Shown one piece after another: positions 1-64,000 of a stretch of DNA of 64,000 nt (the first letter of the stretch is position 1; each line of letters begins with the position of its first letter). Both the position numbers and the translations under genes were made by a program. The stretch covers positions 6,850,001 to 6,914,000 of the forward strand of contig NZ_CP029426.2 in the NCBI RefSeq assembly GCF_002266435.3, in the 5' to 3' direction. The DNA is from Bradyrhizobium amphicarpaeae. GTDB taxonomy: Bacteria; Pseudomonadota; Alphaproteobacteria; Rhizobiales; Xanthobacteraceae. The notes below the pieces were generated by a model that was not told the origin of the DNA, did not search any database, and saw nothing but the letters and a program-made list of their open reading frames with translations.

Positions 1-2414
1 CCGGAAGCATTGCGCGTGCGCAGGCGTGCGAGATCGCTGGGCTCTTTCCGGAACGGAAAGTCGGCCTGCGCGGTGACGTGATAGGTGCGGCCGAACAGGT
101 TGAAGTCGTTGACATAGGTCGATCCGAAATAGCTCTGGATCGTGTCGTTGATGTTCGAAATGGGAACGCCGAGCTTCTGCGCCTTGGTGCGGTCGATGTC
201 GACGAACAGTTGCGGCGTGTTGGCCGAGAACGGCGAGAACACCGTGGGAGCGAGCAGCGACGGCGATTTGCGCGCCGCGGCGACAAGCTCGTCGGTGGCT
301 GCGGCGAGCATCTCCGGTCCGCGGCCCTGGCGGTCCTGGATGCGGATGGTGAAGCCGCCGCCGGTGCCGATGCCCGGCACGGCCGGCGGCGGGATCACGA
401 TGATGAACGCGCCCTGGATCGCGGACAGGCGCTTGCGCAGCTCGGCCGTGATCGCATTCGCCGTGAGCCCTTTCTTGATCCGAGCCTCGGGCTCATCGAA
501 CACCGGGAACAGCGCGGCCGCATTGCCGGCCTGCGTGCGGGTGGCGCCCGAGAAGCCAGCGAAAGCGGCGACGCGGACGATGCCCGGCGTATCGAGCGAG
601 ATCCGCTCGATCTCGCGCACGACCTCCGTGGTGCGCGCCAGCGACGCGGCCCCCGGCAATTGCACGGAGATGATGACGTAGCCGCGGTCCTGCGCCGGAA
701 TGAAGCCTTGCGACGTGGTCCCGATCAGCCAGCCGGCACTGCCGATCAGCACGACGTAGATCAGGATCATCACCACCGAATGCCGAATGACGAAATTGGC
801 AAGCCCGGCATAGCCGTGCGCCAGCCGGTCGAACACGCGGTTGAACACGCCGGTGAAGGCACCCCACGCCCGCGCGATGACATTCCAGCTCGCCGGCGGC
901 CGCTTCTCCACATGCGGCGTGAGGATCTGCGAGGCCAGCGCGGGCGACAGCGTCAGCGAGCAGAAGCAGGAAATCGCGGTCGCAACCGCAATAGTGACGG
1001 CGAATTGCTGGAAGAACTGGCCGGAGATGCCGCCGAGGAACGCGGTCGGAACGAACACCGCGCAGAGCACCAGCGCGATCGAGACCAGCGCGCCGCCGAC
1101 CTCCTCCATCGTCTTCAGCGCCGCGTCGCGCCGGCTCATGCCGTGCTCGAGATGGCGCTCGACGTTCTCGACCACCACGATGGCGTCGTCGACCACGATG
1201 CCGACGGCGAGGACGAGGCCGAACAGGGTAAGGTTGTTGATGGAGAAGCCGAGCGCTGCCATCACCGCGAAGGTGCCGACCAGCGACACCGGGATCGCGA
1301 TGATCGGAATGATCGCGGGCCGCCATCCCTGCAGGAACACCAGCACGACGATGACCACGAGCAGCATGGCTTCGTAGATGGTCTTGATCAGTTCGTGGAC
1401 GGACTGGGCGATGAACTCGGTGGGATTGTAGCCGATATTGTAGTCGAGGCCCTTCGGAAAGCTCTCCTTCAGCCTCGTCATGGTATCGGTAATGTTCTTG
1501 GAGGTAGCGAGCGCGTTGGAGCCGGGCCGCTGCGTCACCAGCATCGCGACCGCGGATTTGCGCAGCAAGAAGCTGTTGGTGGTGTAGGAGAGCGCGCCGA
1601 GCTCGATACGGGCGACGTCGCGCAATCGCACGATACGGCCGTCGGAGCCGGCCTTGATCAGGATGTCCTCGAACTGCTTCTGGTCCTTCAGGCGGCCGGT
1701 GAAGGTGAGATTGGGCTGGAAGGCGCGGTCGGCGATCGGCGGCTCGGCGATCTGGCCGCCGGCGATCTGCACGTTCTGCGCGCGGATCGCAGCCAGCACC
1801 TCGGCCGAGGTCAGGCCGAGATTGGCAATTCTATCGGGGTCGAGCCACAGCCGCATCGAATAGTCGCGCGCGCCGAACATCTGGATGTCGCCGACGCCGT
1901 CGAGACGCAGCAGCTGGTCGCGAACCTGGAGCAGCGCATAGTTGGAGATGTAGAGCTGGTCGAACGTGTCGTCGGGCGACAGCATGAACACGACCATCAG
2001 GATGTCGGGCGAGTTCTTGCGGGTGGTGACGCCGTTGCGCTGGACTTCCTCGGGCAGCCGCGGCTGCGCGATCGCAACGCGGTTCTGCACCAGCACCTGG
2101 GCCTTGTCGAGATCGGTGCCGAGCTTGAAGGTGACGGTGATGGTGAGCTGGCCGTTCGAGGTCGCCTGGCTGTAGAGATACAGCATGTCCTCGACGCCGT
2201 TGATCTCCTGCTCGATGGGGGCGGCCACCGTGTCGGACACGGTCTGCGCGGAGGCGCCGGGATATTGCGTGGTGACGACGACGGTCGGCGGCACCACTTG
2301 CGGATATTCGGACACCGGCAGCGTGGTGTAGGCGAGCGCGCCGACGATCAGGAGCACGATCGACAGCACCATCGCCAGGATGGGCTGGTTGATGGAGAGA
2401 CGGCCGAGATTCAT
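1..2414 (-). CDS. RND efflux pump inner-membrane permease (AcrB/MexF type), 3' end cut by window edge
   Basis: This is the proton-driven inner-membrane subunit of a tripartite HAE1-type efflux pump. The first 804 codons lie in the window; about 240 C-terminal residues of a usual 1040-1060 are missing at the left edge. The N-terminus (MNLGRLSINQPILAMVLSIV) is the classical RND start: a short cytoplasmic stretch, then TM1. The porter region includes GASAQTVSDTVAAPIEQEI, and the last visible residues (YVNDFNLFGRTYHV) are the second-half porter motif. Its ATG overlaps the adaptor stop codon by 4 bp (ATGA), so the two genes should be translationally coupled. No outer-membrane channel gene is visible. 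The substrate cannot be deduced. Confidence 0.93.
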   Translation of the reverse strand, partial: MNLGRLSINQPILAMVLSIVLLIVGALAYTTLPVSEYPQVVPPTVVVTTQYPGASAQTVSDTVAAPIEQEINGVEDMLYLYSQATSNGQLTITVTFKLGTDLDKAQVLVQNRVAIAQPRLPEEVQRNGVTTRKNSPDILMVVFMLSPDDTFDQLYISNYALLQVRDQLLRLDGVGDIQMFGARDYSMRLWLDPDRIANLGLTSAEVLAAIRAQNVQIAGGQIAEPPIADRAFQPNLTFTGRLKDQKQFEDILIKAGSDGRIVRLRDVARIELGALSYTTNSFLLRKSAVAMLVTQRPGSNALATSKNITDTMTRLKESFPKGLDYNIGYNPTEFIAQSVHELIKTIYEAMLLVVIVVLVFLQGWRPAIIPIIAIPVSLVGTFAVMAALGFSINNLTLFGLVLAVGIVVDDAIVVVENVERHLEHGMSRRDAALKTMEEVGGALVSIALVLCAVFVPTAFLGGISGQFFQQFAVTIAVATAISCFCSLTLSPALASQILTPHVEKRPPASWNVIARAWGAFTGVFNRVFDRLAHGYAGLANFVIRHSVVMILIYVVLIGSAGWLIGTTSQGFIPAQDRGYVIISVQLPGAASLARTTEVVREIERISLDTPGIVRVAAFAGFSGATRTQAGNAAALFPVFDEPEARIKKGLTANAITAELRKRLSAIQGAFIIVIPPPAVPGIGTGGGFTIRIQDRQGRGPEMLAAATDELVAAARKSPSLLAPTVFSPFSANTPQLFVDIDRTKAQKLGVPISNINDTIQSYFGSTYVNDFNLFGRTYHVTAQADFPFRKEPSDLARLRTRNAS

Positions 2415-3616
2415 GACTTGCCACCGGCTGGGGCTTGCGCCGTCTGCGGCGCGACCTTGGCGCCGACACGGGCGCGCTGGATGCCGTTGACGATGACGCG
2501 GTCCTCGGCCTTCAATCCTTCGCGGATCACGCGCAGACCGTCATCCAGCGGCCCGAGCACCACGGGGCGCGCCTCGACGGTGTCGTCGGGCTTGACCACG
2601 AACACGATCTTGCGGGACTGATCGGTTGCAACGGCGACGTCCGGAATCAGCAGCGCCTCATAAGGCGCGCTGCCGATCAGCCTGACACGGCCGAACTGGC
2701 CGGGCAGGATCGACAGATCCGTGTTCTTGACCACGGCGCGGCTGCGCAACGTGCCGGTCGAAACGTCGAGCCGGTTATCGAGGAAGTTGATGGTGCCTTC
2801 ATGCGACGGCTTGGTTTCGCCGGCCAGCGTCACCTGCACCGGATTGGCCGTGTCGCGCGAGCTCGGGCGCCGGCCTTCGAACCACAGCTTGCTGTATTTG
2901 ATGAAGGTCGCCTCATCCATGTCGAAATAGACGTAGATCGGGTCGAGCGTGACGATCGAAGTCAGGAGGGTCGAAGAGCCATTGTCGCTGCCCTGCACGA
3001 GATTGCCGGGGCTGACGAGATGGCGGCTGACGCGGCCGGTCAACGGTGCCGTCACATGGGTGAATTCGATGTTCAGTCTGGCGGCTTTCAGCGCGCCTTC
3101 CGCCTGCACCTCCGCGGCATGCGCAGCTTGCAGGGCTTGACGACGCTGGTCGACGACCTGCTCGGAGACCGCGCTGGTCTGCACCAGGCTAAGGCCGCGG
3201 TCGAGCTCGCGCTTGGCCAGCTCCACCTTGGCGCGGGCATCCGACAGCTGGCCCTCCGCCTGCTCTGCCACCGCCTCGAACGGACGCGGGTCGATCACGT
3301 AGAGCAGATCGCCCTGATGCACGATGGCGCCGTCCTGGAATTCGACCGAGTTGACGAAACCGCCGACGCGCGGGCGCACCTGCACCTCCTCGACCGCCTC
3401 GAAGCGGCCGGTGAACTCGTCCCAATCGGTGACGGTGCGCTTGACCGGCTGGGCGACCGTCACGGGCGGCGGCGGCGGGGCGGCTGCTTGCGAGGTGGGC
3501 TGCCCGCAACCGGTGAGCGCGAACGAAGCGACGAGGAGACCCGCTATTGCGTAATGCCGCGGCTGAACGAGTTCGTGCTTTTTGACAAGTCGCTCGCTTC
3601 CATCCGGTCCAGCCAT
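2411..3616 (-). CDS. Efflux RND transporter periplasmic adaptor (membrane fusion) lipoprotein
   Basis: This is the AcrA/MexE-like adaptor linking the RND permease to an outer-membrane channel. The N-terminus carries a lipoprotein signal, a hydrophobic stretch ending in the lipobox LTGC, so the mature protein should be lipid-anchored in the periplasm. The barrel-sandwich/lipoyl half (VQVRPRVGGFVNSV), the helical hairpin (EQAEGQLSDARAKVELAKRE) and the second lipoyl half (NIEFTHVTAPLTGRV) follow in the expected order. I chose the ATG at 3616 because GAGGA stands 6 bases upstream. ATGs at 3631 and a longer frame to 3712 are possible but less well supported. It is the first gene of a two-gene operon with the permease. 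Confidence 0.93.
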   Translation of the reverse strand: MAGPDGSERLVKKHELVQPRHYAIAGLLVASFALTGCGQPTSQAAAPPPPPVTVAQPVKRTVTDWDEFTGRFEAVEEVQVRPRVGGFVNSVEFQDGAIVHQGDLLYVIDPRPFEAVAEQAEGQLSDARAKVELAKRELDRGLSLVQTSAVSEQVVDQRRQALQAAHAAEVQAEGALKAARLNIEFTHVTAPLTGRVSRHLVSPGNLVQGSDNGSSTLLTSIVTLDPIYVYFDMDEATFIKYSKLWFEGRRPSSRDTANPVQVTLAGETKPSHEGTINFLDNRLDVSTGTLRSRAVVKNTDLSILPGQFGRVRLIGSAPYEALLIPDVAVATDQSRKIVFVVKPDDTVEARPVVLGPLDDGLRVIREGLKAEDRVIVNGIQRARVGAKVAPQTAQAPAGGKS

Positions 3617-3879
3617 CCCAGGTCCTCGCATCGTCCTTTTGTCAAAAGCCGCGGAAAAGCAGGGTAGGCATTTACCCGCGGGCGTCCCAAGATGGGTGGA
3701 GTTGATGAACACTTCAAGACCAAAGCGCGGGCAGGCCGTCCATGCGCCCCCTGACCGGATGGCGGGTTGACGGGCCCGGGTGAAGCTCTCTCAAGCCAGC
3801 GCCTTCGCACATGACGGGAGCTGGCGGCTCGGCTAGATTAGTTTCGCAAGAACAAGACCAATTGTCCGGGAGGACAGGC

Positions 3880-5034
3880 GTGCACCAGGGACGTGTCGTT
3901 TTCGGCGCGATCGAGGAGGTCGTGTTCGGCCATCCTGCAACTGAGGCCATCGTCGCGCAGATGGACCGGCTGGGAACTCATCGTGCCTTCCTGATGGTGT
4001 CGGGCACGCTCAACAGGCAAACCGACGAAATCGAGAAGATCAAGCAGGCCCTGGGCTCCCGCTGCGCCGGCCTGTTCGACGCAATGCCGGCGCATACGCC
4101 GCGCGAGGCGGTGATCGCAGCTACCAATGCCGCGCGCGAGGCGGGCGCCGATCTGATCGTCACCGTCGGCGGCGGCTCGATCACCGACGGCGCCAAGGCG
4201 GTGCAGCTTTGCCTCGCCAACGGCATCACCGACGTCGACGGCATCGAGCGCATCCGCGTGCATAAGGGCACAGCACCGGAAATGAATGCGCCGACGGTGC
4301 GGCAGGTCAGCGTGCCGACCACGATCGCCGGCGGCGAGTTCAGCGCGATCGCGGGCGTCACCGACCGCACTGCGCATATGAAACAGATGCTGCGGCACCC
4401 GCTCGCCGTGCCGCGCGCGACCATCCTCGATCCCGCCATCACCGTGCACACGCCGGAATGGCTGTTCCTGTCGACCGGCATCCGCGCCATCGACCATTGC
4501 GTCGAGGCGATCTGCTCGCGCGAGACGCATCCTTACGCCGACGCGCAATCGGTGAAGGGCCTCGCCATGCTCGCCGACGCCTTGCCGCGGGTGAAAGCCG
4601 ACCCCGCCGATCTCGACGCGCGGATGGATGCGCAGATCGGCACCTGGCTGTCGATGGGCGCGCTCGCGGCCGGCGTTCCCATGGGTGCGAGCCACGGCAT
4701 CGGATACGTGCTGGGCGCGGCCTTCGACGTGCCGCACGGCTACACCTCCTGCATCATGCTGCCTGCGGTGATGCGCTGGAATGCGCGCGACAATGCCGAG
4801 CGGCAGATGATCGTCGCCGCCGCCATGGGCTTTCCCGGCCACGCCGCTGCCGACGTGCTCGATGCCTTCATCCGCTCGCTCGGCATGCCGCGCAGCCTCG
4901 CGGACGTGCGCGTCTCGCCCGAGCATTTCGATGATATCGCCGAGCAGGCGATGCGCACGAACTGGATCCCGCGCAATCCGCGCAAGATCGAGAGCGCGGC
5001 GCAAGTGCGCGAAATCCTGCTTCTCGCCGCGTAG
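3880..5034 (+). CDS. Iron-containing alcohol dehydrogenase family protein, maleylacetate-reductase-like
   Basis: This 384-residue cytoplasmic NAD(P)H-linked oxidoreductase has the Fe-ADH fold. The nucleotide-binding glycine run TVGGGSITDGAK is at about residues 95-106. The start is a GTG with GGGAGGA 5 bases upstream. Of the metal-ligand positions of the family, His206, His272 and His286 are present, but the usual Asp in the G-x-D-A-x-x-H motif is Arg202. The conserved second His of HxxxH is Tyr276. Loss of a metal ligand is known in maleylacetate reductases, which work without metal. It heads a same-strand run with an acyl-CoA synthetase and a peptide-type ABC importer. The substrate is unknown; reduction of a keto- or ene-acid is an inference. 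Confidence 0.85.
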   Translation: MHQGRVVFGAIEEVVFGHPATEAIVAQMDRLGTHRAFLMVSGTLNRQTDEIEKIKQALGSRCAGLFDAMPAHTPREAVIAATNAAREAGADLIVTVGGGSITDGAKAVQLCLANGITDVDGIERIRVHKGTAPEMNAPTVRQVSVPTTIAGGEFSAIAGVTDRTAHMKQMLRHPLAVPRATILDPAITVHTPEWLFLSTGIRAIDHCVEAICSRETHPYADAQSVKGLAMLADALPRVKADPADLDARMDAQIGTWLSMGALAAGVPMGASHGIGYVLGAAFDVPHGYTSCIMLPAVMRWNARDNAERQMIVAAAMGFPGHAAADVLDAFIRSLGMPRSLADVRVSPEHFDDIAEQAMRTNWIPRNPRKIESAAQVREILLLAA

Positions 5035-5052
5035 TTCACAGCCGGAGGATAG

Positions 5053-6603
5053 ATGTATCCAGGTCAGCATGCCCGCCTACGCCCGCTGCAGCCCGCCTTC
5101 ATCATGGCGGCAACCGGCGAGGCCGTCACCTATCGCGAGCTCGATGCGCGCAGCAACCGGCTGGCCCATCTGTTCCGCAAGCACGGCCTGAAGCGGCTCG
5201 ACCACTATTCGATCTTCATGGAGAACAATTCGCGCTATCTCGAGGCCTGCGGCGCCGGCGAACGCTCCGGGCTGTACTACACCTGCATCAACTCCTTCCT
5301 GACGCCGGGCGAGCTCGCTTATCTGCTCGCGAACAGCCAATCGAAAATCTTGATCACGTCGATGGCGAAGCTGGATATCGCCCGCGAGGCGCTCCAGGCT
5401 TGTCCCGACATCAAGCTCTGCATCGTCGCCGACGGCCCGGGCGAGAGCGAGCGCATCGTCGGGCTTGCGGACGTGACCGCGGATATGCCGACAACACCGA
5501 TCGCGGATGAACGGCTCGGCACCGCCATGCTCTATTCGTCCGGCACGACGGGGCGGCCGAAAGGCATTCTGCGGCCGCTGCCGGAGGAGCCGCCAAGGCA
5601 CAATCTGCCGCTGTTCGATTTCCTGACAAAACTTTGGCACTACCGCGAGGGCATGGTCTATCTGTCGCCGGCGCCGCTCTATCATTCCGCGCCGCAAGCC
5701 GCCGTGAACCTCACGATCCGCATGGGCGGCACCGTGATCGTCATGGAGAGCTTCGATCCCGAGCGCTACCTCGAGCTGATCCAGCGCTGGGGCATCACGC
5801 ACACCCAGCTGGTGCCGACGATGTTCTCGCGCATGCTGAAGCTGCCGGAAGAGGTGCGCGGCCGCTACGACCTGTCCTCGCTGGAGATCGCGATCCATGC
5901 AGCGGCGCCCTGCCCGGCGCTGGTGAAGGACGACATGATCAAATGGTGGGGGCCGATCATCCACGAATATTACGGCGCGACCGAAGGCCTCGGCTTCACC
6001 GCCTGCAACAGCGAGGAATGGCTGAGCCATCGCGGCACCGTCGGCAGGGTGCTGCTCGGCGACCTCCACATCCTCGACGAGAACATGCGGGAATGCCCGA
6101 CCGGAACGCCCGGCCAGGTGTGGTTCAAGACCGCCTCGCCGTTCGAATATTTCAACGACCTTGAGAAGACCAAGGAGGCGCGCTCGGCCGACGGCAGCAT
6201 GAGCACGGTCGGCGATGTCGGCTATGTCGATGCCGACCGCTTCCTCTATCTGACCGACCGCGCGACCTTCATGATTATCTCCGGCGGCGTGAACATCTAT
6301 CCGCAAGAATGCGAGAATCTCCTGATCACCCATCCTGAGGTCGCCGATGCCGCCGTGTTCGGCGTGCCCAATCCCGATCTCGGCGAAGAGGTGAAGGCGG
6401 TGGTGCAGCCGATGCCGGGCGTGGTGCCTGACGCGGCATTCGCCGAGGAGCTGATCGCGTTCTGTGCAAGATCGCTGTCGCGGCAGAAGGTGCCGCGCTC
6501 GGTCGATTTCGAGAAGGAATTGCCGCGGCTGCCGACGGGCAAGCTGTACAAGCGCCTGCTGCGGGACCGGTATTGGGGCAACAAGGCGTCACGGATCGTG
6601 TGA
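5053..6603 (+). CDS. Class I adenylate-forming acyl-CoA synthetase
   Basis: This ANL-superfamily enzyme activates a carboxylic acid with ATP and CoA. The A3 P-loop (YSSGTTGRPKG, about residues 161-171), the A5 motif (YYGATEG), the A7 motif (GDVGYVDADRFLYLTDR) and the A10 catalytic lysine region (LPTGKLYKR) are all visible, and the length of 516 residues is normal. GGAGGA lies 5 bases before the ATG. The gene starts 18 bp after the reductase and is followed by a perfect 12-bp hairpin and then the ABC importer genes. The acid it activates is not identifiable. The importer beside it suggests that the imported compound, or a product of it, becomes a CoA thioester. Confidence 0.93.
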   Translation: MYPGQHARLRPLQPAFIMAATGEAVTYRELDARSNRLAHLFRKHGLKRLDHYSIFMENNSRYLEACGAGERSGLYYTCINSFLTPGELAYLLANSQSKILITSMAKLDIAREALQACPDIKLCIVADGPGESERIVGLADVTADMPTTPIADERLGTAMLYSSGTTGRPKGILRPLPEEPPRHNLPLFDFLTKLWHYREGMVYLSPAPLYHSAPQAAVNLTIRMGGTVIVMESFDPERYLELIQRWGITHTQLVPTMFSRMLKLPEEVRGRYDLSSLEIAIHAAAPCPALVKDDMIKWWGPIIHEYYGATEGLGFTACNSEEWLSHRGTVGRVLLGDLHILDENMRECPTGTPGQVWFKTASPFEYFNDLEKTKEARSADGSMSTVGDVGYVDADRFLYLTDRATFMIISGGVNIYPQECENLLITHPEVADAAVFGVPNPDLGEEVKAVVQPMPGVVPDAAFAEELIAFCARSLSRQKVPRSVDFEKELPRLPTGKLYKRLLRDRYWGNKASRIV

Positions 6604-6621
6604 GGGCGGAGCGGCAATCTT

Positions 6622-6653
6622 GCTGTCGTCCCGACGAACACCGGGACGACAGC
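6622..6653. repeat. Perfect 12-bp hairpin of the GTCGTCCCG palindrome family
   Basis: Two perfectly complementary 12-base arms (GCTGTCGTCCCG and CGGGACGACAGC) flank an 8-base loop just after the acyl-CoA synthetase stop codon. There is no T-run, so it is not a classical intrinsic terminator. A longer relative sits at 52933-53077. It could act as a transcription-attenuating or mRNA-end-stabilising structure between the synthetase and the ABC genes. Confidence 0.7.
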
Positions 6654-6871
6654 TGAGATGGGCGATATCCTTGCGCGCAACATCTCCACAAGCAGCACAG
6701 GAACCGTCTCTTCGCACTGCACTCTCGCATCGCGAGAGGACGAAGCCGATGCAGCCTTGCGTCATCCAAATTGCCGAGGCGGCAAGTGGCCTTACCGGTT
6801 GCCTCCTCCGACTTGCGTGCTATCGTCAGCACAAACAGGCCGCAAAAGGCCGATCTCCAGGGAGGATGAGC

Positions 6872-8470
6872 ATGCGGAGCGTATGGGCGCTCGCCGCGAT
6901 GGCGGCGCTATCTGTGCTGACGGCCTCGACCATCACGCTCGCCGGCGAGCCCAAGCAGGGCGGCGTCTTGCGAATGTATCACCGCGACAGTCCGGCCAAC
7001 GCATCGATCCTCGAAGGCGCGACCTATTCGGTCAACGTGCCGTTCATGGGCGTTTTCAATAACCTCGTCATTTACGACCAGCACATCGCGCAGAACAGTC
7101 CCGACACCCTCCGGCCCGAGCTTGCCGAAAGCTGGTCCTGGGGCAACGACAACAAGAAGCTGACGTTCAAACTGCGCCAGGGCGTCAAATGGCATGACGG
7201 CAAGCCGTTCACATCCGCCGACGTCAAATGCACCTTCGATCTCCTGATGGGCAAATCTCAGCAGAAGCTGCGGCAGAATCCGCGCAAGGCCTGGTACAGC
7301 GAGGTCAACGAGATCACGACGAGCGGCGATTTCGAGGTCTCCTTCGACCTGAAGCGGCCGCAACCCTCGCTGCTGGCGATGCTGGCGTCCGGCTATACGC
7401 CGATCTATCCCTGTCACGTCTCGCCGGCGGACATGCGCACCCATCCGATCGGAACCGGGCCGTTCAAGTTCGTCGAGTTCAAGGCCAATGAATCGATCAA
7501 GCTGACGCGCAATCCGGACTATTGGAAGAAGGGCCTGCCGCATCTCGACGGCATCGAATACACCATCATCACGAACCGCTCGACCGCGATTCTCGCCTTC
7601 GTCGCCGGCAAGTTCGACATGACCTTTCCAACCCACATCACGATCCCGCTGCTGAAGGACATCAAGTCGCAGGCGCCGAACGCAACTTGCGTCGTCGAGC
7701 CGACCAACGTCTCGACCAACATCATCGTCAACTCGGCCTCGGCGCCGTTCGACAACATCGATATCCGCCGGGCGGTGGCGCTTGCACTCGACCGCAAGGC
7801 CTTCGTCGACATCCTGTTCGAAGGCCAGGCCGATATCGGCGGCACCATGTTGCCGCCGCCTCAAGGCATTTGGGGCATGCCCAAGGACAAGCTCGAGACC
7901 ATTACGGGCTACGGGCCGAACGTGAATGCGAACCGCGAGGAGGCAAGGAAGCTAATGCAGAAGGCGGGCTACGGCCCGGACAAGCATCTCGCGGTGAAAG
8001 TCTCGACCCGGAATATCGCGGAATATCGCGACCCCGCCGTGATCCTGATCGACCAGCTCAAGAGCATCTATATCGACGGCGAGCTCGACGTCGTCGAGAC
8101 CGCGAACTGGTTCCCGAAAGTCGCGCGCAAGGACTACATGCTCGGCCTCAACCTGACCGGCAATTCCGTCGACGATCCCGACCAGTCCTTCTACGAAAAC
8201 TATTCCTGCGGCTCCGAGCGCAACTACACCAATTACTGCAACAAGGAGATCGAAAAACTGTTCGACGTGCAATCGCAGCAGATCGATGTTGCGAAGCGCA
8301 AGGAGCTGGTCTGGGACATCGACAAGAAGCTGCAGGAGGATGTCGCCCGCCCGATCATCTTCCATGCACGGGCCGGCTCGTGCTGGCAGCCCTATGTCAA
8401 GGGCGTCACGATCATGTCGAACAGCTCCTATAACGGCTTCCGCTACGAGGATTTGTGGCTCGACAAGTAG
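6872..8470 (+). CDS. ABC transporter substrate-binding protein, family 5 (peptide/nickel/opine type)
   Basis: This is a periplasmic solute receptor of the DppA/OppA family. A Sec signal peptide (MRSVWALAAMAALSVLTAST...LAG) precedes the mature protein. The family 5 signatures are clear, for example TFKLRQGVKWHDGKPFTSAD and the later IGTGPFKF. I chose the ATG at 6872 because GGAGG lies 6 bases upstream; an ATG at 6866 directly abuts the GGAGG. The 532-residue length is normal. The gene is followed by two permease and two ATPase genes on the same strand, so this is a full importer. Neighbouring reductase and CoA-ligase genes suggest a carboxylic acid or modified peptide as ligand, but that is inference. 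Confidence 0.93.
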   Translation: MRSVWALAAMAALSVLTASTITLAGEPKQGGVLRMYHRDSPANASILEGATYSVNVPFMGVFNNLVIYDQHIAQNSPDTLRPELAESWSWGNDNKKLTFKLRQGVKWHDGKPFTSADVKCTFDLLMGKSQQKLRQNPRKAWYSEVNEITTSGDFEVSFDLKRPQPSLLAMLASGYTPIYPCHVSPADMRTHPIGTGPFKFVEFKANESIKLTRNPDYWKKGLPHLDGIEYTIITNRSTAILAFVAGKFDMTFPTHITIPLLKDIKSQAPNATCVVEPTNVSTNIIVNSASAPFDNIDIRRAVALALDRKAFVDILFEGQADIGGTMLPPPQGIWGMPKDKLETITGYGPNVNANREEARKLMQKAGYGPDKHLAVKVSTRNIAEYRDPAVILIDQLKSIYIDGELDVVETANWFPKVARKDYMLGLNLTGNSVDDPDQSFYENYSCGSERNYTNYCNKEIEKLFDVQSQQIDVAKRKELVWDIDKKLQEDVARPIIFHARAGSCWQPYVKGVTIMSNSSYNGFRYEDLWLDK

Positions 8471-8510
8471 TGCGGCAGGCTGAAGATTAGCGGCTCGCGG
8501 AGGGCGAAGG

Positions 8511-9458
8511 ATGTTTGCCTATCTGGTGCGACGCCTGTTCCTGATGCTCGTGACCCTGTTCGGGATCTCGATCGTCATCTTCCTCCTGCTGCGCATCGTG
8601 CCCGGCAACATCGTCGACATCCTGTTCGCCGCAGCCGGCTATGTCGATCCCGCCGACAAGGCCAATCTGGAAAAGGAACTCGGCATCGACCAGCCGCTGA
8701 TCGTGCAATATTGGCACTGGATCTCGGGTTTTCTGCGCGGCGATTTCGGCTACTCCTACGTCTCCGAGAAGCCGGCGCTGCAGGAGATCTTGCCACGTAT
8801 CCCGATCACGGCGCGGCTCGCCGGCCTCGCGCTGTTGTTCTCGGCCTCGATCGGCATCCCGCTTGGCGTCATCAGCGCCGTGAAGCAAGGCACGCGGCTG
8901 GATTACGCCTTGCGTGTCGTCAGCCTCAGCGGCTTGTCGCTGCCCTCGTTCTGGCTCGGCCTGCTCATCCTGACAGCGTCGGTGGCGATGTTCGGCCAGA
9001 TGCCGATCTTCAATCCGAATCCGCAGACCTGGCTCGAAGCGTTCACAACCTATGCCGTGCCGGCCGCTGCCGTCGGGTTCCGCAGCGCGGCCCTGACCAT
9101 GCGCATCACGCGGTCCTCGATGCTGGAGGTGCTGCGCCAGGATTACATCCGCACCGCCCGCGCGAAAGGCGCCTCCGACGCCGCCGTGAACTATCGGCAT
9201 GCGCTGAAGAATGCGATCCTGCCCGTCATCACCGTGATCGGCATCGAAGCGGCATTCCTGATCGGCGGGCTGATCGTCACCGAGACGGTGTTCAACATCC
9301 CCGGCGTCGCCCGCTTTCTGGTCGAGGCGATCCGCTGGCGCGACTATCCGATCGTGCAGAACCTCGTGATGCTGATCGCCGTCGTGGTGGTGAGCGCGAA
9401 TTTCATCGTCGACATGCTCTATGCCGTGTTCGATCCACGTATCAGGTACACGGACTAG
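8511..9458 (+). CDS. ABC transporter permease, DppB/OppB type
   Basis: This is the inner-membrane channel subunit of the family 5 importer. The N-terminus (MFAYLVRRLFLMLVTLFGIS) is the characteristic DppB start, followed by IVFLLLRIVPGN. The EAA loop that docks the ATPase is visible as YIRTARAKGASDAAVNYRHA near residues 215-235. The 315-residue length and about six membrane segments are as expected. GGAGG precedes the ATG. The next permease gene begins 9 bp downstream, so the genes are clearly co-transcribed. Confidence 0.94.
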   Translation: MFAYLVRRLFLMLVTLFGISIVIFLLLRIVPGNIVDILFAAAGYVDPADKANLEKELGIDQPLIVQYWHWISGFLRGDFGYSYVSEKPALQEILPRIPITARLAGLALLFSASIGIPLGVISAVKQGTRLDYALRVVSLSGLSLPSFWLGLLILTASVAMFGQMPIFNPNPQTWLEAFTTYAVPAAAVGFRSAALTMRITRSSMLEVLRQDYIRTARAKGASDAAVNYRHALKNAILPVITVIGIEAAFLIGGLIVTETVFNIPGVARFLVEAIRWRDYPIVQNLVMLIAVVVVSANFIVDMLYAVFDPRIRYTD

Positions 9459-9467
9459 GAGATCAGC

Positions 9468-10361
9468 TTGGCTGCGATCGACTTCGACGTTGAACTGAGG
9501 CGGGCCGGCGCGCATGCGACCGGCGGCTGGCGACGCGTGCTGTTTCTGGCACAGCGGCATGTGCTTGGCGCGGCCGGGCTCGTCATCATGGCGCTGTTCG
9601 TGCTGACGGCGATCTTCGCCGATGTCATCGCGCGCTATGATCCCCTGACGATCGACTCCACCCGCGCGCTGGCTCGCCCGAGCCTGGCGCACTGGATGGG
9701 AACGGACTCGTTCGGCCGCGACGTGTTCAGCCGCATCATCCATGGCGCGCGGATTTCGCTTGCGGTCGGGATCGGCTCGACCGCGCTCGGCGGCACGATC
9801 GGCGTCATCGTCGGCCTGACCTCCGGCTATCTCTCCGGCTGGGTCGATCTCGTATTCCAGCGCGTCTCCGACGTCCTCCAGGCGCTGCCGCTGCTGGTAC
9901 TGGCGCTGGTGATGACGGCGGCTCTCGGCCCGTCGCTGCCGAACGTGATCATTGCGATTGCCATTCCGCTGATCCCGACGGTCGCGCGCGTCATCCGTGC
10001 CAATACGCTGGCGCTGCGGGAACTCCCCTTCATCGAAGCCGCCAAGTCGATCGGCATGAGCGAGGTGCGCATCGCGCTCCGCCACGTGCTGCCGAACACG
10101 CTGGCGCCGCTGATCGTGCTCGCCACGGCCCAGCTCGGCTCGACCATCCTGACCGAAGCCTCGCTGTCGTTCCTCGGCCTCGGCATTCCCGAGCCTTATC
10201 CATCATGGGGCCGCATGCTCTCGGAGTCAGCCGCCGAATATGTCCGCACCGCGCCGTGGCTGGTGATCTTCCCGGGCATCGCCATCAGCCTCGCCGTGTT
10301 CGGCGCCAATTTGTTCGGCGACGCCCTGCGCGACATCCTCGATCCCCGGCAGCGCGGCTGA
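9468..10361 (+). CDS. ABC transporter permease, DppC/OppC type
   Basis: This is the second channel subunit. The early motif HWMGTDSFGRDVFSRIIHGA is diagnostic of DppC proteins, and the EAA loop (FIEAAKSIGMSEVRIALRHV) follows near residue 190. The start is TTG with AGGAG 6 bases upstream. No ATG gives a complete N-terminus with both the TM1 lead-in and a ribosome site. Its stop codon overlaps the start of the ATPase gene as TGATG, so translation is probably coupled. Confidence 0.93.
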   Translation: MAAIDFDVELRRAGAHATGGWRRVLFLAQRHVLGAAGLVIMALFVLTAIFADVIARYDPLTIDSTRALARPSLAHWMGTDSFGRDVFSRIIHGARISLAVGIGSTALGGTIGVIVGLTSGYLSGWVDLVFQRVSDVLQALPLLVLALVMTAALGPSLPNVIIAIAIPLIPTVARVIRANTLALRELPFIEAAKSIGMSEVRIALRHVLPNTLAPLIVLATAQLGSTILTEASLSFLGLGIPEPYPSWGRMLSESAAEYVRTAPWLVIFPGIAISLAVFGANLFGDALRDILDPRQRG

Positions 10362-11368
10362 TGGCTGACAAATCCGATCTCGTGCTCGACGTGAAGAACC
10401 TGAAGACGGTGTTCTTCACCAACTCCGGCCTGTTCAAGGCCGTCGACGACCTGTCCTTTACCGTGAAGCGCGGCGAGACGCTGGCCATCGTCGGCGAATC
10501 CGGCTGCGGCAAGAGCGTCACCGCGCTGTCGCTCATGCGGCTCGTCCCTGATCCGCCCGGCCGCATCGTCGGCGGCTCCATCTCGCTCGAAGGCACCGAT
10601 CTGCTGGCGCTGAACGAAGCGGAGATGCGCGCGGTCAGGGGCAACCGCATCTCCATGATCTTCCAGGAGCCGATGACCTCGCTCAACCCGGTGATGCGGA
10701 TCGGAGACCAGATCGTGGAGGCGGTGCGGCTGCATCGGAACATTCCGGCCAAGGAGGCCCGCAATATCGCGGTCGAGATGCTGCGTTTGGTCCGCATTCC
10801 CGAACCGGCGCGGCGCGCGAAGGAATACCCGCATCAACTCTCCGGCGGCATGCGCCAGCGCGCGATGATCGCGATGGCGCTGGCTTGCCGGCCGGCGCTG
10901 CTGATCGCGGACGAGCCGACCACCGCGCTCGACGTCACCATTCAGGCGCAGATACTGGCGCTGATCCTCGACCTGCAGAAGGAGCTCGGCACCGGGCTCG
11001 TGCTGATCACGCACGATCTGGGCGTCGTCGCGCAGACTGCACAGCGCGTGATCGTGATGTATGCGGGGCGGAAGGTCGAGGAAGCCAGCGTCGAGGCGCT
11101 GTTCGCCGCGCCGAAGCATCCCTACACGCGGGGACTGATGGCCTCGATTCCAGCGGTCCCTGTACCCGGAATCGCCGCGCCGGCGCGACTGAACGAAATC
11201 CCCGGCACCGTGCCGTCGCTGGTGCGGCTGCCGAAGGGTTGCGCCTTCGCGCCGCGCTGCAAGCTCGCGATCAAGCGCTGCGAGGCAGAATATCCGCCGC
11301 TGGCGGATTGGGGTAGCGGCCATCTTGCCGCCTGCTGGCGCGCGGAAGAAGTCGCGGAGGTGGCATGA
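10361..11368 (+). CDS. ABC transporter ATP-binding protein, DppD/OppD type
   Basis: This is a cytoplasmic ATPase of the importer. Walker A is GESGCGKS, the Q-loop lies in [12 protein letters not shown], the signature is LSGGMRQR, and Walker B is [12 protein letters not shown]. The C-terminal oligopeptide-transporter extension with its cysteine cluster ([15 protein letters not shown]) is present. The ATG shares its first base with the preceding TGA. The 3' end overlaps the next ATPase by 4 bp (ATGA). The 335-residue length is normal. Confidence 0.94.
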
Positions 11369-12366
11369 GCGAGGTCCTGCTCGAGGTCACCGACCTCAGG
11401 AAGTACTACCCGGTGCGCGCCGGCGTGCTGCGCCGGCAGGTCGGCACCGTGCATTCGGTCGACGGGGTTTCGTTCTCCGTCGGCGCCGGCGAAACGCTCG
11501 GGCTCGTCGGCGAATCCGGTTGCGGCAAGTCGACGGTGGCGCGCAGCGTGCTGCGGCTGGTCGAGCCGACTTCGGGCCGGATTCGGCTCGACGGAGAAGA
11601 CATCACCCATCTGTCCAAGACGGCACTGCGCCCGCACCGGCGCTCGATGCAGATCGTGTTTCAGGACCCGTTTGCCTCGCTCAACCCGCGCATGACTGCC
11701 GGCGACATCGTCGGCGAACCGCTCCTCGTGCACGGGCTCGCCAGCGGCAAGGACCTGGAGGCGCGGGTCGCCAAGCTGTTCGAGCAGGTGGGCCTGCGCT
11801 CCGACCAGATGCGCAACTTCCCGCATCAATTCTCCGGCGGCCAGCGCCAACGCATCTGCATCGCACGCGCGCTCGCACTCGAGCCGCGCCTGATCGTCTG
11901 CGACGAGCCGGTCTCTGCGCTCGACGTCTCGATCCAGGCGCAGGTCATCAACCTGCTGATCGACCTGCAGCGTGAGCACGGCTTCTCCTACCTCTTCATC
12001 GCGCACGACCTCGCCGTGGTCGCCCATATCAGCCACCGCGTCGCGGTGATGTATCTCGGCCGAATCGTGGAAATCGCAGACAAGGACGAGCTGTTCCGCG
12101 ATCCGCGCCATCCCTACACGCAGGCCCTGCTCGCCTCGGTGCCGATCGCCAACCCGCTCGCGAAGAAGCTCGCGCCGCTGGTCGACGGCGACGTGCCGAG
12201 CCCGGTCAATCCGCCGCCCGGCTGCGCGTTTCACACCCGCTGCCGGTTCGCGATGGATCGATGCAAGACGGAGCGGCCGGTGCTGATGGATGCCGGCGAT
12301 GGGCATCAGGTGGCCTGCCTGCTCAATGAGGGGACGGGACGAAGCCAGTTGGCGCCAACGACCTGA
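11365..12366 (+). CDS. ABC transporter ATP-binding protein, DppF/OppF type
   Basis: This is the second ATPase of the importer. It has Walker [10 protein letters not shown], the Q-loop in IVFQDPFASLNP, signature FSGGQRQR, Walker B LIVCDEPVSALD, and the C-terminal cysteine-containing extension (GCAFHTRCRFAMDRC). It overlaps the preceding gene by 4 bp, and its last 44 bp overlap the 3' end of the convergent membrane-protein gene on the other strand. It closes the seven-gene run that starts at 3880. Confidence 0.94.
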   Translation: MSEVLLEVTDLRKYYPVRAGVLRRQVGTVHSVDGVSFSVGAGETLGLVGESGCGKSTVARSVLRLVEPTSGRIRLDGEDITHLSKTALRPHRRSMQIVFQDPFASLNPRMTAGDIVGEPLLVHGLASGKDLEARVAKLFEQVGLRSDQMRNFPHQFSGGQRQRICIARALALEPRLIVCDEPVSALDVSIQAQVINLLIDLQREHGFSYLFIAHDLAVVAHISHRVAVMYLGRIVEIADKDELFRDPRHPYTQALLASVPIANPLAKKLAPLVDGDVPSPVNPPPGCAFHTRCRFAMDRCKTERPVLMDAGDGHQVACLLNEGTGRSQLAPTT

Positions 12367-13135
12367 TCACCGGCCAGGCCGCCAGCGCGGCAGCCAGATG
12401 CTTGAGCGTGTGGCCCGACACGATGTGTCCTGTCGCTTCGAAAATGAGCGCGTCACCCAGCTCGAAAAGCTTGGCCAGCACATAAAAGAAGATCACCCCA
12501 CCGAGCGGCACGCCGAGCGCGCCAGGCCGGGGGCGCGTCAACGCCAGTGCCACGGCGAGTGCCATGCCGCCGAACTGCACGACGACCCATGGCGTGAGAT
12601 TCTCGCGTGCCACCCAGGCAGCCAGCAGGCCCGCGATCATCATCAGCACGAGCACCGCCTCTGCGGCGCGCACGCTGACGCGCTCGCTGGCTGCGATGCC
12701 CAGAAAGCCCGCGAACGCCACCGCCATGCCGAGCCGATCGGCCACGAGCCGTTGCGGCATGTCCGGGTCCAGGTGATAGAAGCCAGAACCCAGGCAAGTG
12801 AGGATCAGTCCCACGAAGAACCAGCTTGCACCCACGGGCGCGTCATTGCGGGCGCGCAGCCGCTCCGAACCCCAAACGCCCATTGCAAGGAAGGCGAGAT
12901 TGCTCAGCACGTCGCCGGCGTTGGGCACGCCAAGCCAAGTGCGACTGTCGACGAAGTGCGGGACGTGCCAAGCGGCGGCGGGCAGCGCGGGGGCGAGGAG
13001 CGCCGTCAGCGTCAGAACGCAGAGTGCGCCGATCAGATAGGTCTCGCGGCGTTGTGGCGCGGCGAACGGGAGACGGCGGGATACCGACGGGAATGTGGGA
13101 TTGGTCGCTTGGGCGGGATCATTGGGGCGCAACAT
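12323..13135 (-). CDS. Ceramidase-like (CREST superfamily) seven-helix membrane protein
   Basis: This 270-residue, strongly hydrophobic protein has about seven membrane segments. It carries the five catalytic or zinc positions known from alkaline ceramidases in the right order and spacing: Ser117-x3-His121, Asp133, and His242-x3-His246. In human ACER3 the Ser-His and His-His pairs have the same four-residue spacing. If active, it would be a zinc-dependent membrane amidase acting on a lipid amide, but the substrate is unknown. I chose the ATG at 13135 because GGAG lies 5 bases upstream; a TTG at 13156 would place the start inside an operator. The gene is convergent with dppF and overlaps it by 44 bp. 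Two operator-like palindromes lie upstream, so it is probably repressed. Confidence 0.8.
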   Translation of the reverse strand: MLRPNDPAQATNPTFPSVSRRLPFAAPQRRETYLIGALCVLTLTALLAPALPAAAWHVPHFVDSRTWLGVPNAGDVLSNLAFLAMGVWGSERLRARNDAPVGASWFFVGLILTCLGSGFYHLDPDMPQRLVADRLGMAVAFAGFLGIAASERVSVRAAEAVLVLMMIAGLLAAWVARENLTPWVVVQFGGMALAVALALTRPRPGALGVPLGGVIFFYVLAKLFELGDALIFEATGHIVSGHTLKHLAAALAAWPVIRSLAPTGFVPSPH

Positions 13136-13148
13136 GCCGGCTCCACAA

Positions 13149-13194
13149 TTGAACAATGTTCAATATATGTAGCCGAAGAATGAACAACGTTCAA
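13149..13194 (-). promoter_or_regulatory. Two TetR-style operators in the promoter of the ceramidase-like gene
   Basis: A perfect 15-bp palindrome TTGAACAATGTTCAA (13149-13163) and a second site TGAACAACGTTCA (13181-13193) share the core TGAAC-N3-GTTCA. Their centres are 31 bp apart, close to three helical turns, so two dimers would sit on the same face. They begin 14 bp upstream of the start codon. On the minus strand, TTGAAC inside the distal site and TACATA 17 bp downstream form a weak promoter-like pair that the operators would cover. No TetR gene lies nearby, so the cognate regulator is unlinked. Confidence 0.7.
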
Positions 13195-13385
13195 AATAAA
13201 TTTTGGATTTCGTACAAAATTAGAATAACCTTCTGAAATATCACAGAATTTTTGGGCGAACGGCGCGCCGCAGGGGGTAGGCAGAGCCAAGCGGCTCCCA
13301 CCATGCCTCTCCACCACTTTGAACATCGAAGTTGCGCCTGACGCTTTGCGCCTTTCCCCTACCATCTCGGAGCTCGTGGCGCCGA

Positions 13386-15355
<1,970 letters not shown>

Positions 15356-15359
<4 letters not shown>

Positions 15360-16972
15360 GGGCGGGCCACCGAGAACTGCATGCGCTGCGGTGTGCGTGC
15401 ATCGCCCTCGCGGCAGATCGCAAGCACTTCGGACAACACCGCGCGGGTATCGCGCGGATCGATCACGCCGTCGTCGAGTACGCGGGCGCTGGTGGAGAAC
15501 ACGTCCATCTGGCCGTCGAACACGCCGATGATCTGCGCCTTCATGGCGTCCAGCTTGTCCTTCTCGATGGGCTTGCCGCGCCGCGCGGCAGCAGCCTCGG
15601 TCACGATCGCCATGGTCTCGGCGGCCTGCTCGCCGCCCATCACGGCGGTCTTGGCGTTCGGCCAGGAGAAGCAGAAGCGGGGATGGAAGCCGCGGCCGCA
15701 CATGCCGTAATTGCCGGCACCGAACGAGGCGCCGCAATAGATGGTGATCTGCGGCACCGTTGCGGAAGTCACCGCCTGGATCATCTTGGAGCCGTGCTTG
15801 ATCATGCCGGCCTCCTCGTAGGCCTTGCCGACCATGTAGCCTGTCGTGTTGTTGAGATAGAGGATCGGCGTGCGGGTCTGGCAGCAGGCCTGGATGAAAT
15901 GCGTCGCCTTGTTGGCCCCGGCGGGATCGAGCGGACCGTTGTTGGTGATGATGCCGATCGCCTGTCCCTCGATACGGGCATGGCCGCAGACCGTGGCGGG
16001 CCCGTAATTCGGCGCCATCTCGGTGAAATCGGAGTCGTCGACGATGCGCGCGATCACCTGCTTCATGTCGACGGAGCGCTTGTGATCCATCGGCATGATG
16101 CCGAGCAATTCATCCCTGTCGTAGCGCGGCGGCTTGAACTCCCGAGCCGCCTTGCCTGGCCGCTCCCATTGCAGCGCCGCCATGATCTCGCGGGCGATGC
16201 GCAACGCATCGCGGTCGTCTTCGGCAAGGTAGTCGCCGAGGCCGGACACTTGCGTATGCATCTCGGCGCCGCCGAGCTCCTCCTCGGTCGCGATCTCGCC
16301 GGTCGCGGCCTTGAGCAGCGGCGGGCCCGCGAGGAAAGCACGGGTGCGGCCGCGCACCATGACGATGTAGTCGGACAGGCCGGTCTGGTACGCGCCGCCC
16401 GCAGTCGAGGAGCCGTGTGTCACGGTCACGACGGGCAGGCCCGCGGCCGAAAGCCGCGCCAGATTGCGAAAGATATTGCCGCCGCGAACAAAATCCTCAA
16501 CGCGGTAGCGCAACAGATTGGCTCCGGCGCTTTCGACGAGCTGGACGTAAGGCAGCTTGTTTTCCAGCGCGAGTTCCTGCACGCGGATCGTCTTGTCGAG
16601 GCCGTAAGGCTGCAGCGCGCCGGCGTCGATGCCGGAATCGCTGGCGCTGACCATGCAGCGGATGCCGGAGACGAAGCCGATGCCGCCGATGACGCCACCG
16701 CCCGGCACGCTCTTGTCCGCATCCGGCACGTCGAACATGTAGCCGGCGAGCGTCGACAGCTCGATGAAGGGCGCTCCGGGATCGAGGACCAGCGCGACGC
16801 GCTCGCGCGGCAGCAGCTGCCCGCGTTTGTGGAAGCGATCCTTTGCCGCCGCCGACGCCGTGCGCGTGCGCTCTTCGAGCGCGCGCATGCGGTCGATCAG
16901 GCCGAGCATGCCGTCGCGGTTGGCGTGGTAGGCCGCGCTACCGGAGGAGATGGTGTTTTCGAGAATGGACAT
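15356..16972 (-). CDS. Acyl-CoA carboxylase beta subunit (carboxyltransferase)
   Basis: This is the carboxyltransferase subunit of 538 residues, transferring CO2 from biotin to an acyl-CoA. The two crotonase-like halves are visible, with the oxyanion regions around LVESAGANL and GASFGAGNYGMCGR; the latter is typical of methylcrotonyl/geranyl-CoA carboxylase beta chains. I chose the ATG at 16972 because AGGA lies 7 bases upstream and because further upstream the frame runs into an intergenic repeat. The gene is coupled to the alpha subunit by a 4-bp overlap. Confidence 0.93.
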
Positions 16973-16986
16973 GACGTTATCCTGCT

Positions 16987-17105
16987 CGTCATTGCGAGGA
17001 GCGAAGCGACGATGCAATCCAAACTGCCTCGGCGGAAAGACTCTGGATTGCTTCGCTTCCGCCTTCGCTCTTCGAGCTTCGGCGGACAAGCCGCTCGCAA
17101 TGACG
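16987..17105. repeat. Dispersed palindromic repeat, CGTCATTGCGAG family, copy 1
   Basis: The outer arms CGTCATTGCGAG and CTCGCAATGACG are perfectly complementary. Inside are further complementary blocks (CAATCCA and TGGATTG, plus GCGAAGCG-like blocks). Related copies are at 30128-30214 and 58417-58502. All three are intergenic. This one lies between the BKACE gene and the carboxylase beta gene, on the presumed operon path. Confidence 0.85.
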
Positions 17106-17119
17106 GATGAGGCGATACC

Positions 17120-17986
17120 TTACCGATTCGTCCCGAAGATCTTCCGCGCCTCGGCGGGGCTTGCGATCTCGCGGCCCGCGCGCCTTGCGCAGGCGGCGAT
17201 GGCTTCGATCAACTGGCCGTTCGAGGTCACTTTCTTGCCGTCGGCGAGATAGAAAGTGTCTTCGAGACCGGTGCGCAAATGGCCGCCAAGTTCGGCGCAG
17301 CGCTGGTGCAGCGGCCAGATTTCTTCGCGGCCGATCGCGGTGACCTGAAAATGCGCCTCGGGGCGCTTCAGCTTGATCAGGATCGGCAGCAGCTCCGGGT
17401 CCGCTGGCATTCCCGAAGCGACGCCCATGACAAAATTATACTCGAGCGGTCCCTTGTACATGCCGACCTGGGTGTACATGCCGACGCAGCGGACGATGCC
17501 GACGTCGAAACACTCGAACTCGGGGATGGTGCCGACCGCGTTCATGACGTCGAGATAGTCCTTCACTTTCTCGACCGCGTTGTCGAACATCATCGGCGGC
17601 CAGGCCCAGCTATTGTCGGCCTTCACCTTCAGATAGTTCAGCGAGCCGGCGTTGCAGGCGGCGATCTCCGGCTTCGTCTCGCGGATGCAGTCGAGCGCGC
17701 CGGAATAGTTCGGCCCTGACACGCCCGAGGTGTGGTTGATGATCACGCCGGGACAGGCTTCGCGGATCGCCTGCTGGATCTCCTTGCTGACGGCGACCTC
17801 CCAGGACGGTAGGTGGCCCTTTCCAGGCGCCTGCTGGCGAAGATGGATGTGCATGACGGATGCGCCGGCATCGAAGGCGGCCCTGGCTTCGCGCGCCATC
17901 TGCTCGGGCGTGACCGGCACGTTGTGCTGCTTGGGGTCGGTGAGCACGCCGTTCAGCGCGCAGGTGATGACGGCCTTGTCGCTCAT
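17120..17986 (-). CDS. BKACE family beta-keto acid cleavage enzyme (DUF849)
   Basis: This 288-residue zinc-dependent TIM-barrel enzyme belongs to the family of 3-keto-5-aminohexanoate cleavage enzyme. Family members condense a beta-keto acid with acetyl-CoA, giving acetoacetate and a new acyl-CoA. The metal motif HIHLR (the HxH pair, about residues 46-48), the NHTSG motif and the later GLEDTFYL acid motif are present. The ATG at 17986 gives the usual N-terminus (MSDKAVITCALNGVLTDP). The gene sits between palindromic repeats, upstream of the CoA carboxylase on the same strand, so it may handle a keto acid in the same degradation route. The actual substrate is not readable from sequence. Confidence 0.9.
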   Translation of the reverse strand: MSDKAVITCALNGVLTDPKQHNVPVTPEQMAREARAAFDAGASVMHIHLRQQAPGKGHLPSWEVAVSKEIQQAIREACPGVIINHTSGVSGPNYSGALDCIRETKPEIAACNAGSLNYLKVKADNSWAWPPMMFDNAVEKVKDYLDVMNAVGTIPEFECFDVGIVRCVGMYTQVGMYKGPLEYNFVMGVASGMPADPELLPILIKLKRPEAHFQVTAIGREEIWPLHQRCAELGGHLRTGLEDTFYLADGKKVTSNGQLIEAIAACARRAGREIASPAEARKIFGTNR

Positions 17987-18085
17987 GCCAAAAATGTCTC
18001 GCACGTTGAGAATTCAACGCTTGCGATCATGGGATGGGTGGCATGCGGCTTCTTGCGCGGAGAAGCTGGAAAAAACGACGAATTC

Positions 18086-18175
18086 GTAGGGTGGATTAGC
18101 CGAAGGCGTAACCCACCACTTCTGTCGTCGCGGGGACCAAGAGGTGGATTACGCCTTCGGCCAATCCACCCTACG
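18086..18175. repeat. Palindromic repeat, TAGGGTGGATTA family
   Basis: The arms GTAGGGTGGATTAGCCGAAG and CTTCGGCCAATCCACCCTAC can pair over most of their length, with a second internal complementary pair around GGTGGATTACGCC. It fills the space between the AraC gene and the BKACE gene. Related elements with the same plan are at 36047-36118 and 56250-56324. Confidence 0.8.
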
Positions 18176-18184
18176 GCAGCGGCG

Positions 18185-18985
18185 TCAGCTCGCCTCTGCG
18201 AGCCGCACCGTCTCGGTGCTGCGATAGATCGCAAGGTCGCGCGAGCCGACGAAGATCGCGCGGGGCTTCAATCCGTAGAAGCGGCGGATCGAATGGCTGA
18301 AATGCGTGGAGTCGGGATAGCCGATGTCCTGCGCGAGATGAGCGAGGTTGAGGTCCTGATTGGCGAAGTGCAGCAGATGCCGCGCGCGCTTCCAGGCGCG
18401 GAAGGAACGGAAGGAGATGCCGGTCTCTTCCTTGAAGAGATGCAGGAATCGCGAGGCCGAGAGGCCGGCTTCGGCTGCGCAGGTGTCAGCCGTGACCGGC
18501 TCGCCGGAGAACCGCCCGATGCGGGCCACAGCGCGGGTCACGCGCGGATCGAGCACGCGGCGGGCAAGCGCCTCGCCGAAGCACATCTCGTCGAACTCGG
18601 CGGTGGTGATGTCGCCGTAGCGACGTTGGCGCAGCAGCGCGTAGGCGGCCAGAATCTTGCGGGCATAGGCGGCCTTGTCGGGCCCTCGCAGCCGCTCGGC
18701 CAAGGCCTCGATCACGCCATCCGGCATGCTCTCGGGCTCCAGCGTCACGCTGATGACGGTGCGATAGTCGCTGGCGATGGTGTGGCGCTGGTTCGGCAGG
18801 GTCACGATCAATTCGTCCGACGTCTGGACGTCGTCGATGGTCAGATGCAGGCGGCCTTTCACCGCGACGTAGATGTGGCAGCAGCCGGGGGTCCGCTTGC
18901 GAGGGCGACCGAGCAGACCGGCATAGAATACCCGCTCCGGCGTGATCAGCATCAGATGGTCGGATTCGCGACCTTTATCTTCCAT
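18185..18985 (-). CDS. AraC family transcriptional regulator
   Basis: This is a 266-residue DNA-binding regulator. The first 110 residues look like a cupin-type sensing domain. The C-terminal 100 residues form the double helix-turn-helix, with helix 1 around AAEAGLSASRFLHLFKEETG and helix 2 around LAHLAQDIGYPDSTHFSHS, then the family tail FYGLKPRAIF. AGGAGG stands 6 bases before the ATG. It lies in the middle of the acyl-CoA degradation cluster and is the only regulator there, so it probably controls the cluster. Its inducer is unknown. Confidence 0.92.
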   Translation of the reverse strand: MEDKGRESDHLMLITPERVFYAGLLGRPRKRTPGCCHIYVAVKGRLHLTIDDVQTSDELIVTLPNQRHTIASDYRTVISVTLEPESMPDGVIEALAERLRGPDKAAYARKILAAYALLRQRRYGDITTAEFDEMCFGEALARRVLDPRVTRAVARIGRFSGEPVTADTCAAEAGLSASRFLHLFKEETGISFRSFRAWKRARHLLHFANQDLNLAHLAQDIGYPDSTHFSHSIRRFYGLKPRAIFVGSRDLAIYRSTETVRLAEAS

Positions 18986-19138
18986 TGGGATCCTCCTCGC
19001 GCGGCTCTATGGCCGCTGCGGACGGAGGTCACCTTAGCGGAAATCTGGGCGCTGTCACGGCGCGATAGCGCTGTCATGGCGCAAAGCGTTGGCATTCCAG
19101 GACGGCGCTGTGCCAGTCCCGGAACCTTCTGCGGAGGT

Positions 19139-19794
19139 TCACGCCCTCACGCGCGGTGCAATATCCTGCTCGACGCCAGCCTTTTGCTCCGCAGCAACCG
19201 CGCGCTTGTAACCGTCGCGCTGCTGCAGGCGCGCCCAATAGGCCGCGACATTTGGCCCAAAATCCTTGGCGAGCCCGATATTGTCGGCCAGCCGAAGCGC
19301 ATAACCGATGACAATGTCCGCGGCGGTGAAGCGGCCGGCGCACAATGTTTCAGCATTGGCCGTCGCTGCCTCGACAGCGCGCAACCGGCCCAGAAACCAT
19401 TTCGCGTAATCGCCGGCGACCTGCGGGTTGCGGCGCTCTTCCGGCTCGAGCTGGGTGTAGCGGAGCACCAGCGTCTGCGGGAAGGTTAACGTGGCGTCGC
19501 TGAAATACATCCAGTTCAGGAACGCGCCATAGGCGGGATCTTCCGGGCCGACCATCAGCGGCGTCGGGCCGTGCTTGATGCCGAGATAGTGGCAGATGCC
19601 GGAGGATTCGGTCATCTTCGTCTCGCCGTCGACCATGAAGGGAATGGTGCCGAGCGGATTGAGCGCGAGATATTCCTTGGCGAAGACCCTCGGCGGGAAC
19701 GGCAGCATCTTCAGTTCATAGGGCAGCCCCATCTCCTCCAGCATCCAGAGCGGACGGAACGAGCGCGCGGCGTCGCAGTGATAGAGCGTAATCA

Positions 19795-19795
<1 letters not shown>
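19139..19795 (-). CDS. Glutathione S-transferase family protein
   Basis: This 218-residue cytoplasmic protein has an N-terminal thioredoxin-like domain (MITLYHCDAARSFRPLWMLE; NPLGTIPFM, with the cis-Pro; ESSGICHYL). An all-helical C-terminal domain contains GRFTAADIVIGYALRLADNI, the conserved folding motif of the family. Its ATG overlaps the dehydrogenase stop codon by one base (TGATG), so it is translated with that gene. In an acyl-CoA cluster it might detoxify a reactive enoyl or epoxide intermediate, which is inference only. Confidence 0.92.
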
Positions 19796-20958
<1,163 letters not shown>

Positions 20959-20975
20959 TTTTGTCCCTTTGTCCG

Positions 20976-22112
20976 TCACAACCCCATCTGCCGGCTGGCA
21001 AGGTCCTTCATGATCTCCTCGGTGCCGCCGCCGATGGCGTTGACCTTGACCTCGCGGTAGATACGCTCGGCCTTGATACCGCGCATGAAGCCGGCGCCGC
21101 CGAAGATCTGCACGGCTTCCGAGGCGCAGAACGCCATGGTCTGCGTCGCCTGGTTTTTCATCATGCAGATTTCGGCAACCGGGCTCTCGCCCTGCTCGAG
21201 CCGCCACGCCAGCATTTCCAGCATCGCCTGAGAAGCGGCGACCTTCTGGGCCATGTCGACGATCTTGTGCCTGATGACCTGGTGCTGCGCCAGCGGCTTG
21301 CCGAACGTCTTGCGCTCTTTGGCATAGGCAACCGCCTCGTCGAGACAGACCCGCGCGAAGGCGGTGCAGCCGGCCGCCATGCCCATGCGCTCGCTGTTGA
21401 AGTTCTGCATGATGATCTTGAAGCCCTGGCCCTCTTCGCCGATCAGATTTTCGGCGGGCACGCGGCATTCGTCGAAATGCAGCGTCGCGGTGTCGGAGGC
21501 CCACCAGCCCATCTTCTTCAGCTTGGTCCGCGACAGGCCGGGAGTGTCGCCTTCGATCAGGAGCAGGCTGACGCCGCCGGCACCTTCGCTGCCCGTACGC
21601 ACCGCAACGGTCAGATAGTCGGCGCGCATGCCCGAGGTGATGAAGGTCTTCTCGCCGCTCACGACGTAGTGATCGCCGTCGCGCCGCGCCCTTGTGGCGA
21701 GATTCGCGACATCGGAGCCGCCGCCGGGCTCGGTGATCGCCAGCGCCGAGATCTTGTCGCCCGACAGCACCCGCGGCAGCACGCGCGCCCTCACCTCGGG
21801 TCGCGCCGCCCGCGCGATCGGCGGCGAGCCGATGGTGTGGCTCATCAGGCTGGCGCTGACGCCTCCGACGCCCGCCCGCGCCAGTTCCTGGCTGGCGACG
21901 ATCTTCATGAACTGGTCAGCGGCGATCCCGCCATATTCCTCCGGGAATCCCAGCCCCAACAGGCCGATCTCGGCCGCCTTGCGGTACAGCGCGCGCGGGA
22001 ATTCGCCGGCCTCGTCCCATTCATGGGCAAACGGGGTGATTTCTTTCTCGACGAAGCGGCGCATCATGTCGCGGAAGGCGTCGTGCTCGGCGGTATAGAA
22101 CGGGCTTTTCAT
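20976..22112 (-). CDS. Acyl-CoA dehydrogenase (second)
   Basis: This 378-residue acyl-CoA dehydrogenase family flavoprotein is the first gene of the minus-strand cluster. It has ALAITEPGGGSDVANLAT, FNSERMGMAAGCTAFARV and the C-terminal QIFGGAGFMRGIKAERIYRE. The pair of different dehydrogenases next to a CoA carboxylase suggests two oxidation steps on a branched or long acyl chain. The ATG at 22112 is preceded by a GAGGCGAG ribosome site. It faces a divergent acyl-CoA synthetase across 267 bp (22113-22379), which must hold both promoters; I could not pick out a convincing -35/-10 pair there. Confidence 0.93.
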   Translation of the reverse strand: MKSPFYTAEHDAFRDMMRRFVEKEITPFAHEWDEAGEFPRALYRKAAEIGLLGLGFPEEYGGIAADQFMKIVASQELARAGVGGVSASLMSHTIGSPPIARAARPEVRARVLPRVLSGDKISALAITEPGGGSDVANLATRARRDGDHYVVSGEKTFITSGMRADYLTVAVRTGSEGAGGVSLLLIEGDTPGLSRTKLKKMGWWASDTATLHFDECRVPAENLIGEEGQGFKIIMQNFNSERMGMAAGCTAFARVCLDEAVAYAKERKTFGKPLAQHQVIRHKIVDMAQKVAASQAMLEMLAWRLEQGESPVAEICMMKNQATQTMAFCASEAVQIFGGAGFMRGIKAERIYREVKVNAIGGGTEEIMKDLASRQMGL

Positions 22113-22379
22113 CGCAGTCTCGCCTCGCGGACGGATTCGTCTCGCTCACCATGGCCGGAACATCGGCGGCTCACTTGCGCAGAGTGGCTGACCGGGTCAA
22201 CCACTCCGGTGCAGGCTCCGGCCTAGCAACTCAACGCAAGACGATTTTGACCCCTCGCGCGCCAACTCCAAATCAAAAAAAGACGTCGATGCACCAACTC
22301 CGGCTGGCCCCAGGGCCACGCCGGGCATGGGGCGCGGCAATTGGAATGCAGGCGGCACAAGCCGCCGAGGGAGGAATTT

Positions 22380-23930
22380 TTGGCCGTTCGTTACTACGAC
22401 TGGATCGTTCATCATGGCCGCCGCACGCCTGAGAAGGTCGCGGTGATCGACCTCGCGAGCGAGCGCCGCTTCACTTACGCGCAGCTGGACGGCCGTGTCT
22501 CCCGCCTCGCCTCTTTCCTGCGCCACTCGCTGAAGGTCTCACGCGGCGATCGCGTCGCTGTGCTGGCACTGAACACGACCGATACGCTGGAGGTGCAGTT
22601 CGCCTGCGGTCGCCTCGGTGCCATCTTCGTGCCGCTGAACACCCGCCTCACTGTCCCCGAGCTTCAGTTCATCACGGCCGACTGTGCGCCGAAGGTGATG
22701 ATCCACGACACCGATCTCGCCGAGACCGCTCTCGCCGTCGCCAGGCTCTGCGGCATCGCGACCAGCCTGCTGCTCGGCCCCGGCGGGTCCTATGAGGCCG
22801 GCATCGCGGCCGCCAGGCCGCTGGAGACAATCGAGCAGGTCACGCTCGATGACGTCTCGACCATCATGTACACGTCGGGCACGACGGGACATCCGAAGGG
22901 CGCGACCATCACCCATGGCATGACCTTCTGGAATTGCGTCAATCTCGGCGGCCCCGCCTGCATCGGGCCGGCCTCGGTGCTGCTCACCGTGCTGCCGCTG
23001 TTCCACACCGGCGGGCTCAATTGCTACACCAATCCGGTGCTGCATGCCGGCGGCACCGTGATGATCATGCGCGCGTTCGATCCCGGCACCGCGCTCGGCC
23101 TGATCAACGATCCCGCGCAGGGCATCAACGTGTTCTTCGGCGTGCCCGCGATCTACCAGTTCATGGCGCAACACCCCGCCTTCGCGACGACCGATCTCAG
23201 CCGGCTGATCGTCGGTGGTGTCGGTGGAGCGCCGATGCCGGTGCCGCTCCTGAAAGTCTGGGAAGCGCGCGGCGTGGCGCTCCAGCAGGGTTACGGCATG
23301 ACCGAGACCTCGCCGGCTGTCCTGGTGCTCGACCGCGAGGATGCAGCGCGGAAGGCCGGCTCCGCCGGCAAGCCGGTGCTGCACACCGAAGTGCGCATCG
23401 TGCGGCCCGACGGCAGCGACGCCGATGTCGGCGAGCTCGGTGAGCTCTGGGTGAAGGGGCCGAACATCACGCCGGGCTACTGGAACAGGCCCGAGGCGAA
23501 CAAATCTTCCTTCACCGACGGCTGGCTGCACACCGGCGACGCCACCCGCGTCGACGAGGAGGGCTTCTACTACATCGTCGACCGCTGGAAGGACATGTAC
23601 ATCTCCGGCGGCGAGAACGTCTATCCGGCCGAGGTCGAGAACGTCCTGCACCAGCTGACGGCCATCGCGGAAGCCGCCGTGATCGGCCTTCCGGATCCGC
23701 AATGGGGCGAAGTGGGCCTCGCCATCGTTGCAGTCAAGCCAGGCCAAAAGCTGACCGAGGCCGACGTCTTTGCGCATTGCGCGGCCAATCTGGCGCGCTT
23801 CAAATGTCCGCGCCAGATCCGTTTCGTCGAGGCGCTGCCGCGCAACGCCACGGGCAAGATCCACAAGCCGACCTTACGAAAGGAATTCTCGGTGGCCTCC
23901 GAAGTCGACAAGAAAGTCGCCAACGCCTGA
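22380..23930 (+). CDS. Long-chain-type acyl-CoA synthetase
   Basis: This 516-residue adenylate-forming ligase shows A3 MYTSGTTGHPKG, A5 GYGMTETSP, A7 HTGDATRVDEEGFYYIVDR, A8 DMYISGGENVYPAEVE and the A10 lysine in LPRNATGKIHK. The best start is the TTG at 22380 with GGGAGGA 4 bases upstream; a longer upstream frame lacks a ribosome site. It is divergent from the dehydrogenase-GST genes and very probably supplies the acyl-CoA they oxidise. A good intrinsic terminator follows. Confidence 0.93.
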   Translation: MAVRYYDWIVHHGRRTPEKVAVIDLASERRFTYAQLDGRVSRLASFLRHSLKVSRGDRVAVLALNTTDTLEVQFACGRLGAIFVPLNTRLTVPELQFITADCAPKVMIHDTDLAETALAVARLCGIATSLLLGPGGSYEAGIAAARPLETIEQVTLDDVSTIMYTSGTTGHPKGATITHGMTFWNCVNLGGPACIGPASVLLTVLPLFHTGGLNCYTNPVLHAGGTVMIMRAFDPGTALGLINDPAQGINVFFGVPAIYQFMAQHPAFATTDLSRLIVGGVGGAPMPVPLLKVWEARGVALQQGYGMTETSPAVLVLDREDAARKAGSAGKPVLHTEVRIVRPDGSDADVGELGELWVKGPNITPGYWNRPEANKSSFTDGWLHTGDATRVDEEGFYYIVDRWKDMYISGGENVYPAEVENVLHQLTAIAEAAVIGLPDPQWGEVGLAIVAVKPGQKLTEADVFAHCAANLARFKCPRQIRFVEALPRNATGKIHKPTLRKEFSVASEVDKKVANA

Positions 23931-23934
23931 CTCC

Positions 23935-23965
23935 AAGCGCCCCTCGCGGGCGCTTTTTCTTTTTG
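23935..23965 (+). terminator. Rho-independent terminator after the acyl-CoA synthetase
   Basis: A 7-bp perfect stem (AGCGCCC / GGGCGCT) with a 5-base loop is followed directly by CTTTTTCTTTTT on the plus strand. It separates the synthetase from the binding-protein gene at 24008, which may therefore have its own promoter or depend on read-through. Confidence 0.85.
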
Positions 23966-24007
23966 AAGTGCCTGCTCCATCCAACAAGAAACCCCAAGGA
24001 AATTTCC

Positions 24008-25231
24008 ATGAAGAACAAGAAACTCGTCCTGCTCGCCGCGGCAACTGCCCTGACGGTGCTCTCCACCCAGGGCGCTTTCGCGCAGAAGAAATACGACACC
24101 GGCGTCACCGACACCGAGATCAAGATCGGCAATGTCGAGGCCTATTCCGGTCCCGCTTCGGCCTACGGCATCATCGGCAAGACCGAGGAAGCCTATTTCA
24201 AGATGATCAACGACCAGGGCGGCATCAACGGCCGCAAGATCAACTGGATCTCTTATGACGACGGCTATTCGCCGCCCAAGACCGTGGAGCAGGTCCGCAA
24301 GCTGATCGAGAGCGACGAGGTATTTTTGATCTTCAACGCGCTGGGCACGCCGACCCAGACCGCTGTGCAGAAATATCACAATGCCAAGAAGGTGCCGCAG
24401 CTGTTTCTCGCCACCGGCGCCAGCAAGTGGAACGACCCCAAGAACTTCCCCTGGACCATGGGCTTTCAGCCCAGCTATCGGGTCGAAGCCCAGATCTTCG
24501 CCAAGTACATCCTGAAGGAAAAGCCGGACGGCAAGGTCGCGATCTTCTATGCCAATGACGATTTCGGCAAGGACTACCTCGCAGGTATCAAGGAGGTGTT
24601 CGGCGACAAGGCATCCAAGATGATCGTTGCCGAAGAGAGCTACGAAACGTCGGAGCCTTCGATCGACGCCCATATCGTCAAGCTCAAGGGCACGGGCGCC
24701 GACGTTTTCGTCAACATCGCAACCCCGAAATTCGCGGCACAGGCGATCAAGAAGATCGCCGAGCTCGAGTGGAAGCCGATGCACCTGATGACCGACGTCT
24801 CGGTTTCCATCGGCGCGGTGATGAAGCCGGCGGGCTTGGAGGCCTCCGAAGGCGTGCTCTCGGCCGGCTATCTCAAGGATCCCTCCGATCCCCAGTGGAA
24901 AGACGATGAGGGCATGAAGAAGTTCATGGCGTTCATCGACAAATACATGCCCGGCGCCAACATCTCGGACGCCAATCTGGCCTATGGCTACGCCGCATCA
25001 CAGACCATGGTGCAGGTTCTCAAGCAGGCCGGCGACAACCTCACCCGCGAGAACGTGATGAAGCAGGCCGCCAGCCTCAAGGACTTCGCGCCCGATACGC
25101 TGATCCCCGGGATCAAGATCAACACCTCCGCGACCGACTTCGCCCCGATCGAACAGCTCAAGATGTGGCGGTTCAAGAAGGGGCAATGGGAGCTGTTCGG
25201 CGACATCATCAGCGCCGAGACGGGCGGCTAG
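24008..25231 (+). CDS. Branched-chain amino acid type ABC transporter substrate-binding protein (LivK family), orphan
   Basis: This 407-residue periplasmic binding protein has a clean Sec signal peptide (MKNKKLVLLAAATALTVLST...AFAQ). The family start TEIKIGNVEAYSGPASAYG and the hinge region FYANDDFGKDYLAG follow. AAGGAAA lies just before the ATG. No matching permease or ATPase genes are present, so it must use components encoded elsewhere. In Bradyrhizobium such receptors often bind aromatic or fatty acids. Next to a CoA synthetase, a carboxylate ligand is plausible but not shown. Confidence 0.93.
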   Translation: MKNKKLVLLAAATALTVLSTQGAFAQKKYDTGVTDTEIKIGNVEAYSGPASAYGIIGKTEEAYFKMINDQGGINGRKINWISYDDGYSPPKTVEQVRKLIESDEVFLIFNALGTPTQTAVQKYHNAKKVPQLFLATGASKWNDPKNFPWTMGFQPSYRVEAQIFAKYILKEKPDGKVAIFYANDDFGKDYLAGIKEVFGDKASKMIVAEESYETSEPSIDAHIVKLKGTGADVFVNIATPKFAAQAIKKIAELEWKPMHLMTDVSVSIGAVMKPAGLEASEGVLSAGYLKDPSDPQWKDDEGMKKFMAFIDKYMPGANISDANLAYGYAASQTMVQVLKQAGDNLTRENVMKQAASLKDFAPDTLIPGIKINTSATDFAPIEQLKMWRFKKGQWELFGDIISAETGG

Positions 25232-25260
25232 CTTTCGCGCATGTCCCGGCACCAACATGC

Positions 25261-25287
25261 TGAGCCGTCCACGATGGGGACGGCTCA
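25261..25287. terminator. Hairpin between convergent genes, possible bidirectional terminator
   Basis: A perfect 10-bp stem (TGAGCCGTCC / GGACGGCTCA) with a 7-base loop lies between the LivK gene and the convergent glycosyltransferase, touching the latter's stop codon. It lacks a T-run, so termination strength is uncertain. Confidence 0.5.
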
Positions 25288-26769
25288 GGGCTGACTTGAA
25301 GCTCCGGCATCCCGGCTCACCTCGATTGATGCCACGGAAAGACCGAGGCGGCGGGGATCGTCAATGCCCGTCATCACGGGGCATGACCATGCCAGGATGG
25401 CGATGCCTGAGGGCGGCAGATCGAGGCCCATCGTATAGCTGTCAGGGCCGATAGCGATCGCAGAAGGGTCAATGCGCACACCATCGAGATAGAAATGCGC
25501 ACCGATCTCGCGCAGCGGTGCGCGCAAGGCGGGGCTTCGGACCAGGACGGTGTTGCGCCCCGCACGCCCCAGGATGCGAACGGCGGCCTGCGGCTCGCTC
25601 CAGCGGAAGACGTGCCCCGCCGACGATTCGAGGCCATGGAATCCGGCTTGCCCCAGAACGCGATCTCCCAGGAACCTCGCCGCCGGCCCGGCGTGGCCGC
25701 GCATGCGACGAATGCATTCAAGCCGCTGCAGATGGATCAGCGAGGCGATGTAGCGCCTCATCCATCGTGCTATTGCTTCGCTCGACCCGATCACCGTCAG
25801 CGCGCTCAGACAGAGATGCGCCTGCATCGCGGCCAGGCGCGCGGCGACGCGGACGAGACGATCGCCGCACAAAGCCAATGCACCCCAACGCCAGAAGGCG
25901 CGCAGCTTTTCATCGGGCCGCTTCCAGCCGCGGCCTTTGAGGCTGTAATGCACGAGCGCATTCAACGCCGCGCTGGCGAGCGATACGTCGAATCCGACCC
26001 ATTCGACCCATTCGACCGGGACTTCGAGCAGCTCGCTGCCGGGATCGCGGCGCGCCTCCCCGAGATAGCGGATCTCGCCCTCGACGAAATCGAGCGTGAA
26101 CGCTTTGAGCTCGCCGATCTCGCCGATGTAATAATGATGGAAGCGCGCCTCCTCCAGATAACCGATGGCATAGCCCTTGGCGTGATAGGCCGCGGCCAGC
26201 ACCCATTCGGCGAAATGGCCGAGCTCTTCGCGCAGGCCGCCGCATTCCCAATAGACGTCGCGCCGCGTCACGAAGCACTGATCGAGCACCTTGCGCCAAG
26301 GATGCTGCCTCATGCCGAATTCGATGTCGGCCTGATACATCGCGGCTTCGGCTTCCGAGAGCCTGTTATGGCAGATCGGCACCGACCGGCAGGAGAAGGC
26401 GACCCAGTCGGGATGCGCGTCGGTCGCGCGAATGCACAGCTCGATCACGTCGGGCTCTGGCCGGCAATGCGACTCCGTGAAGAACAGATAGAGGCCGCGG
26501 GCTTTGGTGGCGCCAAAGGCGCACAGCCCGATATCGTGATCCGAAGCGGTGAATTCCAGGCGGGCCTGTTCGCCGGCCAGTGCCTTCAGCTCGTCGCGCG
26601 CGACGAAATCCGGCGGCACCACCAGGATGATTTCGTAGAGCGATTTGTCGACGGTCTGCGATATCCAGCCGAGCCAGGACTGCTCCCATTGCCCGCGGTG
26701 ATATTCGAGCGGGATGATGATGGAGAACAGCGGCGCTTCGCCGCCGTATCGCGCGGACGCGTCCTGCAT
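25285..26769 (-). CDS. Family 2 glycosyltransferase-like protein with C-terminal accessory domain
   Basis: This is a 494-residue protein. Residues 10-200 resemble a GT-A glycosyltransferase: SIIIPLEYHRGQWEQSWLGW, then EIILVVPP and the region LYLFFTESHCRP where the DxD metal motif normally sits. The Asp pair is not conserved here (TES instead), so activity may be altered. Residues 380-494 form a beta-rich accessory domain ending in RRLGLSVASIEVSRD, which resembles the end of the glycosyltransferase at 31963-33618. The stop codon lies in the convergent hairpin. It probably works on surface polysaccharide, but donor and acceptor are unknown. Confidence 0.75.
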   Translation of the reverse strand: MQDASARYGGEAPLFSIIIPLEYHRGQWEQSWLGWISQTVDKSLYEIILVVPPDFVARDELKALAGEQARLEFTASDHDIGLCAFGATKARGLYLFFTESHCRPEPDVIELCIRATDAHPDWVAFSCRSVPICHNRLSEAEAAMYQADIEFGMRQHPWRKVLDQCFVTRRDVYWECGGLREELGHFAEWVLAAAYHAKGYAIGYLEEARFHHYYIGEIGELKAFTLDFVEGEIRYLGEARRDPGSELLEVPVEWVEWVGFDVSLASAALNALVHYSLKGRGWKRPDEKLRAFWRWGALALCGDRLVRVAARLAAMQAHLCLSALTVIGSSEAIARWMRRYIASLIHLQRLECIRRMRGHAGPAARFLGDRVLGQAGFHGLESSAGHVFRWSEPQAAVRILGRAGRNTVLVRSPALRAPLREIGAHFYLDGVRIDPSAIAIGPDSYTMGLDLPPSGIAILAWSCPVMTGIDDPRRLGLSVASIEVSRDAGASSQP

Positions 26770-26817
26770 GCCCCCTTATAGACGCATATGACGCCGGTCC
26801 GTACGATTTCTCGCGGA

Positions 26818-27588
26818 CTATAGCGTCAAAAACAGCGCGAACGATTCCTCCGACGTGCGACGCAGGTGCCTTCGATACAACGCGTGGTTGGCATCTTCAG
26901 GCCCGACCCGTCCCAAAGACGGCTTCGGGACGTTTCGGAGCGGCACGTAGGCGATCGGCGCCGCGATCGGCGTCAGTTGCGAGCCGGGGCCGGCGCGCAG
27001 CGTCGAGATGATTCCGTACATCTCGCCGGCGACCGTCGGCCGCGACACCGTGATCACGCGATGCTGGCCGTGCTTGATGATGACGAGGTAGATGAAGCCT
27101 GACTGATGGGGGACGGCAACCTCGCCGGTATGCTCGTAGGCCGCATCGGTCCGATCGCCCTCCCGAAAGACCAGCGAAGAGACCTTCGGCTCCCAGACGA
27201 TCTCGGTGCGGTACGCAAAGATTGCTTCCTTGTCGCCGAAGGACGGCCGCAGCGTGACGTAGACGTCCTCCAGCCAGGTCACGGCGCGATGCGCATAGGA
27301 GCCGAGACTGTCAGGAGCGACATCGTTGGCGGCTTGAGGCGCCGCCACGACCGCGTTTTTGCGCAAGGAGACGCCCAGCGCCTGCTCCAGCCGGACCGTC
27401 GTCGCCAGCGTGAACGGTCGCCGGCCGCCGAGCACCTTCTCCAGCGTCGACAGGCTGAGCTTGGCCTGCTCGGCCAGCGTCTGCCGGGAGATCCGGCGCC
27501 TGGCGAGCTCCTCGCGAATCGTCTCGGCGATCTCGCGGCTCTGCTCGTCCGAAAGCTGCTTGTCGGTGATCTTGTCTTGCATCTGCAT
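26818..27588 (-). CDS. Helix-turn-helix (Cro/CI type) transcriptional regulator with C-terminal sensor-like domain
   Basis: This is a 256-residue protein. Residues 20-80 are a Cro/CI-type HTH (ISRQTLAEQAKLSLSTLEKV). Residues 100-256 form an unrecognised mixed domain with several beta strands (VTLRPSFGDKEAIFAYRTEI; FIYLVIIKHGQHRVITVSR), perhaps a ligand-sensing fold. AGGG stands 6 bases before the ATG. It is divergent from the VIT/vWA sortase-target gene across 187 bp, so it is a natural candidate for control of that operon. No operator was identified. Confidence 0.8.
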   Translation of the reverse strand: MQMQDKITDKQLSDEQSREIAETIREELARRRISRQTLAEQAKLSLSTLEKVLGGRRPFTLATTVRLEQALGVSLRKNAVVAAPQAANDVAPDSLGSYAHRAVTWLEDVYVTLRPSFGDKEAIFAYRTEIVWEPKVSSLVFREGDRTDAAYEHTGEVAVPHQSGFIYLVIIKHGQHRVITVSRPTVAGEMYGIISTLRAGPGSQLTPIAAPIAYVPLRNVPKPSLGRVGPEDANHALYRRHLRRTSEESFALFLTL

Positions 27589-27775
27589 CGCTAGCCCTGC
27601 TCCAGCACGGCCACTCTAGCAGGGCGGACAAACCAGCACAAAACCGCACATGAGCGTCCCATGGCGGCCTGCCCGGGCCGGCCGCGGCGGAACATGACCG
27701 ATCATTCTGCTCGCGAAATCGGGCCCTCCCGGCGAATGCTCAGAGCCAGCAAACGTCCCTCCGGGAGCAGACCAA

Positions 27776-30028
27776 ATGGACACCTACGACACAGCCGACA
27801 ACGAAGAGCACCCCGTGTTGAAGGGGCTGATCAAGCTCGGATTGTTTCTTCTCGCGCAAGGCGTCGCGGTGTTGCTGATGGCCTTCGTCGCCCTGCTCGT
27901 CAGTTTCGGGACCAGTTGGTCGGCAACGAATGAGCAGGCGAGCCTGCTTCAGCCTGGCGACGCCAGGTCCGGCTCCCTGCTCCTGAAGGAGGACGGCGCC
28001 ACCACCGAAGCGATCCGCCTCGGCACCGACATCGACGTCACGGTCTCCGGCCCGACGCTGCGCGCGCGGGTCACGCAGATCTTCCGCAACCCGACCAAGG
28101 ACTGGGTCGAAGCGACCTATGTCTATCCGCTCGCGACCGGCGGCGCCGTCGATACGCTGAAAATGGTGGTCGGCGATCGCGTCATCGTCGGTAACATCAA
28201 GGAACGGCAACAGGCCCGCGTGATCTACGAAGAAGCACGCCGCGCCGGCCAGAAGGCGGCACTCACCGAGCAGGAACGGCCGAACATCTTCACCAATTCG
28301 GTCGCCAATGTCGGCCCCGGAGAGACCGTGCTGGTGCAGATCGAATATCAGGAGCCGGTGCATCAATCCGGCAGCGAATATTCACTGCGCCTGCCGCTGG
28401 TGGTCGGGCCGCGCTACAATCCGGCGCCGATCGTCCAGAGCGTCGACTTTCGCAAGGATGGATCGGGCTGGGGCGCGGCGACCTCGGACCCCGTGCCGGA
28501 CCGTGACCGCATCTCGCCGCCTGTGCTGGATCCCGCCAGGAATGCACCGGTCAATCCGACCAGCATCACGGTGCGCCTGAAGGCCGGCTTCGCGCTCGGC
28601 GAGGTCAAGAGTTCTCACCATAAGGTCAAGATCGAGAGTCCGGACAACATGGCGCGTATCATCACGCTCGCCGATGGTGCCGTTCCGGCGGACCGCGACT
28701 TCGAGCTGACCTGGAAGCCCGCTGCCGAGAAGGCGCCGTCGGTCGGCCTGTTCCGCGAACATGTCGGCGACGCCGACTACCTGCTCGCCTTCGTCACTCC
28801 GCCCAGCGCAGAGCAGACGGCCCAAAAGCCGCTGCCGCGTGAGGTCGTGTTCGTGATCGACAATTCGGGCTCGATGGGCGGCACGTCGATCGTGCAGGCC
28901 AAGGCGAGCCTCGCTTACGCTCTGTCCCGGCTCCAGCCGACCGACCGCTTCAACGTCATCCGCTTCGACGATACCATGGACCTGCTGTTTCCCGCCTCGG
29001 TCCCGGCAGACGCCGCCCATGTCGGCGAGGCGACCTCGTTCGTGAGCGCGTTGCAGGCGCGCGGCGGCACCGAGATGGTGCCGGCGATGCGCGCCGCACT
29101 GGCCGACAAGCTCGGCGACACCGGCATGGTTCGCCAGGTCGTCTTCCTGACCGACGGCGCAATCGGCAACGAGCAACAATTGTTCGAGACCATCACGGCG
29201 ATGCGCGGCCGCTCGCGCGTCTTCATGGTCGGCATCGGATCGGCGCCCAACACCTATCTGATGACTCGCGCCGCCGAGCTCGGCCGGGGCACCTTCACCC
29301 ATATCGGTTCGGTCGAGCAGGTGGAGGAGCGTATGCGCGGCCTGTTCGCCAAGCTCGAAAATCCGGCCGTGACCAGCCTCACCGCGAAATTCTCCGAGGC
29401 CAAGGCCGACGTCACCCCGGCGATCATCCCCGACGTCTATCGCGACGAGCCGCTGGTGCTGGCGGCAAAGCTCGACAATCTCGCAGGCTCGCTCGAGATC
29501 AAAGGGCGCGTCGGTGATCGTCCATGGTCGGTGACGTTGCCACTGCAAAATGCCGCCGAAGGCAACGGCCTGTCGAAACTCTGGGCGAGGCGCAAGATCG
29601 GTGACGCCGAAGTGGCGCGCGCGATGCGGGAGCTCGCGCCCGAGGAGGCCGATAAGGCGATCCTGGCGCTGGCGCTCGACCATCAGATCGTCTCGCGCCT
29701 GACCAGCCTTGTCGCCGTCGACAAGACGCCGAGCCGGCCTGAAGGCGCGCCGCTCAAGCTCAGCGAATTGCCGATCAACCTGCCGGCCGGCTGGGACTTC
29801 GAGAAAGTGTTCGGCGAACGGCAGCAGATCCCGGCGCAGCTGCGTGAACGCCATGCCGACGCGCGTACCGCACCGGCAGCGCGGCGTCCGGCGCCTGATA
29901 CGATCCGTCTGCCCAAGACGGCAACCTCGGCCGAATTGAAGATGATCGCAGGCCTGATCCTGATCGTGCTCGCCTTAGCCCTGTTCGTGTTCAACCGGCG
30001 TCGGCTCTTGCTCACCGACGCCGCTTGA
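27776..30028 (+). CDS. Sortase-processed VIT and vWA domain surface protein (marine proteobacterial sortase target family)
   Basis: This 750-residue exported protein has an N-terminal hydrophobic anchor (about residues 18-45). A VIT domain covers residues 80-200. A von Willebrand A domain follows with the MIDAS motif DNSGSMGG near residue 361 and the later Asp in FLTDGAIGNE. At the C-terminus is a complete sorting signal: LPKTAT (about 711-716), a hydrophobic stretch (MIAGLILIVLALALFVF) and a positive tail (NRRRLLL). This matches the known proteobacterial pair in which a dedicated sortase handles a single target; its role there is unknown. The sortase gene follows after a terminator and a palindromic repeat. 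Confidence 0.95.
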   Translation: MDTYDTADNEEHPVLKGLIKLGLFLLAQGVAVLLMAFVALLVSFGTSWSATNEQASLLQPGDARSGSLLLKEDGATTEAIRLGTDIDVTVSGPTLRARVTQIFRNPTKDWVEATYVYPLATGGAVDTLKMVVGDRVIVGNIKERQQARVIYEEARRAGQKAALTEQERPNIFTNSVANVGPGETVLVQIEYQEPVHQSGSEYSLRLPLVVGPRYNPAPIVQSVDFRKDGSGWGAATSDPVPDRDRISPPVLDPARNAPVNPTSITVRLKAGFALGEVKSSHHKVKIESPDNMARIITLADGAVPADRDFELTWKPAAEKAPSVGLFREHVGDADYLLAFVTPPSAEQTAQKPLPREVVFVIDNSGSMGGTSIVQAKASLAYALSRLQPTDRFNVIRFDDTMDLLFPASVPADAAHVGEATSFVSALQARGGTEMVPAMRAALADKLGDTGMVRQVVFLTDGAIGNEQQLFETITAMRGRSRVFMVGIGSAPNTYLMTRAAELGRGTFTHIGSVEQVEERMRGLFAKLENPAVTSLTAKFSEAKADVTPAIIPDVYRDEPLVLAAKLDNLAGSLEIKGRVGDRPWSVTLPLQNAAEGNGLSKLWARRKIGDAEVARAMRELAPEEADKAILALALDHQIVSRLTSLVAVDKTPSRPEGAPLKLSELPINLPAGWDFEKVFGERQQIPAQLRERHADARTAPAARRPAPDTIRLPKTATSAELKMIAGLILIVLALALFVFNRRRLLLTDAA

Positions 30029-30057
30029 GAGAGGAGCCTCCCCAAACTCCTCTGTTA

Positions 30058-30106
30058 GCGCGCGCGGCTGCCCGTCCCATACCAACGGCCGCGCGCGCCT
30101 TTTTTA
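30058..30106 (+). terminator. Rho-independent terminator between sortase target and sortase
   Basis: Perfectly complementary 11-base arms (GCGCGCGCGGC, 30058-30068; GCCGCGCGCGC, 30088-30098) with a 19-base loop are followed by CTTTTTTT. It lies 30 bp after the target stop codon, so sortase expression would be reduced relative to its target or come from another promoter. Confidence 0.8.
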
Positions 30107-30127
30107 ATAGGTCATTGAAATCGAATG

Positions 30128-30214
30128 CGTCATTGCGAGCGAAGCGAAGCAATCCGGGGACTTATCCGTTGAGAGATTCTGGATTGCTTCGTCGCTTCGC
30201 TCCTCGCAATGACG
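30128..30214. repeat. Dispersed palindromic repeat, CGTCATTGCGAG family, copy 2
   Basis: It has the same outer arms (CGTCATTGCGAG / CTCGCAATGACG) and inner GCGAAGCGAAGCAATCC / GGATTGCTTCG blocks as the copy at 16987. It lies between terminator and sortase. Its right end contains an ATG (30209) in frame with the sortase, but the sortase more likely starts at 30227. Confidence 0.85.
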
Positions 30215-30226
30215 GGAAGTGGTAAA

Positions 30227-30796
30227 ATGCTCCGCTCCATCCCTCTGCTGCTTGTCGCCCTGATCGGCCTCATCCTGTTTGGCGACGGCGCCTACATCCA
30301 TGCCAAGGCGTGGCTGGCGCAGGTGCTGCTGGAGCGCGCCTTCGACAAGAGCCTTGCGACGGGCGAGACGGTCAAACCGTGGGCATGGGCGGACACCTGG
30401 CCGGTCGCGCGGATCGAGGTAAAGCGGATCGGCGCCAGAGCGATCGTGCTCGAAGGGACCAGCGGCCAGGCTCTCGCCTTCGGGCCGGGCCATATCCCCC
30501 AAACGGTCGATGCGGGCGAGCGCGGTGTCGCGGTATATGCAGCGCATCGTGACACCCATTTTCGTTTCCTGCGGAATGTTGTCGTCGGAGACGTGCTCGA
30601 GATCACCCGCCGCGATGGCAGGCAGTTTCGGTATCGGGCGGATTCTTCGGCCGTCGTCCGTTTTGACGCGTCGGGCATCGATCCCTCGACGCAGGGCGTG
30701 GAGCTCGTGCTCACGACGTGCTGGCCGTTCGGCGCCGTCACGTCCGGCCCGGAGCGCTACGTGCTGCATGCGACCTTGGTCGAAACGCGTGAATAG
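30227..30796 (+). CDS. Proteobacterial sortase (class GN / marine sortase type)
   Basis: This 189-residue membrane-anchored cysteine transpeptidase has an N-terminal transmembrane segment (IPLLLVALIGLILFGDGAYI). The complete sortase triad is visible: His107 in AAHRDTHF, Cys165 in TTCWP and Arg177 in PERYVL. It should cleave the LPKTAT signal of the upstream protein between Thr and Ala and transfer the product to an unknown nucleophile, since Gram-negatives have no classical cell-wall acceptor. The ATG at 30227 is chosen over 30209 because GGGAAG precedes it and 30209 lies inside the repeat. Confidence 0.93.
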   Translation: MLRSIPLLLVALIGLILFGDGAYIHAKAWLAQVLLERAFDKSLATGETVKPWAWADTWPVARIEVKRIGARAIVLEGTSGQALAFGPGHIPQTVDAGERGVAVYAAHRDTHFRFLRNVVVGDVLEITRRDGRQFRYRADSSAVVRFDASGIDPSTQGVELVLTTCWPFGAVTSGPERYVLHATLVETRE

Positions 30797-30958
30797 CGGT
30801 TCGCAATCGGCCCGTCCCGGACCAATCGAGCCCTCCCAAATCGCGCCGGACACGCCGGTCCATCGCGTTTGACGCGACCGTGAACTGGCGCCGCCGAACG
30901 GAGACCTGTAAGAAGGTCTCATCAATTTTTGGACGTACTGATTGCGGAAGAACGATAG

Positions 30959-31951
30959 ATGGACGACGAGTTCAGGCAGCGCCTCGAACAGCGATTGGAG
31001 CAGCTTGAGAATCGCGTCGCGCTGCTGGAAAGGAATCAGGATCTCATCGCGGCCGGGCAAAGGCGATCTTCGCTCCGGAGCCTCTGGCGGCGTCCGCCGA
31101 TGTGGACCTTCGAGCAATACCCACCGCGCCTGCTCAACCTGACGGCTTTCCCGCCGGCACCCTCGACCCACGGTAATGCACCGCGGATCGCGATGGTCAC
31201 GCCGAGCTACAACCAGTCGCAATATCTCGGCGCCACGATCGACAGCATCGTGAGCCAGAACTATCCGAACCTGTATTACCACGTGCAGGATGGCGCCTCG
31301 ATCGACGGCACGGTCGATCTCCTGAAGAGCCGCGGCGAGACCTTCAGCTGGAAGAGCGAACCTGACAGTGGGCAGTCACATGCCATCAATCTCGGTTTCG
31401 CCGGTGTCGACAGCGAGATCATGGCCTATCTCAACAGCGACGACATGCTGCTGCCGGGGACGCTGGCCTATGTCGCCAACTACTTCATGGCGCATCCACA
31501 TGTCGACATCGTCTATGGCCATCGCGTCTTCGTCGATCGCGAAGGCCTCGAGGTCGGCCGCGCCGTGCTGCCGCCCCATGACGGACGCGCGCTGCAATAT
31601 GCCGATTACATCCCGCAGGAAACGATGTTCTGGCGCAAGCGCGTGTGGGACAGGATCGGTCCGATCGACGAAAGCTTCCACTACGCGATGGATTGGGACT
31701 TCATCCTGCGGGCGCAAGAAGCGGGCTTCAAATTCGTGCGCCTGCCGCGATTCCTTGCCTGCTTCCGAATCCATGATGCCCAGAAGACGGCGTCGACCTA
31801 CGCGATCGGCGTCAGGGAGATGGGCATCTTGCGTCGCCGCACGCTCGGCTTCGACCCGACGCAGATGCAGATCCGGCGCGCCATCGCGCCCTATCTGGCG
31901 AGGCAGGCCGTCTGTCATTACGCCCACAAGCTGGGCCTGCTCCGGTACTGA
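30959..31951 (+). CDS. Family 2 glycosyltransferase with N-terminal coiled coil
   Basis: This is a 330-residue protein. Residues 1-35 are a heptad-like charged helix (RLEQRLEQLENRVALLERNQ), probably for oligomerisation. The GT-A domain begins at RIAMVTPSYNQSQYLGATID (about residue 75) and includes the DGASIDGT loop, the metal motif NSDD near residue 160, and the later acceptor-side motif YAMDWDFILRAQEAG. It belongs to the WcaA-like glycosyltransferases used in surface polysaccharide or glycoprotein synthesis. It is convergent with the next glycosyltransferase, with only 11 bp between stop codons. Confidence 0.92.
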   Translation: MDDEFRQRLEQRLEQLENRVALLERNQDLIAAGQRRSSLRSLWRRPPMWTFEQYPPRLLNLTAFPPAPSTHGNAPRIAMVTPSYNQSQYLGATIDSIVSQNYPNLYYHVQDGASIDGTVDLLKSRGETFSWKSEPDSGQSHAINLGFAGVDSEIMAYLNSDDMLLPGTLAYVANYFMAHPHVDIVYGHRVFVDREGLEVGRAVLPPHDGRALQYADYIPQETMFWRKRVWDRIGPIDESFHYAMDWDFILRAQEAGFKFVRLPRFLACFRIHDAQKTASTYAIGVREMGILRRRTLGFDPTQMQIRRAIAPYLARQAVCHYAHKLGLLRY

Positions 31952-31962
31952 GCGGGCGGCGA

Positions 31963-33618
31963 TCACGGGCCTCGTGTCGCGCCGACATCGTGTTCGAGCC
32001 AGATCCGTTCGAGACCGATGCCGAGGGGGCGCGCGTCGGAGCTGAGTCCGAGATCCGCGGGCGAGCGTGGATCGGATAGCGACAGGCTGATCGTCAAGGT
32101 CCCGTCGGCGGCAATCGCGGCGGGATCGAGCCGCAACCTGCGCAAGCCCGCGAACGCCTCTTTCGAGAACGTTAGTTGCTGCGGCGCTCCGTTGCCAACG
32201 CGGCAAGCCGCCTGCAATTGCGGATTTCTGTCGGACACGAAGGCCCGGCACGCCAGCACGAGCTCGACCGGTCGTGAAGGAATCGGGTGGACCTCGAAGC
32301 GGAGCACGCAATTCCTGGCAATGGACCAGGTGCCCCATTGCTCCGGCTCGCTCCATCCCTCGATCAACGCGGCGACGCCGGCTCCGCCATGCGCGAATTC
32401 GAGCTGCTTTGCGCCGAGGACCGGCGCGGACACAGGGGCCTTCAGCACCATCGCATCGAGCGGCCCTTGATCCGGAACGAACTGCGCGATGACGCGCACG
32501 GCATCCGCAATCGAATTGAGCCCGAGCGCAAAACCATCCAGCTCGTAAAGCACGCGGTTCTGCCCGATGACGGAAACACCCTTTCCGGGCGGCGGCCGAT
32601 CCGCAAGGCGGGCAGGAATGATGATGTCGGCGACGTCGAACCCGTGCGTGCGGGCGAGTTCCCCGATGGTCTGCACGGTTCGATCATACAGCGGCGGCCG
32701 ATGGTTGATGTCGGTCGCGAGCGCCTGTGCCAGCGCCTTGAAGTCGAGCCGCACATCATCGTCATTCGCCAGCAACAGGCGTTTGAGGACAAGCATGTCC
32801 TTGGCGATGAAGAGCTGAAGGGCATTGAGATCGGGGAGTTGGGGCTCGTCGTCGATGGGCCCGAAATCGCGCGACCCACGCGGCGTCTCGAGCAGGTCAG
32901 TGGTCTCGAAGAACAGCGCGTGACCGGTGCTGTGCTGCGAGATTCCGGACATGCTTAGAGGCCGCGACAGCCGGACGAAACTGTCGGTGAGCGCAGCATT
33001 GGCGATACCGGAGGCCACGTCGGGCGACAGGCCGATGAAATAGCGGCCACCGATCGCACGCATTCGATCGATGACGTTACGGCGAACGAACGAATTGTAG
33101 ATCATCGGCAGATGCGCATAATGCGCCTGGAACCCGAAGATGCGCGCCAGCTCGCCCCGCGACGAAACTCGCTGCGCGGACGAGGTCAGGTCGATCTCGG
33201 CGAGCAGCCGGTTGCGGAAGGCCGGATGGTAGTAGCCCGGCCAGTGATAGGTGTAGGCGCTCCAGCTCAGGAGGTCGATGTTTCGGCCGGCGAGCATCTC
33301 CGATGCCGTGGCACATGCATAGGGCATCAACCCGTCATCGTCGCCGATGAAGGCGATGTACTCGCCCGAGGCGTGGCCGAGCGCCGCCTCCCAATTGTCG
33401 GTCATTGTCAGAACGGTCTCGCTGGCAAAATGCCTGAAGCGCTCGTCCTGGAGATCTGCGACCATCTTCGCGATCTCGGGATTGCCGCCATTGTTCTGAA
33501 CAATGAACTCGCAATCTGCATGCGCAGGCTGGCACGCCATGGTCGCGAGCGCGTGGCGAAGCGTCTCGGGACGATCGAGGGTCGGCACCACGATGGACAG
33601 CAGCGGCATGATGACCAT
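31963..33618 (-). CDS. Family 2 glycosyltransferase with C-terminal accessory domain
   Basis: This is a 551-residue protein. The GT-A domain occupies about residues 1-230: PLLSIVVPTLDRPETLRHAL, then FIVQNNGG and the metal motif IGDDDG near residue 92. Residues 420-551 form a beta-rich domain (CVLRFEVHPIPSRPVELVLA; ARPLGIGLERIWLE) that resembles the C-terminus of the protein at 25285-26769. ATGs at 33618 and 33609 are both possible; neither has a strong ribosome site. Donor and acceptor are unknown. Confidence 0.87.
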   Translation of the reverse strand: MVIMPLLSIVVPTLDRPETLRHALATMACQPAHADCEFIVQNNGGNPEIAKMVADLQDERFRHFASETVLTMTDNWEAALGHASGEYIAFIGDDDGLMPYACATASEMLAGRNIDLLSWSAYTYHWPGYYHPAFRNRLLAEIDLTSSAQRVSSRGELARIFGFQAHYAHLPMIYNSFVRRNVIDRMRAIGGRYFIGLSPDVASGIANAALTDSFVRLSRPLSMSGISQHSTGHALFFETTDLLETPRGSRDFGPIDDEPQLPDLNALQLFIAKDMLVLKRLLLANDDDVRLDFKALAQALATDINHRPPLYDRTVQTIGELARTHGFDVADIIIPARLADRPPPGKGVSVIGQNRVLYELDGFALGLNSIADAVRVIAQFVPDQGPLDAMVLKAPVSAPVLGAKQLEFAHGGAGVAALIEGWSEPEQWGTWSIARNCVLRFEVHPIPSRPVELVLACRAFVSDRNPQLQAACRVGNGAPQQLTFSKEAFAGLRRLRLDPAAIAADGTLTISLSLSDPRSPADLGLSSDARPLGIGLERIWLEHDVGATRGP

Positions 33619-33808
33619 TTGAGAGAATGAGGGTCACGGTTTCCTAGCATCTTGCCGGACCGTTCGCACTTTCGCCAAAAGTCTCGTGATGCTAGCCTTG
33701 TCGTCACATCCTGCCCATTCCGTCTCGCGGCATGGAGCGGCGACGATCAGCCCCCGAAGCCGGCGCGCGACAGCGCGTTGCAACAAGAACAAGAAGTGAA
33801 GGAAGCGC

Positions 33809-36028
33809 ATGGAAGCTCAAGTGCCCGCCGCATCGGTTTCTCCGCGCCCTTGGTCTCCATCACCCGACGCCGGGGACATCGTCAAGGGCATCCACGCCAT
33901 GCTGCACCCGCACAACATCGTGCTGGTGGGCGCGACCGACAAGCCCGGCAATTATGCCGAACGCATCTGGAATAATCTGGTCAAGTACGGTTACGAGGGC
34001 GGCCTCTATCCGGTCAACGCCAAGCGGGACGCCATCTGGGGCGTGCCCTGCTACAAGGACTTCGCCAGCCTGCCGGAGAAGCCGGACCACGTTCTGGTGC
34101 TGGTGCCGGCGCGCTTTGCGGTGCAGGTGATCCGCGACGCCGCGGCAGCAGGCGCACGTTCGGCCACCATCGTCACCTCCGGCTTCAGCGAGTTGCAGGA
34201 CGAGGAAAGCCAGAAGCTCGCGGTCGAATTGCAGACGGCGATACGCGAGACGGGACTTGCCGTCACCGGCCCGAATTGCCTCGGCAATCTGAGCGCCGGC
34301 GAAAGGCTCTTCACCAACATCGACGACCGCATCGTCACCATGGAGCAGGGTGCGGTGGCGATCGCCGGGCAGTCCGGCGCCATCGTCATGGCGATCCGCC
34401 AGGCGCTGGAGGATCGGGGCGTCGGCGTCGGCTACATGGTGACGACCGGCAATGAGGCCGGGCTCGAGACCCCGGACCTGATGCGCTATTTCGCCGAGGA
34501 TCCGAGCATCAAGGTGATCGTCGTCTATCTTGAGGGCGTGCGCAACACCAAGGCGTTTCGCGACGCTTGCAAGGCGGCGCGCGCCGCGAGCAAGCCCGTG
34601 ATCGCGCTCAAGCTAGGCGCCTCCGAAGGCGGCCGCGCCGCGGCGATGGCGCACACCGGCGCGCTCGCGGGCTCGATCGAGACGTTCGACGCCGTAGCGA
34701 CGCGCGAAGGGCTGATCCGGGTCGGCGGCCTCGACGAGCTGATCGAGACCACCGAGTGCTTCGTTCATTCCGCCGTGCCCAAGGGCGACCGGCTCGCCGC
34801 CGTCACGCTGTCGGGCGGCAAGCGCGGCATGCTGCTGGATGCCTTCTATGCCGAGGGCCTGAACTTTGCGCCGCTCAGCCCGCATGTCGGCGCCGAGCTG
34901 GCGAAAATGCTCGGGCCAGGCTCGATCGTCGGCAATCCGCTCGACGCCGGCTTTGCAGCGGTGGTCGATCCCTCGGTCTACATGAGGTCGATCAAGCTGA
35001 TGATCGACGATCCCGATATCGACATCGTCATCGTCGATGCCGAGCTGCCGAAGGCTCCGCACGAGCTGCGCGAGCGCAATTTGCGCATCGTCGACGAGAT
35101 GGCGCGCCAGGGCGGCAAGCCCGTGATCTATATCAGCGCGATGTCGATCGGCTTCACCGAGTTCACCAAGTCCCTGCGCAAGTCGCTGCCGCATCTCGCA
35201 GTCATGCAGGGCATGGACCGCGCGGTGACCGCAATCAAGTCGCTGCTCGACTACGCCAGACTGCGCAAGGAGGTACCCGATATCGCCTCGAGCTCGAAAC
35301 CTGCCGCGCGCGCCGTGCTGGAGAAGGTGCTGAAATCGGCCAGCGGTGCCGCGCTCGACGAGGTCGCCTCGAAGAAGCTGCTGAAGGCCTATGGCATTCC
35401 GGTCTCGAAGGAGGCGATCGCACAGACGGCCGCCGAGGCGGTGAAGATCGCCAAGCAGATCGGCTTTCCCGTCGTGGCGAAACTCGTCAGCGCCGAGATC
35501 CTGCACAAGTCCGACATCGGCGGCGTGGTGTTGAACCTGAACAGCGCCGCCGAGGTGAAGAAGGCGTTTGCGGACGTCACCGCACGGGTCGCGAAGCTGA
35601 AGGGCAAGCCGAAGCTCGACGGCATCCTGATCGCGCAGCAGGTCAAGGCCGAGCTGGAGCTCGTGGTCGGCGCCTCACTCGATGCCGAGATGGGGCCGGT
35701 CGTGCTGTTCGGCACCGGCGGCATCGACATCGAGCTGATGAAGGACGTCGCGCTCGCCGGCGCGCCGCTGGACGAGGCCGAGGCGCGGCTCCTGATCGGC
35801 CGCACCAAGGCCGGCATCAAGATGCGCGGCTATCGCGGCAAGCCGGCCCTGCACGAGGCCTCCGCGGTGAAGGCGCTGGTCGGCCTGTCCAATCTGATCG
35901 CGGATGCCGGCGACCGGATCGCCTCGATCGACGTCAACCCGTTCCTGATCAACACCAGGACGGGCGTAGCGGTCGACGCCCTGATCGTGTTGAACAATGC
36001 CGCAGCGAGGCGCGCGGCCGGGCATTGA
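33809..36028 (+). CDS. NDP-forming acyl-CoA synthetase / acetate-CoA ligase family protein
   Basis: This 739-residue single-chain enzyme is of the ADP-forming acetyl-CoA synthetase type. In order it has a CoA-binding Rossmann domain (about residues 25-145), a succinyl-CoA-ligase-like domain with the phospho-His region (TGPNCLGNLSAG, then AIAGQSGAIV), and a C-terminal ATP-grasp domain (about 515-735; FPVVAKLVSAEILHKSDIGG). It interconverts an acyl-CoA and an acid with nucleotide phosphorylation. AGGA lies 6 bases upstream of the ATG. It stands alone between a divergent glycosyltransferase and the MCE gene. Substrate is unknown. Confidence 0.92.
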   Translation: MEAQVPAASVSPRPWSPSPDAGDIVKGIHAMLHPHNIVLVGATDKPGNYAERIWNNLVKYGYEGGLYPVNAKRDAIWGVPCYKDFASLPEKPDHVLVLVPARFAVQVIRDAAAAGARSATIVTSGFSELQDEESQKLAVELQTAIRETGLAVTGPNCLGNLSAGERLFTNIDDRIVTMEQGAVAIAGQSGAIVMAIRQALEDRGVGVGYMVTTGNEAGLETPDLMRYFAEDPSIKVIVVYLEGVRNTKAFRDACKAARAASKPVIALKLGASEGGRAAAMAHTGALAGSIETFDAVATREGLIRVGGLDELIETTECFVHSAVPKGDRLAAVTLSGGKRGMLLDAFYAEGLNFAPLSPHVGAELAKMLGPGSIVGNPLDAGFAAVVDPSVYMRSIKLMIDDPDIDIVIVDAELPKAPHELRERNLRIVDEMARQGGKPVIYISAMSIGFTEFTKSLRKSLPHLAVMQGMDRAVTAIKSLLDYARLRKEVPDIASSSKPAARAVLEKVLKSASGAALDEVASKKLLKAYGIPVSKEAIAQTAAEAVKIAKQIGFPVVAKLVSAEILHKSDIGGVVLNLNSAAEVKKAFADVTARVAKLKGKPKLDGILIAQQVKAELELVVGASLDAEMGPVVLFGTGGIDIELMKDVALAGAPLDEAEARLLIGRTKAGIKMRGYRGKPALHEASAVKALVGLSNLIADAGDRIASIDVNPFLINTRTGVAVDALIVLNNAAARRAAGH

Positions 36029-36046
36029 GGCGCCAAAAGCCCATGG

Positions 36047-36118
36047 GGCGGATTAGAGCGTAATCCGCCACCCTGTCCGACAAGAAGAATGCGGCGGGTT
36101 ACGCTTCGCTAACCCGCC
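36047..36118. repeat. Palindromic repeat, GGCGGATTA / GGCGGGTTA family
   Basis: Two hairpins are present: GGCGGATTA...TAATCCGCC (36047-36069) and GGCGGGTTA...TAACCCGCC (36093-36118), the second with a perfect 9-bp stem. It sits between the acyl-CoA synthetase and the MCE gene. The arrangement resembles the elements at 18086 and 56250. Confidence 0.75.
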
Positions 36119-36176
36119 CTTCTTACCATTGTGGCCTTCTTCCAACTTTCCGGCTTTGGTCGTAAAACCATCCCGC

Positions 36177-37007
36177 ATGGCACGAGCGAGTAATCTGGTG
36201 ATCGGAACCGCAACGCTGGCGATGATCGCCGTGGCGTTCGGTGGTGTGCTCGGCGTGCAGAAATGGCGCACCACGCAAAGCCGCAGCCAGTTGCGCGTGG
36301 TATTCGAGGGCGGCTCGGCCTCCGGGCTGCGCCGCGGCGGACCGGTCAATTTCGACGGCGTGCCCGCGGGCCAGATCCTGTCGATCAAGCTGGACAATCC
36401 GCGCAAGATCGTGGCGCTGGTGATGCTCGACAACACCGCACCGATCCGCAAGGACACCGTGGCGGGCATCGAGTTCCAGGGCCTCACCGGCGTCGCCGCG
36501 ATCTCGCTGATCGGGGGAGCGCCCTCCGCGCCGCCGGTGCCGCTGGACGCAGACGGCGTCCCCGTGCTGACCGCCGACCTCAGCGACGCCGAATCCATCG
36601 TCGACACCCTGCACAGCGTCGACCGCACGATCGTCAGCAACGCCCCCGCGATCAAGGAGGGCCTGCGCACGTTCGAGGACTACACCGCCGACCTCCGGAG
36701 CAAGGGCGGCGAAATCGACACCGTCATGGCCAAGGTGGACAGCGCCTTCGCGGGCTTCGACAAGGCGGTCACGAAGATCGAGGGCGTGGTGCCCGGCTTC
36801 GTGGACGGCAAGGCAGACGAGTTGTTCGAAAAGATACAGGGGCTGCACGAGCTCGCCGACACCATGAGGAAGAAATCGGCCGGCTACCTCGAGGACATCC
36901 GTCGCTCGCTGCTCGACGTCAGCGAGGCCGCCAACAAGATGAGCGGGACGCCCACGCCCGCCGCCGCGCCGCGGCCGCCGCGCAAGCCGCCACAGAAGAA
37001 GCAGTGA
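36177..37007 (+). CDS. MCE/MlaD domain protein, membrane-anchored
   Basis: This 276-residue protein has one N-terminal membrane helix (LVIGTATLAMIAVAFGGVLG). A MlaD/MCE domain follows (GGSASGLRRGGPVNFDGVPA, then FQGLTGVAAISLIGG), and a long helical region continues to about residue 250. The C-terminal tail is Pro/Lys rich (APRPPRKPPQKKQ). MCE proteins form periplasmic tunnels for lipid transport between membranes. No permease (MlaE) or ATPase (MlaF) gene is adjacent, so partners are elsewhere. I start it at the ATG 36177, which places the membrane helix directly at the N-terminus; no strong ribosome site is visible. Confidence 0.88.
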   Translation: MARASNLVIGTATLAMIAVAFGGVLGVQKWRTTQSRSQLRVVFEGGSASGLRRGGPVNFDGVPAGQILSIKLDNPRKIVALVMLDNTAPIRKDTVAGIEFQGLTGVAAISLIGGAPSAPPVPLDADGVPVLTADLSDAESIVDTLHSVDRTIVSNAPAIKEGLRTFEDYTADLRSKGGEIDTVMAKVDSAFAGFDKAVTKIEGVVPGFVDGKADELFEKIQGLHELADTMRKKSAGYLEDIRRSLLDVSEAANKMSGTPTPAAAPRPPRKPPQKKQ

Positions 37008-37038
37008 CGCTGTTCGCGCCCGATCTGGCGACCACGCC

Positions 37039-40000
37039 TCACCAGGCGTAACGCACGAGGCCCTTGCCGGCGTAGGAGCGCGTGAGGTTCGAGAACTCGC
37101 CCTCGAAGGTCGCCGACGCAGACCAGCCGTTCATCCAGTTCATCTGCGCCGATGCCGTGGTCAGAGCGGAATCGCGCGCCTGCGCGGCACCGTTCACGAC
37201 GAAGGCCGATCCCGGCAGCGTCTGGAACACCGCGCCGACGGCGCGGTCCGGGCTGTAATCATGCGCCCAGGCGAGGCGGCCGCGCAGGGTCATCAGGCCG
37301 TCCGCCGCGGCGAACGACCTGTCCGCGCGCAGGCCGAGCTCGGTGCGGGTGCTGGTCACGTCCTTGCCGGCATAGTTGAGCGCGAAGACGTTGCTTCCGA
37401 CCACGGCTGCCTCTGCATAGCTCGGAAGGCTGAACAGGGTGGCCTGAAGCGCGGCATAGGGCGTGACTCCGGCCCATTGCATGGCATAGCGATAGCCGCC
37501 CTCGACGCGGCCCGAGATCGCGCTGGCGTTGAATTGCGCCCGCAACTGGTCGTAACCGCCAGCCGTCACGATGCGGTTGGTCGTGACGTCCTGCCAGCTA
37601 TAGGCGAGCGCCGCCGTGATGTAGGCAGGTCCCGCCGTATGGCGCACGAAGGCGCCGGCCTGGAAAAGATCCGAGCGCCCCCAGCCGAGCCCGTTGACGT
37701 TGAAACCGGTGCCGCCGCCTGCGAGTGCAAAGCCCGCAATCGTCGACGGCGAGAAGCGGTAATCGAGGCCCACGGCCGTGCCATAGACGCTGCTGCTCGT
37801 GTCGTTCGAGCCGAGGCCGGCGTTGCCGTCGGTAGTCTGCGAGCCGCCATAGCCGGCCGCCCAAACATCCCAGCGCTGCTCGAACGTGGTCGCCGGGGCC
37901 TTGCGCTCAATCGAAGCGAAGGCTTCGCGCGCGCTCTTGTCGTGCGCGCTCTTGCCGGACGCGGCGTAGGCACTCGCGTTCATCTCGTCGGCATAGGGCG
38001 TCGCACCCGATACTCCGCCGCGCGCCGCGCCGACGACGTCGGTCAGCAGGCTCATGAACAGGTTCATCGCATTGAACGTCGTCTGCTGCGATCCCGTTGC
38101 GGATTCGCCCGAGGCCTGCGTCAAGCCCTGCGGCGTGAGATTGGCGAGCGCAACAGGCAGGCTTCCGGTGGTGTTGAAGATGCGCGTCAGGGCGTTGGCG
38201 ACATTCTGCTGATTGATATTGAGGCCGCCGCCATAGCCCAATGCGAGATCGAGGAAGACGTTGTTGGGATCGTAGCTCAGGGTCGCATGCAGGTTCGGCG
38301 ACAGACCCGTGACGACCGGATTGAACGTGTCGGGCAAATTGTTCGCGGTCAGGATCGTGTAGTGCTTGGCGATCGTACCGATCGGAGCGACCGCGACGGT
38401 TGCGCCATTGAGCGTGGAGGTCCCGGTCACGACCGCGACGCCGTTGCTCGCACCCGAGACCTGCACCATGTAGGTCGATGCGCTGGTGAAGGTGAGATCG
38501 CCATTGACGTTGAGCACGCCGGTCGGAAGTCCCGGCGCCACCGTGCCGCCATTGACGTTGATGGTGTTGACGTTGCCGACACCACCAAAAGTGCCGCCGG
38601 TGGCGACGGCCACATTGCCGTTGATGGTTCCGGCGAGAATGAGCGCACCGCCCAACACGTTCCAGTCTTGGTTGCCGGTCCCGGTCACGGTCCAGGTCGA
38701 GCTGTCGATCTTGTTGAAGGTCGAGAAGCCATCATATTGGAGACCGACGCCGATCAGGCCGAGGTTAAACGTGTCCTTGCCGGTGCCGCCAAGCTGGAAC
38801 GTGTCGGTGCCGGCGGCGAACACCTGGCCGTTGATCACACTCCCCGGACCAAGCGTCAGCGTGTTGACGCCGCAGCCACAAAGATCGATCGCCGCAAAAC
38901 CGGTCGCAGCATTGATCGTGCCGGAGTTGAAGACGGTGCCACCATTGGTGGTGCTGATGCCGACGCCATTGGCGCCGACATTGATGACGCCGGTATTGAT
39001 CACCGCATTGCTGGTCGACAATGCCGTTACCGAAATTCCGGTGCCCGTGTCGCCGACGGTGATGGTGCCGCGATTGGTAATGACGTTGTCGTCGCCCAGC
39101 AGGGCGATGCCCTGCGCGAAATCCGCGCCGATAATCCTGCCATTGTTAGTGATCGTGCCGGACGAGCCCGACAGACCGACGCCCAGAGCCCCGATGCCGA
39201 CGGTGACCATTCCACTCTGGGTGATGATCGCGTTGTTGCCCTGGACCTGTATGCCGGCGGAGGAACCGATGGTCGTGATCGATCCGGTGTTGGTCACATT
39301 CGCGCTGCTGCCGATCACAGCGATGCCAATGCCAAACTGCGCAGCATTGATGACACCGGCGTTGCTGACGGTCTCGGCGTTGCCCTGCGCGAAGATGCCG
39401 GCTGCGCTCTGGCCGACGGAGATCGTGCCGGTCGCCGTGTTGGTGACCGTGTTGCCGTCGTTGATCGCAAAAATACCGCCGGAAAATCCCGTCGCGACGC
39501 CGACGGTGACCGCGCCGGCATTGGTTACGGTCGTGTTGCCGAAAACGTAAATGCCGATCGCGCCGTCGAGGCCGGTGATGGTACCGCTGGCCGTATTCGT
39601 GATGGCGTTGCCGAGGCCGGCAAAGATGCCCGAGCCGTTGGCGCCGACCGACAGCGCGCCGGCGTTGGTGATGACATTGTTGTCCTGAACCGAAATCGCG
39701 GAGCCGCCATCACCCGTGGTGATCGTGCCGCCATTGGCGATGGTGTTGTTGTTCAGCATCGAAATGCCGAAGCCGTTATCGATCACCGTGATGCTGGTGT
39801 TGGTGGTGACGGTGTTGAAATTGCCGCCGTTGATACCGGTGAGACCCGAGCCTGCCGTCACCGTACCGTTGTTGATGACGACGTTGGTGTCGTTGACATT
39901 GATCGCCGCGGTGCCGTTGTCGTTGACGGTCGCGCCCGTCAGCACGTTCACGGTCAGATTGGTAACGCCGCCGCCGGCAGCAAAGCCGTTGGCATCGGTG

Positions 40001-40164
40001 CCGCTGCAGGTGACGGTCTGTCCGCTTAACGCTGCGTCGGGCTGGCAATCCGCTCTCGCCGACGTCGCCGAAAGGCCGAGGCTGACAGCGATTGCCAAAA
40101 CACACAGCGGTGCCACGCCAAGGCGCAGCTCAACCCGCCAGCTCTTTGGCAATCGAAATTCCAC
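37039..40164 (-). CDS. Autotransporter with beta-helical passenger and outer-membrane beta-barrel
   Basis: This type V secreted protein is about 1040 residues long. A signal peptide (region LGVAPLCVLAIAVSLGLSAT) is followed by a passenger of about 20 imperfect repeats of the form ITNxGTIxVGxxGxGIxVxG, typical of a right-handed beta-helix. A C-terminal beta-barrel domain of about 280 residues starts near QRWDVWAAGYGG and ends in an aromatic residue (LVRYAW). The start is uncertain: a GTG at 40164 with a G-rich upstream stretch is preferred, while a TTG at 40206 is possible. It probably acts in adhesion or surface interaction. It has no neighbouring partner gene. Confidence 0.9.
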   Translation of the reverse strand: MEFRLPKSWRVELRLGVAPLCVLAIAVSLGLSATSARADCQPDAALSGQTVTCSGTDANGFAAGGGVTNLTVNVLTGATVNDNGTAAINVNDTNVVINNGTVTAGSGLTGINGGNFNTVTTNTSITVIDNGFGISMLNNNTIANGGTITTGDGGSAISVQDNNVITNAGALSVGANGSGIFAGLGNAITNTASGTITGLDGAIGIYVFGNTTVTNAGAVTVGVATGFSGGIFAINDGNTVTNTATGTISVGQSAAGIFAQGNAETVSNAGVINAAQFGIGIAVIGSSANVTNTGSITTIGSSAGIQVQGNNAIITQSGMVTVGIGALGVGLSGSSGTITNNGRIIGADFAQGIALLGDDNVITNRGTITVGDTGTGISVTALSTSNAVINTGVINVGANGVGISTTNGGTVFNSGTINAATGFAAIDLCGCGVNTLTLGPGSVINGQVFAAGTDTFQLGGTGKDTFNLGLIGVGLQYDGFSTFNKIDSSTWTVTGTGNQDWNVLGGALILAGTINGNVAVATGGTFGGVGNVNTINVNGGTVAPGLPTGVLNVNGDLTFTSASTYMVQVSGASNGVAVVTGTSTLNGATVAVAPIGTIAKHYTILTANNLPDTFNPVVTGLSPNLHATLSYDPNNVFLDLALGYGGGLNINQQNVANALTRIFNTTGSLPVALANLTPQGLTQASGESATGSQQTTFNAMNLFMSLLTDVVGAARGGVSGATPYADEMNASAYAASGKSAHDKSAREAFASIERKAPATTFEQRWDVWAAGYGGSQTTDGNAGLGSNDTSSSVYGTAVGLDYRFSPSTIAGFALAGGGTGFNVNGLGWGRSDLFQAGAFVRHTAGPAYITAALAYSWQDVTTNRIVTAGGYDQLRAQFNASAISGRVEGGYRYAMQWAGVTPYAALQATLFSLPSYAEAAVVGSNVFALNYAGKDVTSTRTELGLRADRSFAAADGLMTLRGRLAWAHDYSPDRAVGAVFQTLPGSAFVVNGAAQARDSALTTASAQMNWMNGWSASATFEGEFSNLTRSYAGKGLVRYAW

Positions 40165-40405
40165 CCGAGGCCCCCGCTCCGGCGCTCCCGGCGGCGCCAA
40201 GGGCAAATTAGGCGACCGGCTTGCCCCGTGAAACTACGGAATCGGCAGAATCACGTCTCCGAGGCTCGGCTGAGGTTGTTTCAGCAATCCATGTTGCAGC
40301 GGCGACACGTTTTAACGCGGTGAGCTCCCAACCCGCGCACGCGAAGCTGCATCAGAATGGCCGATCATATGGACAGCCATTCACATCCGGCCGCCCGGCC
40401 GCGAC

Positions 40406-41446
40406 CTAGTAATTGCTAGGCGCAGCCCCGTTCGGGATGCCGTCGATCGGACATTCGTCAGTCCCCGGCGTCGAGCGCGTCATCGCCTCGACCATGTCCC
40501 GCGTGCCCTCGGGATCGGCGATCCAGTTCTTGTAGAAATCATACGGGCAAGCTGCGACGCCGCGCGGGCTCTCGCCGGAATTGATCATGCCGGTGTAACC
40601 GCGGTGCACCAGCTTGTAGAGATGGTTCTGCGACTGGCCGTTGCGCCGCGCATCGCGGATCAGATGCTTCGACAGCTGTGCGTACTGGATGCCGTAATCC
40701 TCCTCGCCGCACTCGCCGAGTGTACGGCCGTCGAAGCCGATGATCGCGGAGTGGCCGAAATAGGAATAGACGCCGTCGAAGCCGGCGGCGTTGGCGACCG
40801 CGACATAGACGTTGTTGGCCCACGCCATGGCTTTCGAGATCAGGACCTGCTGCTCCTTGGCCGGATACATGTAGCCCTGGCAGCGCACGATCAGCTCGGC
40901 GCCCTTCATGGCGCAGTCGCGCCAGATCTCGGGGAAATTGCCGTCGTCGCAGATGATCAGGCTGACCTTCATGCCCTTCGGACCTTCGGAGACGTAGGTG
41001 CAATTGCCGGGATACCAGCCCTCGATCGGCACCCATGGCATGATCTTGCGGTACTTCTGCACGATCTCGCCCTTGTCGTTCATCAGGATCAAGGTGTTGT
41101 AGGGCGCCTTGTTCGGATGCTCCTCGTGGCGCTCGCCGGTGAGCGAGAACACGCCCCACACCTTGGCCTTGCGGCAGGCTTCGGCGAAGATCGCGGTCTC
41201 CTCGCCGGGCACGGCGCATGCCGTCTCGTACATCTCCTTGGAGTCGTACATGATGCCTTGCGTGGAATATTCGGGGAAAATCACGAGATCCATGCCGGGC
41301 AGGCCGACCTTCATGCCCACCACCATGTCGGCGATCTTGCGGGCATTGTCGAGCACCTCGGCCTTGGTGTGCAGGCGTGGCATCTTGTAATTGACCACCG
41401 CGACGCCGACGGTGTCGTTGCTGCTGGAAATGTCGCCGTGAAGCAT
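40406..41446 (-). CDS. amiE: Aliphatic amidase
   Basis: This 346-residue nitrilase-superfamily enzyme hydrolyses short aliphatic amides such as acetamide and propionamide to acid and ammonia. Length and catalytic residue numbers agree with the Pseudomonas AmiE family: Glu59 (IFPEYS), Lys134 (YRKIMPW) and Cys166 ([10 protein letters not shown]). AGGAG lies 8 bases before the ATG. It is the last gene of the urt-fmd-ami operon, 44 bp after fmdB, which fits a role in using imported amides as nitrogen or carbon source. Confidence 0.96.
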
Positions 41447-41490
41447 GTTGAGCGCTCCTGTCTTCTATTCGTTCGAGGTCGTCGCGTCCG

Positions 41491-41868
41491 TCAGTGGCTG
41501 ATCATCCAGGGACGCGCGGTTGGAAAGCCCTTGGCGCCGCTCTTGGTCTTGGTCACGAGCCGCGCCGGCTTCTGCTTGTCGGACGAGCTCTTGTTCCTCG
41601 CGGTTTTTCCCGTGGAGCAACAGCCGCAACCCGGGCCGTGCGAAGCCTTGTATTGCGCAAGTGTCTGCGGCGCGTGCGTGCTGCGCTCGTTGACAGCATG
41701 CGCCTTGCGCTTGTCCGACGGCATGCAGAAGAAGTTCGGCGCGGTGAGGATCACCCGCGGCGCGGACGTCGCACAATGCGGACAGTCCTGCGGATCGTCG
41801 CATTCCGCCATTGGACGCAGGTCCTTGAATGGACCGCAATCGTCACAGAGATATTCATAGACCGGCAT
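41491..41868 (-). CDS. fmdB: FmdB family zinc-ribbon protein
   Basis: This 125-residue protein has an N-terminal zinc ribbon: MPVYEYLCDDCG with its first CxxC, then CPHC. The tail is basic and low in complexity (GCGCCSTGKTARNKSSSDKQ). FmdB was first described as a putative regulatory protein beside formamidase in Methylophilus. GGGGA stands 7 bases before the ATG. Its place between fmdA and amiE supports the name. Its molecular function is not established. Confidence 0.9.
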   Translation of the reverse strand: MPVYEYLCDDCGPFKDLRPMAECDDPQDCPHCATSAPRVILTAPNFFCMPSDKRKAHAVNERSTHAPQTLAQYKASHGPGCGCCSTGKTARNKSSSDKQKPARLVTKTKSGAKGFPTARPWMISH

Positions 41869-41961
41869 CGCATCATCCCCACGCCATGACTGTTTCAACA
41901 CGTCCGAGCGGCGGATGCGGGGCGGCAGATACGCGCCGACCCGCATCCCGTCGCGCGGGGA

Positions 41962-43191
41962 TTACTTGTCCGGCGAAATCGGCATCTGGATATCGCCCTT
42001 GATGTGCTTGATGGGACCTGCCGACGACGGCATCACGTCGAAGTCGAAGATCTCCGTCGGCAGCCACAGCGTGGCGCAGGCGTTGGGCACGTCGACCACG
42101 CCGGAGATGTGGCCCTGACACGGCGCGGTGCCGAGGATCGAATAGGCCTGGGCGCCGGAGTAGCCGAACTTCTTCAGATACTCGATCGCGTTGAGGCAGG
42201 CCTGCCGGTAGGCGATGTGAACATCGAGATAATGTTGCTTGCCGGCCTCGTCGACCGAGATGCCCTCGAAGATCAGATAGTCCTTGTAGTTCGGCGTGAT
42301 CGGCGACGGCTTGAAGATCGGGTTCTTGATGCCGTATTTCGACATGCCATCCTTGATCACCTCGACCTTCAGATGCAGCCAGCCGGCCATCTCGATGGCG
42401 CCGCAGAAGGTGATCTCGCCGTCGCCCTGGCTGAAGTGCAGATCGCCCATCGAAAGACCGGCGCCGGGCACGTAGACCGGGAAGTAAATCTTCGAGCCGC
42501 GGGAGAGATCCTTGATGTCGCAATTGCCGCCGTGCTCGCGCGGCGGCACGGTGCGGGCGCCCTCCGCGCCGATCTTGGCTTTCACATCGCCCTTGGCGCG
42601 GCCGCCATGGGCCGTCGCCGCGAACGGCGGGTTGGCCAGGCCAGGCACGCGCGTCGGATCGGTCGAGATCAGCTCGGCCTCACGCTTGTTCCAGGTCTCC
42701 AGCATCTTCGGATCGGGCAGACAGCCGATCAGGCCGGGATGGATCAGGCCGGCGAAGTTGACGCCGGGCACGTGGCGCGACGACGTGTAGAGGCCCTTGA
42801 TGTCCCAGATCGACTTCTGCGCCAGCGGGAAATGGTCGGTCAGGAAGCCGCCGCCGTTCTGCTTGGAGAAGAAGCCGTTGAAGCCCCAGAGGCTCTCCTT
42901 CATCGGGCCGACGTCGAGCAGATCGACCACGAGAAGGTCGCCGGGCTCGGCGCCCTTGACGCCGATCGGGCCGGACAGGAAGTGCACGATCGACAGGTCG
43001 ATGTCGCGCACGTCGTCGGCGGAATCATTGTTCTTGATGAAGCCGCCGGTCCAGTCATAGGTCTCGATGATGAAATCGTCGCCGGGATTGACCCAGGCCA
43101 CGATCGGGATATCGGGGTGCCAGCGATTGTGCACCATGTCGTTTTCGTAGGCCGACTTGGTGAGATCGACCTTGATCAGTGTCTCTGGCAT
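41962..43191 (-). CDS. fmdA: Formamidase (FmdA/AmdA family)
   Basis: This 409-residue enzyme belongs to the acetamidase/formamidase family and hydrolyses formamide to formate and ammonia. Characteristic segments are FIIETYDWTGGFIKNNDSAD near the N-terminus, EHGGNCDIKDLSRGS in the middle and the C-terminal CQGHISGVVDVPNACATLW. GGGGAG is 7 bases before the ATG. It starts 27 bp after urtE, so transport and hydrolysis genes form one transcription unit. Confidence 0.96.
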   Translation of the reverse strand: MPETLIKVDLTKSAYENDMVHNRWHPDIPIVAWVNPGDDFIIETYDWTGGFIKNNDSADDVRDIDLSIVHFLSGPIGVKGAEPGDLLVVDLLDVGPMKESLWGFNGFFSKQNGGGFLTDHFPLAQKSIWDIKGLYTSSRHVPGVNFAGLIHPGLIGCLPDPKMLETWNKREAELISTDPTRVPGLANPPFAATAHGGRAKGDVKAKIGAEGARTVPPREHGGNCDIKDLSRGSKIYFPVYVPGAGLSMGDLHFSQGDGEITFCGAIEMAGWLHLKVEVIKDGMSKYGIKNPIFKPSPITPNYKDYLIFEGISVDEAGKQHYLDVHIAYRQACLNAIEYLKKFGYSGAQAYSILGTAPCQGHISGVVDVPNACATLWLPTEIFDFDVMPSSAGPIKHIKGDIQMPISPDK

Positions 43192-43218
43192 CGAGAAGCT
43201 CCCCTTTTACACGGTTGG

Positions 43219-43908
43219 TTAGACGGACAGATATTTCGAGACCTGCGCGGCATCGACGCTGTCGCGCGGGTCATCACGCACGATCGCACCGTTCTCGATG
43301 ACCAGCACGCGGTCGGCGATATCGAGCGCGAAGCTGAGGACCTGCTCGGACACGACGATCGACAAGCCCTTCTCGTCGCGGATGCGCTTCAGCGTGCGCG
43401 CCATCTCCTTGATGATCGAGGGCTGGATGCCTTCGGTGGGCTCATCCAGCAGCAGGACCTTGGGCTTGGTCGCCAGCGCACGCGCGATGGCGAGCTGCTG
43501 CTGTTGTCCGCCGGAGAGATTACCGCCGCGGCGGCCCTTCATCTCCAGCAGCACCGGGAATAGTTCGTAGATATCGGCGGGGACCTCGGTCCCGCCGGAG
43601 ACGACGAGACCGGTCTCGATGTTCTCCTTCACCGTCATGGTGGAGAAGATCATGCGGCCCTGCGGCACGTAGGCGAGGCCCTTGGCCACGCGGTCATAGC
43701 TCGGCAGGCCGCCGAGCTCGGCGCCGTCCATGGTCACCGAACCGCTCTTCATCGGCAGGATACCCATGAGCGATTTCATCAACGTGGTCTTGCCCATGCC
43801 GTTGCGGCCCATGATCGCAACGATCTCGTTGGGCGCGACCTTGACGTTGAGGCCGTGCAGTACCTCGCTTTGGCCGTAGGCGACGTGAAGATCGGAAATT
43901 GCCAGCAT
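43219..43908 (-). CDS. urtE: Urea/short-chain amide ABC transporter ATP-binding protein UrtE
   Basis: This 229-residue LivF-like ATPase has Walker A GRNGMGKTT, the signature LSGGQQQQLA (the multi-Gln form typical of UrtE) and Walker B LLLDEPTEGIQ. GGAG lies 7 bases before the ATG. It is separated from urtD by 228 bp filled with a large palindromic repeat, so urtE and the downstream amidase genes could be expressed at a different level from urtABCD. Confidence 0.94.
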   Translation of the reverse strand: MLAISDLHVAYGQSEVLHGLNVKVAPNEIVAIMGRNGMGKTTLMKSLMGILPMKSGSVTMDGAELGGLPSYDRVAKGLAYVPQGRMIFSTMTVKENIETGLVVSGGTEVPADIYELFPVLLEMKGRRGGNLSGGQQQQLAIARALATKPKVLLLDEPTEGIQPSIIKEMARTLKRIRDEKGLSIVVSEQVLSFALDIADRVLVIENGAIVRDDPRDSVDAAQVSKYLSV

Positions 43909-43935
43909 CAGGATGCTCCTAGGCGCGGTTTGCCT

Positions 43936-44096
43936 CCCTTCTCCCCTTGTGGGAGAAGGTGGCGCGGGCGAAGCCCGCGACGGATGAGGGGTCTGCATCC
44001 ACAGATGCACGAGACAGTTTGACCCGCGGAGAGACACCCCTCACCCGGATCGCATCTGGCGATGCGATCCGACCTCTCCCACAAGGGGAGAGGTGG
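43936..44096. repeat. Large palindromic repeat inside the urt operon
   Basis: The outer arms CTCCCCTTGTGGGAGAAGG and CCTCTCCCACAAGGGGAG are complementary. Second-level pairs are visible too (GGATGAGGGGT with ACCCCTCACCC; GCGGGC with GCCCGC; GGATCGCATC with GATGCGATCC). About 160 bp can fold into a branched hairpin in RNA. It occupies most of the urtD-urtE interval. Confidence 0.85.
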
Positions 44097-44136
44097 AGCG
44101 TCATTGCCGCAGCAGATTCACGCGCCTTCGCCATCG

Positions 44137-44892
44137 TCAGTGCCCCAGATAGACTTCGATGACCTTGGGATCGTTCTGCACCTTCTCCATGGTCCCTTCC
44201 GAGAGGATCTGGCCCTGGTGGAGCACGGTGACCTTGTGCGCGATGTCCTCGACGAACTTCATGTCGTGCTCGATCACCAGCACCGAGCGGTTCTTGATGA
44301 TGCGGTTGAGCAGCTCCGCGGTCTTGGTGCGCTCCGACACGCTCATGCCGGCGACCGGCTCGTCCAGCATCAGAAGGTCCGGATCCTGGATCAGCAGCAT
44401 GCCGATCTCGAGCCATTGCTTCTGGCCGTGGCTGAGCAGATCGGCGCTCATGTTCAGCCGATCCTTCAGGAAAATCATCTCGGCGACCTCATGCACCCGG
44501 TCGCGCACCGCGGCATCGCGGGTGAAGGTCAACGCACCAAACACCGAGCGTCCGCGCGGATAGGAAATCTCGAGATTTTCGAACACCGTGAGATCGTCGT
44601 AGATCGACGGGTTCTGGAACTTGCGGCCGACGCCGGTCTTGACGATCTCGTTCTCCTTCATCCGCGTCAGCTCCTTGCCGCGGAACTGGATCGAGCCCGA
44701 CGTGGCTTTGGTCTTGCCGCAGATCAGGTCGAGCACCGTGGTCTTGCCGGCACCGTTGGGACCGATGATGACGCGGATCTCGTTCTCGTCGACGTAGAAG
44801 GAGAGATCGTTGACCGCCTTGAACCCGTCGAACGACACCGTGAGGGCCTCGACAGCGAGCAGGAATTCCTTGGGCTGATGACCGACGAGCAT
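44137..44892 (-). CDS. urtD: Urea/short-chain amide ABC transporter ATP-binding protein UrtD
   Basis: This 251-residue LivG-like ATPase has Walker A GPNGAGKTT, signature LSHGQKQWLE (the form typical of UrtD) and Walker B LLMLDEPVAGMS. AGGAGA stands just before the ATG. The ribosome site and first five codons are part of a 33-bp direct duplication. The upstream copy gives a 16-codon leader frame whose stop codon falls within the urtD ribosome site. The next gene is urtE after a large palindromic repeat. Confidence 0.94.
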   Translation of the reverse strand: MLVGHQPKEFLLAVEALTVSFDGFKAVNDLSFYVDENEIRVIIGPNGAGKTTVLDLICGKTKATSGSIQFRGKELTRMKENEIVKTGVGRKFQNPSIYDDLTVFENLEISYPRGRSVFGALTFTRDAAVRDRVHEVAEMIFLKDRLNMSADLLSHGQKQWLEIGMLLIQDPDLLMLDEPVAGMSVSERTKTAELLNRIIKNRSVLVIEHDMKFVEDIAHKVTVLHQGQILSEGTMEKVQNDPKVIEVYLGH

Positions 44893-44962
44893 AACCTATC
44901 TCCTCACTGCCAGCGTGCCATCGGCATCGTGATGACCGACGAGCATGACCTGTCTCCTCACT
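44876..44962 (-). repeat. Direct duplication of the urtD ribosome site and start codon
   Basis: Two 33-bp copies (44876-44908 and 44930-44962) differ at only two positions and lie exactly 54 bp apart. Each contains AGTGAGGAGA, an ATG and the codons for Leu-Val-Gly-His. The distal copy overlaps the urtC stop codon; the proximal copy is the real urtD start. Confidence 0.85.
44896..44946 (-). CDS. Putative 16-residue leader peptide before urtD
   Basis: The upstream copy of the duplicated urtD start opens a frame reading MLVGHHDADGTLAVRR. It has its own ribosome site (GGAGACAGGTC) and a TAG that lies within the ribosome-binding region of urtD, 3 bases before the urtD ATG. If translated, ribosomes ending there would be placed to reinitiate on urtD. 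It may equally be a non-functional by-product of the duplication. Confidence 0.4.
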   Translation of the reverse strand: MLVGHHDADGTLAVRR

Positions 44963-46100
44963 CTGCCGGAGCGCCGTCGGCGACCGAGCTATCGGTCCAG
45001 CCGTCGGGTTTCGATTTGCGCGACGGCATCAGGCGGTCGATGCGCGGCTGCACATAGTCGCCCCAGATCCCGGCAAGGCCGTTCGGGAATGCGAGCACCA
45101 CGGCGATGAACAATCCGCCGAGGCCGAACAGCCACAATTCGGGAAACGTCTCCGACAGGCTGGTCTTGGCGAAATTGACCAGCAGCGTGCCGTAGACCGC
45201 GCCGAGGATCGACAGCCGCCCGCCGACCGCGGTGTAGATCACCATTTCAATCGACGGAACGATGCCGACGAAGGACGGCGACATGAAACCGACATTGAGC
45301 GCGAACATGGCGCCGCCGATCGCGGCAAACACGGCGGCGATGCAGAAGGCGAAGATCTTGAAATTCGCGACGCTGTAGCCGGAGAACCTGACGCGGTCCT
45401 CCTTCTCGCGCATCGCAACCAGGATGCGCCCGAGCTTGGAGCGCCGGATGAACTGCGCGATCATGATGCAGACGAGCAGGCATCCGACCTCGAAGAAGTA
45501 CAGCACGACCTTGGCGTGATCGGGCCTGATGTCCCAACCCTTCAGCGTCCGCAGATCGGTCATGCCGTTGATGCCGCCGGTATAGCCCTGCTGGCCCACG
45601 ATCAGGATGGTGAGGATGGCCGCAACCGCCTGGGTTATGATCGCGAAATAGGTGCCGCCGACCCGGCGCTTGAACATCGCCGTGCCGATGATGAAGGCGA
45701 AGATGCCGGGCACGAGGATGATGGCAGCGATTGTGAACGTAAGACTGTTGAACGGCTTCCAGAACAGCGGCAGCGCGGTGATCTGATTCCAGTCCATGAA
45801 ATCGGGGATGCCGGGGGTCGACTGGATCTTGGTGTTCTCCACGCTCGAGGCCTCGAGCTTGAGGAACATCGCCATGCAGTAGCCGCCGAGCCCGAAGAAT
45901 ACGCCCTGGCCGAGGCTGAGAATGCCGCCATAGCCCCAGCAGATCACCAATCCCAGCGCAACGAAGGCATAGGTCAGATATTTCGCGACGAGATTAAGCC
46001 TGAAGACGTCGAGCGTGAGCGGCAGCACCACCACCAGGAAGACCGCGAGCACGAGAATCCCGATGAGTTCCGAGCGATTGAAGAACCGATTGTCGGTCAT
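44958..46100 (-). CDS. urtC: Urea/short-chain amide ABC transporter permease UrtC
   Basis: This 380-residue LivM-like inner-membrane permease shows the conserved start of the domain (YLTYAFVALGLVICWGYGGI, then LSLGQGVFFGLGGYCMAMFL). The EAA-like segment (GRILVAMREKEDRVRFSGYS) is also visible. GAGG precedes the ATG. It follows urtB by 18 bp, and its stop codon lies inside the duplicated sequence before urtD. Confidence 0.95.
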   Translation of the reverse strand: MTDNRFFNRSELIGILVLAVFLVVVLPLTLDVFRLNLVAKYLTYAFVALGLVICWGYGGILSLGQGVFFGLGGYCMAMFLKLEASSVENTKIQSTPGIPDFMDWNQITALPLFWKPFNSLTFTIAAIILVPGIFAFIIGTAMFKRRVGGTYFAIITQAVAAILTILIVGQQGYTGGINGMTDLRTLKGWDIRPDHAKVVLYFFEVGCLLVCIMIAQFIRRSKLGRILVAMREKEDRVRFSGYSVANFKIFAFCIAAVFAAIGGAMFALNVGFMSPSFVGIVPSIEMVIYTAVGGRLSILGAVYGTLLVNFAKTSLSETFPELWLFGLGGLFIAVVLAFPNGLAGIWGDYVQPRIDRLMPSRKSKPDGWTDSSVADGAPAE

Positions 46101-46118
46101 TGCATCAGCCTCTATTTC

Positions 46119-47045
46119 TCACTTGCGGACCTTGAGGGCGAACAGCCCTTGCGGCCGCAGCATCAGGATTCCGACAACGGCAAGCAGCGTCAGCACCTTG
46201 GCCATCGAGCCCGACATGAAGAACTCGAGGGTGGATTGCGTCTGCGAAATCGAGAAGGCGGAGGCGATGGTGCCGACCAGGCTCGCCGCGCCGCCGAACA
46301 CGACCACGAGGAACGTGTCGACGATGTAGAGCTGTCCGGAGGTCGGGCCGGTCGAGCCGATCATCGTGAAGGCGCTGCCGGCAATTCCGGCGATGCCGCA
46401 GCCGAGACCGAAGGTGTAGCGATCGACCTTTTCGGTGTTGATGCCGACCGCGCCGGCCATGATGCGGTTCTGCACGACGGCGCGCACCTGGCGACCCCAT
46501 CGCGATCTGTACATGACATAGGCGACACTGATGGTGATCAGCACGGTGAGACACATCACGAAGACGCCGTTGATCGGGACTTCGATACTGTCGGTGACGT
46601 GCAGCGATCCCAGCATCCACTGCGGCAACTCGACGCCGACCTCGCGCGCGCCGAACACAGAGCGGTAGGCCTGCTGCAGGATCAGGCTGAGGCCCCAGGT
46701 TGCCAGCAGCGTATCGAGTGGGCGCTTGTAGAGGTGCCGTATCAGCACCCATTCCACCAGCATTCCCAACGCACCGGAGGCGATGAAGGCCAGGATCATC
46801 GCGAGAAAGAAGTAGCCGCTGAACAGACTCGGTAGATAGGACTGGAAGAAGCTTGAGGTCATCCAGGTGACGTAGGCTCCGAGGATCATGAACTCGCCAT
46901 GGGCCATGTTGATGACGCCCATCTGGCCGAAGATGATGGCAAGCCCGAGCGCCATCAGGACGTAGACCGAGAACAGGATCAGTCCTGCAAAGCCCTGCAT
47001 GACGAAGATTGAGCCGAGATCACCAAGCGAGTAGTCGCCGAACAT
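46119..47045 (-). CDS. urtB: Urea/short-chain amide ABC transporter permease UrtB
   Basis: This 308-residue LivH-like permease shows the family segment LGLAIIFGQMGVINMAHGEF near residue 40. The ATPase-docking loop is RWGRQVRAVVQNRIMAGAVG. I start it at the ATG 47045, with GGAGG 6 bases upstream. It is 133 bp after urtA. Together with UrtC it forms the membrane channel of the importer. Confidence 0.95.
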   Translation of the reverse strand: MFGDYSLGDLGSIFVMQGFAGLILFSVYVLMALGLAIIFGQMGVINMAHGEFMILGAYVTWMTSSFFQSYLPSLFSGYFFLAMILAFIASGALGMLVEWVLIRHLYKRPLDTLLATWGLSLILQQAYRSVFGAREVGVELPQWMLGSLHVTDSIEVPINGVFVMCLTVLITISVAYVMYRSRWGRQVRAVVQNRIMAGAVGINTEKVDRYTFGLGCGIAGIAGSAFTMIGSTGPTSGQLYIVDTFLVVVFGGAASLVGTIASAFSISQTQSTLEFFMSGSMAKVLTLLAVVGILMLRPQGLFALKVRK

Positions 47046-47178
47046 CGATGTCCTCCGTCGGGGGATAAGGTCCCCGCGCCGCGAGCAGGTTCGCGACGCG
47101 GGGGTCTTGGGCGTGGATTTGCTGTCCACGCCAGGGAGAGGCTTGGTGTTTGGAAGAATGCGCGACTGGTAGCGCTTC

Positions 47179-48438
47179 TTACTGGTAGCCCTTGGGGAAC
47201 GGATCGGGCTCGACGAGATCGGCGGTCTCGTAGATCAGCTCGAACTGGCCGTCGAGCTTGGCGCGTCCGACCCGGGTCTTCGACCAGAGGTGATGATTCT
47301 CGTGGATGCGCACATAGCCTTCCGGCGCGCCCTTGAACTCGACGCCGGGCGAAGCCGCCGCGATCTTGTCGACGTCGAAGGAACCGGCCTTCTCGACCGT
47401 CAACTTCCACAGCCACGGGCCGAGATAGGCAGCCTGGGTGACGTCTCCGATGACGGTCTTTTCGCCCCACATCTTCTTGAACGCCGGCACGAAGGCCTTG
47501 TTGTTGGGATTGTCGAGCGACTGGAAGTACTTCATGCAGGCATAGGAGCCTGCGATGTTCTCGCCGCCGATGCCGTCGATTTCGTCTTCGGTCACCGAGA
47601 TCGTCAGCAGCGCCTGCTTGGAGAGGTCGATGCCGGCGGCCTTGAGCTGCTTGTAGAAGGCGACGTTGGAGCCGCCGACGACGTCGGTGAAGATCACGTC
47701 GGGCTTGGTCAGCTTGATCTTGTTGATGACCGAGTTGAACTGGGTGTTGCCGAGCGGATAGTATTCCTCGCCGACGACCTTGCCCTTCAGCACGTTCTCG
47801 ACGTGCTTGCGCGCGATCTTGTTGGAAGTGCGCGGCCAGATGTAGTCGGAGCCGATGAAGAAGAAGCTCTTCGCGCCCTTCTCCTTGGCGATCCAATTCA
47901 GGCCGGCGAGGATCTGCTGGGTCGCTTCCTGACCGGTGTAGATGACGTTCTTGGACTGCTCGAGGCCTTCATAGAAGGTCGGGTAATAGAGCATGCCGTT
48001 ATACTGCTCCATGACCGGCAACACTGCCTTGCGCGAGGCCGAGGTCCAGCAACCCATGATTGCCGCGACCTTGTCGTTGACGAGCAGCTTCTTGGCCTTC
48101 TCCGCGAAAGTCGGCCAGTCGCTGGCGCCGTCTTCCTGGATGAACTTGATCTTGCGGCCGAGCACGCCGCCCATGGCGTTGATCTGCTCGATGGCGAGCT
48201 TCTCGGCCTCGATCGAGCCGGTCTCGGAGATGGCCATGGTGCCGGTAGCCGAGTGCAGGATGCCGACCGTCACCTCGGTGTCGGTGACCGCAAGGCCGGT
48301 GGTGTTGACAGCCGAGGTCGCCGGGGCCTGCGCAAAGGACGCCCGCGGCAGCATCGTGATGGCGGGCACGGCGGCCATTCCCATCAATAGTTTGCGCCGG
48401 AGCGGCGACAAAAGGCCCTTATTTGGTTCGTCTGACAT
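47179..48438 (-). CDS. urtA: Urea/short-chain amide ABC transporter substrate-binding protein UrtA
   Basis: This 419-residue periplasmic receptor has an export signal with a twin-arginine pair (LSPLRRKLLMGMAAVPAITM), so Tat export is possible. The mature N-terminus has the UrtA signature VGILHSATGTMAISETGSIE. It is the first gene of the operon that ends with fmdA-fmdB-amiE. In Methylophilus a related importer (FmdDEF) carries short-chain amides and urea, so the ligand here may be an amide as well as urea. The ATG at 48438 is preceded by GGGG. The promoter must lie in 48439-48607, shared with the divergent kinase gene. Confidence 0.94.
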   Translation of the reverse strand: MSDEPNKGLLSPLRRKLLMGMAAVPAITMLPRASFAQAPATSAVNTTGLAVTDTEVTVGILHSATGTMAISETGSIEAEKLAIEQINAMGGVLGRKIKFIQEDGASDWPTFAEKAKKLLVNDKVAAIMGCWTSASRKAVLPVMEQYNGMLYYPTFYEGLEQSKNVIYTGQEATQQILAGLNWIAKEKGAKSFFFIGSDYIWPRTSNKIARKHVENVLKGKVVGEEYYPLGNTQFNSVINKIKLTKPDVIFTDVVGGSNVAFYKQLKAAGIDLSKQALLTISVTEDEIDGIGGENIAGSYACMKYFQSLDNPNNKAFVPAFKKMWGEKTVIGDVTQAAYLGPWLWKLTVEKAGSFDVDKIAAASPGVEFKGAPEGYVRIHENHHLWSKTRVGRAKLDGQFELIYETADLVEPDPFPKGYQ

Positions 48439-48509
48439 GAGCACCCCACTTTTGTTCGAGGACACGCGATTGGTGCCTTGAGGATGGCTCGGATCCGGGC
48501 GGCGGAAGC

Positions 48510-48527
48510 ATACGCAAGATCGCGTAT
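48510..48527. promoter_or_regulatory. Inverted repeat in the divergent urtA / transporter-kinase promoter region
   Basis: ATACGC and GCGTAT form a perfect 6-bp inverted repeat around a 6-base spacer. It lies 71 bp from urtA and 80 bp from the kinase start, near the middle of the 169-bp divergent region. It is a candidate binding site for the LuxR-type response regulator encoded at 51963. Confidence 0.5.
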
Positions 48528-48607
48528 ACTGCACCGCAAAATGCCGACGTAGGCTTTGGTACGGAATTTGCGAGGGATCCAGGTCCGTATCGGGAGTGGG
48601 GTAAAGC

Positions 48608-51600
48608 GTGGCAGGGCGGCAGCGAATTGACCGCGTCAGGCGACAGTACAACCAATGGGTCGCCAACCAGACGCTGGAAGACTATGCGCTGCGCTTCACC
48701 GCCAAGAGCGCGCGGCGCTGGTCCGCCGCCCGCGTCGCCAACACGGCGCTGGGCGCGATTTCGTTCCTGGCGATGGAGGCGATCGGCGGCACCATTACCC
48801 TGAACTATGGCGTCACCAACGCGACTGCCGCCATCCTCGTGGTCTCCCTCATCATCTTCTGCTGCGGCGTGCCGATCGCCTATTATGCCGCTAAATGCGG
48901 CATCGACATCGACCTGCTGACGCGCGGCGCCGGCTTCGGCTACATCGGCTCGACCGTCACCTCGCTGATCTACGCTTCCTTCACTTTCATCTTTTTTGCG
49001 ATCGAAGCCGTGATTCTCGCCTCCGCGCTCGAGATGTGCTTCGGGATTCCGCGGCCGGTCGGCTATCTCATCAGCGCCGTCGTCATCATCCCGCTGGTGG
49101 CCTACGGCATCACGCTGATCAGCCGTTTCCAATTGTGGACCCAGCCGCTGTGGATCGTGCTCCACATCATTCCGTTCGCGGCGATCGCCTGGCACAACCC
49201 GCACTCCTTTACGGAGTGGCGCAAGTTCTCGGGTGAGCACGGCGATCTCAACGGGCATTTCGACCTACTCCTGTTCGGGGTTGCGGCCTCGGTCGTGTTT
49301 TCGCTGGTGGCGCAGATCGGCGAGCAGGTCGACTTCCTGCGATTCCTTCCGCGCGACCGCCGCGCGTCCAGGGCCTCCTGGTGGATAGCGATGATGAGCG
49401 CTGGCCCCGGATGGATCGTGCTTGGCGCCCTGAAACTCCTGGCGGGCTCATTTCTCGCCTTCTTCGCGCTCAGCCACGGGGTGCCACCCGAGGAGGCCGC
49501 CGAGCCGGCGCATATGTATCTCGAAGCGTTCCGCTACGTACTGTCGCAGCCGGACCTCGCGCTGGCGTTGACCGGCACATTCGTGATCCTGTCGCAGGTG
49601 AAGATCAACGTCACAAACGCCTATGCCGGCTCGATCGCCTGGTCGAACTTCTTCTCGCGCCTGACCCACAGCCATCCCGGCCGCGTCGTCTGGCTGGTCT
49701 TCAACGTCATCGTGGCGCTGCTGTTGATGGAGATCGGCGTCTACAAGGCACTCGAGCAAACCCTGGCGCTCTATTCCAACGTCGCGATCGCCTGGGTCGG
49801 GGCGCTGGTCGCCGATCTCGTCATCAACAAGCCGCTCGGATTGCGGCCACAGCAGATCGAATTCAAGCGCGCGCATCTCTACGACGTCAATCCGGTCGGC
49901 GTCGGCGCGATGACGATCGCGACCATCGTCTCGATCAGCGCCTTTTACGGCCTGTTCGGACCTACCGCGAAGGCGCTGTCGGCCTTCATCGCGCTCGCGG
50001 TTGCTTTCATCGTCGCCCCGTTGATTGCCTGGGCCACGGACGGCAAGTACTACATCGCGCGCAAGCCGAAGCGGAGCTGGCAGAACCTCGAGGCGATCCA
50101 GTGCTGCATCTGCGAGCACTCGTTCGAGCCGGAAGACATGGCCTCCTGCCCCGCTTACGCCGGACCGATCTGCTCCCTGTGCTGCTCACTGGATGCCCGC
50201 TGCCACGATCTCTGCAAGCCGCATGCGCGAATCCAGGCGCAGGTCTCGGAGACGCTGGGCAAGCTGATGCCGCAGCCGATCTACGCGCGCATCAACTCGC
50301 AACTCGGTCACTATGTCGGCGTGTTCGTGGTCTCCGCCGGGCTCGTCGCGCTGGTGCTGGGCCTGATCTATCTGCAGACCTCGGCAAGCGTGCATGGCGA
50401 GAACACACTCGTCTCCAACGTGCTCTGGAAGGTGTTCTTCTCGCTCAGTATCATCATCGGCGTGGTGGCGTGGCTGTTCGTGCTGGCACAGCAGAGCCGC
50501 CGCGCCGCCGAGGAGGAGACCCGAAGGCAGACCGCGCTGCTGATTCAGGAGATCGACGCGCACAAGCGCACCGACGCCGAGCTGCAGCGGGCCAAGGAGG
50601 TCGCCGAATCCGCCAACCTCGCCAAGAGCCGCTACGTGGTGGGCCTGAGCCACGAGCTGCGTTCGCCGCTGAACGCGATCAGCGGCTATGCCCAGCTCCT
50701 GGAGCAGGACACGACGCTGAGCACCAAGCCGCGCGACCAGGTTCGCGTCGTCCGCCGCAGCGCCGATCACCTCTCCGGCCTGATCGACGGCATTCTGGAC
50801 ATCTCCAAGATCGAGGCCGGGCGGCTGTATCTGTCGCGCGACGAAGTGCGCCTCAGCGAATTCCTCGATCAGCTGGTCGGCATGTTCCGCCTGCAGGCCG
50901 CCGCCAAGGGCATCGACTTCGTGTTCAAGCGGCCGTCGTATTTGCCGCTCGTGGTCTACGCCGATGAGAAGCGACTGCGTCAGGTGCTGATCAATTTGCT
51001 CTCGAACGCCATCAAATTCACCCAGACCGGCAGCGTGCAGTTCGTCGTGCATTATCGCAGCCCTGTCGCGGAGTTCGAGGTGATCGACACCGGTCCCGGA
51101 ATCCAGGGCGACGATCTCGAACGCATCTTCGCGCCGTTCGAACGCGGCGCGCTCGGCGTTTCGCAGCCGCAGACCGGAACCGGACTCGGCCTGACCATCA
51201 GCCGGCTGCTCGCCGGGGTGATGGGCGGCGACATCAAGGTCATGAGCACCGTTGGCACCGGCTCGACGTTCAAGGTCAAGATCCTGCTGTCGGAGGTCAC
51301 CAATCCGCGGCGCATCGCGCCGGTGGAGGCGCCGATCTCCGGTTATCACGGCGCGCGCAAGACCATCCTCATCACCGACGACGATCCCGTGCATCGCGAC
51401 CTGCTGCGCGAGGTACTGACGCCGCTCGGCTTCATCCTGCTCAGCGCGCCCGACGGCCCCGGCTGCCTCGCGCTGGCCCAGCATTGCCGGCCCGATCTGT
51501 TTCTGCTCGACATCTCGATGCCTGCCATGGACGGCTGGGCTGTCGCCGAGGCCTTGCGAGCGAACGGCCATCACCAGGCCCGCATCCTGATGGTGTCGGC

Positions 51601-51979
51601 CAGCGCGATCGAGGCCCACGGCGCGCCGCTGGCGCAGCCCTTCCACGACGGCTATTTGATGAAGCCGATCGACATCCCGCGGCTGCTGGAGACGGTCCGC
51701 CAGCTCCTCAAGATCGAATGGCAATATGGCTCGGACGAGATTCCGGTGTCGTTCTGGCACCCCGAAAGCGGATCAAGGCCCCCGGCGCGGCATATCGAGG
51801 CCCTGATCGGGCTCGGCCAGATCGGCTACGTCAGAGGCATCCAGTTGAAGCTGGACGAGATCGGCAACGAGCACCCCGAACATGCCGACTTCGTTGCACA
51901 GATGCGGTCCCTGGTCGACCGCTTCGATCTCGACCAGTACATGGCCACATTGAAGACGTTGCATGCGCATGAACATTGA
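48608..51979 (+). CDS. NCS1-type transporter fused to a hybrid sensor histidine kinase
   Basis: This is a 1123-residue membrane protein. Residues 40-480 resemble a 12-helix NCS1 (purine/cytosine/hydantoin) permease, including LLTRGAGFGYIGSTVTSLIY. Residues 499-537 hold 10 cysteines in a zinc-ribbon-like cluster (CCIC, CSLCC, CHDLC). Two more membrane helices (570-590, 607-627) and a short coiled region follow. The kinase has the H-box SHELRSPLNA with His682, N-box NLLSNAIKF, DTGPGI and GTGLGL. A receiver domain has DDD at 924-926, phospho-Asp968 and Lys1019. A 60-residue tail follows. The start is GTG. It is divergent from urtA and overlaps the response regulator, so it probably senses an amide or related compound. 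Confidence 0.9.
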   Translation: MAGRQRIDRVRRQYNQWVANQTLEDYALRFTAKSARRWSAARVANTALGAISFLAMEAIGGTITLNYGVTNATAAILVVSLIIFCCGVPIAYYAAKCGIDIDLLTRGAGFGYIGSTVTSLIYASFTFIFFAIEAVILASALEMCFGIPRPVGYLISAVVIIPLVAYGITLISRFQLWTQPLWIVLHIIPFAAIAWHNPHSFTEWRKFSGEHGDLNGHFDLLLFGVAASVVFSLVAQIGEQVDFLRFLPRDRRASRASWWIAMMSAGPGWIVLGALKLLAGSFLAFFALSHGVPPEEAAEPAHMYLEAFRYVLSQPDLALALTGTFVILSQVKINVTNAYAGSIAWSNFFSRLTHSHPGRVVWLVFNVIVALLLMEIGVYKALEQTLALYSNVAIAWVGALVADLVINKPLGLRPQQIEFKRAHLYDVNPVGVGAMTIATIVSISAFYGLFGPTAKALSAFIALAVAFIVAPLIAWATDGKYYIARKPKRSWQNLEAIQCCICEHSFEPEDMASCPAYAGPICSLCCSLDARCHDLCKPHARIQAQVSETLGKLMPQPIYARINSQLGHYVGVFVVSAGLVALVLGLIYLQTSASVHGENTLVSNVLWKVFFSLSIIIGVVAWLFVLAQQSRRAAEEETRRQTALLIQEIDAHKRTDAELQRAKEVAESANLAKSRYVVGLSHELRSPLNAISGYAQLLEQDTTLSTKPRDQVRVVRRSADHLSGLIDGILDISKIEAGRLYLSRDEVRLSEFLDQLVGMFRLQAAAKGIDFVFKRPSYLPLVVYADEKRLRQVLINLLSNAIKFTQTGSVQFVVHYRSPVAEFEVIDTGPGIQGDDLERIFAPFERGALGVSQPQTGTGLGLTISRLLAGVMGGDIKVMSTVGTGSTFKVKILLSEVTNPRRIAPVEAPISGYHGARKTILITDDDPVHRDLLREVLTPLGFILLSAPDGPGCLALAQHCRPDLFLLDISMPAMDGWAVAEALRANGHHQARILMVSASAIEAHGAPLAQPFHDGYLMKPIDIPRLLETVRQLLKIEWQYGSDEIPVSFWHPESGSRPPARHIEALIGLGQIGYVRGIQLKLDEIGNEHPEHADFVAQMRSLVDRFDLDQYMATLKTLHAHEH

Positions 51980-52889
51980 GTCGAAGAAGCGCGACGTCGC
52001 GCTCGTCGTCGATGACTCTCCCGAGACGCTGCGGCTGCTCACCGACGCGCTCGACGGCGCCGGCATGACGGTGATGGTGGCACTCGACGGCGCGGCGGCG
52101 ATACGCATCATCGACCAGATCACGCCCGACATCGTCCTGCTCGACGCCATGATGCCCGGCATCGACGGCTTCGAGACCTGTCGCCGGCTCAAGCGCGATG
52201 CGGGCCTTGCCAATGTCCCCGTGATCTTCATGACGGGGCTTGCCGATACCGAGCATATCGTTCGCGGGCTCGAGGCCGGCGGCGTCGATTACGTGACCAA
52301 GCCGATCGTGATCGAGGAAATGCTGGCGCGCATCCGCGTCCATCTCGGCAATGCCCGCCTGACGCAGAGCGCGCGCGCTGCGCTGGACGTCTCCGGCCGC
52401 TTCCTGTTCGCGGTCGATCGCCGGGGCAATCTGCTGTGGGCGACGCCGCAGGCGCAGAAACTGCTGTCCAACCATCACGGCGCGCAGGCCGACGACTTCG
52501 TCCTGCCGCCGTCGCTGCTGCAATGGCTGGAGCAGGCCAAGGCCAAAGGCAGCTCGAAGTCCCAGGCGGTTTCCCTGCCGGACAATCCGCAGCTTCGGCT
52601 CTATTACATGGGCGAAACCGCGCCGAACGAATTTCTGCTGCGGCTCTCCAGGGAGTCCGGCACCGCGCTTCCCCCTGAATTCACCAGCGAGCTCGGCCTC
52701 ACCACCAGGGAAGGCGAGGTGCTGGCCTGGCTCAGCAAGGGCAAGACCAACCGCGACATCGCGCAAATCCTGGGCCTCAGCCCCCGCACGGTCGACAAGC
52801 ATCTCGAACAGATCTACGCCAAGCTCGGCGTGGAGAATAGGACGGCAGCAGCGGCGATCGCGGCGAACGCAACGCGAAGGAATTCGTAG
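51963..52889 (+). CDS. Response regulator with LuxR-type DNA-binding domain
   Basis: This is a 308-residue protein. The receiver domain covers residues 12-125 with acidic pocket Asp17-Asp18, phospho-acceptor Asp61 (VLLDAMMPG) and Lys113. A middle stretch of about 110 residues has PAS-like features (GRFLFAVDRRGNLLWATPQA). The C-terminal LuxR helix-turn-helix is LTTREGEVLAWLSKGKTNRD and the following helices. Its start lies inside the kinase gene (17-bp overlap; an alternative ATG at 51969 gives 11 bp), so the pair is co-translated. It is the natural partner of the transporter-kinase and the likely activator of the urt-fmd-ami operon. Confidence 0.92.
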   Translation: MRMNIESKKRDVALVVDDSPETLRLLTDALDGAGMTVMVALDGAAAIRIIDQITPDIVLLDAMMPGIDGFETCRRLKRDAGLANVPVIFMTGLADTEHIVRGLEAGGVDYVTKPIVIEEMLARIRVHLGNARLTQSARAALDVSGRFLFAVDRRGNLLWATPQAQKLLSNHHGAQADDFVLPPSLLQWLEQAKAKGSSKSQAVSLPDNPQLRLYYMGETAPNEFLLRLSRESGTALPPEFTSELGLTTREGEVLAWLSKGKTNRDIAQILGLSPRTVDKHLEQIYAKLGVENRTAAAAIAANATRRNS

Positions 52890-52932
52890 CGGTGATGGAT
52901 GTAGTGAGTTGGTACGCGCTCGCCCAACCAAC

Positions 52933-53077
52933 GGTGTCGTCCCGGACAAGCGAAGCGCAGATCCGGGACCCATAACCACAGGAAGCCATTTGGCGAAGAC
53001 TCGGAGTGACCCGCTCGCTCCACAACCACTTCCTGAGAGTATGGGTCCCGGGTTCGCTTCACGCCCCGGGACGACGG
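52933..53077. repeat. Palindromic repeat, GTCGTCCCGG family, between convergent genes
   Basis: The outer arms GTCGTCCCGG and CCGGGACGAC and the inner arms ATCCGGGACCCAT and ATGGGTCCCGG are complementary, giving a long hairpin. It fills the space between the response-regulator gene and the convergent monooxygenase gene. A short relative is at 6622-6653. Confidence 0.8.
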
Positions 53078-53119
53078 CGGAGTTTGTGGCGATCACCGCC
53101 AGCTTACATCGACAACGCC

Positions 53120-54622
53120 TCAGCCGTAAACGAACGCCTTGTCATCCAGATCCGTCTTCGGAATCTCGTCCTTTTCGGTCCAATAGTCCTGGCTGTGCTG
53201 CCATTCCGGCTTGTCGCCGCGCTTGGGAAGCAGGTCCATGTTGCGCATCATATAGCCGGGGTTGAAGTTTTCCGGATCGATCCAGGGCAGGATCGGCATG
53301 TTGTGATCCTCGGCGCGCAGTTTCACCTCGACCTTCTTCTTGCCCTTCGCCTTCATATGGCCAAGCAGCCGGCAGACGAAATCTGCGACCAGATCGACGC
53401 GCAGCGTCCAGCTGGCGCGGAAATAGCCGAACACCCAGACCATGTTCGGAACGCCGGTGAACATCATGCCGCGATAGGTGACGGTGTCGCCGAAGGCCAG
53501 CGGCTTGCCATCGATCTGGAAGGCGATGTCGCCCAGCGCGGCGAGATTGAAACCGGTGGCGGTGACGATGACATCGGCTTCCAGCAGCTTGCCTGACTTG
53601 AGCTGGATGCCGTTCTCGACGAAGCATTCGATCTCGTCGGTGACGACGGAAGCCTTGCCGCTGGCGATGCCCTTGAACAGATCGGCATCCGGCACGAAGG
53701 CGATGCGCTGCCGCCACGGCCGGTAGGTCGGCGTGAAGTGTTTATCGACGTCGTAATCCGGGCCGAGCACCGCGCTGATCTGGCCGATCAGCTCCTTCTT
53801 CACCTGCTCGGGCTTGGACAGGCAGAGTTTCGTGAACGCATCCTGCTCGAACAGGATCTTGCGGCGGACAATCTCGTGGATCCAGGTCTCGTCGACCTGA
53901 AGCCGGCGCAGCTCCTCCGCGATCTCGATGGCGTTGCGGCCGAGCCGGAAATAGGTCGGCGATCGCTGCAGCATGGTGACATGCGCGCACTTGTCCGCAA
54001 TGTTCGGCACCAGCGTTGCGGCAGTGGCGCCCGAGCCGATCACGACGACCTTCTTGTTCGTGAGGTCGAGATCATCAGGCCAGGTCTGCGGGTGGACGAT
54101 GCGGCCCTTGAAGCGATCGGCGCCCTTCCATTCCGGCGTGTAGCCTTCCGAATGCCGATAGTAGCCCTGGCACATCCAGAGGAAGTTCGCGGTGAAGGTC
54201 CGGGCCTCGCCAGTGTCTGTCGTCACGGCCTCGATGGTCCAGAGATTCTGCTCGCTCGACCAGCTGGCGGAACTGATCTTGTGCTTGTAGCGGATGTGCC
54301 GAGCGATATCGTTGTCGTCGATCACTTCCTTCATGTAGGCAAGGATTTCTTCGGCGGTCGCGATCGGCGGCCCCACCCAGGGCTTGAAGCTATAGCCGAA
54401 CGTATGGAGATCACTGTCCGAGCGGATGCCGGGATAGCGATGCGTGCTCCAGGTGCCGCCGAACGTCGCCTGCGTTTCCAGGATCACGTAGCTCGTACCG
54501 GGAAGCTGCTTGTCGATGTGATAGGCGCTGCCGATGCCGGAGATGCCGGCGCCGACGATCAGCACGTCGAAATGTTCAGAAGCCTGTTTGGCCGTGGCGT
54601 GACTGCGAACAGCGACATTCAT
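53120..54622 (-). CDS. Flavin-containing monooxygenase, Baeyer-Villiger type (EthA-like)
   Basis: This 500-residue class B flavoprotein monooxygenase uses FAD, NADPH and O2. The FAD Rossmann motif GAGISG is at residues 24-29 and the NADPH motif GSGATA at 196-201. The Baeyer-Villiger fingerprint FKGRIVHPQTWP is at 171-182. Members convert ketones to esters or oxidise sulfur compounds; EthA of Mycobacterium is a known relative in architecture. It stands alone, convergent with the response regulator. Substrate is unknown. Confidence 0.93.
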   Translation of the reverse strand: MNVAVRSHATAKQASEHFDVLIVGAGISGIGSAYHIDKQLPGTSYVILETQATFGGTWSTHRYPGIRSDSDLHTFGYSFKPWVGPPIATAEEILAYMKEVIDDNDIARHIRYKHKISSASWSSEQNLWTIEAVTTDTGEARTFTANFLWMCQGYYRHSEGYTPEWKGADRFKGRIVHPQTWPDDLDLTNKKVVVIGSGATAATLVPNIADKCAHVTMLQRSPTYFRLGRNAIEIAEELRRLQVDETWIHEIVRRKILFEQDAFTKLCLSKPEQVKKELIGQISAVLGPDYDVDKHFTPTYRPWRQRIAFVPDADLFKGIASGKASVVTDEIECFVENGIQLKSGKLLEADVIVTATGFNLAALGDIAFQIDGKPLAFGDTVTYRGMMFTGVPNMVWVFGYFRASWTLRVDLVADFVCRLLGHMKAKGKKKVEVKLRAEDHNMPILPWIDPENFNPGYMMRNMDLLPKRGDKPEWQHSQDYWTEKDEIPKTDLDDKAFVYG

Positions 54623-54746
54623 TGTTGCTTCTATGCCTTGCTTGTTTTTGTGGCCACCCTTGGTGGACGGCGCGTTTCCTCCGCGGCCGGCATGATCACC
54701 CGCCGCGCTTCCGCTTCAAAATGACATAGATCAAGTCGCGGTCAAA

Positions 54747-55508
54747 TCACAGCGCCGCACCCCAGCTCCGCGCAGTCTGCACGATCCAGTCGCGATAGAG
54801 CGTGAGCGGCGTGACCCCCGTCAATCCGCCGCAGCCATCGCCGGAGTTGGGTCCCGTCGCCCAGCTGATGACCCCGACAAGCACGGCGCCGTTCGGCTTG
54901 TCTTCGAACACGGGACCACCGGAATCGCCGGTACAAGCTCCAATTCCGTCGCGAACACCGTTGGTTACGGGATCGACCAGGCGGATCTGAAGCGTGCCGG
55001 GCTGGCCCGTGACGACGAGTCCCGCGACGCGCGTGGCCCCGCCGCTCCTGCCATCACCGCGCACGGTGACCCCGGTACCGGCGATGACGAAACGGCTCCC
55101 GACCCGGATCGGAATGTTCGGCGTGCCGACCGGCACCGTCGATTTTCCCTTGAGTGGAATTTCCAGCTGCAACAGCGCCACGTCTGCACCGGCGCGATGG
55201 ACTTGCGCCTTGTAGCCCGGATGGATCGCAATGGCGCGAACGTTCAGCAATTGAGGTTCGCCGCCGCTGCGGTCGACGATCTTGTAGTCCGCGCCGGGCG
55301 GCACGCAGTGCGCGCCGGTCAATACGATCTTCGGCGCGATCAGAGTGCCGGTGCAGGAATTACCACGCGAACCGACGATGGTGACGACAGCGCGCGCGGC
55401 GCCGTCGGTCTGCGGCGTGCCGCCTCCGACGATTGCATGAGCGGGTGCGGCGAGCAACAACACAGGCGCGATGAACGTGGCAAGCTTCTTCATGGGAACA
55501 TGCTTCAT
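54747..55508 (-). CDS. Secreted trypsin-like serine protease (S1 family)
   Basis: This 253-residue protein has a Sec signal peptide (KKLATFIAPVLLLAAPAHA). The mature start IVGGG follows immediately, as in trypsin-like enzymes. The catalytic triad is complete: His67 in TGAHC, Asp109 in GADVALLQL and Ser196 in CTGDSGGPV. Cysteines around the His and Ser loops suggest disulfides, so it acts in the periplasm or outside. The start could also be the ATG at 55493; neither has a clear ribosome site. No neighbour hints at a substrate. Confidence 0.92.
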   Translation of the reverse strand: MKHVPMKKLATFIAPVLLLAAPAHAIVGGGTPQTDGAARAVVTIVGSRGNSCTGTLIAPKIVLTGAHCVPPGADYKIVDRSGGEPQLLNVRAIAIHPGYKAQVHRAGADVALLQLEIPLKGKSTVPVGTPNIPIRVGSRFVIAGTGVTVRGDGRSGGATRVAGLVVTGQPGTLQIRLVDPVTNGVRDGIGACTGDSGGPVFEDKPNGAVLVGVISWATGPNSGDGCGGLTGVTPLTLYRDWIVQTARSWGAAL

Positions 55509-55593
55509 ATTGGCGGCGGCAGATTGCTTCGGACTGGTTCTTGCCGATACCCCATGCTAGCCCTCTTGGAAAGGAACTGACGAGGGCAGGATA

Positions 55594-56229
55594 GTGGCGA
55601 TCGAGGCTGTGATCTTTGATTTTGGCGGCGTGTTGACGAGTTCGCCATTCGAGGCCTTCGCGCGATTCGAGACCGAGCGCGGCCTTCCCGCCGACATCAT
55701 CCGGCGCACCAATGCCGCCAACCATTTGGAAAACGCCTGGGCCAGGTTCGAGCGGGCCGAGGTCGATATCGACACCTTCGACCAATTGTTCGCCACGGAA
55801 TCGCTCGCACTCGGCGCGGAGGTGCGCGGCCGCGACGTGCTGCCGCTGCTGCAGGGCGATCTGCGCCCTGAAATGGTCGAGGCGCTGAAGCGCATCAAGG
55901 CGCAATTCAAGACCGGCTGCATCACCAACAATCTGCCCGCCAACGCGATCGGCAGCCGGACCGGACGCTCACTCTATGTCGCCGAGGTGATGGTGCTGTT
56001 CGATCATGTCATCGAGTCCGCCAAGATCGGCCTGCGCAAGCCTGATCCGCGCATCTATCAGATGATGATCGAAACCCTGAAGGTCGATGCGAACAACTGC
56101 GTCTATCTCGACGATCTCGGCGTCAATTTGAAGCCGGCGCGCAAGATGGGCATGACCACCATCAAGGTCGCCAGCGGCGCGCAGGCAATTGCCGAGCTGG
56201 AGGCGGCGACGGGATTGAAGCTGAGCTAA
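55594..56229 (+). CDS. HAD superfamily hydrolase (IA type, DFGG variant)
   Basis: This 211-residue HAD hydrolase has the N-terminal motif FDFGGVLT, in which the usual second Asp of DxD is Gly. This is normal in the subgroup that includes the phosphatase-like parts of epoxide hydrolase and ACAD10-type proteins. The Ser/Thr motif region CITNN and the Lys/Asp motifs IGLRKPDPRIY and VYLDDLGVNLKPA are present. The start is GTG with an AGGA upstream. It is divergent from the protease and convergent with mtnA. The substrate, probably a small phosphate or halo compound, is unknown. Confidence 0.9.
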   Translation: MAIEAVIFDFGGVLTSSPFEAFARFETERGLPADIIRRTNAANHLENAWARFERAEVDIDTFDQLFATESLALGAEVRGRDVLPLLQGDLRPEMVEALKRIKAQFKTGCITNNLPANAIGSRTGRSLYVAEVMVLFDHVIESAKIGLRKPDPRIYQMMIETLKVDANNCVYLDDLGVNLKPARKMGMTTIKVASGAQAIAELEAATGLKLS

Positions 56230-56249
56230 CGTAATTTATTCCGCGGCCG

Positions 56250-56324
56250 TAGGGTGGGCAAAGCGGAGCGTGCCCACCATAAACAGATGGTGGGCACGGC
56301 GCCTCGCGCCTTTGCCCACCCTAC
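56250..56324. repeat. Palindromic repeat, GTAGGGTGGGCA family, between convergent genes
   Basis: The outer arms GTAGGGTGGGCAAAG and CTTTGCCCACCCTAC are nearly perfect complements, and the inner arms GTGCCCACCAT and ATGGTGGGCAC also pair. It lies between the HAD gene and the convergent mtnA gene, ending 5 bp before the mtnA stop codon. Confidence 0.85.
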
Positions 56325-56329
56325 GAGAC

Positions 56330-57436
56330 CTACTCCGCTGCGGCAGCGATCCGTTCCGGAAATGCCGCTGCCAACGAGGCGCGATCCGGCTTCAACACAC
56401 CGCGCTCGGTGATGAGGCCTGTCACGAGCCGTGCCGGCGTCACGTCGAAGGCATAATTCGCGACCGGCGATCCCTCGGGCACGATGCGCACCGTCTCCAG
56501 TCTTCCATCCGCGGTGCGGCCGGTCATGTCGGTCACCTCAACGCCGCTGCGCTGCTCGATCGGTATGTCGCGGATACCGTCATGGACGGCAAAATCGATC
56601 GTCGGCGACGGCAGCGCGACATAGAACGGCACGCCGTTGTCGTGGGCGGCAAGCGCCTTCAGATAGGTGCCGATCTTGTTGCAGACGTCGCCGTTGGCGG
56701 CGACGCGGTCGGTGCCGACGATGGCCAGATCGACCATGCCGTGCTGCATCAGATGGCCGCCGGTGTTGTCGGGGATCACCGTGTGCGGCACGCCGTGATG
56801 ACCGAGCTCCCAGGCGGTGAGCGAGGCGCCCTGGTTGCGCGGACGCGTCTCGTCGACCCAGACATGGATCCTGATGCCGCGCTCATGCGCGAGATAGATC
56901 GGCGCCGTCGCCGTGCCCCAATCGACGGTGGCGAGCCAGCCGGCATTGCAATGGGTCAGCACGTTGACGGTCTCGCCCGACTTCTTCGATGCGATCGCCT
57001 CGATCAGCTTCAGGCCGTTGCCGGCGATGCCGCGGTTGATCTCGACGTCCTGCTCGACGATCTCGTCGGCACGCGCATACGCCGCTTCGGCCCGCTCCAG
57101 CGGATCGATCGGCGCGAGCGCCATGCGCATCTCGTCCAGCGCCCATTTCAGGTTGATCGCGGTCGGCCGCGCCACCACGAGCGTGTCGTAGGCTCGTTTC
57201 AGGCCGGCGTCGGAGGCGTCCTCGCGCATGGCAAGCGCCATGCCGTAGGCCGCGGTCGCACCGATCAGCGGAGCGCCACGCACCAGCATGTCGCGGATTG
57301 CGACGGTTGCGTCTTCGCACGATTTCAGCTTCGCGACGACGAACTCGTGCGGCAACCTGCGCTGGTCGATCGCGCCGATCGACCAGCCGTCATGCTCGCG
57401 CCAGATGCTGCGGAAATGCTTGCCGTCGACCTTCAT
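56330..57436 (-). CDS. mtnA: S-methyl-5-thioribose-1-phosphate isomerase
   Basis: This 368-residue enzyme of the methionine salvage pathway converts methylthioribose-1-phosphate to methylthioribulose-1-phosphate. The N-terminal [20 protein letters not shown], the catalytic Cys in [17 protein letters not shown] and the Asp in [17 protein letters not shown] are the family hallmarks. AAGG precedes the ATG. It starts 13 bp after mtnP, so the two salvage steps form an operon. Later pathway genes are not in the window. Confidence 0.96.
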
Positions 57437-57449
57437 GGCATTCTGCCTT

Positions 57450-58328
<879 letters not shown>

Positions 58329-58416
58329 ACCTGCTCCACCTGCTCGCCACGTGCGACATGGTTAAGCTATGCCAGTTTTGCGGCGGTTTTGGAACGGGGG
58401 TGACAGTCTTGATGAC

Positions 58417-58502
58417 CGTCATTGCGAGGGGCGTAGCGACGAAGAAATCCAGACCGCGGCCTCAGAGGTAGTCTGGATTGCTTCGCTTCGCTCGCAATGA
58501 GG
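58417..58502. repeat. Dispersed palindromic repeat, CGTCATTGCGAG family, copy 3
   Basis: This is the third copy of the family seen at 16987 and 30128: left arm CGTCATTGCGAG, right arm CTCGCAATGAG, with inner AAATCCAGAC / GTCTGGATT. It lies between the carrier-protein gene and mtnP. Confidence 0.85.
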
Positions 58503-58518
58503 GAGGATAGAGCGGTGA

Positions 58519-58791
58519 CTATGCCGCGTTCGCCAGGTGCAGCTGCGTCGCCACCATCCGCTCCAGCGTCTCGACGGACTGGAAATTCTCCGGCGTGATC
58601 TCGGCTTGCGGGATGGTGAAGTCGAATTCGGCTTCGACGCCGAGCATCAGATTGACCATATCCATCGAGGTCAGGCCGGCATCGACGAGCTTGGCGGACG
58701 GCGTGACGTCCGCGGCGAGCGAATTCTGTTCGAGGATGCCCTTCACCAGCTTGATGATGCGATTGCGCAATTCGGTATCGAAGGCTTGCAT
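58519..58791 (-). CDS. Acyl/aminoacyl carrier protein
   Basis: This 90-residue four-helix carrier protein has the phosphopantetheine site DAGLTSMDMVNLM, with Ser42 as the attachment residue. The overall charge is acidic. The ATG at 58791 has GGGA 8 bases upstream; a TTG at 58797 is less likely. It is divergent from a flavoprotein and sits about 1.6 kb from the amino acid:[carrier protein] ligase, and known ligases of that type charge a carrier encoded close by. It therefore probably carries an aminoacyl (glycyl) thioester rather than a fatty acid. Confidence 0.88.
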   Translation of the reverse strand: MQAFDTELRNRIIKLVKGILEQNSLAADVTPSAKLVDAGLTSMDMVNLMLGVEAEFDFTIPQAEITPENFQSVETLERMVATQLHLANAA

Positions 58792-59147
58792 CGGCAAATT
58801 CCCGTCTGTCTGTCAAAGGTCGGACCGGCTTGCCGCTACGATGGGCACGGCCAGCGGGTCCCGCAATGGGCGACACCATTACTTCGCGTTTCTTAGTAAA
58901 CGATGACTCAGATTGTCTGGAATTCGACCTTCTTCCAGATCCCTAACGCGATGCCGGAAAAACGGCGGATGCAAACAACCGGACCTTAACTGTTCGTTCG
59001 GAATTGGGCTTTGTTTACCCTCTATTTCATCGACGAATTTGAATTAAATCCGTAGCCTCATCTCACAAGCAAGATGGCCGGAGGATCGCTTACGCGCATC
59101 GCGAATGATGCCGGCGATCTCGAACGGCAAACCGGAGGCGGACGAGT
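58792..59147. other. 356-bp divergent intergenic region of the carrier-protein module
   Basis: No gene is seen here. It separates the carrier-protein gene (minus) from the flavoprotein gene (plus) and must contain both promoters. The stretch 58985-59055 is clearly richer in A+T than its surroundings and is the best place for a promoter, but no convincing -35/-10 pair or operator was found. GGAGG for the flavoprotein gene is near 59133. Confidence 0.5.
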
Positions 59148-60365
59148 ATGAACGTGCGTGAAGCAGTCCTCACTGTCGACGAAACCGAAACGAGCTTCCT
59201 CGAGCAGGGCCCCTCCCTGATCGAGCGCGCCGCCCGGACCGCCGCGGCGGCCGCAGCCGACGCAGACGGAGTCGATCGCGACGCCCGCTTCCCCCACAAG
59301 GCTTTCGAGGTCGCGCGCGAGCAGAAGCTGCTCGGCGTCATGATCCCGGTCGAGTTCGGCGGCTTCGGTGCCTCCATCTACGACGTCACCGACATCTGCT
59401 ACACGCTCGGACGGGCCTGCGCCTCGACCGCGATGATCTACGCGATGCACCAGACCAAGGTTGCCTGCGTCATCCGGCACGGTCACGGCATCCCCTGGAT
59501 GGAAACCATGATGCGCCGGGTCGCCCGCGACCAGTGGCTGCTCGCCTCCTCCACCACCGAAGGCCAGAACGGCGGCAACATCCGCGCCAGCGCCGCTGCC
59601 GTCGACCACGCCGGCGATACCGTTTCACTGGTGCGCGATGCCACCGTGATCTCCTACGGCGCGGAAGCCGACGGCCTCGTCACCATCGCCCGCCGCGCCA
59701 CCGAGGCCGCCGCGTCCGACCAGGTTCTGCTGGCGCTCGCCAAGGACGACTACTCGCTGAAGCGGACGCTGGGCTGGGAAACGCTCGGCATGCGCGGCAC
59801 CTGCTCGACCGGCTTCGAGCTGAAAGTGGATTGCCCCGCCGATCGCGTCTTCCCGGAATCCTATGACAAGATCCACGCCCAGACCATGACGCCGTTCGCG
59901 CATCTGTGCTGGTCGTCGGCCTGGACCGGCATCGCCGCCGCAGCCGTGACCCGCGCGCAGGCCTTCATCCGCAAGGCGGCCCGCAGCTCCGGCGGCCAGA
60001 TGCCGCCAGCCGCGGCGCATTTCACCGCCGCCAAGATGTCGCTGGCGAAGCTTCGCGCGCTGCTGTCGGCCAATATCGATGCCTTCGCCCGCGCCGAGCA
60101 TGACGAGCGTGCGCTGAGTTCGCTCGACTTCCAGTCGTCGATCACGCTTCTGAAGGTGCAGGCCTCCGAACTCGCGGTCGAGACCGTGATGCATGCGATG
60201 CGCACGGCCGGCCTCTCCGGCTACCGCAACGACGGCGAATTCACCATGGGCCGGCATCTCCGCGACGTGCTGTCGTCCCCGATCATGATCAACAACGACC
60301 GCATTCTGGCCAATGCGGCGACATCGACGCTGATGAGCGGCGTGCCGACAAGCCTTCGCGACTGA
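59148..60365 (+). CDS. Acyl-CoA dehydrogenase-like flavoprotein of the carrier-protein module
   Basis: This 405-residue protein has the acyl-CoA dehydrogenase fold (LLGVMIPVEFGGFGASIYDV; ASSTTEGQNGGNIR; C-terminal GRHLRDVLSSPIMINNDRIL). It is divergent from standard members. At the position of the medium-chain enzyme's catalytic Glu (EGT motif) the alignment by eye gives Ile (IMINND), and the usual GGGSD motif is replaced by GQNGGN. Such relatives can act on carrier-bound substrates, as prolyl-carrier oxidases do. It is followed after 39 bp by the carrier-protein ligase, so it may oxidise an aminoacyl-carrier thioester; this is inference. Confidence 0.85.
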   Translation: MNVREAVLTVDETETSFLEQGPSLIERAARTAAAAAADADGVDRDARFPHKAFEVAREQKLLGVMIPVEFGGFGASIYDVTDICYTLGRACASTAMIYAMHQTKVACVIRHGHGIPWMETMMRRVARDQWLLASSTTEGQNGGNIRASAAAVDHAGDTVSLVRDATVISYGAEADGLVTIARRATEAAASDQVLLALAKDDYSLKRTLGWETLGMRGTCSTGFELKVDCPADRVFPESYDKIHAQTMTPFAHLCWSSAWTGIAAAAVTRAQAFIRKAARSSGGQMPPAAAHFTAAKMSLAKLRALLSANIDAFARAEHDERALSSLDFQSSITLLKVQASELAVETVMHAMRTAGLSGYRNDGEFTMGRHLRDVLSSPIMINNDRILANAATSTLMSGVPTSLRD

Positions 60366-60404
60366 ATCAATAACAACAAATTCAAGATAGCAGGACATCG
60401 CGCC

Positions 60405-61385
60405 ATGAATATTGCCATTCTCTCCGACTCGCCCGCGACCGCGCCGCAAATGGTCGATCCGCTCGATCATCTCGCCGACAAGCTGTTCCACCGCATGGGT
60501 GCCGACGGCGTCTACGCCCGCACCGCACTCTATGAAGGCGTCGTCGAGAAGCTCGCCGCGCTGATCACTGGCCATCGCGAGAGCGGCACCGAGGTGATGC
60601 GCTTCCCGCCGGTGATGAGCCGGGCCCAACTGGAGAAATCCGGCTATCTCAAGAGCTTCCCGAACCTGCTCGGCTGCGTCTGCGGCCTGCACGGCACCGA
60701 ACGCGAGATCAACGCTGCGGTGAGCCGCTTCGATGCCGGCGGCGACTGGACCACCTCGCTGTCGCCCGCCGACCTCGTACTGTCGCCCGCCGCCTGCTAT
60801 CCGGTCTATCCGATCGCGGCGAGCCGCGGACCTTTGCCGAAGGGCGGCCTGCGCTTCGACGTCGCCGCGGATTGCTTCCGCCGCGAGCCGTCGAAGCATC
60901 TCGACCGGCTGCAATCGTTCCGGATGCGCGAATATGTCTGCATCGGCACAGCCGATGACGTCTCCGATTTCCGCGACCGCTGGATGGTGCGCGCGCAGGC
61001 GATCGCGACCGACCTCGGCCTGACCTTCCGTGTCGACTACGCCAGCGATCCTTTCTTCGGCCGCGTCGGCCAGATGAAGGCGGTGAGCCAGAAGCAGCAG
61101 CAGCTCAAGTTCGAGCTGCTCATTCCGCTGCGCTCGGAAGAGCAGCCGACGGCCTGCATGAGCTTCAACTATCATCGCGAGCATTTCGGCACGACCTGGG
61201 GAATCCAGGATGCCAATGGCGAGCCGGCCCATACCGGCTGCGTCGCCTTCGGGATGGACCGGCTGGCGGTCGCCATGTTCCACACCCACGGCACCGATCT
61301 TTCCGCCTGGCCCGCCAAGGTGCGGGACGTCCTGGGCCTGCAGCCGCAGGTCGCGGCCGACGCCCATGTCGAAGGTTGGCGCTAA
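60405..61385 (+). CDS. Amino acid--[acyl-carrier-protein] ligase (truncated seryl-tRNA-synthetase homologue)
   Basis: This 326-residue class II aminoacyl-tRNA-synthetase-like enzyme lacks a tRNA-binding arm. It activates an amino acid with ATP and loads it on the phosphopantetheine of a carrier protein. Motif 2 is DCFRREPSKHLDRLQSFRMR and motif 3 is AFGMDRLAVAMF. The zinc ligands known for the Bradyrhizobium enzyme Bll0957 (Cys131, Glu176, Cys279) are at exactly these positions, and I recall that enzyme prefers glycine. It lies between the flavoprotein and a GNAT-like gene, with the carrier protein divergent nearby. The cellular end product is unknown. Confidence 0.95.
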   Translation: MNIAILSDSPATAPQMVDPLDHLADKLFHRMGADGVYARTALYEGVVEKLAALITGHRESGTEVMRFPPVMSRAQLEKSGYLKSFPNLLGCVCGLHGTEREINAAVSRFDAGGDWTTSLSPADLVLSPAACYPVYPIAASRGPLPKGGLRFDVAADCFRREPSKHLDRLQSFRMREYVCIGTADDVSDFRDRWMVRAQAIATDLGLTFRVDYASDPFFGRVGQMKAVSQKQQQLKFELLIPLRSEEQPTACMSFNYHREHFGTTWGIQDANGEPAHTGCVAFGMDRLAVAMFHTHGTDLSAWPAKVRDVLGLQPQVAADAHVEGWR

Positions 61386-61412
61386 CAGCTTGAACCAGAT
61401 CCGGAGGACCGC

Positions 61413-62378
61413 ATGAGCGAAGAGTGCGGAGCGGTTCTCCGAAAAGATCATGCTGAAACAACAGACCAAACGAGGCCTGTCATTTCCACGGGTAAGACGA
61501 GCGTGATTCACACCAAGGTGCGATGCCGCGAGATCACCGAGTCGGACGCCGAAGCGGTCGCGGATCTGCTGTCGCGCGGCTTCGTCGGTCGCTCACGGAA
61601 CTATTGGATCCAGGGTCTGCGCCGGCAGGCCTTCCGATCCGTTCCGGAGGGTTATCCCCGCTTCGGCTACATGCTCGATAGTGACGGCACGCCAGTCGGC
61701 GTGCTGCTACTGATCTACACGGCGCGGAAGAACGGCGAAGAGACCACCATCCAGTGCAATCTGTCGAGCTGGTATGTCGATCCCGCCTACCGCAATTATG
61801 CCCCGCTGCTGACCAAGATCGCGCAGCGGCACAAGGACGTGACTTATTTCAACATCAGCCCGGCGCCGTGGACCTGGCCGATCATCGAAACGCAGGGCTT
61901 TCGCGCCTATTGCCGCGGCATATTCTTCTCGGTGCCTGCCCTGGCGCGGCCCCCGCGCTGGAGCGAGATCGAGGTCATCCCGCCTCACGCCAAGACGATC
62001 GAGGGGCTTTCCGAAGCCGAAGCCGAACTGCTGACGCGGCATGCGCGCTACAATTGCCTCAGCCTCGTCTGCCGCACGCCGAAGGGAACATTCCCCTTCA
62101 TCCTGCAACCGGTGCGCATCCGCCGCGGCTTCCTCGCGCCCCCTGCGATGAAGCTGATCTATTGCCGCAGTGCTGCGGAATACGCCCTCTGTGCAGGGCG
62201 CATCGGCCGCCTGCTGCTGCGGCTCGGCAAGATCGCGGTGACGATCGATTCCAATGGGCCGATTCCCGGCCTGGTCGGTTTCTATACCGAGCGGCGCGGC
62301 CGCAAATATTTCAAAGGACCGCACCGGCCGCAACTCGGTGATCTCACCGATACGGAACTGGTGCTGTACGGGCCGTAA
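61413..62378 (+). CDS. GNAT-like acyltransferase of the carrier-protein module
   Basis: This 321-residue protein has a GNAT-like N-terminal half: REITESDAEAVADLLSRGF, then GVLLLIYTARKNGEETTIQC and the acyl-CoA-loop-like LSSWYVDPAYRNYAPLLTKI. The C-terminal half is not recognised. GGAGG lies 5 bases before the ATG. It is 27 bp after the ligase, so it belongs to the same operon. It could transfer the carrier-bound aminoacyl group to an acceptor, in the way that aminoacyl transferases with GNAT folds do; this is inference. Confidence 0.82.
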   Translation: MSEECGAVLRKDHAETTDQTRPVISTGKTSVIHTKVRCREITESDAEAVADLLSRGFVGRSRNYWIQGLRRQAFRSVPEGYPRFGYMLDSDGTPVGVLLLIYTARKNGEETTIQCNLSSWYVDPAYRNYAPLLTKIAQRHKDVTYFNISPAPWTWPIIETQGFRAYCRGIFFSVPALARPPRWSEIEVIPPHAKTIEGLSEAEAELLTRHARYNCLSLVCRTPKGTFPFILQPVRIRRGFLAPPAMKLIYCRSAAEYALCAGRIGRLLLRLGKIAVTIDSNGPIPGLVGFYTERRGRKYFKGPHRPQLGDLTDTELVLYGP

Positions 62379-62578
62379 CGAGGGCTGTCGGACCCAACTA
62401 CCGCTGTGCCGCGCGATGGCGACCAACTCTTGCAGGCACCTCAGCAATTGGGACGGGATCCTCATCGCCGGTCACCCTCCGTAAACTACTGCGCTTAAGG
62501 GAATTTTCCGGCCTCTTCGCTACACTCGGTGGTTGAATTAGGTTGCGTTAGGCCTATTGCCGAGATCCCGCCGAACCC

Positions 62579-64000
62579 ATGATGTCGACCCACGACAACG
62601 AGCTTGGTGCACACCGCGAGCAAGGCCCGGAAGCCCTGGTCGCGCTGAGCCAGCTTGCGCTCGACCGCATGGAGCAGGGCGTCTGCGTCTACGACGCCGA
62701 TAACCGGATCGTGCTGGTCAACCAACGCTATCTGTCGCTGTTCGACATGTCGGCCGACATCGTGCGGGTGGGCACGAGCTACCGCGAGGTGCTCGCGCAT
62801 AGTGCGACGCGCGGCAATTTTGCCCAGGATCAGCTCGACACGCTGTATTCGTCCCGGATCGCGCAGATCGCAGGCGGAAAGCCGTTCCGCACCGAGCAGC
62901 GGCTTGCGAGCGGCCTCGTCATGTCGCTCGAGATGAAGCCGCTTCCCGGCGGCGGCTGGATGACGATCTGCGACGATGTCACCCGCCTCGCCCGGCTCGA
63001 AAGCGAATTACGCGTGCAAACCGAGCGCAGCCAGCACGCGCTCGCCAACATGTCGCACGGCCTCATCATGTACGACGCCGACAGCCGCGTCGTCGTTTGC
63101 AACGAACGCTTCCTGAACCTCTACAATCTCGATTCCGACGTCGTGAAACCAGGCGTCCCGCATCGTGCGGTGCTCGACCATTGGGTCTCGCGCGGCAATC
63201 AGCCGGGCATGTCTGCCGACGAATTTCACGTCTCCAGGTTGGAGGACGTGCGCACCAGAAGGGCGAAATCCCTGCTGGTGATGCGTTACGACGGACGCAT
63301 GGTGCAGACGGTCTCCCGCTTCCTGCCCGACGGCGGCTGGGTCACCGTGCACGAGGACGTCACGGAGCGGTTGCAATACGAGGAAACGCTGAGGCAGCAG
63401 AATGTCATGCTCGATGCGGCGTTGGAGAACATGGCGCACGGGCTCGCCTTCTACGACAGCGACATGCGGCTGCGGATCTGCAACACCACCTATCGCAAAC
63501 TCTACCGGTTGTCGCCAGAGGAGACCAGGCCCGGCACGCACCTGGCCGAGCTGATCGAGCGTTCGATGGCGAACGGCGCGTTCTCTTCCGAATACAGCCC
63601 GCAGCAGCTGCTGGAAGCCGCCAGTGCCAGGATCGCCGATCGCGACGCCTCTCCGATGCGCCGACGGATGTCGGACGACACCGTGATTTCGGTCAGGTAC
63701 TGCGCTCTAGCGCAGGGCGGCTTCGTCGCCACCTACGAGGACATCACCGAGCGCGAACATGCGATCGGGGAACTGAGCGAGCAGTATCGCCGCTTCGACG
63801 CCGCACTGAACAACATGAGCCAGGGCCTGTGCATGCTCGATGCGAGCCTGCACGTCATCGTGTGCAATCGCCGCTACATCGAGATGTACGGCTTGTCGCC
63901 CGATATCGTGAAGCCCGGCGTCTCGATGCGCGAGATCATGGAGCACAGCTGCGAGCTCGGCATCCACCAGAACACCACAGCCGCGCGGCTCTATGCCGAT
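62579..64000 (+). CDS. Tandem PAS-domain signalling protein, 3' end beyond the window
   Basis: The frame is open for 474 codons to the window edge. It contains four PAS units of about 126 residues, starting near residues 28, 153, 280 and 409. Each begins with a version of ALxNMxxGLxxYDxDxRxxxCN, the pattern of the PAS_7 group, and most have a later xPGxxxREVLxH-type segment. No signal peptide or membrane helix is seen. In Bradyrhizobium such arrays usually precede GGDEF-EAL or histidine kinase domains, but the output domain is outside this window. Confidence 0.88.
   Translation, partial: MMSTHDNELGAHREQGPEALVALSQLALDRMEQGVCVYDADNRIVLVNQRYLSLFDMSADIVRVGTSYREVLAHSATRGNFAQDQLDTLYSSRIAQIAGGKPFRTEQRLASGLVMSLEMKPLPGGGWMTICDDVTRLARLESELRVQTERSQHALANMSHGLIMYDADSRVVVCNERFLNLYNLDSDVVKPGVPHRAVLDHWVSRGNQPGMSADEFHVSRLEDVRTRRAKSLLVMRYDGRMVQTVSRFLPDGGWVTVHEDVTERLQYEETLRQQNVMLDAALENMAHGLAFYDSDMRLRICNTTYRKLYRLSPEETRPGTHLAELIERSMANGAFSSEYSPQQLLEAASARIADRDASPMRRRMSDDTVISVRYCALAQGGFVATYEDITEREHAIGELSEQYRRFDAALNNMSQGLCMLDASLHVIVCNRRYIEMYGLSPDIVKPGVSMREIMEHSCELGIHQNTTAARLYAD

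Follow-up and report, generated by a model that had tools for sequence, protein, structure and literature searches.

A Bradyrhizobium amino acid:[carrier protein] ligase locus as the possible amino-acid-activating half of a two-carrier pathway

Amino acid:[carrier protein] ligases were reportedly described in 2010. For Bll0957, a close homologue of the ligase considered here, we take loading of the carrier to be biochemically established, with glycine as the presumed substrate. To our knowledge, published work on Bll0957 and its carrier ends at the charged carrier. A related system is mentioned in PMC2922099, where a note added in proof links the ligase to a carrier, a redox enzyme, a glycosidase and the uncharacterised Atu2574; according to its prediction, the amino acid first undergoes modification, probably monooxygenation, and is then attached to a sugar of the cell surface. 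In excerpts of PMC10318531, DUF1839 is grouped with papain-like enzymes and glycan processing is suggested from context. Excerpts of PMC10888616 report that transcript and protein levels of bll0957 and bll0958 rose under low oxygen when phaR was mutated, and list a PhaR-type motif at -52 of bll0958 (acd). Within the open-licence literature, no work was found on bll6282 and its neighbours, and the names bll0957, bll0958, bll0956, bsr0959, blr0959 and Q89VT8 were met only in PMC10888616.

The window, that is, the whole stretch of 64,000 nucleotides that was analysed, comes from Bradyrhizobium amphicarpaeae (C1:6850001-6914000 of a single-contig genome of 7.03 Mb). The four grouped genes recognized in the initial annotation, for a carrier protein (CP1), an acyl-CoA-dehydrogenase-like flavoprotein, a ligase and a GNAT-like transferase, are real (Table 1). 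The ligase scored 486.7 bits against NF005479 (curated cutoff 357) and matched PDB 3mey (Bll0957) over its full length with 713 bits; judged by these matches it is a known Bll0957-type amino acid:[carrier protein] ligase, whose substrate is presumably glycine by homology. No second ligase copy was found in the window's genome. Residues Cys131, Glu176 and Cys279, picked out in the initial annotation and presumably the zinc ligands, are present in all 84 aligned ligases, and the phosphopantetheine Ser42 of CP1 (Ser44 counted from TTG) is conserved in 57/57. A connection to cispentacin was dropped: CP1 resembles AmcB weakly (30 bits, cutoff 80), and PMC10698177, in the part available, concerns a type II PKS.

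Table 1 Features of the ligase locus, in positions of the window
Feature	Position	Strand	Details
Carrier protein CP1	58519..58791	-	90 aa from ATG 58791; ORF opening TTG 58797; Pfam PP-binding over cutoff
PhaR-type motif CGCATCGCGAAT	59095..59106	+	11/12 letters match the motif listed for bll0958 (acd) in excerpts of PMC10888616
Acyl-CoA-dehydrogenase-like flavoprotein	59148..60365	+	405 aa; Pfam
Amino acid:[carrier protein] ligase	60405..61385	+	326 aa; NF005479 over cutoff
Hairpin repeat between ligase and GNAT	61398..61463	+	Genome similarity matches; fold of gap
GNAT-like transferase	61503..62378 (probable; ORF opens 61413)	+	About 291 aa; tandem GNAT fold

Order and orientation of the four genes were retained in all 80 fetched Bradyrhizobium-type loci, the best 80 of 155 relatives, whose ligases are 85-97% identical to that of the window and nearly all of which are titled Bradyrhizobium (the exceptions are L011, Bradyrhizobiaceae, and L043, Frankia). 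In every one, as in the window, the carrier gene lies near the ligase, and it is divergent from flavoprotein and ligase in 80/80. Median dN/dS against the window over these loci was 0.15 for CP1, 0.06 (0.064) for the flavoprotein, 0.11 for the ligase and 0.14 for the GNAT, so that the flavoprotein is under strong purifying selection. Linkage within Bradyrhizobium alone says little, since 77/80 loci also retain the flanking gene for MTA phosphorylase, and the survey was therefore extended beyond this genus. The 117-nt gap between ligase and GNAT has a fold z-score of -2.9, and its hairpin repeat, with six similar places elsewhere in the genome (78-85% identity), sits within a likely spurious N-terminal extension of the GNAT ORF. 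This repeat may uncouple expression of the GNAT from that of the ligase.

NF005479 was run against three overlapping genome sets. Of 385 genomes from the class, 19 had a match at E up to 1e-3 and 10 exceeded the cutoff; of 398 from the phylum, 44 had one at E up to 1e-6 and 28 exceeded the cutoff; of 297 from the order, 70 had one at E up to 1e-6 and 64 exceeded the cutoff. Outside Bradyrhizobium there were 70 distinct over-cutoff ligases, of which 60 were fetched with up to 20 kb of surrounding sequence, as were 20 of 33 below-cutoff places; for the 10 over-cutoff ligases left unfetched, DUF1839 was present in all. A ligase tree of 84 rows (the 80 loci so fetched, three Bradyrhizobium loci and the window), made by a quick method with long branches flagged, placed each of three groups on one side of a branch: type A with 49 rows (support 96), type B with 15 (90) and type C with 20 (100). 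The window ligase falls in type B. The co-occurrence statistics given below are inflated by kinship.

Type A loci share the order carrier, flavoprotein, ligase, DUF1839 and GH2-like glycosidase, and among 49 loci these partners were seen in 48 (carrier), 47 (flavoprotein), 47 (DUF1839) and 46 (GH2); L159 and L164 are without flavoprotein, DUF1839 and GH2. Glycosyltransferases, a Wzx-like flippase, a Wzz-like protein and a bacterial sugar transferase recur nearby (one representative of each was scanned). DUF1839 occurs in 48 of the 297 order genomes, and all 48 hold an over-cutoff ligase. We take the StRS-ACP-redox-Atu2574-glycosidase system of Agrobacterium and its kin to be type A, and from the gene order we infer that Atu2574 is DUF1839. 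The claim in the initial annotation that the fate of the glycyl thioester is not known holds for type B, within the open-licence literature searched; for type A a prediction was printed in 2010 (PMC2922099). That the window, too, serves cell-surface sugar aminoacylation as printed for type A, an amino acid being loaded, modified and joined to an amino sugar, appears to us quite improbable. This reading draws on the type A neighbours, on the 2010 prediction and the glycan context of the papain-like DUF1839 as given in the excerpts of PMC2922099 and PMC10318531, and on a GNAT model that aligns with glucosamine N-acetyltransferases, among many GNATs in the 50 structural matches listed. Against it, DUF1839 was found in 0/16 type B genomes, with none in the window's genome at E up to 1e-10, the type A glycosidase family was not found in the 11 fetched type B loci, and the recurrent neighbours of type B are AMP-ligases and PLP and TPP enzymes.

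In type B the flavoprotein adjoins the ligase in 11/11 fetched loci and CP1 was found in nine, divergent in all nine, and not near the ligase in L163 and L183. Carrier and flavoprotein thus accompany the ligase in both types (48/49 and 47/49 in type A, 9/11 and 11/11 in type B), but the GNAT does so in type B only: it is present in 16/16 type B genomes, and one of 30 GNAT-bearing genomes is without ligase, while none was seen in the 49 fetched type A loci, where DUF1839 follows the ligase in nearly all. The 30 genomes, of 297 in the order, comprise 16 of type B, 13 of 48 of type A and one without ligase (G909). In the 13 type A genomes the GNAT-like protein, 28-37% identical, lies away from the ligase, so the GNAT need not serve the ligase.

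Outside Bradyrhizobium (types A, B and G909), 27 GNAT copies were seen and 18 were looked at, those left out (9/27) being the copies of eight of 12 genomes of one genus (g471) and a second copy in G547. Most of these copies are surrounded by genes for a second carrier, called ACP2 here and bearing a GLDSL/FDSL site, and for an acyl-AMP ligase, a long-chain acyl-CoA synthetase and a FabG-like SDR. Twelve of the 18 stand within 101 bp of a carrier gene and 15 within 350 bp of an AMP-ligase; three (two in L256, one in L258) have neither carrier nor close AMP-ligase. Fuller clusters add, in varying sets, a TPP enzyme, a class IV aminotransferase, a cupin, a MetY-like PLP enzyme similar to O-acetylhomoserine sulfhydrylases (FUB7 among them), a homoserine O-succinyltransferase and an alpha/beta hydrolase. 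The module had been called compact, a description that does not fit the type B unit, whose GNAT outside Bradyrhizobium mostly partners a second carrier (12/18) and an AMP-ligase (15/18). Because these are its usual nearest partners, delivery of an acyl group is the likelier role of the GNAT, not the removal of glycine, as the transfer step had been understood.

An ortholog of the acyl-AMP ligase is encoded in the window's genome at C1:989265-990614 (533 bits, 58% identity), within a row of genes at C1:987054-991341 for long-chain acyl-CoA synthetase, ACP2, acyl-AMP ligase and SDR (stretch L253). Among 19 Bradyrhizobium genomes 15 have a ligase, and in 14 of the 15 the GNAT is no farther than about 2.6 kb from it and this acyl-AMP ligase is present with more than 500 bits. 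G1010 has only a type A locus and no GNAT; G1001 has no ligase and a decayed cluster; ligase and GNAT are both absent from G1003 and G1004, and G1006 gave only a GNAT-like match of 71 bits. In G1003, G1004, G1006 and G1010 the AMP-ligase matches were all generic and did not exceed 61 bits. In 227 order genomes drawn, the acyl-AMP ligase occurred in 13 (E up to 1e-60), 12 of type B and G909, where the GNAT is retained with ACP2 and without a ligase. The type B ligase, the GNAT and the acyl-AMP ligase module therefore co-occur, with their parts at two loci in the window's genome. In L088 (strain ARR65), genes for the hydrolase, MetY and HTS follow the GNAT at the same chromosomal position as in the window's lineage, which suggests that the latter lost or moved the remaining cluster genes; of these extra genes, HTS was the one sought in the window's genome, and it gave one 45% homologue, located elsewhere. 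A methionine link (mtnA and MTA phosphorylase adjoining, MetY and HTS in relatives) was considered as evidence for a homoserine lactone synthase and set aside, since among the fetched loci the MTA phosphorylase neighbour occurs only in the Bradyrhizobium type and the HTS match is only 45%.

Structure prediction and structural comparison gave the GNAT-like protein a confident tandem GNAT fold; no Pfam or NCBIfam family matched at E up to 0.1. A shared GNAT fold proves no function. The usual pyrophosphate loop of GNATs is Q/R-x-x-G-x-G/A. In 19 aligned sequences Arg127 of this loop is kept throughout (19/19) and the Gly position is Ala in 18 and Ser in one, departing from the canonical motif. 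Since the CoA loop is without its usual Gly, it is plausible that the GNAT uses a carrier-bound rather than a CoA-bound acyl group. The 50 structural matches listed for the protein include none named OlsB, FeeM or LuxI, which does not exclude them.

Type C ligases scored 125-175 bits, in ORFs of 319-444 aa, and no flavoprotein of the window's family was found in the 20 fetched stretches. An MBOAT protein was present in seven of these loci and a GNAT of the same broad family in six (13/20 with either); the one MBOAT tested scored 180 bits against the DltB model (cutoff 375), and the type C MBOAT profile had no match in the window between 52001 and 64000. Some of the loci, L227 and L230 among them, encode a different kind of small carrier next to the ligase. 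In L228-L230 and L232 the GNAT lies 266-293 bp from the ligase, and no such acyl-AMP ligase or ACP2 was found. A profile of type C GNATs built without the window's protein matched it with 30 bits (E 9e-8). These GNATs are the main support for a GNAT acting directly with the ligase's carrier, the form proposed in the initial annotation, in which the four genes suffice and the GNAT passes the CP1-bound glycyl group, once modified by the flavoprotein, on to a protein, a lipid or a small molecule. We consider such four-gene sufficiency unlikely. It gains from the presence of the four genes together in 80/80 Bradyrhizobium-type loci and from GNAT-family genes flanking 6/20 fetched type C ligases, where no such flavoprotein or acyl-AMP ligase was found; it loses from an acyl-AMP ligase that tracks the GNAT and type B ligase almost perfectly, from GNATs outside Bradyrhizobium that mostly adjoin ACP2 and not CP1, and from G909, with GNAT and ACP2 and no ligase.

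The flavoprotein matched Pfam Acyl-CoA_dh_N and Acyl-CoA_dh_1 over cutoff; its nearest NCBIfam model, FadE16, scored 93.5 bits, far under the cutoff of 600. In acyl-CoA dehydrogenases we take the usual catalytic Glu positions to be those of MCAD Glu376 and IVD Glu254. When the family profile was aligned to two PDB chains, the former (381) held Ile in 59 and Val in three of 62 sequences and the latter (251) Ser in 37, Ala in 21, Cys in two and Thr in two, with no Glu at either. His101, His252, Trp255, Trp259, Asn383 and Arg385 are invariant. Lacking a beta carbon, glycine does not allow alpha,beta-desaturation. Of the oxidation step put forward earlier, dehydrogenation is doubtful because the catalytic Glu positions are replaced by Ile/Val and Ser/Ala/Cys/Thr, and oxidation of another kind may stand: the residues, together with glycine as the presumed substrate, suggest oxygenation or oxidation of the C-N bond in place of alpha,beta-dehydrogenation. 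Such a reading would be in line with the monooxygenation predicted in 2010 in the available part of PMC2922099. Desaturation of the prolyl type was rejected, the matches being weak and the catalytic Glu absent.

The loss of both canonical Glu residues would also suit a stable end state, in which the aminoacyl carrier serves regulation or amino acid buffering and flavoprotein and GNAT are not its enzymes. The response of bll0957 and bll0958 to PhaR, a regulator tied to polyhydroxyalkanoate metabolism in the excerpts of PMC10888616, points the same way. A near copy of the PhaR-type motif lies upstream of the window's flavoprotein gene, a match that is weak on its own, as two matches with at most one mismatch were found in the window and 2.4 are expected by chance. 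The end state seems to us very unlikely, given the linkage with biosynthetic genes, their joint decay in G1001 and the flavoprotein's median dN/dS of 0.064, a sign of strong purifying selection.

We give about even chances to the proposal that the genes in the window make up one half, the amino-acid-activating one, of a biosynthetic pathway with two carriers, in which the GNAT joins the ACP2 acyl group to glycyl-CP1. The ligase would form an aminoacyl-AMP, presumably of glycine, and load CP1, a step taken here from sequence and from the biochemistry of Bll0957. The aminoacyl thioester might then be modified by the flavoprotein as oxygenase or C-N oxidase. The second module (C1:987054-991341) would supply an acyl group on ACP2 through its long-chain acyl-CoA synthetase, acyl-AMP ligase and FabG-like reductase. 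The GNAT, whose linkage to these genes is observed, would move this acyl group to the amine of glycyl-CP1 much as a condensation domain does; no condensation domain was among the Pfam hits of the four window proteins. Release would give an N-acyl-glycine-type lipid or intermediate, which homoserine O-succinyltransferase, MetY-like PLP enzyme, aminotransferase and TPP enzyme may extend in relatives with fuller clusters. In the lineage of the window the pathway seems to operate in reduced form. Several observations speak against this two-carrier model: in the window's lineage the GNAT adjoins the ligase and not ACP2, type C GNATs near ligases without ACP2 favor direct action on the ligase's own carrier product, 13 type A genomes have GNAT-like proteins away from the ligase, CP1 was not found near the ligase in L163 and L183, and 3/18 GNAT copies are partnerless. 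Of the sequence of loading, oxidation and transfer first suggested, the joint travel of ligase, carrier, flavoprotein and GNAT stands for type B, while compactness and oxidation stand only in part.

More broadly, the survey splits the question of the carrier's fate into two cases, type A being linked to sugars, with a papain-like protein as candidate transferase, and type B to small molecules, with GNAT and second carrier; it also names partner genes at a second locus of the window's own genome. What the window shows is part of a genuine system that has been little studied. Tentatively, and with some doubt, a widespread undescribed natural product pathway of Bradyrhizobium and other members of its order may be envisaged, with an aaRS-derived ligase for one carrier, an acyl-AMP ligase for the other, a GNAT as free-standing condensation domain between them and, in fuller clusters, homoserine-derived gamma-substitution: a dissociated "NRPS" without NRPS parts. 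Should the GNAT indeed join groups held on two carriers, it would offer a simple substitute for the NRPS condensation domain.

Several known systems bear comparison. Bll0957 and its carrier are the known part of this locus, to which the survey adds the GNAT and the module of the second carrier. The Agrobacterium StRS-ACP-redox-Atu2574-glycosidase system has homologous, co-located ligase, carrier and flavoprotein, as in type B, but type B is without DUF1839 and glycosidase and has instead a divergent carrier gene, the GNAT and the second carrier/acyl-AMP ligase module. The prolyl-carrier dehydrogenases of pyrrole biosynthesis (PDB 4irn, RedW) likewise set an ACAD-fold flavoprotein beside an aminoacyl carrier; they matched with only 26-28 bits, and the window's flavoprotein is without the conserved catalytic Glu. 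GNAT-fold proteins transfer acyl groups to amines from carriers or CoA in OlsB, FeeM, LuxI and N-myristoyltransferase, with which the window's GNAT has no sequence family in common. In teichoic acid D-alanylation (DltA, DltC, DltB) a small carrier likewise receives an amino acid and hands it on to a transferase, a likeness that extends to the MBOAT in 7/20 type C loci; unlike the Dlt system, the window's ligase is aaRS-derived and not an adenylation domain, and its locus was found to pair it with a GNAT and with no such MBOAT.

The four-gene module, comprising carrier protein, flavoprotein, amino acid:[carrier protein] ligase and GNAT-like gene, has a conserved flank. MTA phosphorylase is found at the same place in 77 of the 80 fetched loci; it is absent from L027, and two stretches stop too early. 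Two of the loci, L053 and L057, are copies within a single Bradyrhizobium strain; they share a contig, with about 386 kb between them, and gave identical match values.

The GNAT open reading frame appears 30 codons too long because of a hairpin repeat between ligase and GNAT. Six further places in the genome match this repeat at 78-85% identity, and it is similar to the dispersed intergenic repeats of rhizobia. Elsewhere in the same genome, a row of consecutive genes that includes a second carrier would supply the other half of the presumed pathway.

Features in the window and in its genome (G000)
Feature	Location	Strand	Context
mtnA and MTA phosphorylase genes	window 56330-58328	minus	adjoining the four-gene module
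Hairpin repeat, about 53 bases	window 61398-61463		ligase-GNAT gap
Long-chain acyl-CoA synthetase, second carrier, acyl-AMP ligase, FabG-like reductase	G000:C1:987054-991341 (= L253:7055-11342)		consecutive genes

One Bradyrhizobium carries a cluster of the window's ligase type (type B) in decay (L273; G1001 C59:74000-93900). The HTS gene, both carriers (CP1 and ACP2) and a large part of both AMP-ligases are still present there, with TPP, GNAT, MetY and flavoprotein reduced to fragments; no ligase was found. In three loci of one genus with type A ligases (L263, L264 and L266), a GNAT of the window's family occurs with its own carrier and an AMP-ligase, distant from the ligase. The L264 carrier resembles AmcB at 47.6 bits, under the cutoff of 80.

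Among the distant type C ligases, two (L228 and L229) are flanked by a GNAT and, on the opposite side, by an electron-transfer-flavoprotein:quinone oxidoreductase gene, a family call scanned in L229. Others adjoin an MBOAT membrane acyltransferase (L217-L219, L224 and L234-L236), which was DltB-like in the single one tested and is accompanied in L217, L224, L234 and L235 by a small carrier gene. These ligase-MBOAT loci are possibly an aaRS-based counterpart of the Dlt system for D-alanylation of teichoic acids.
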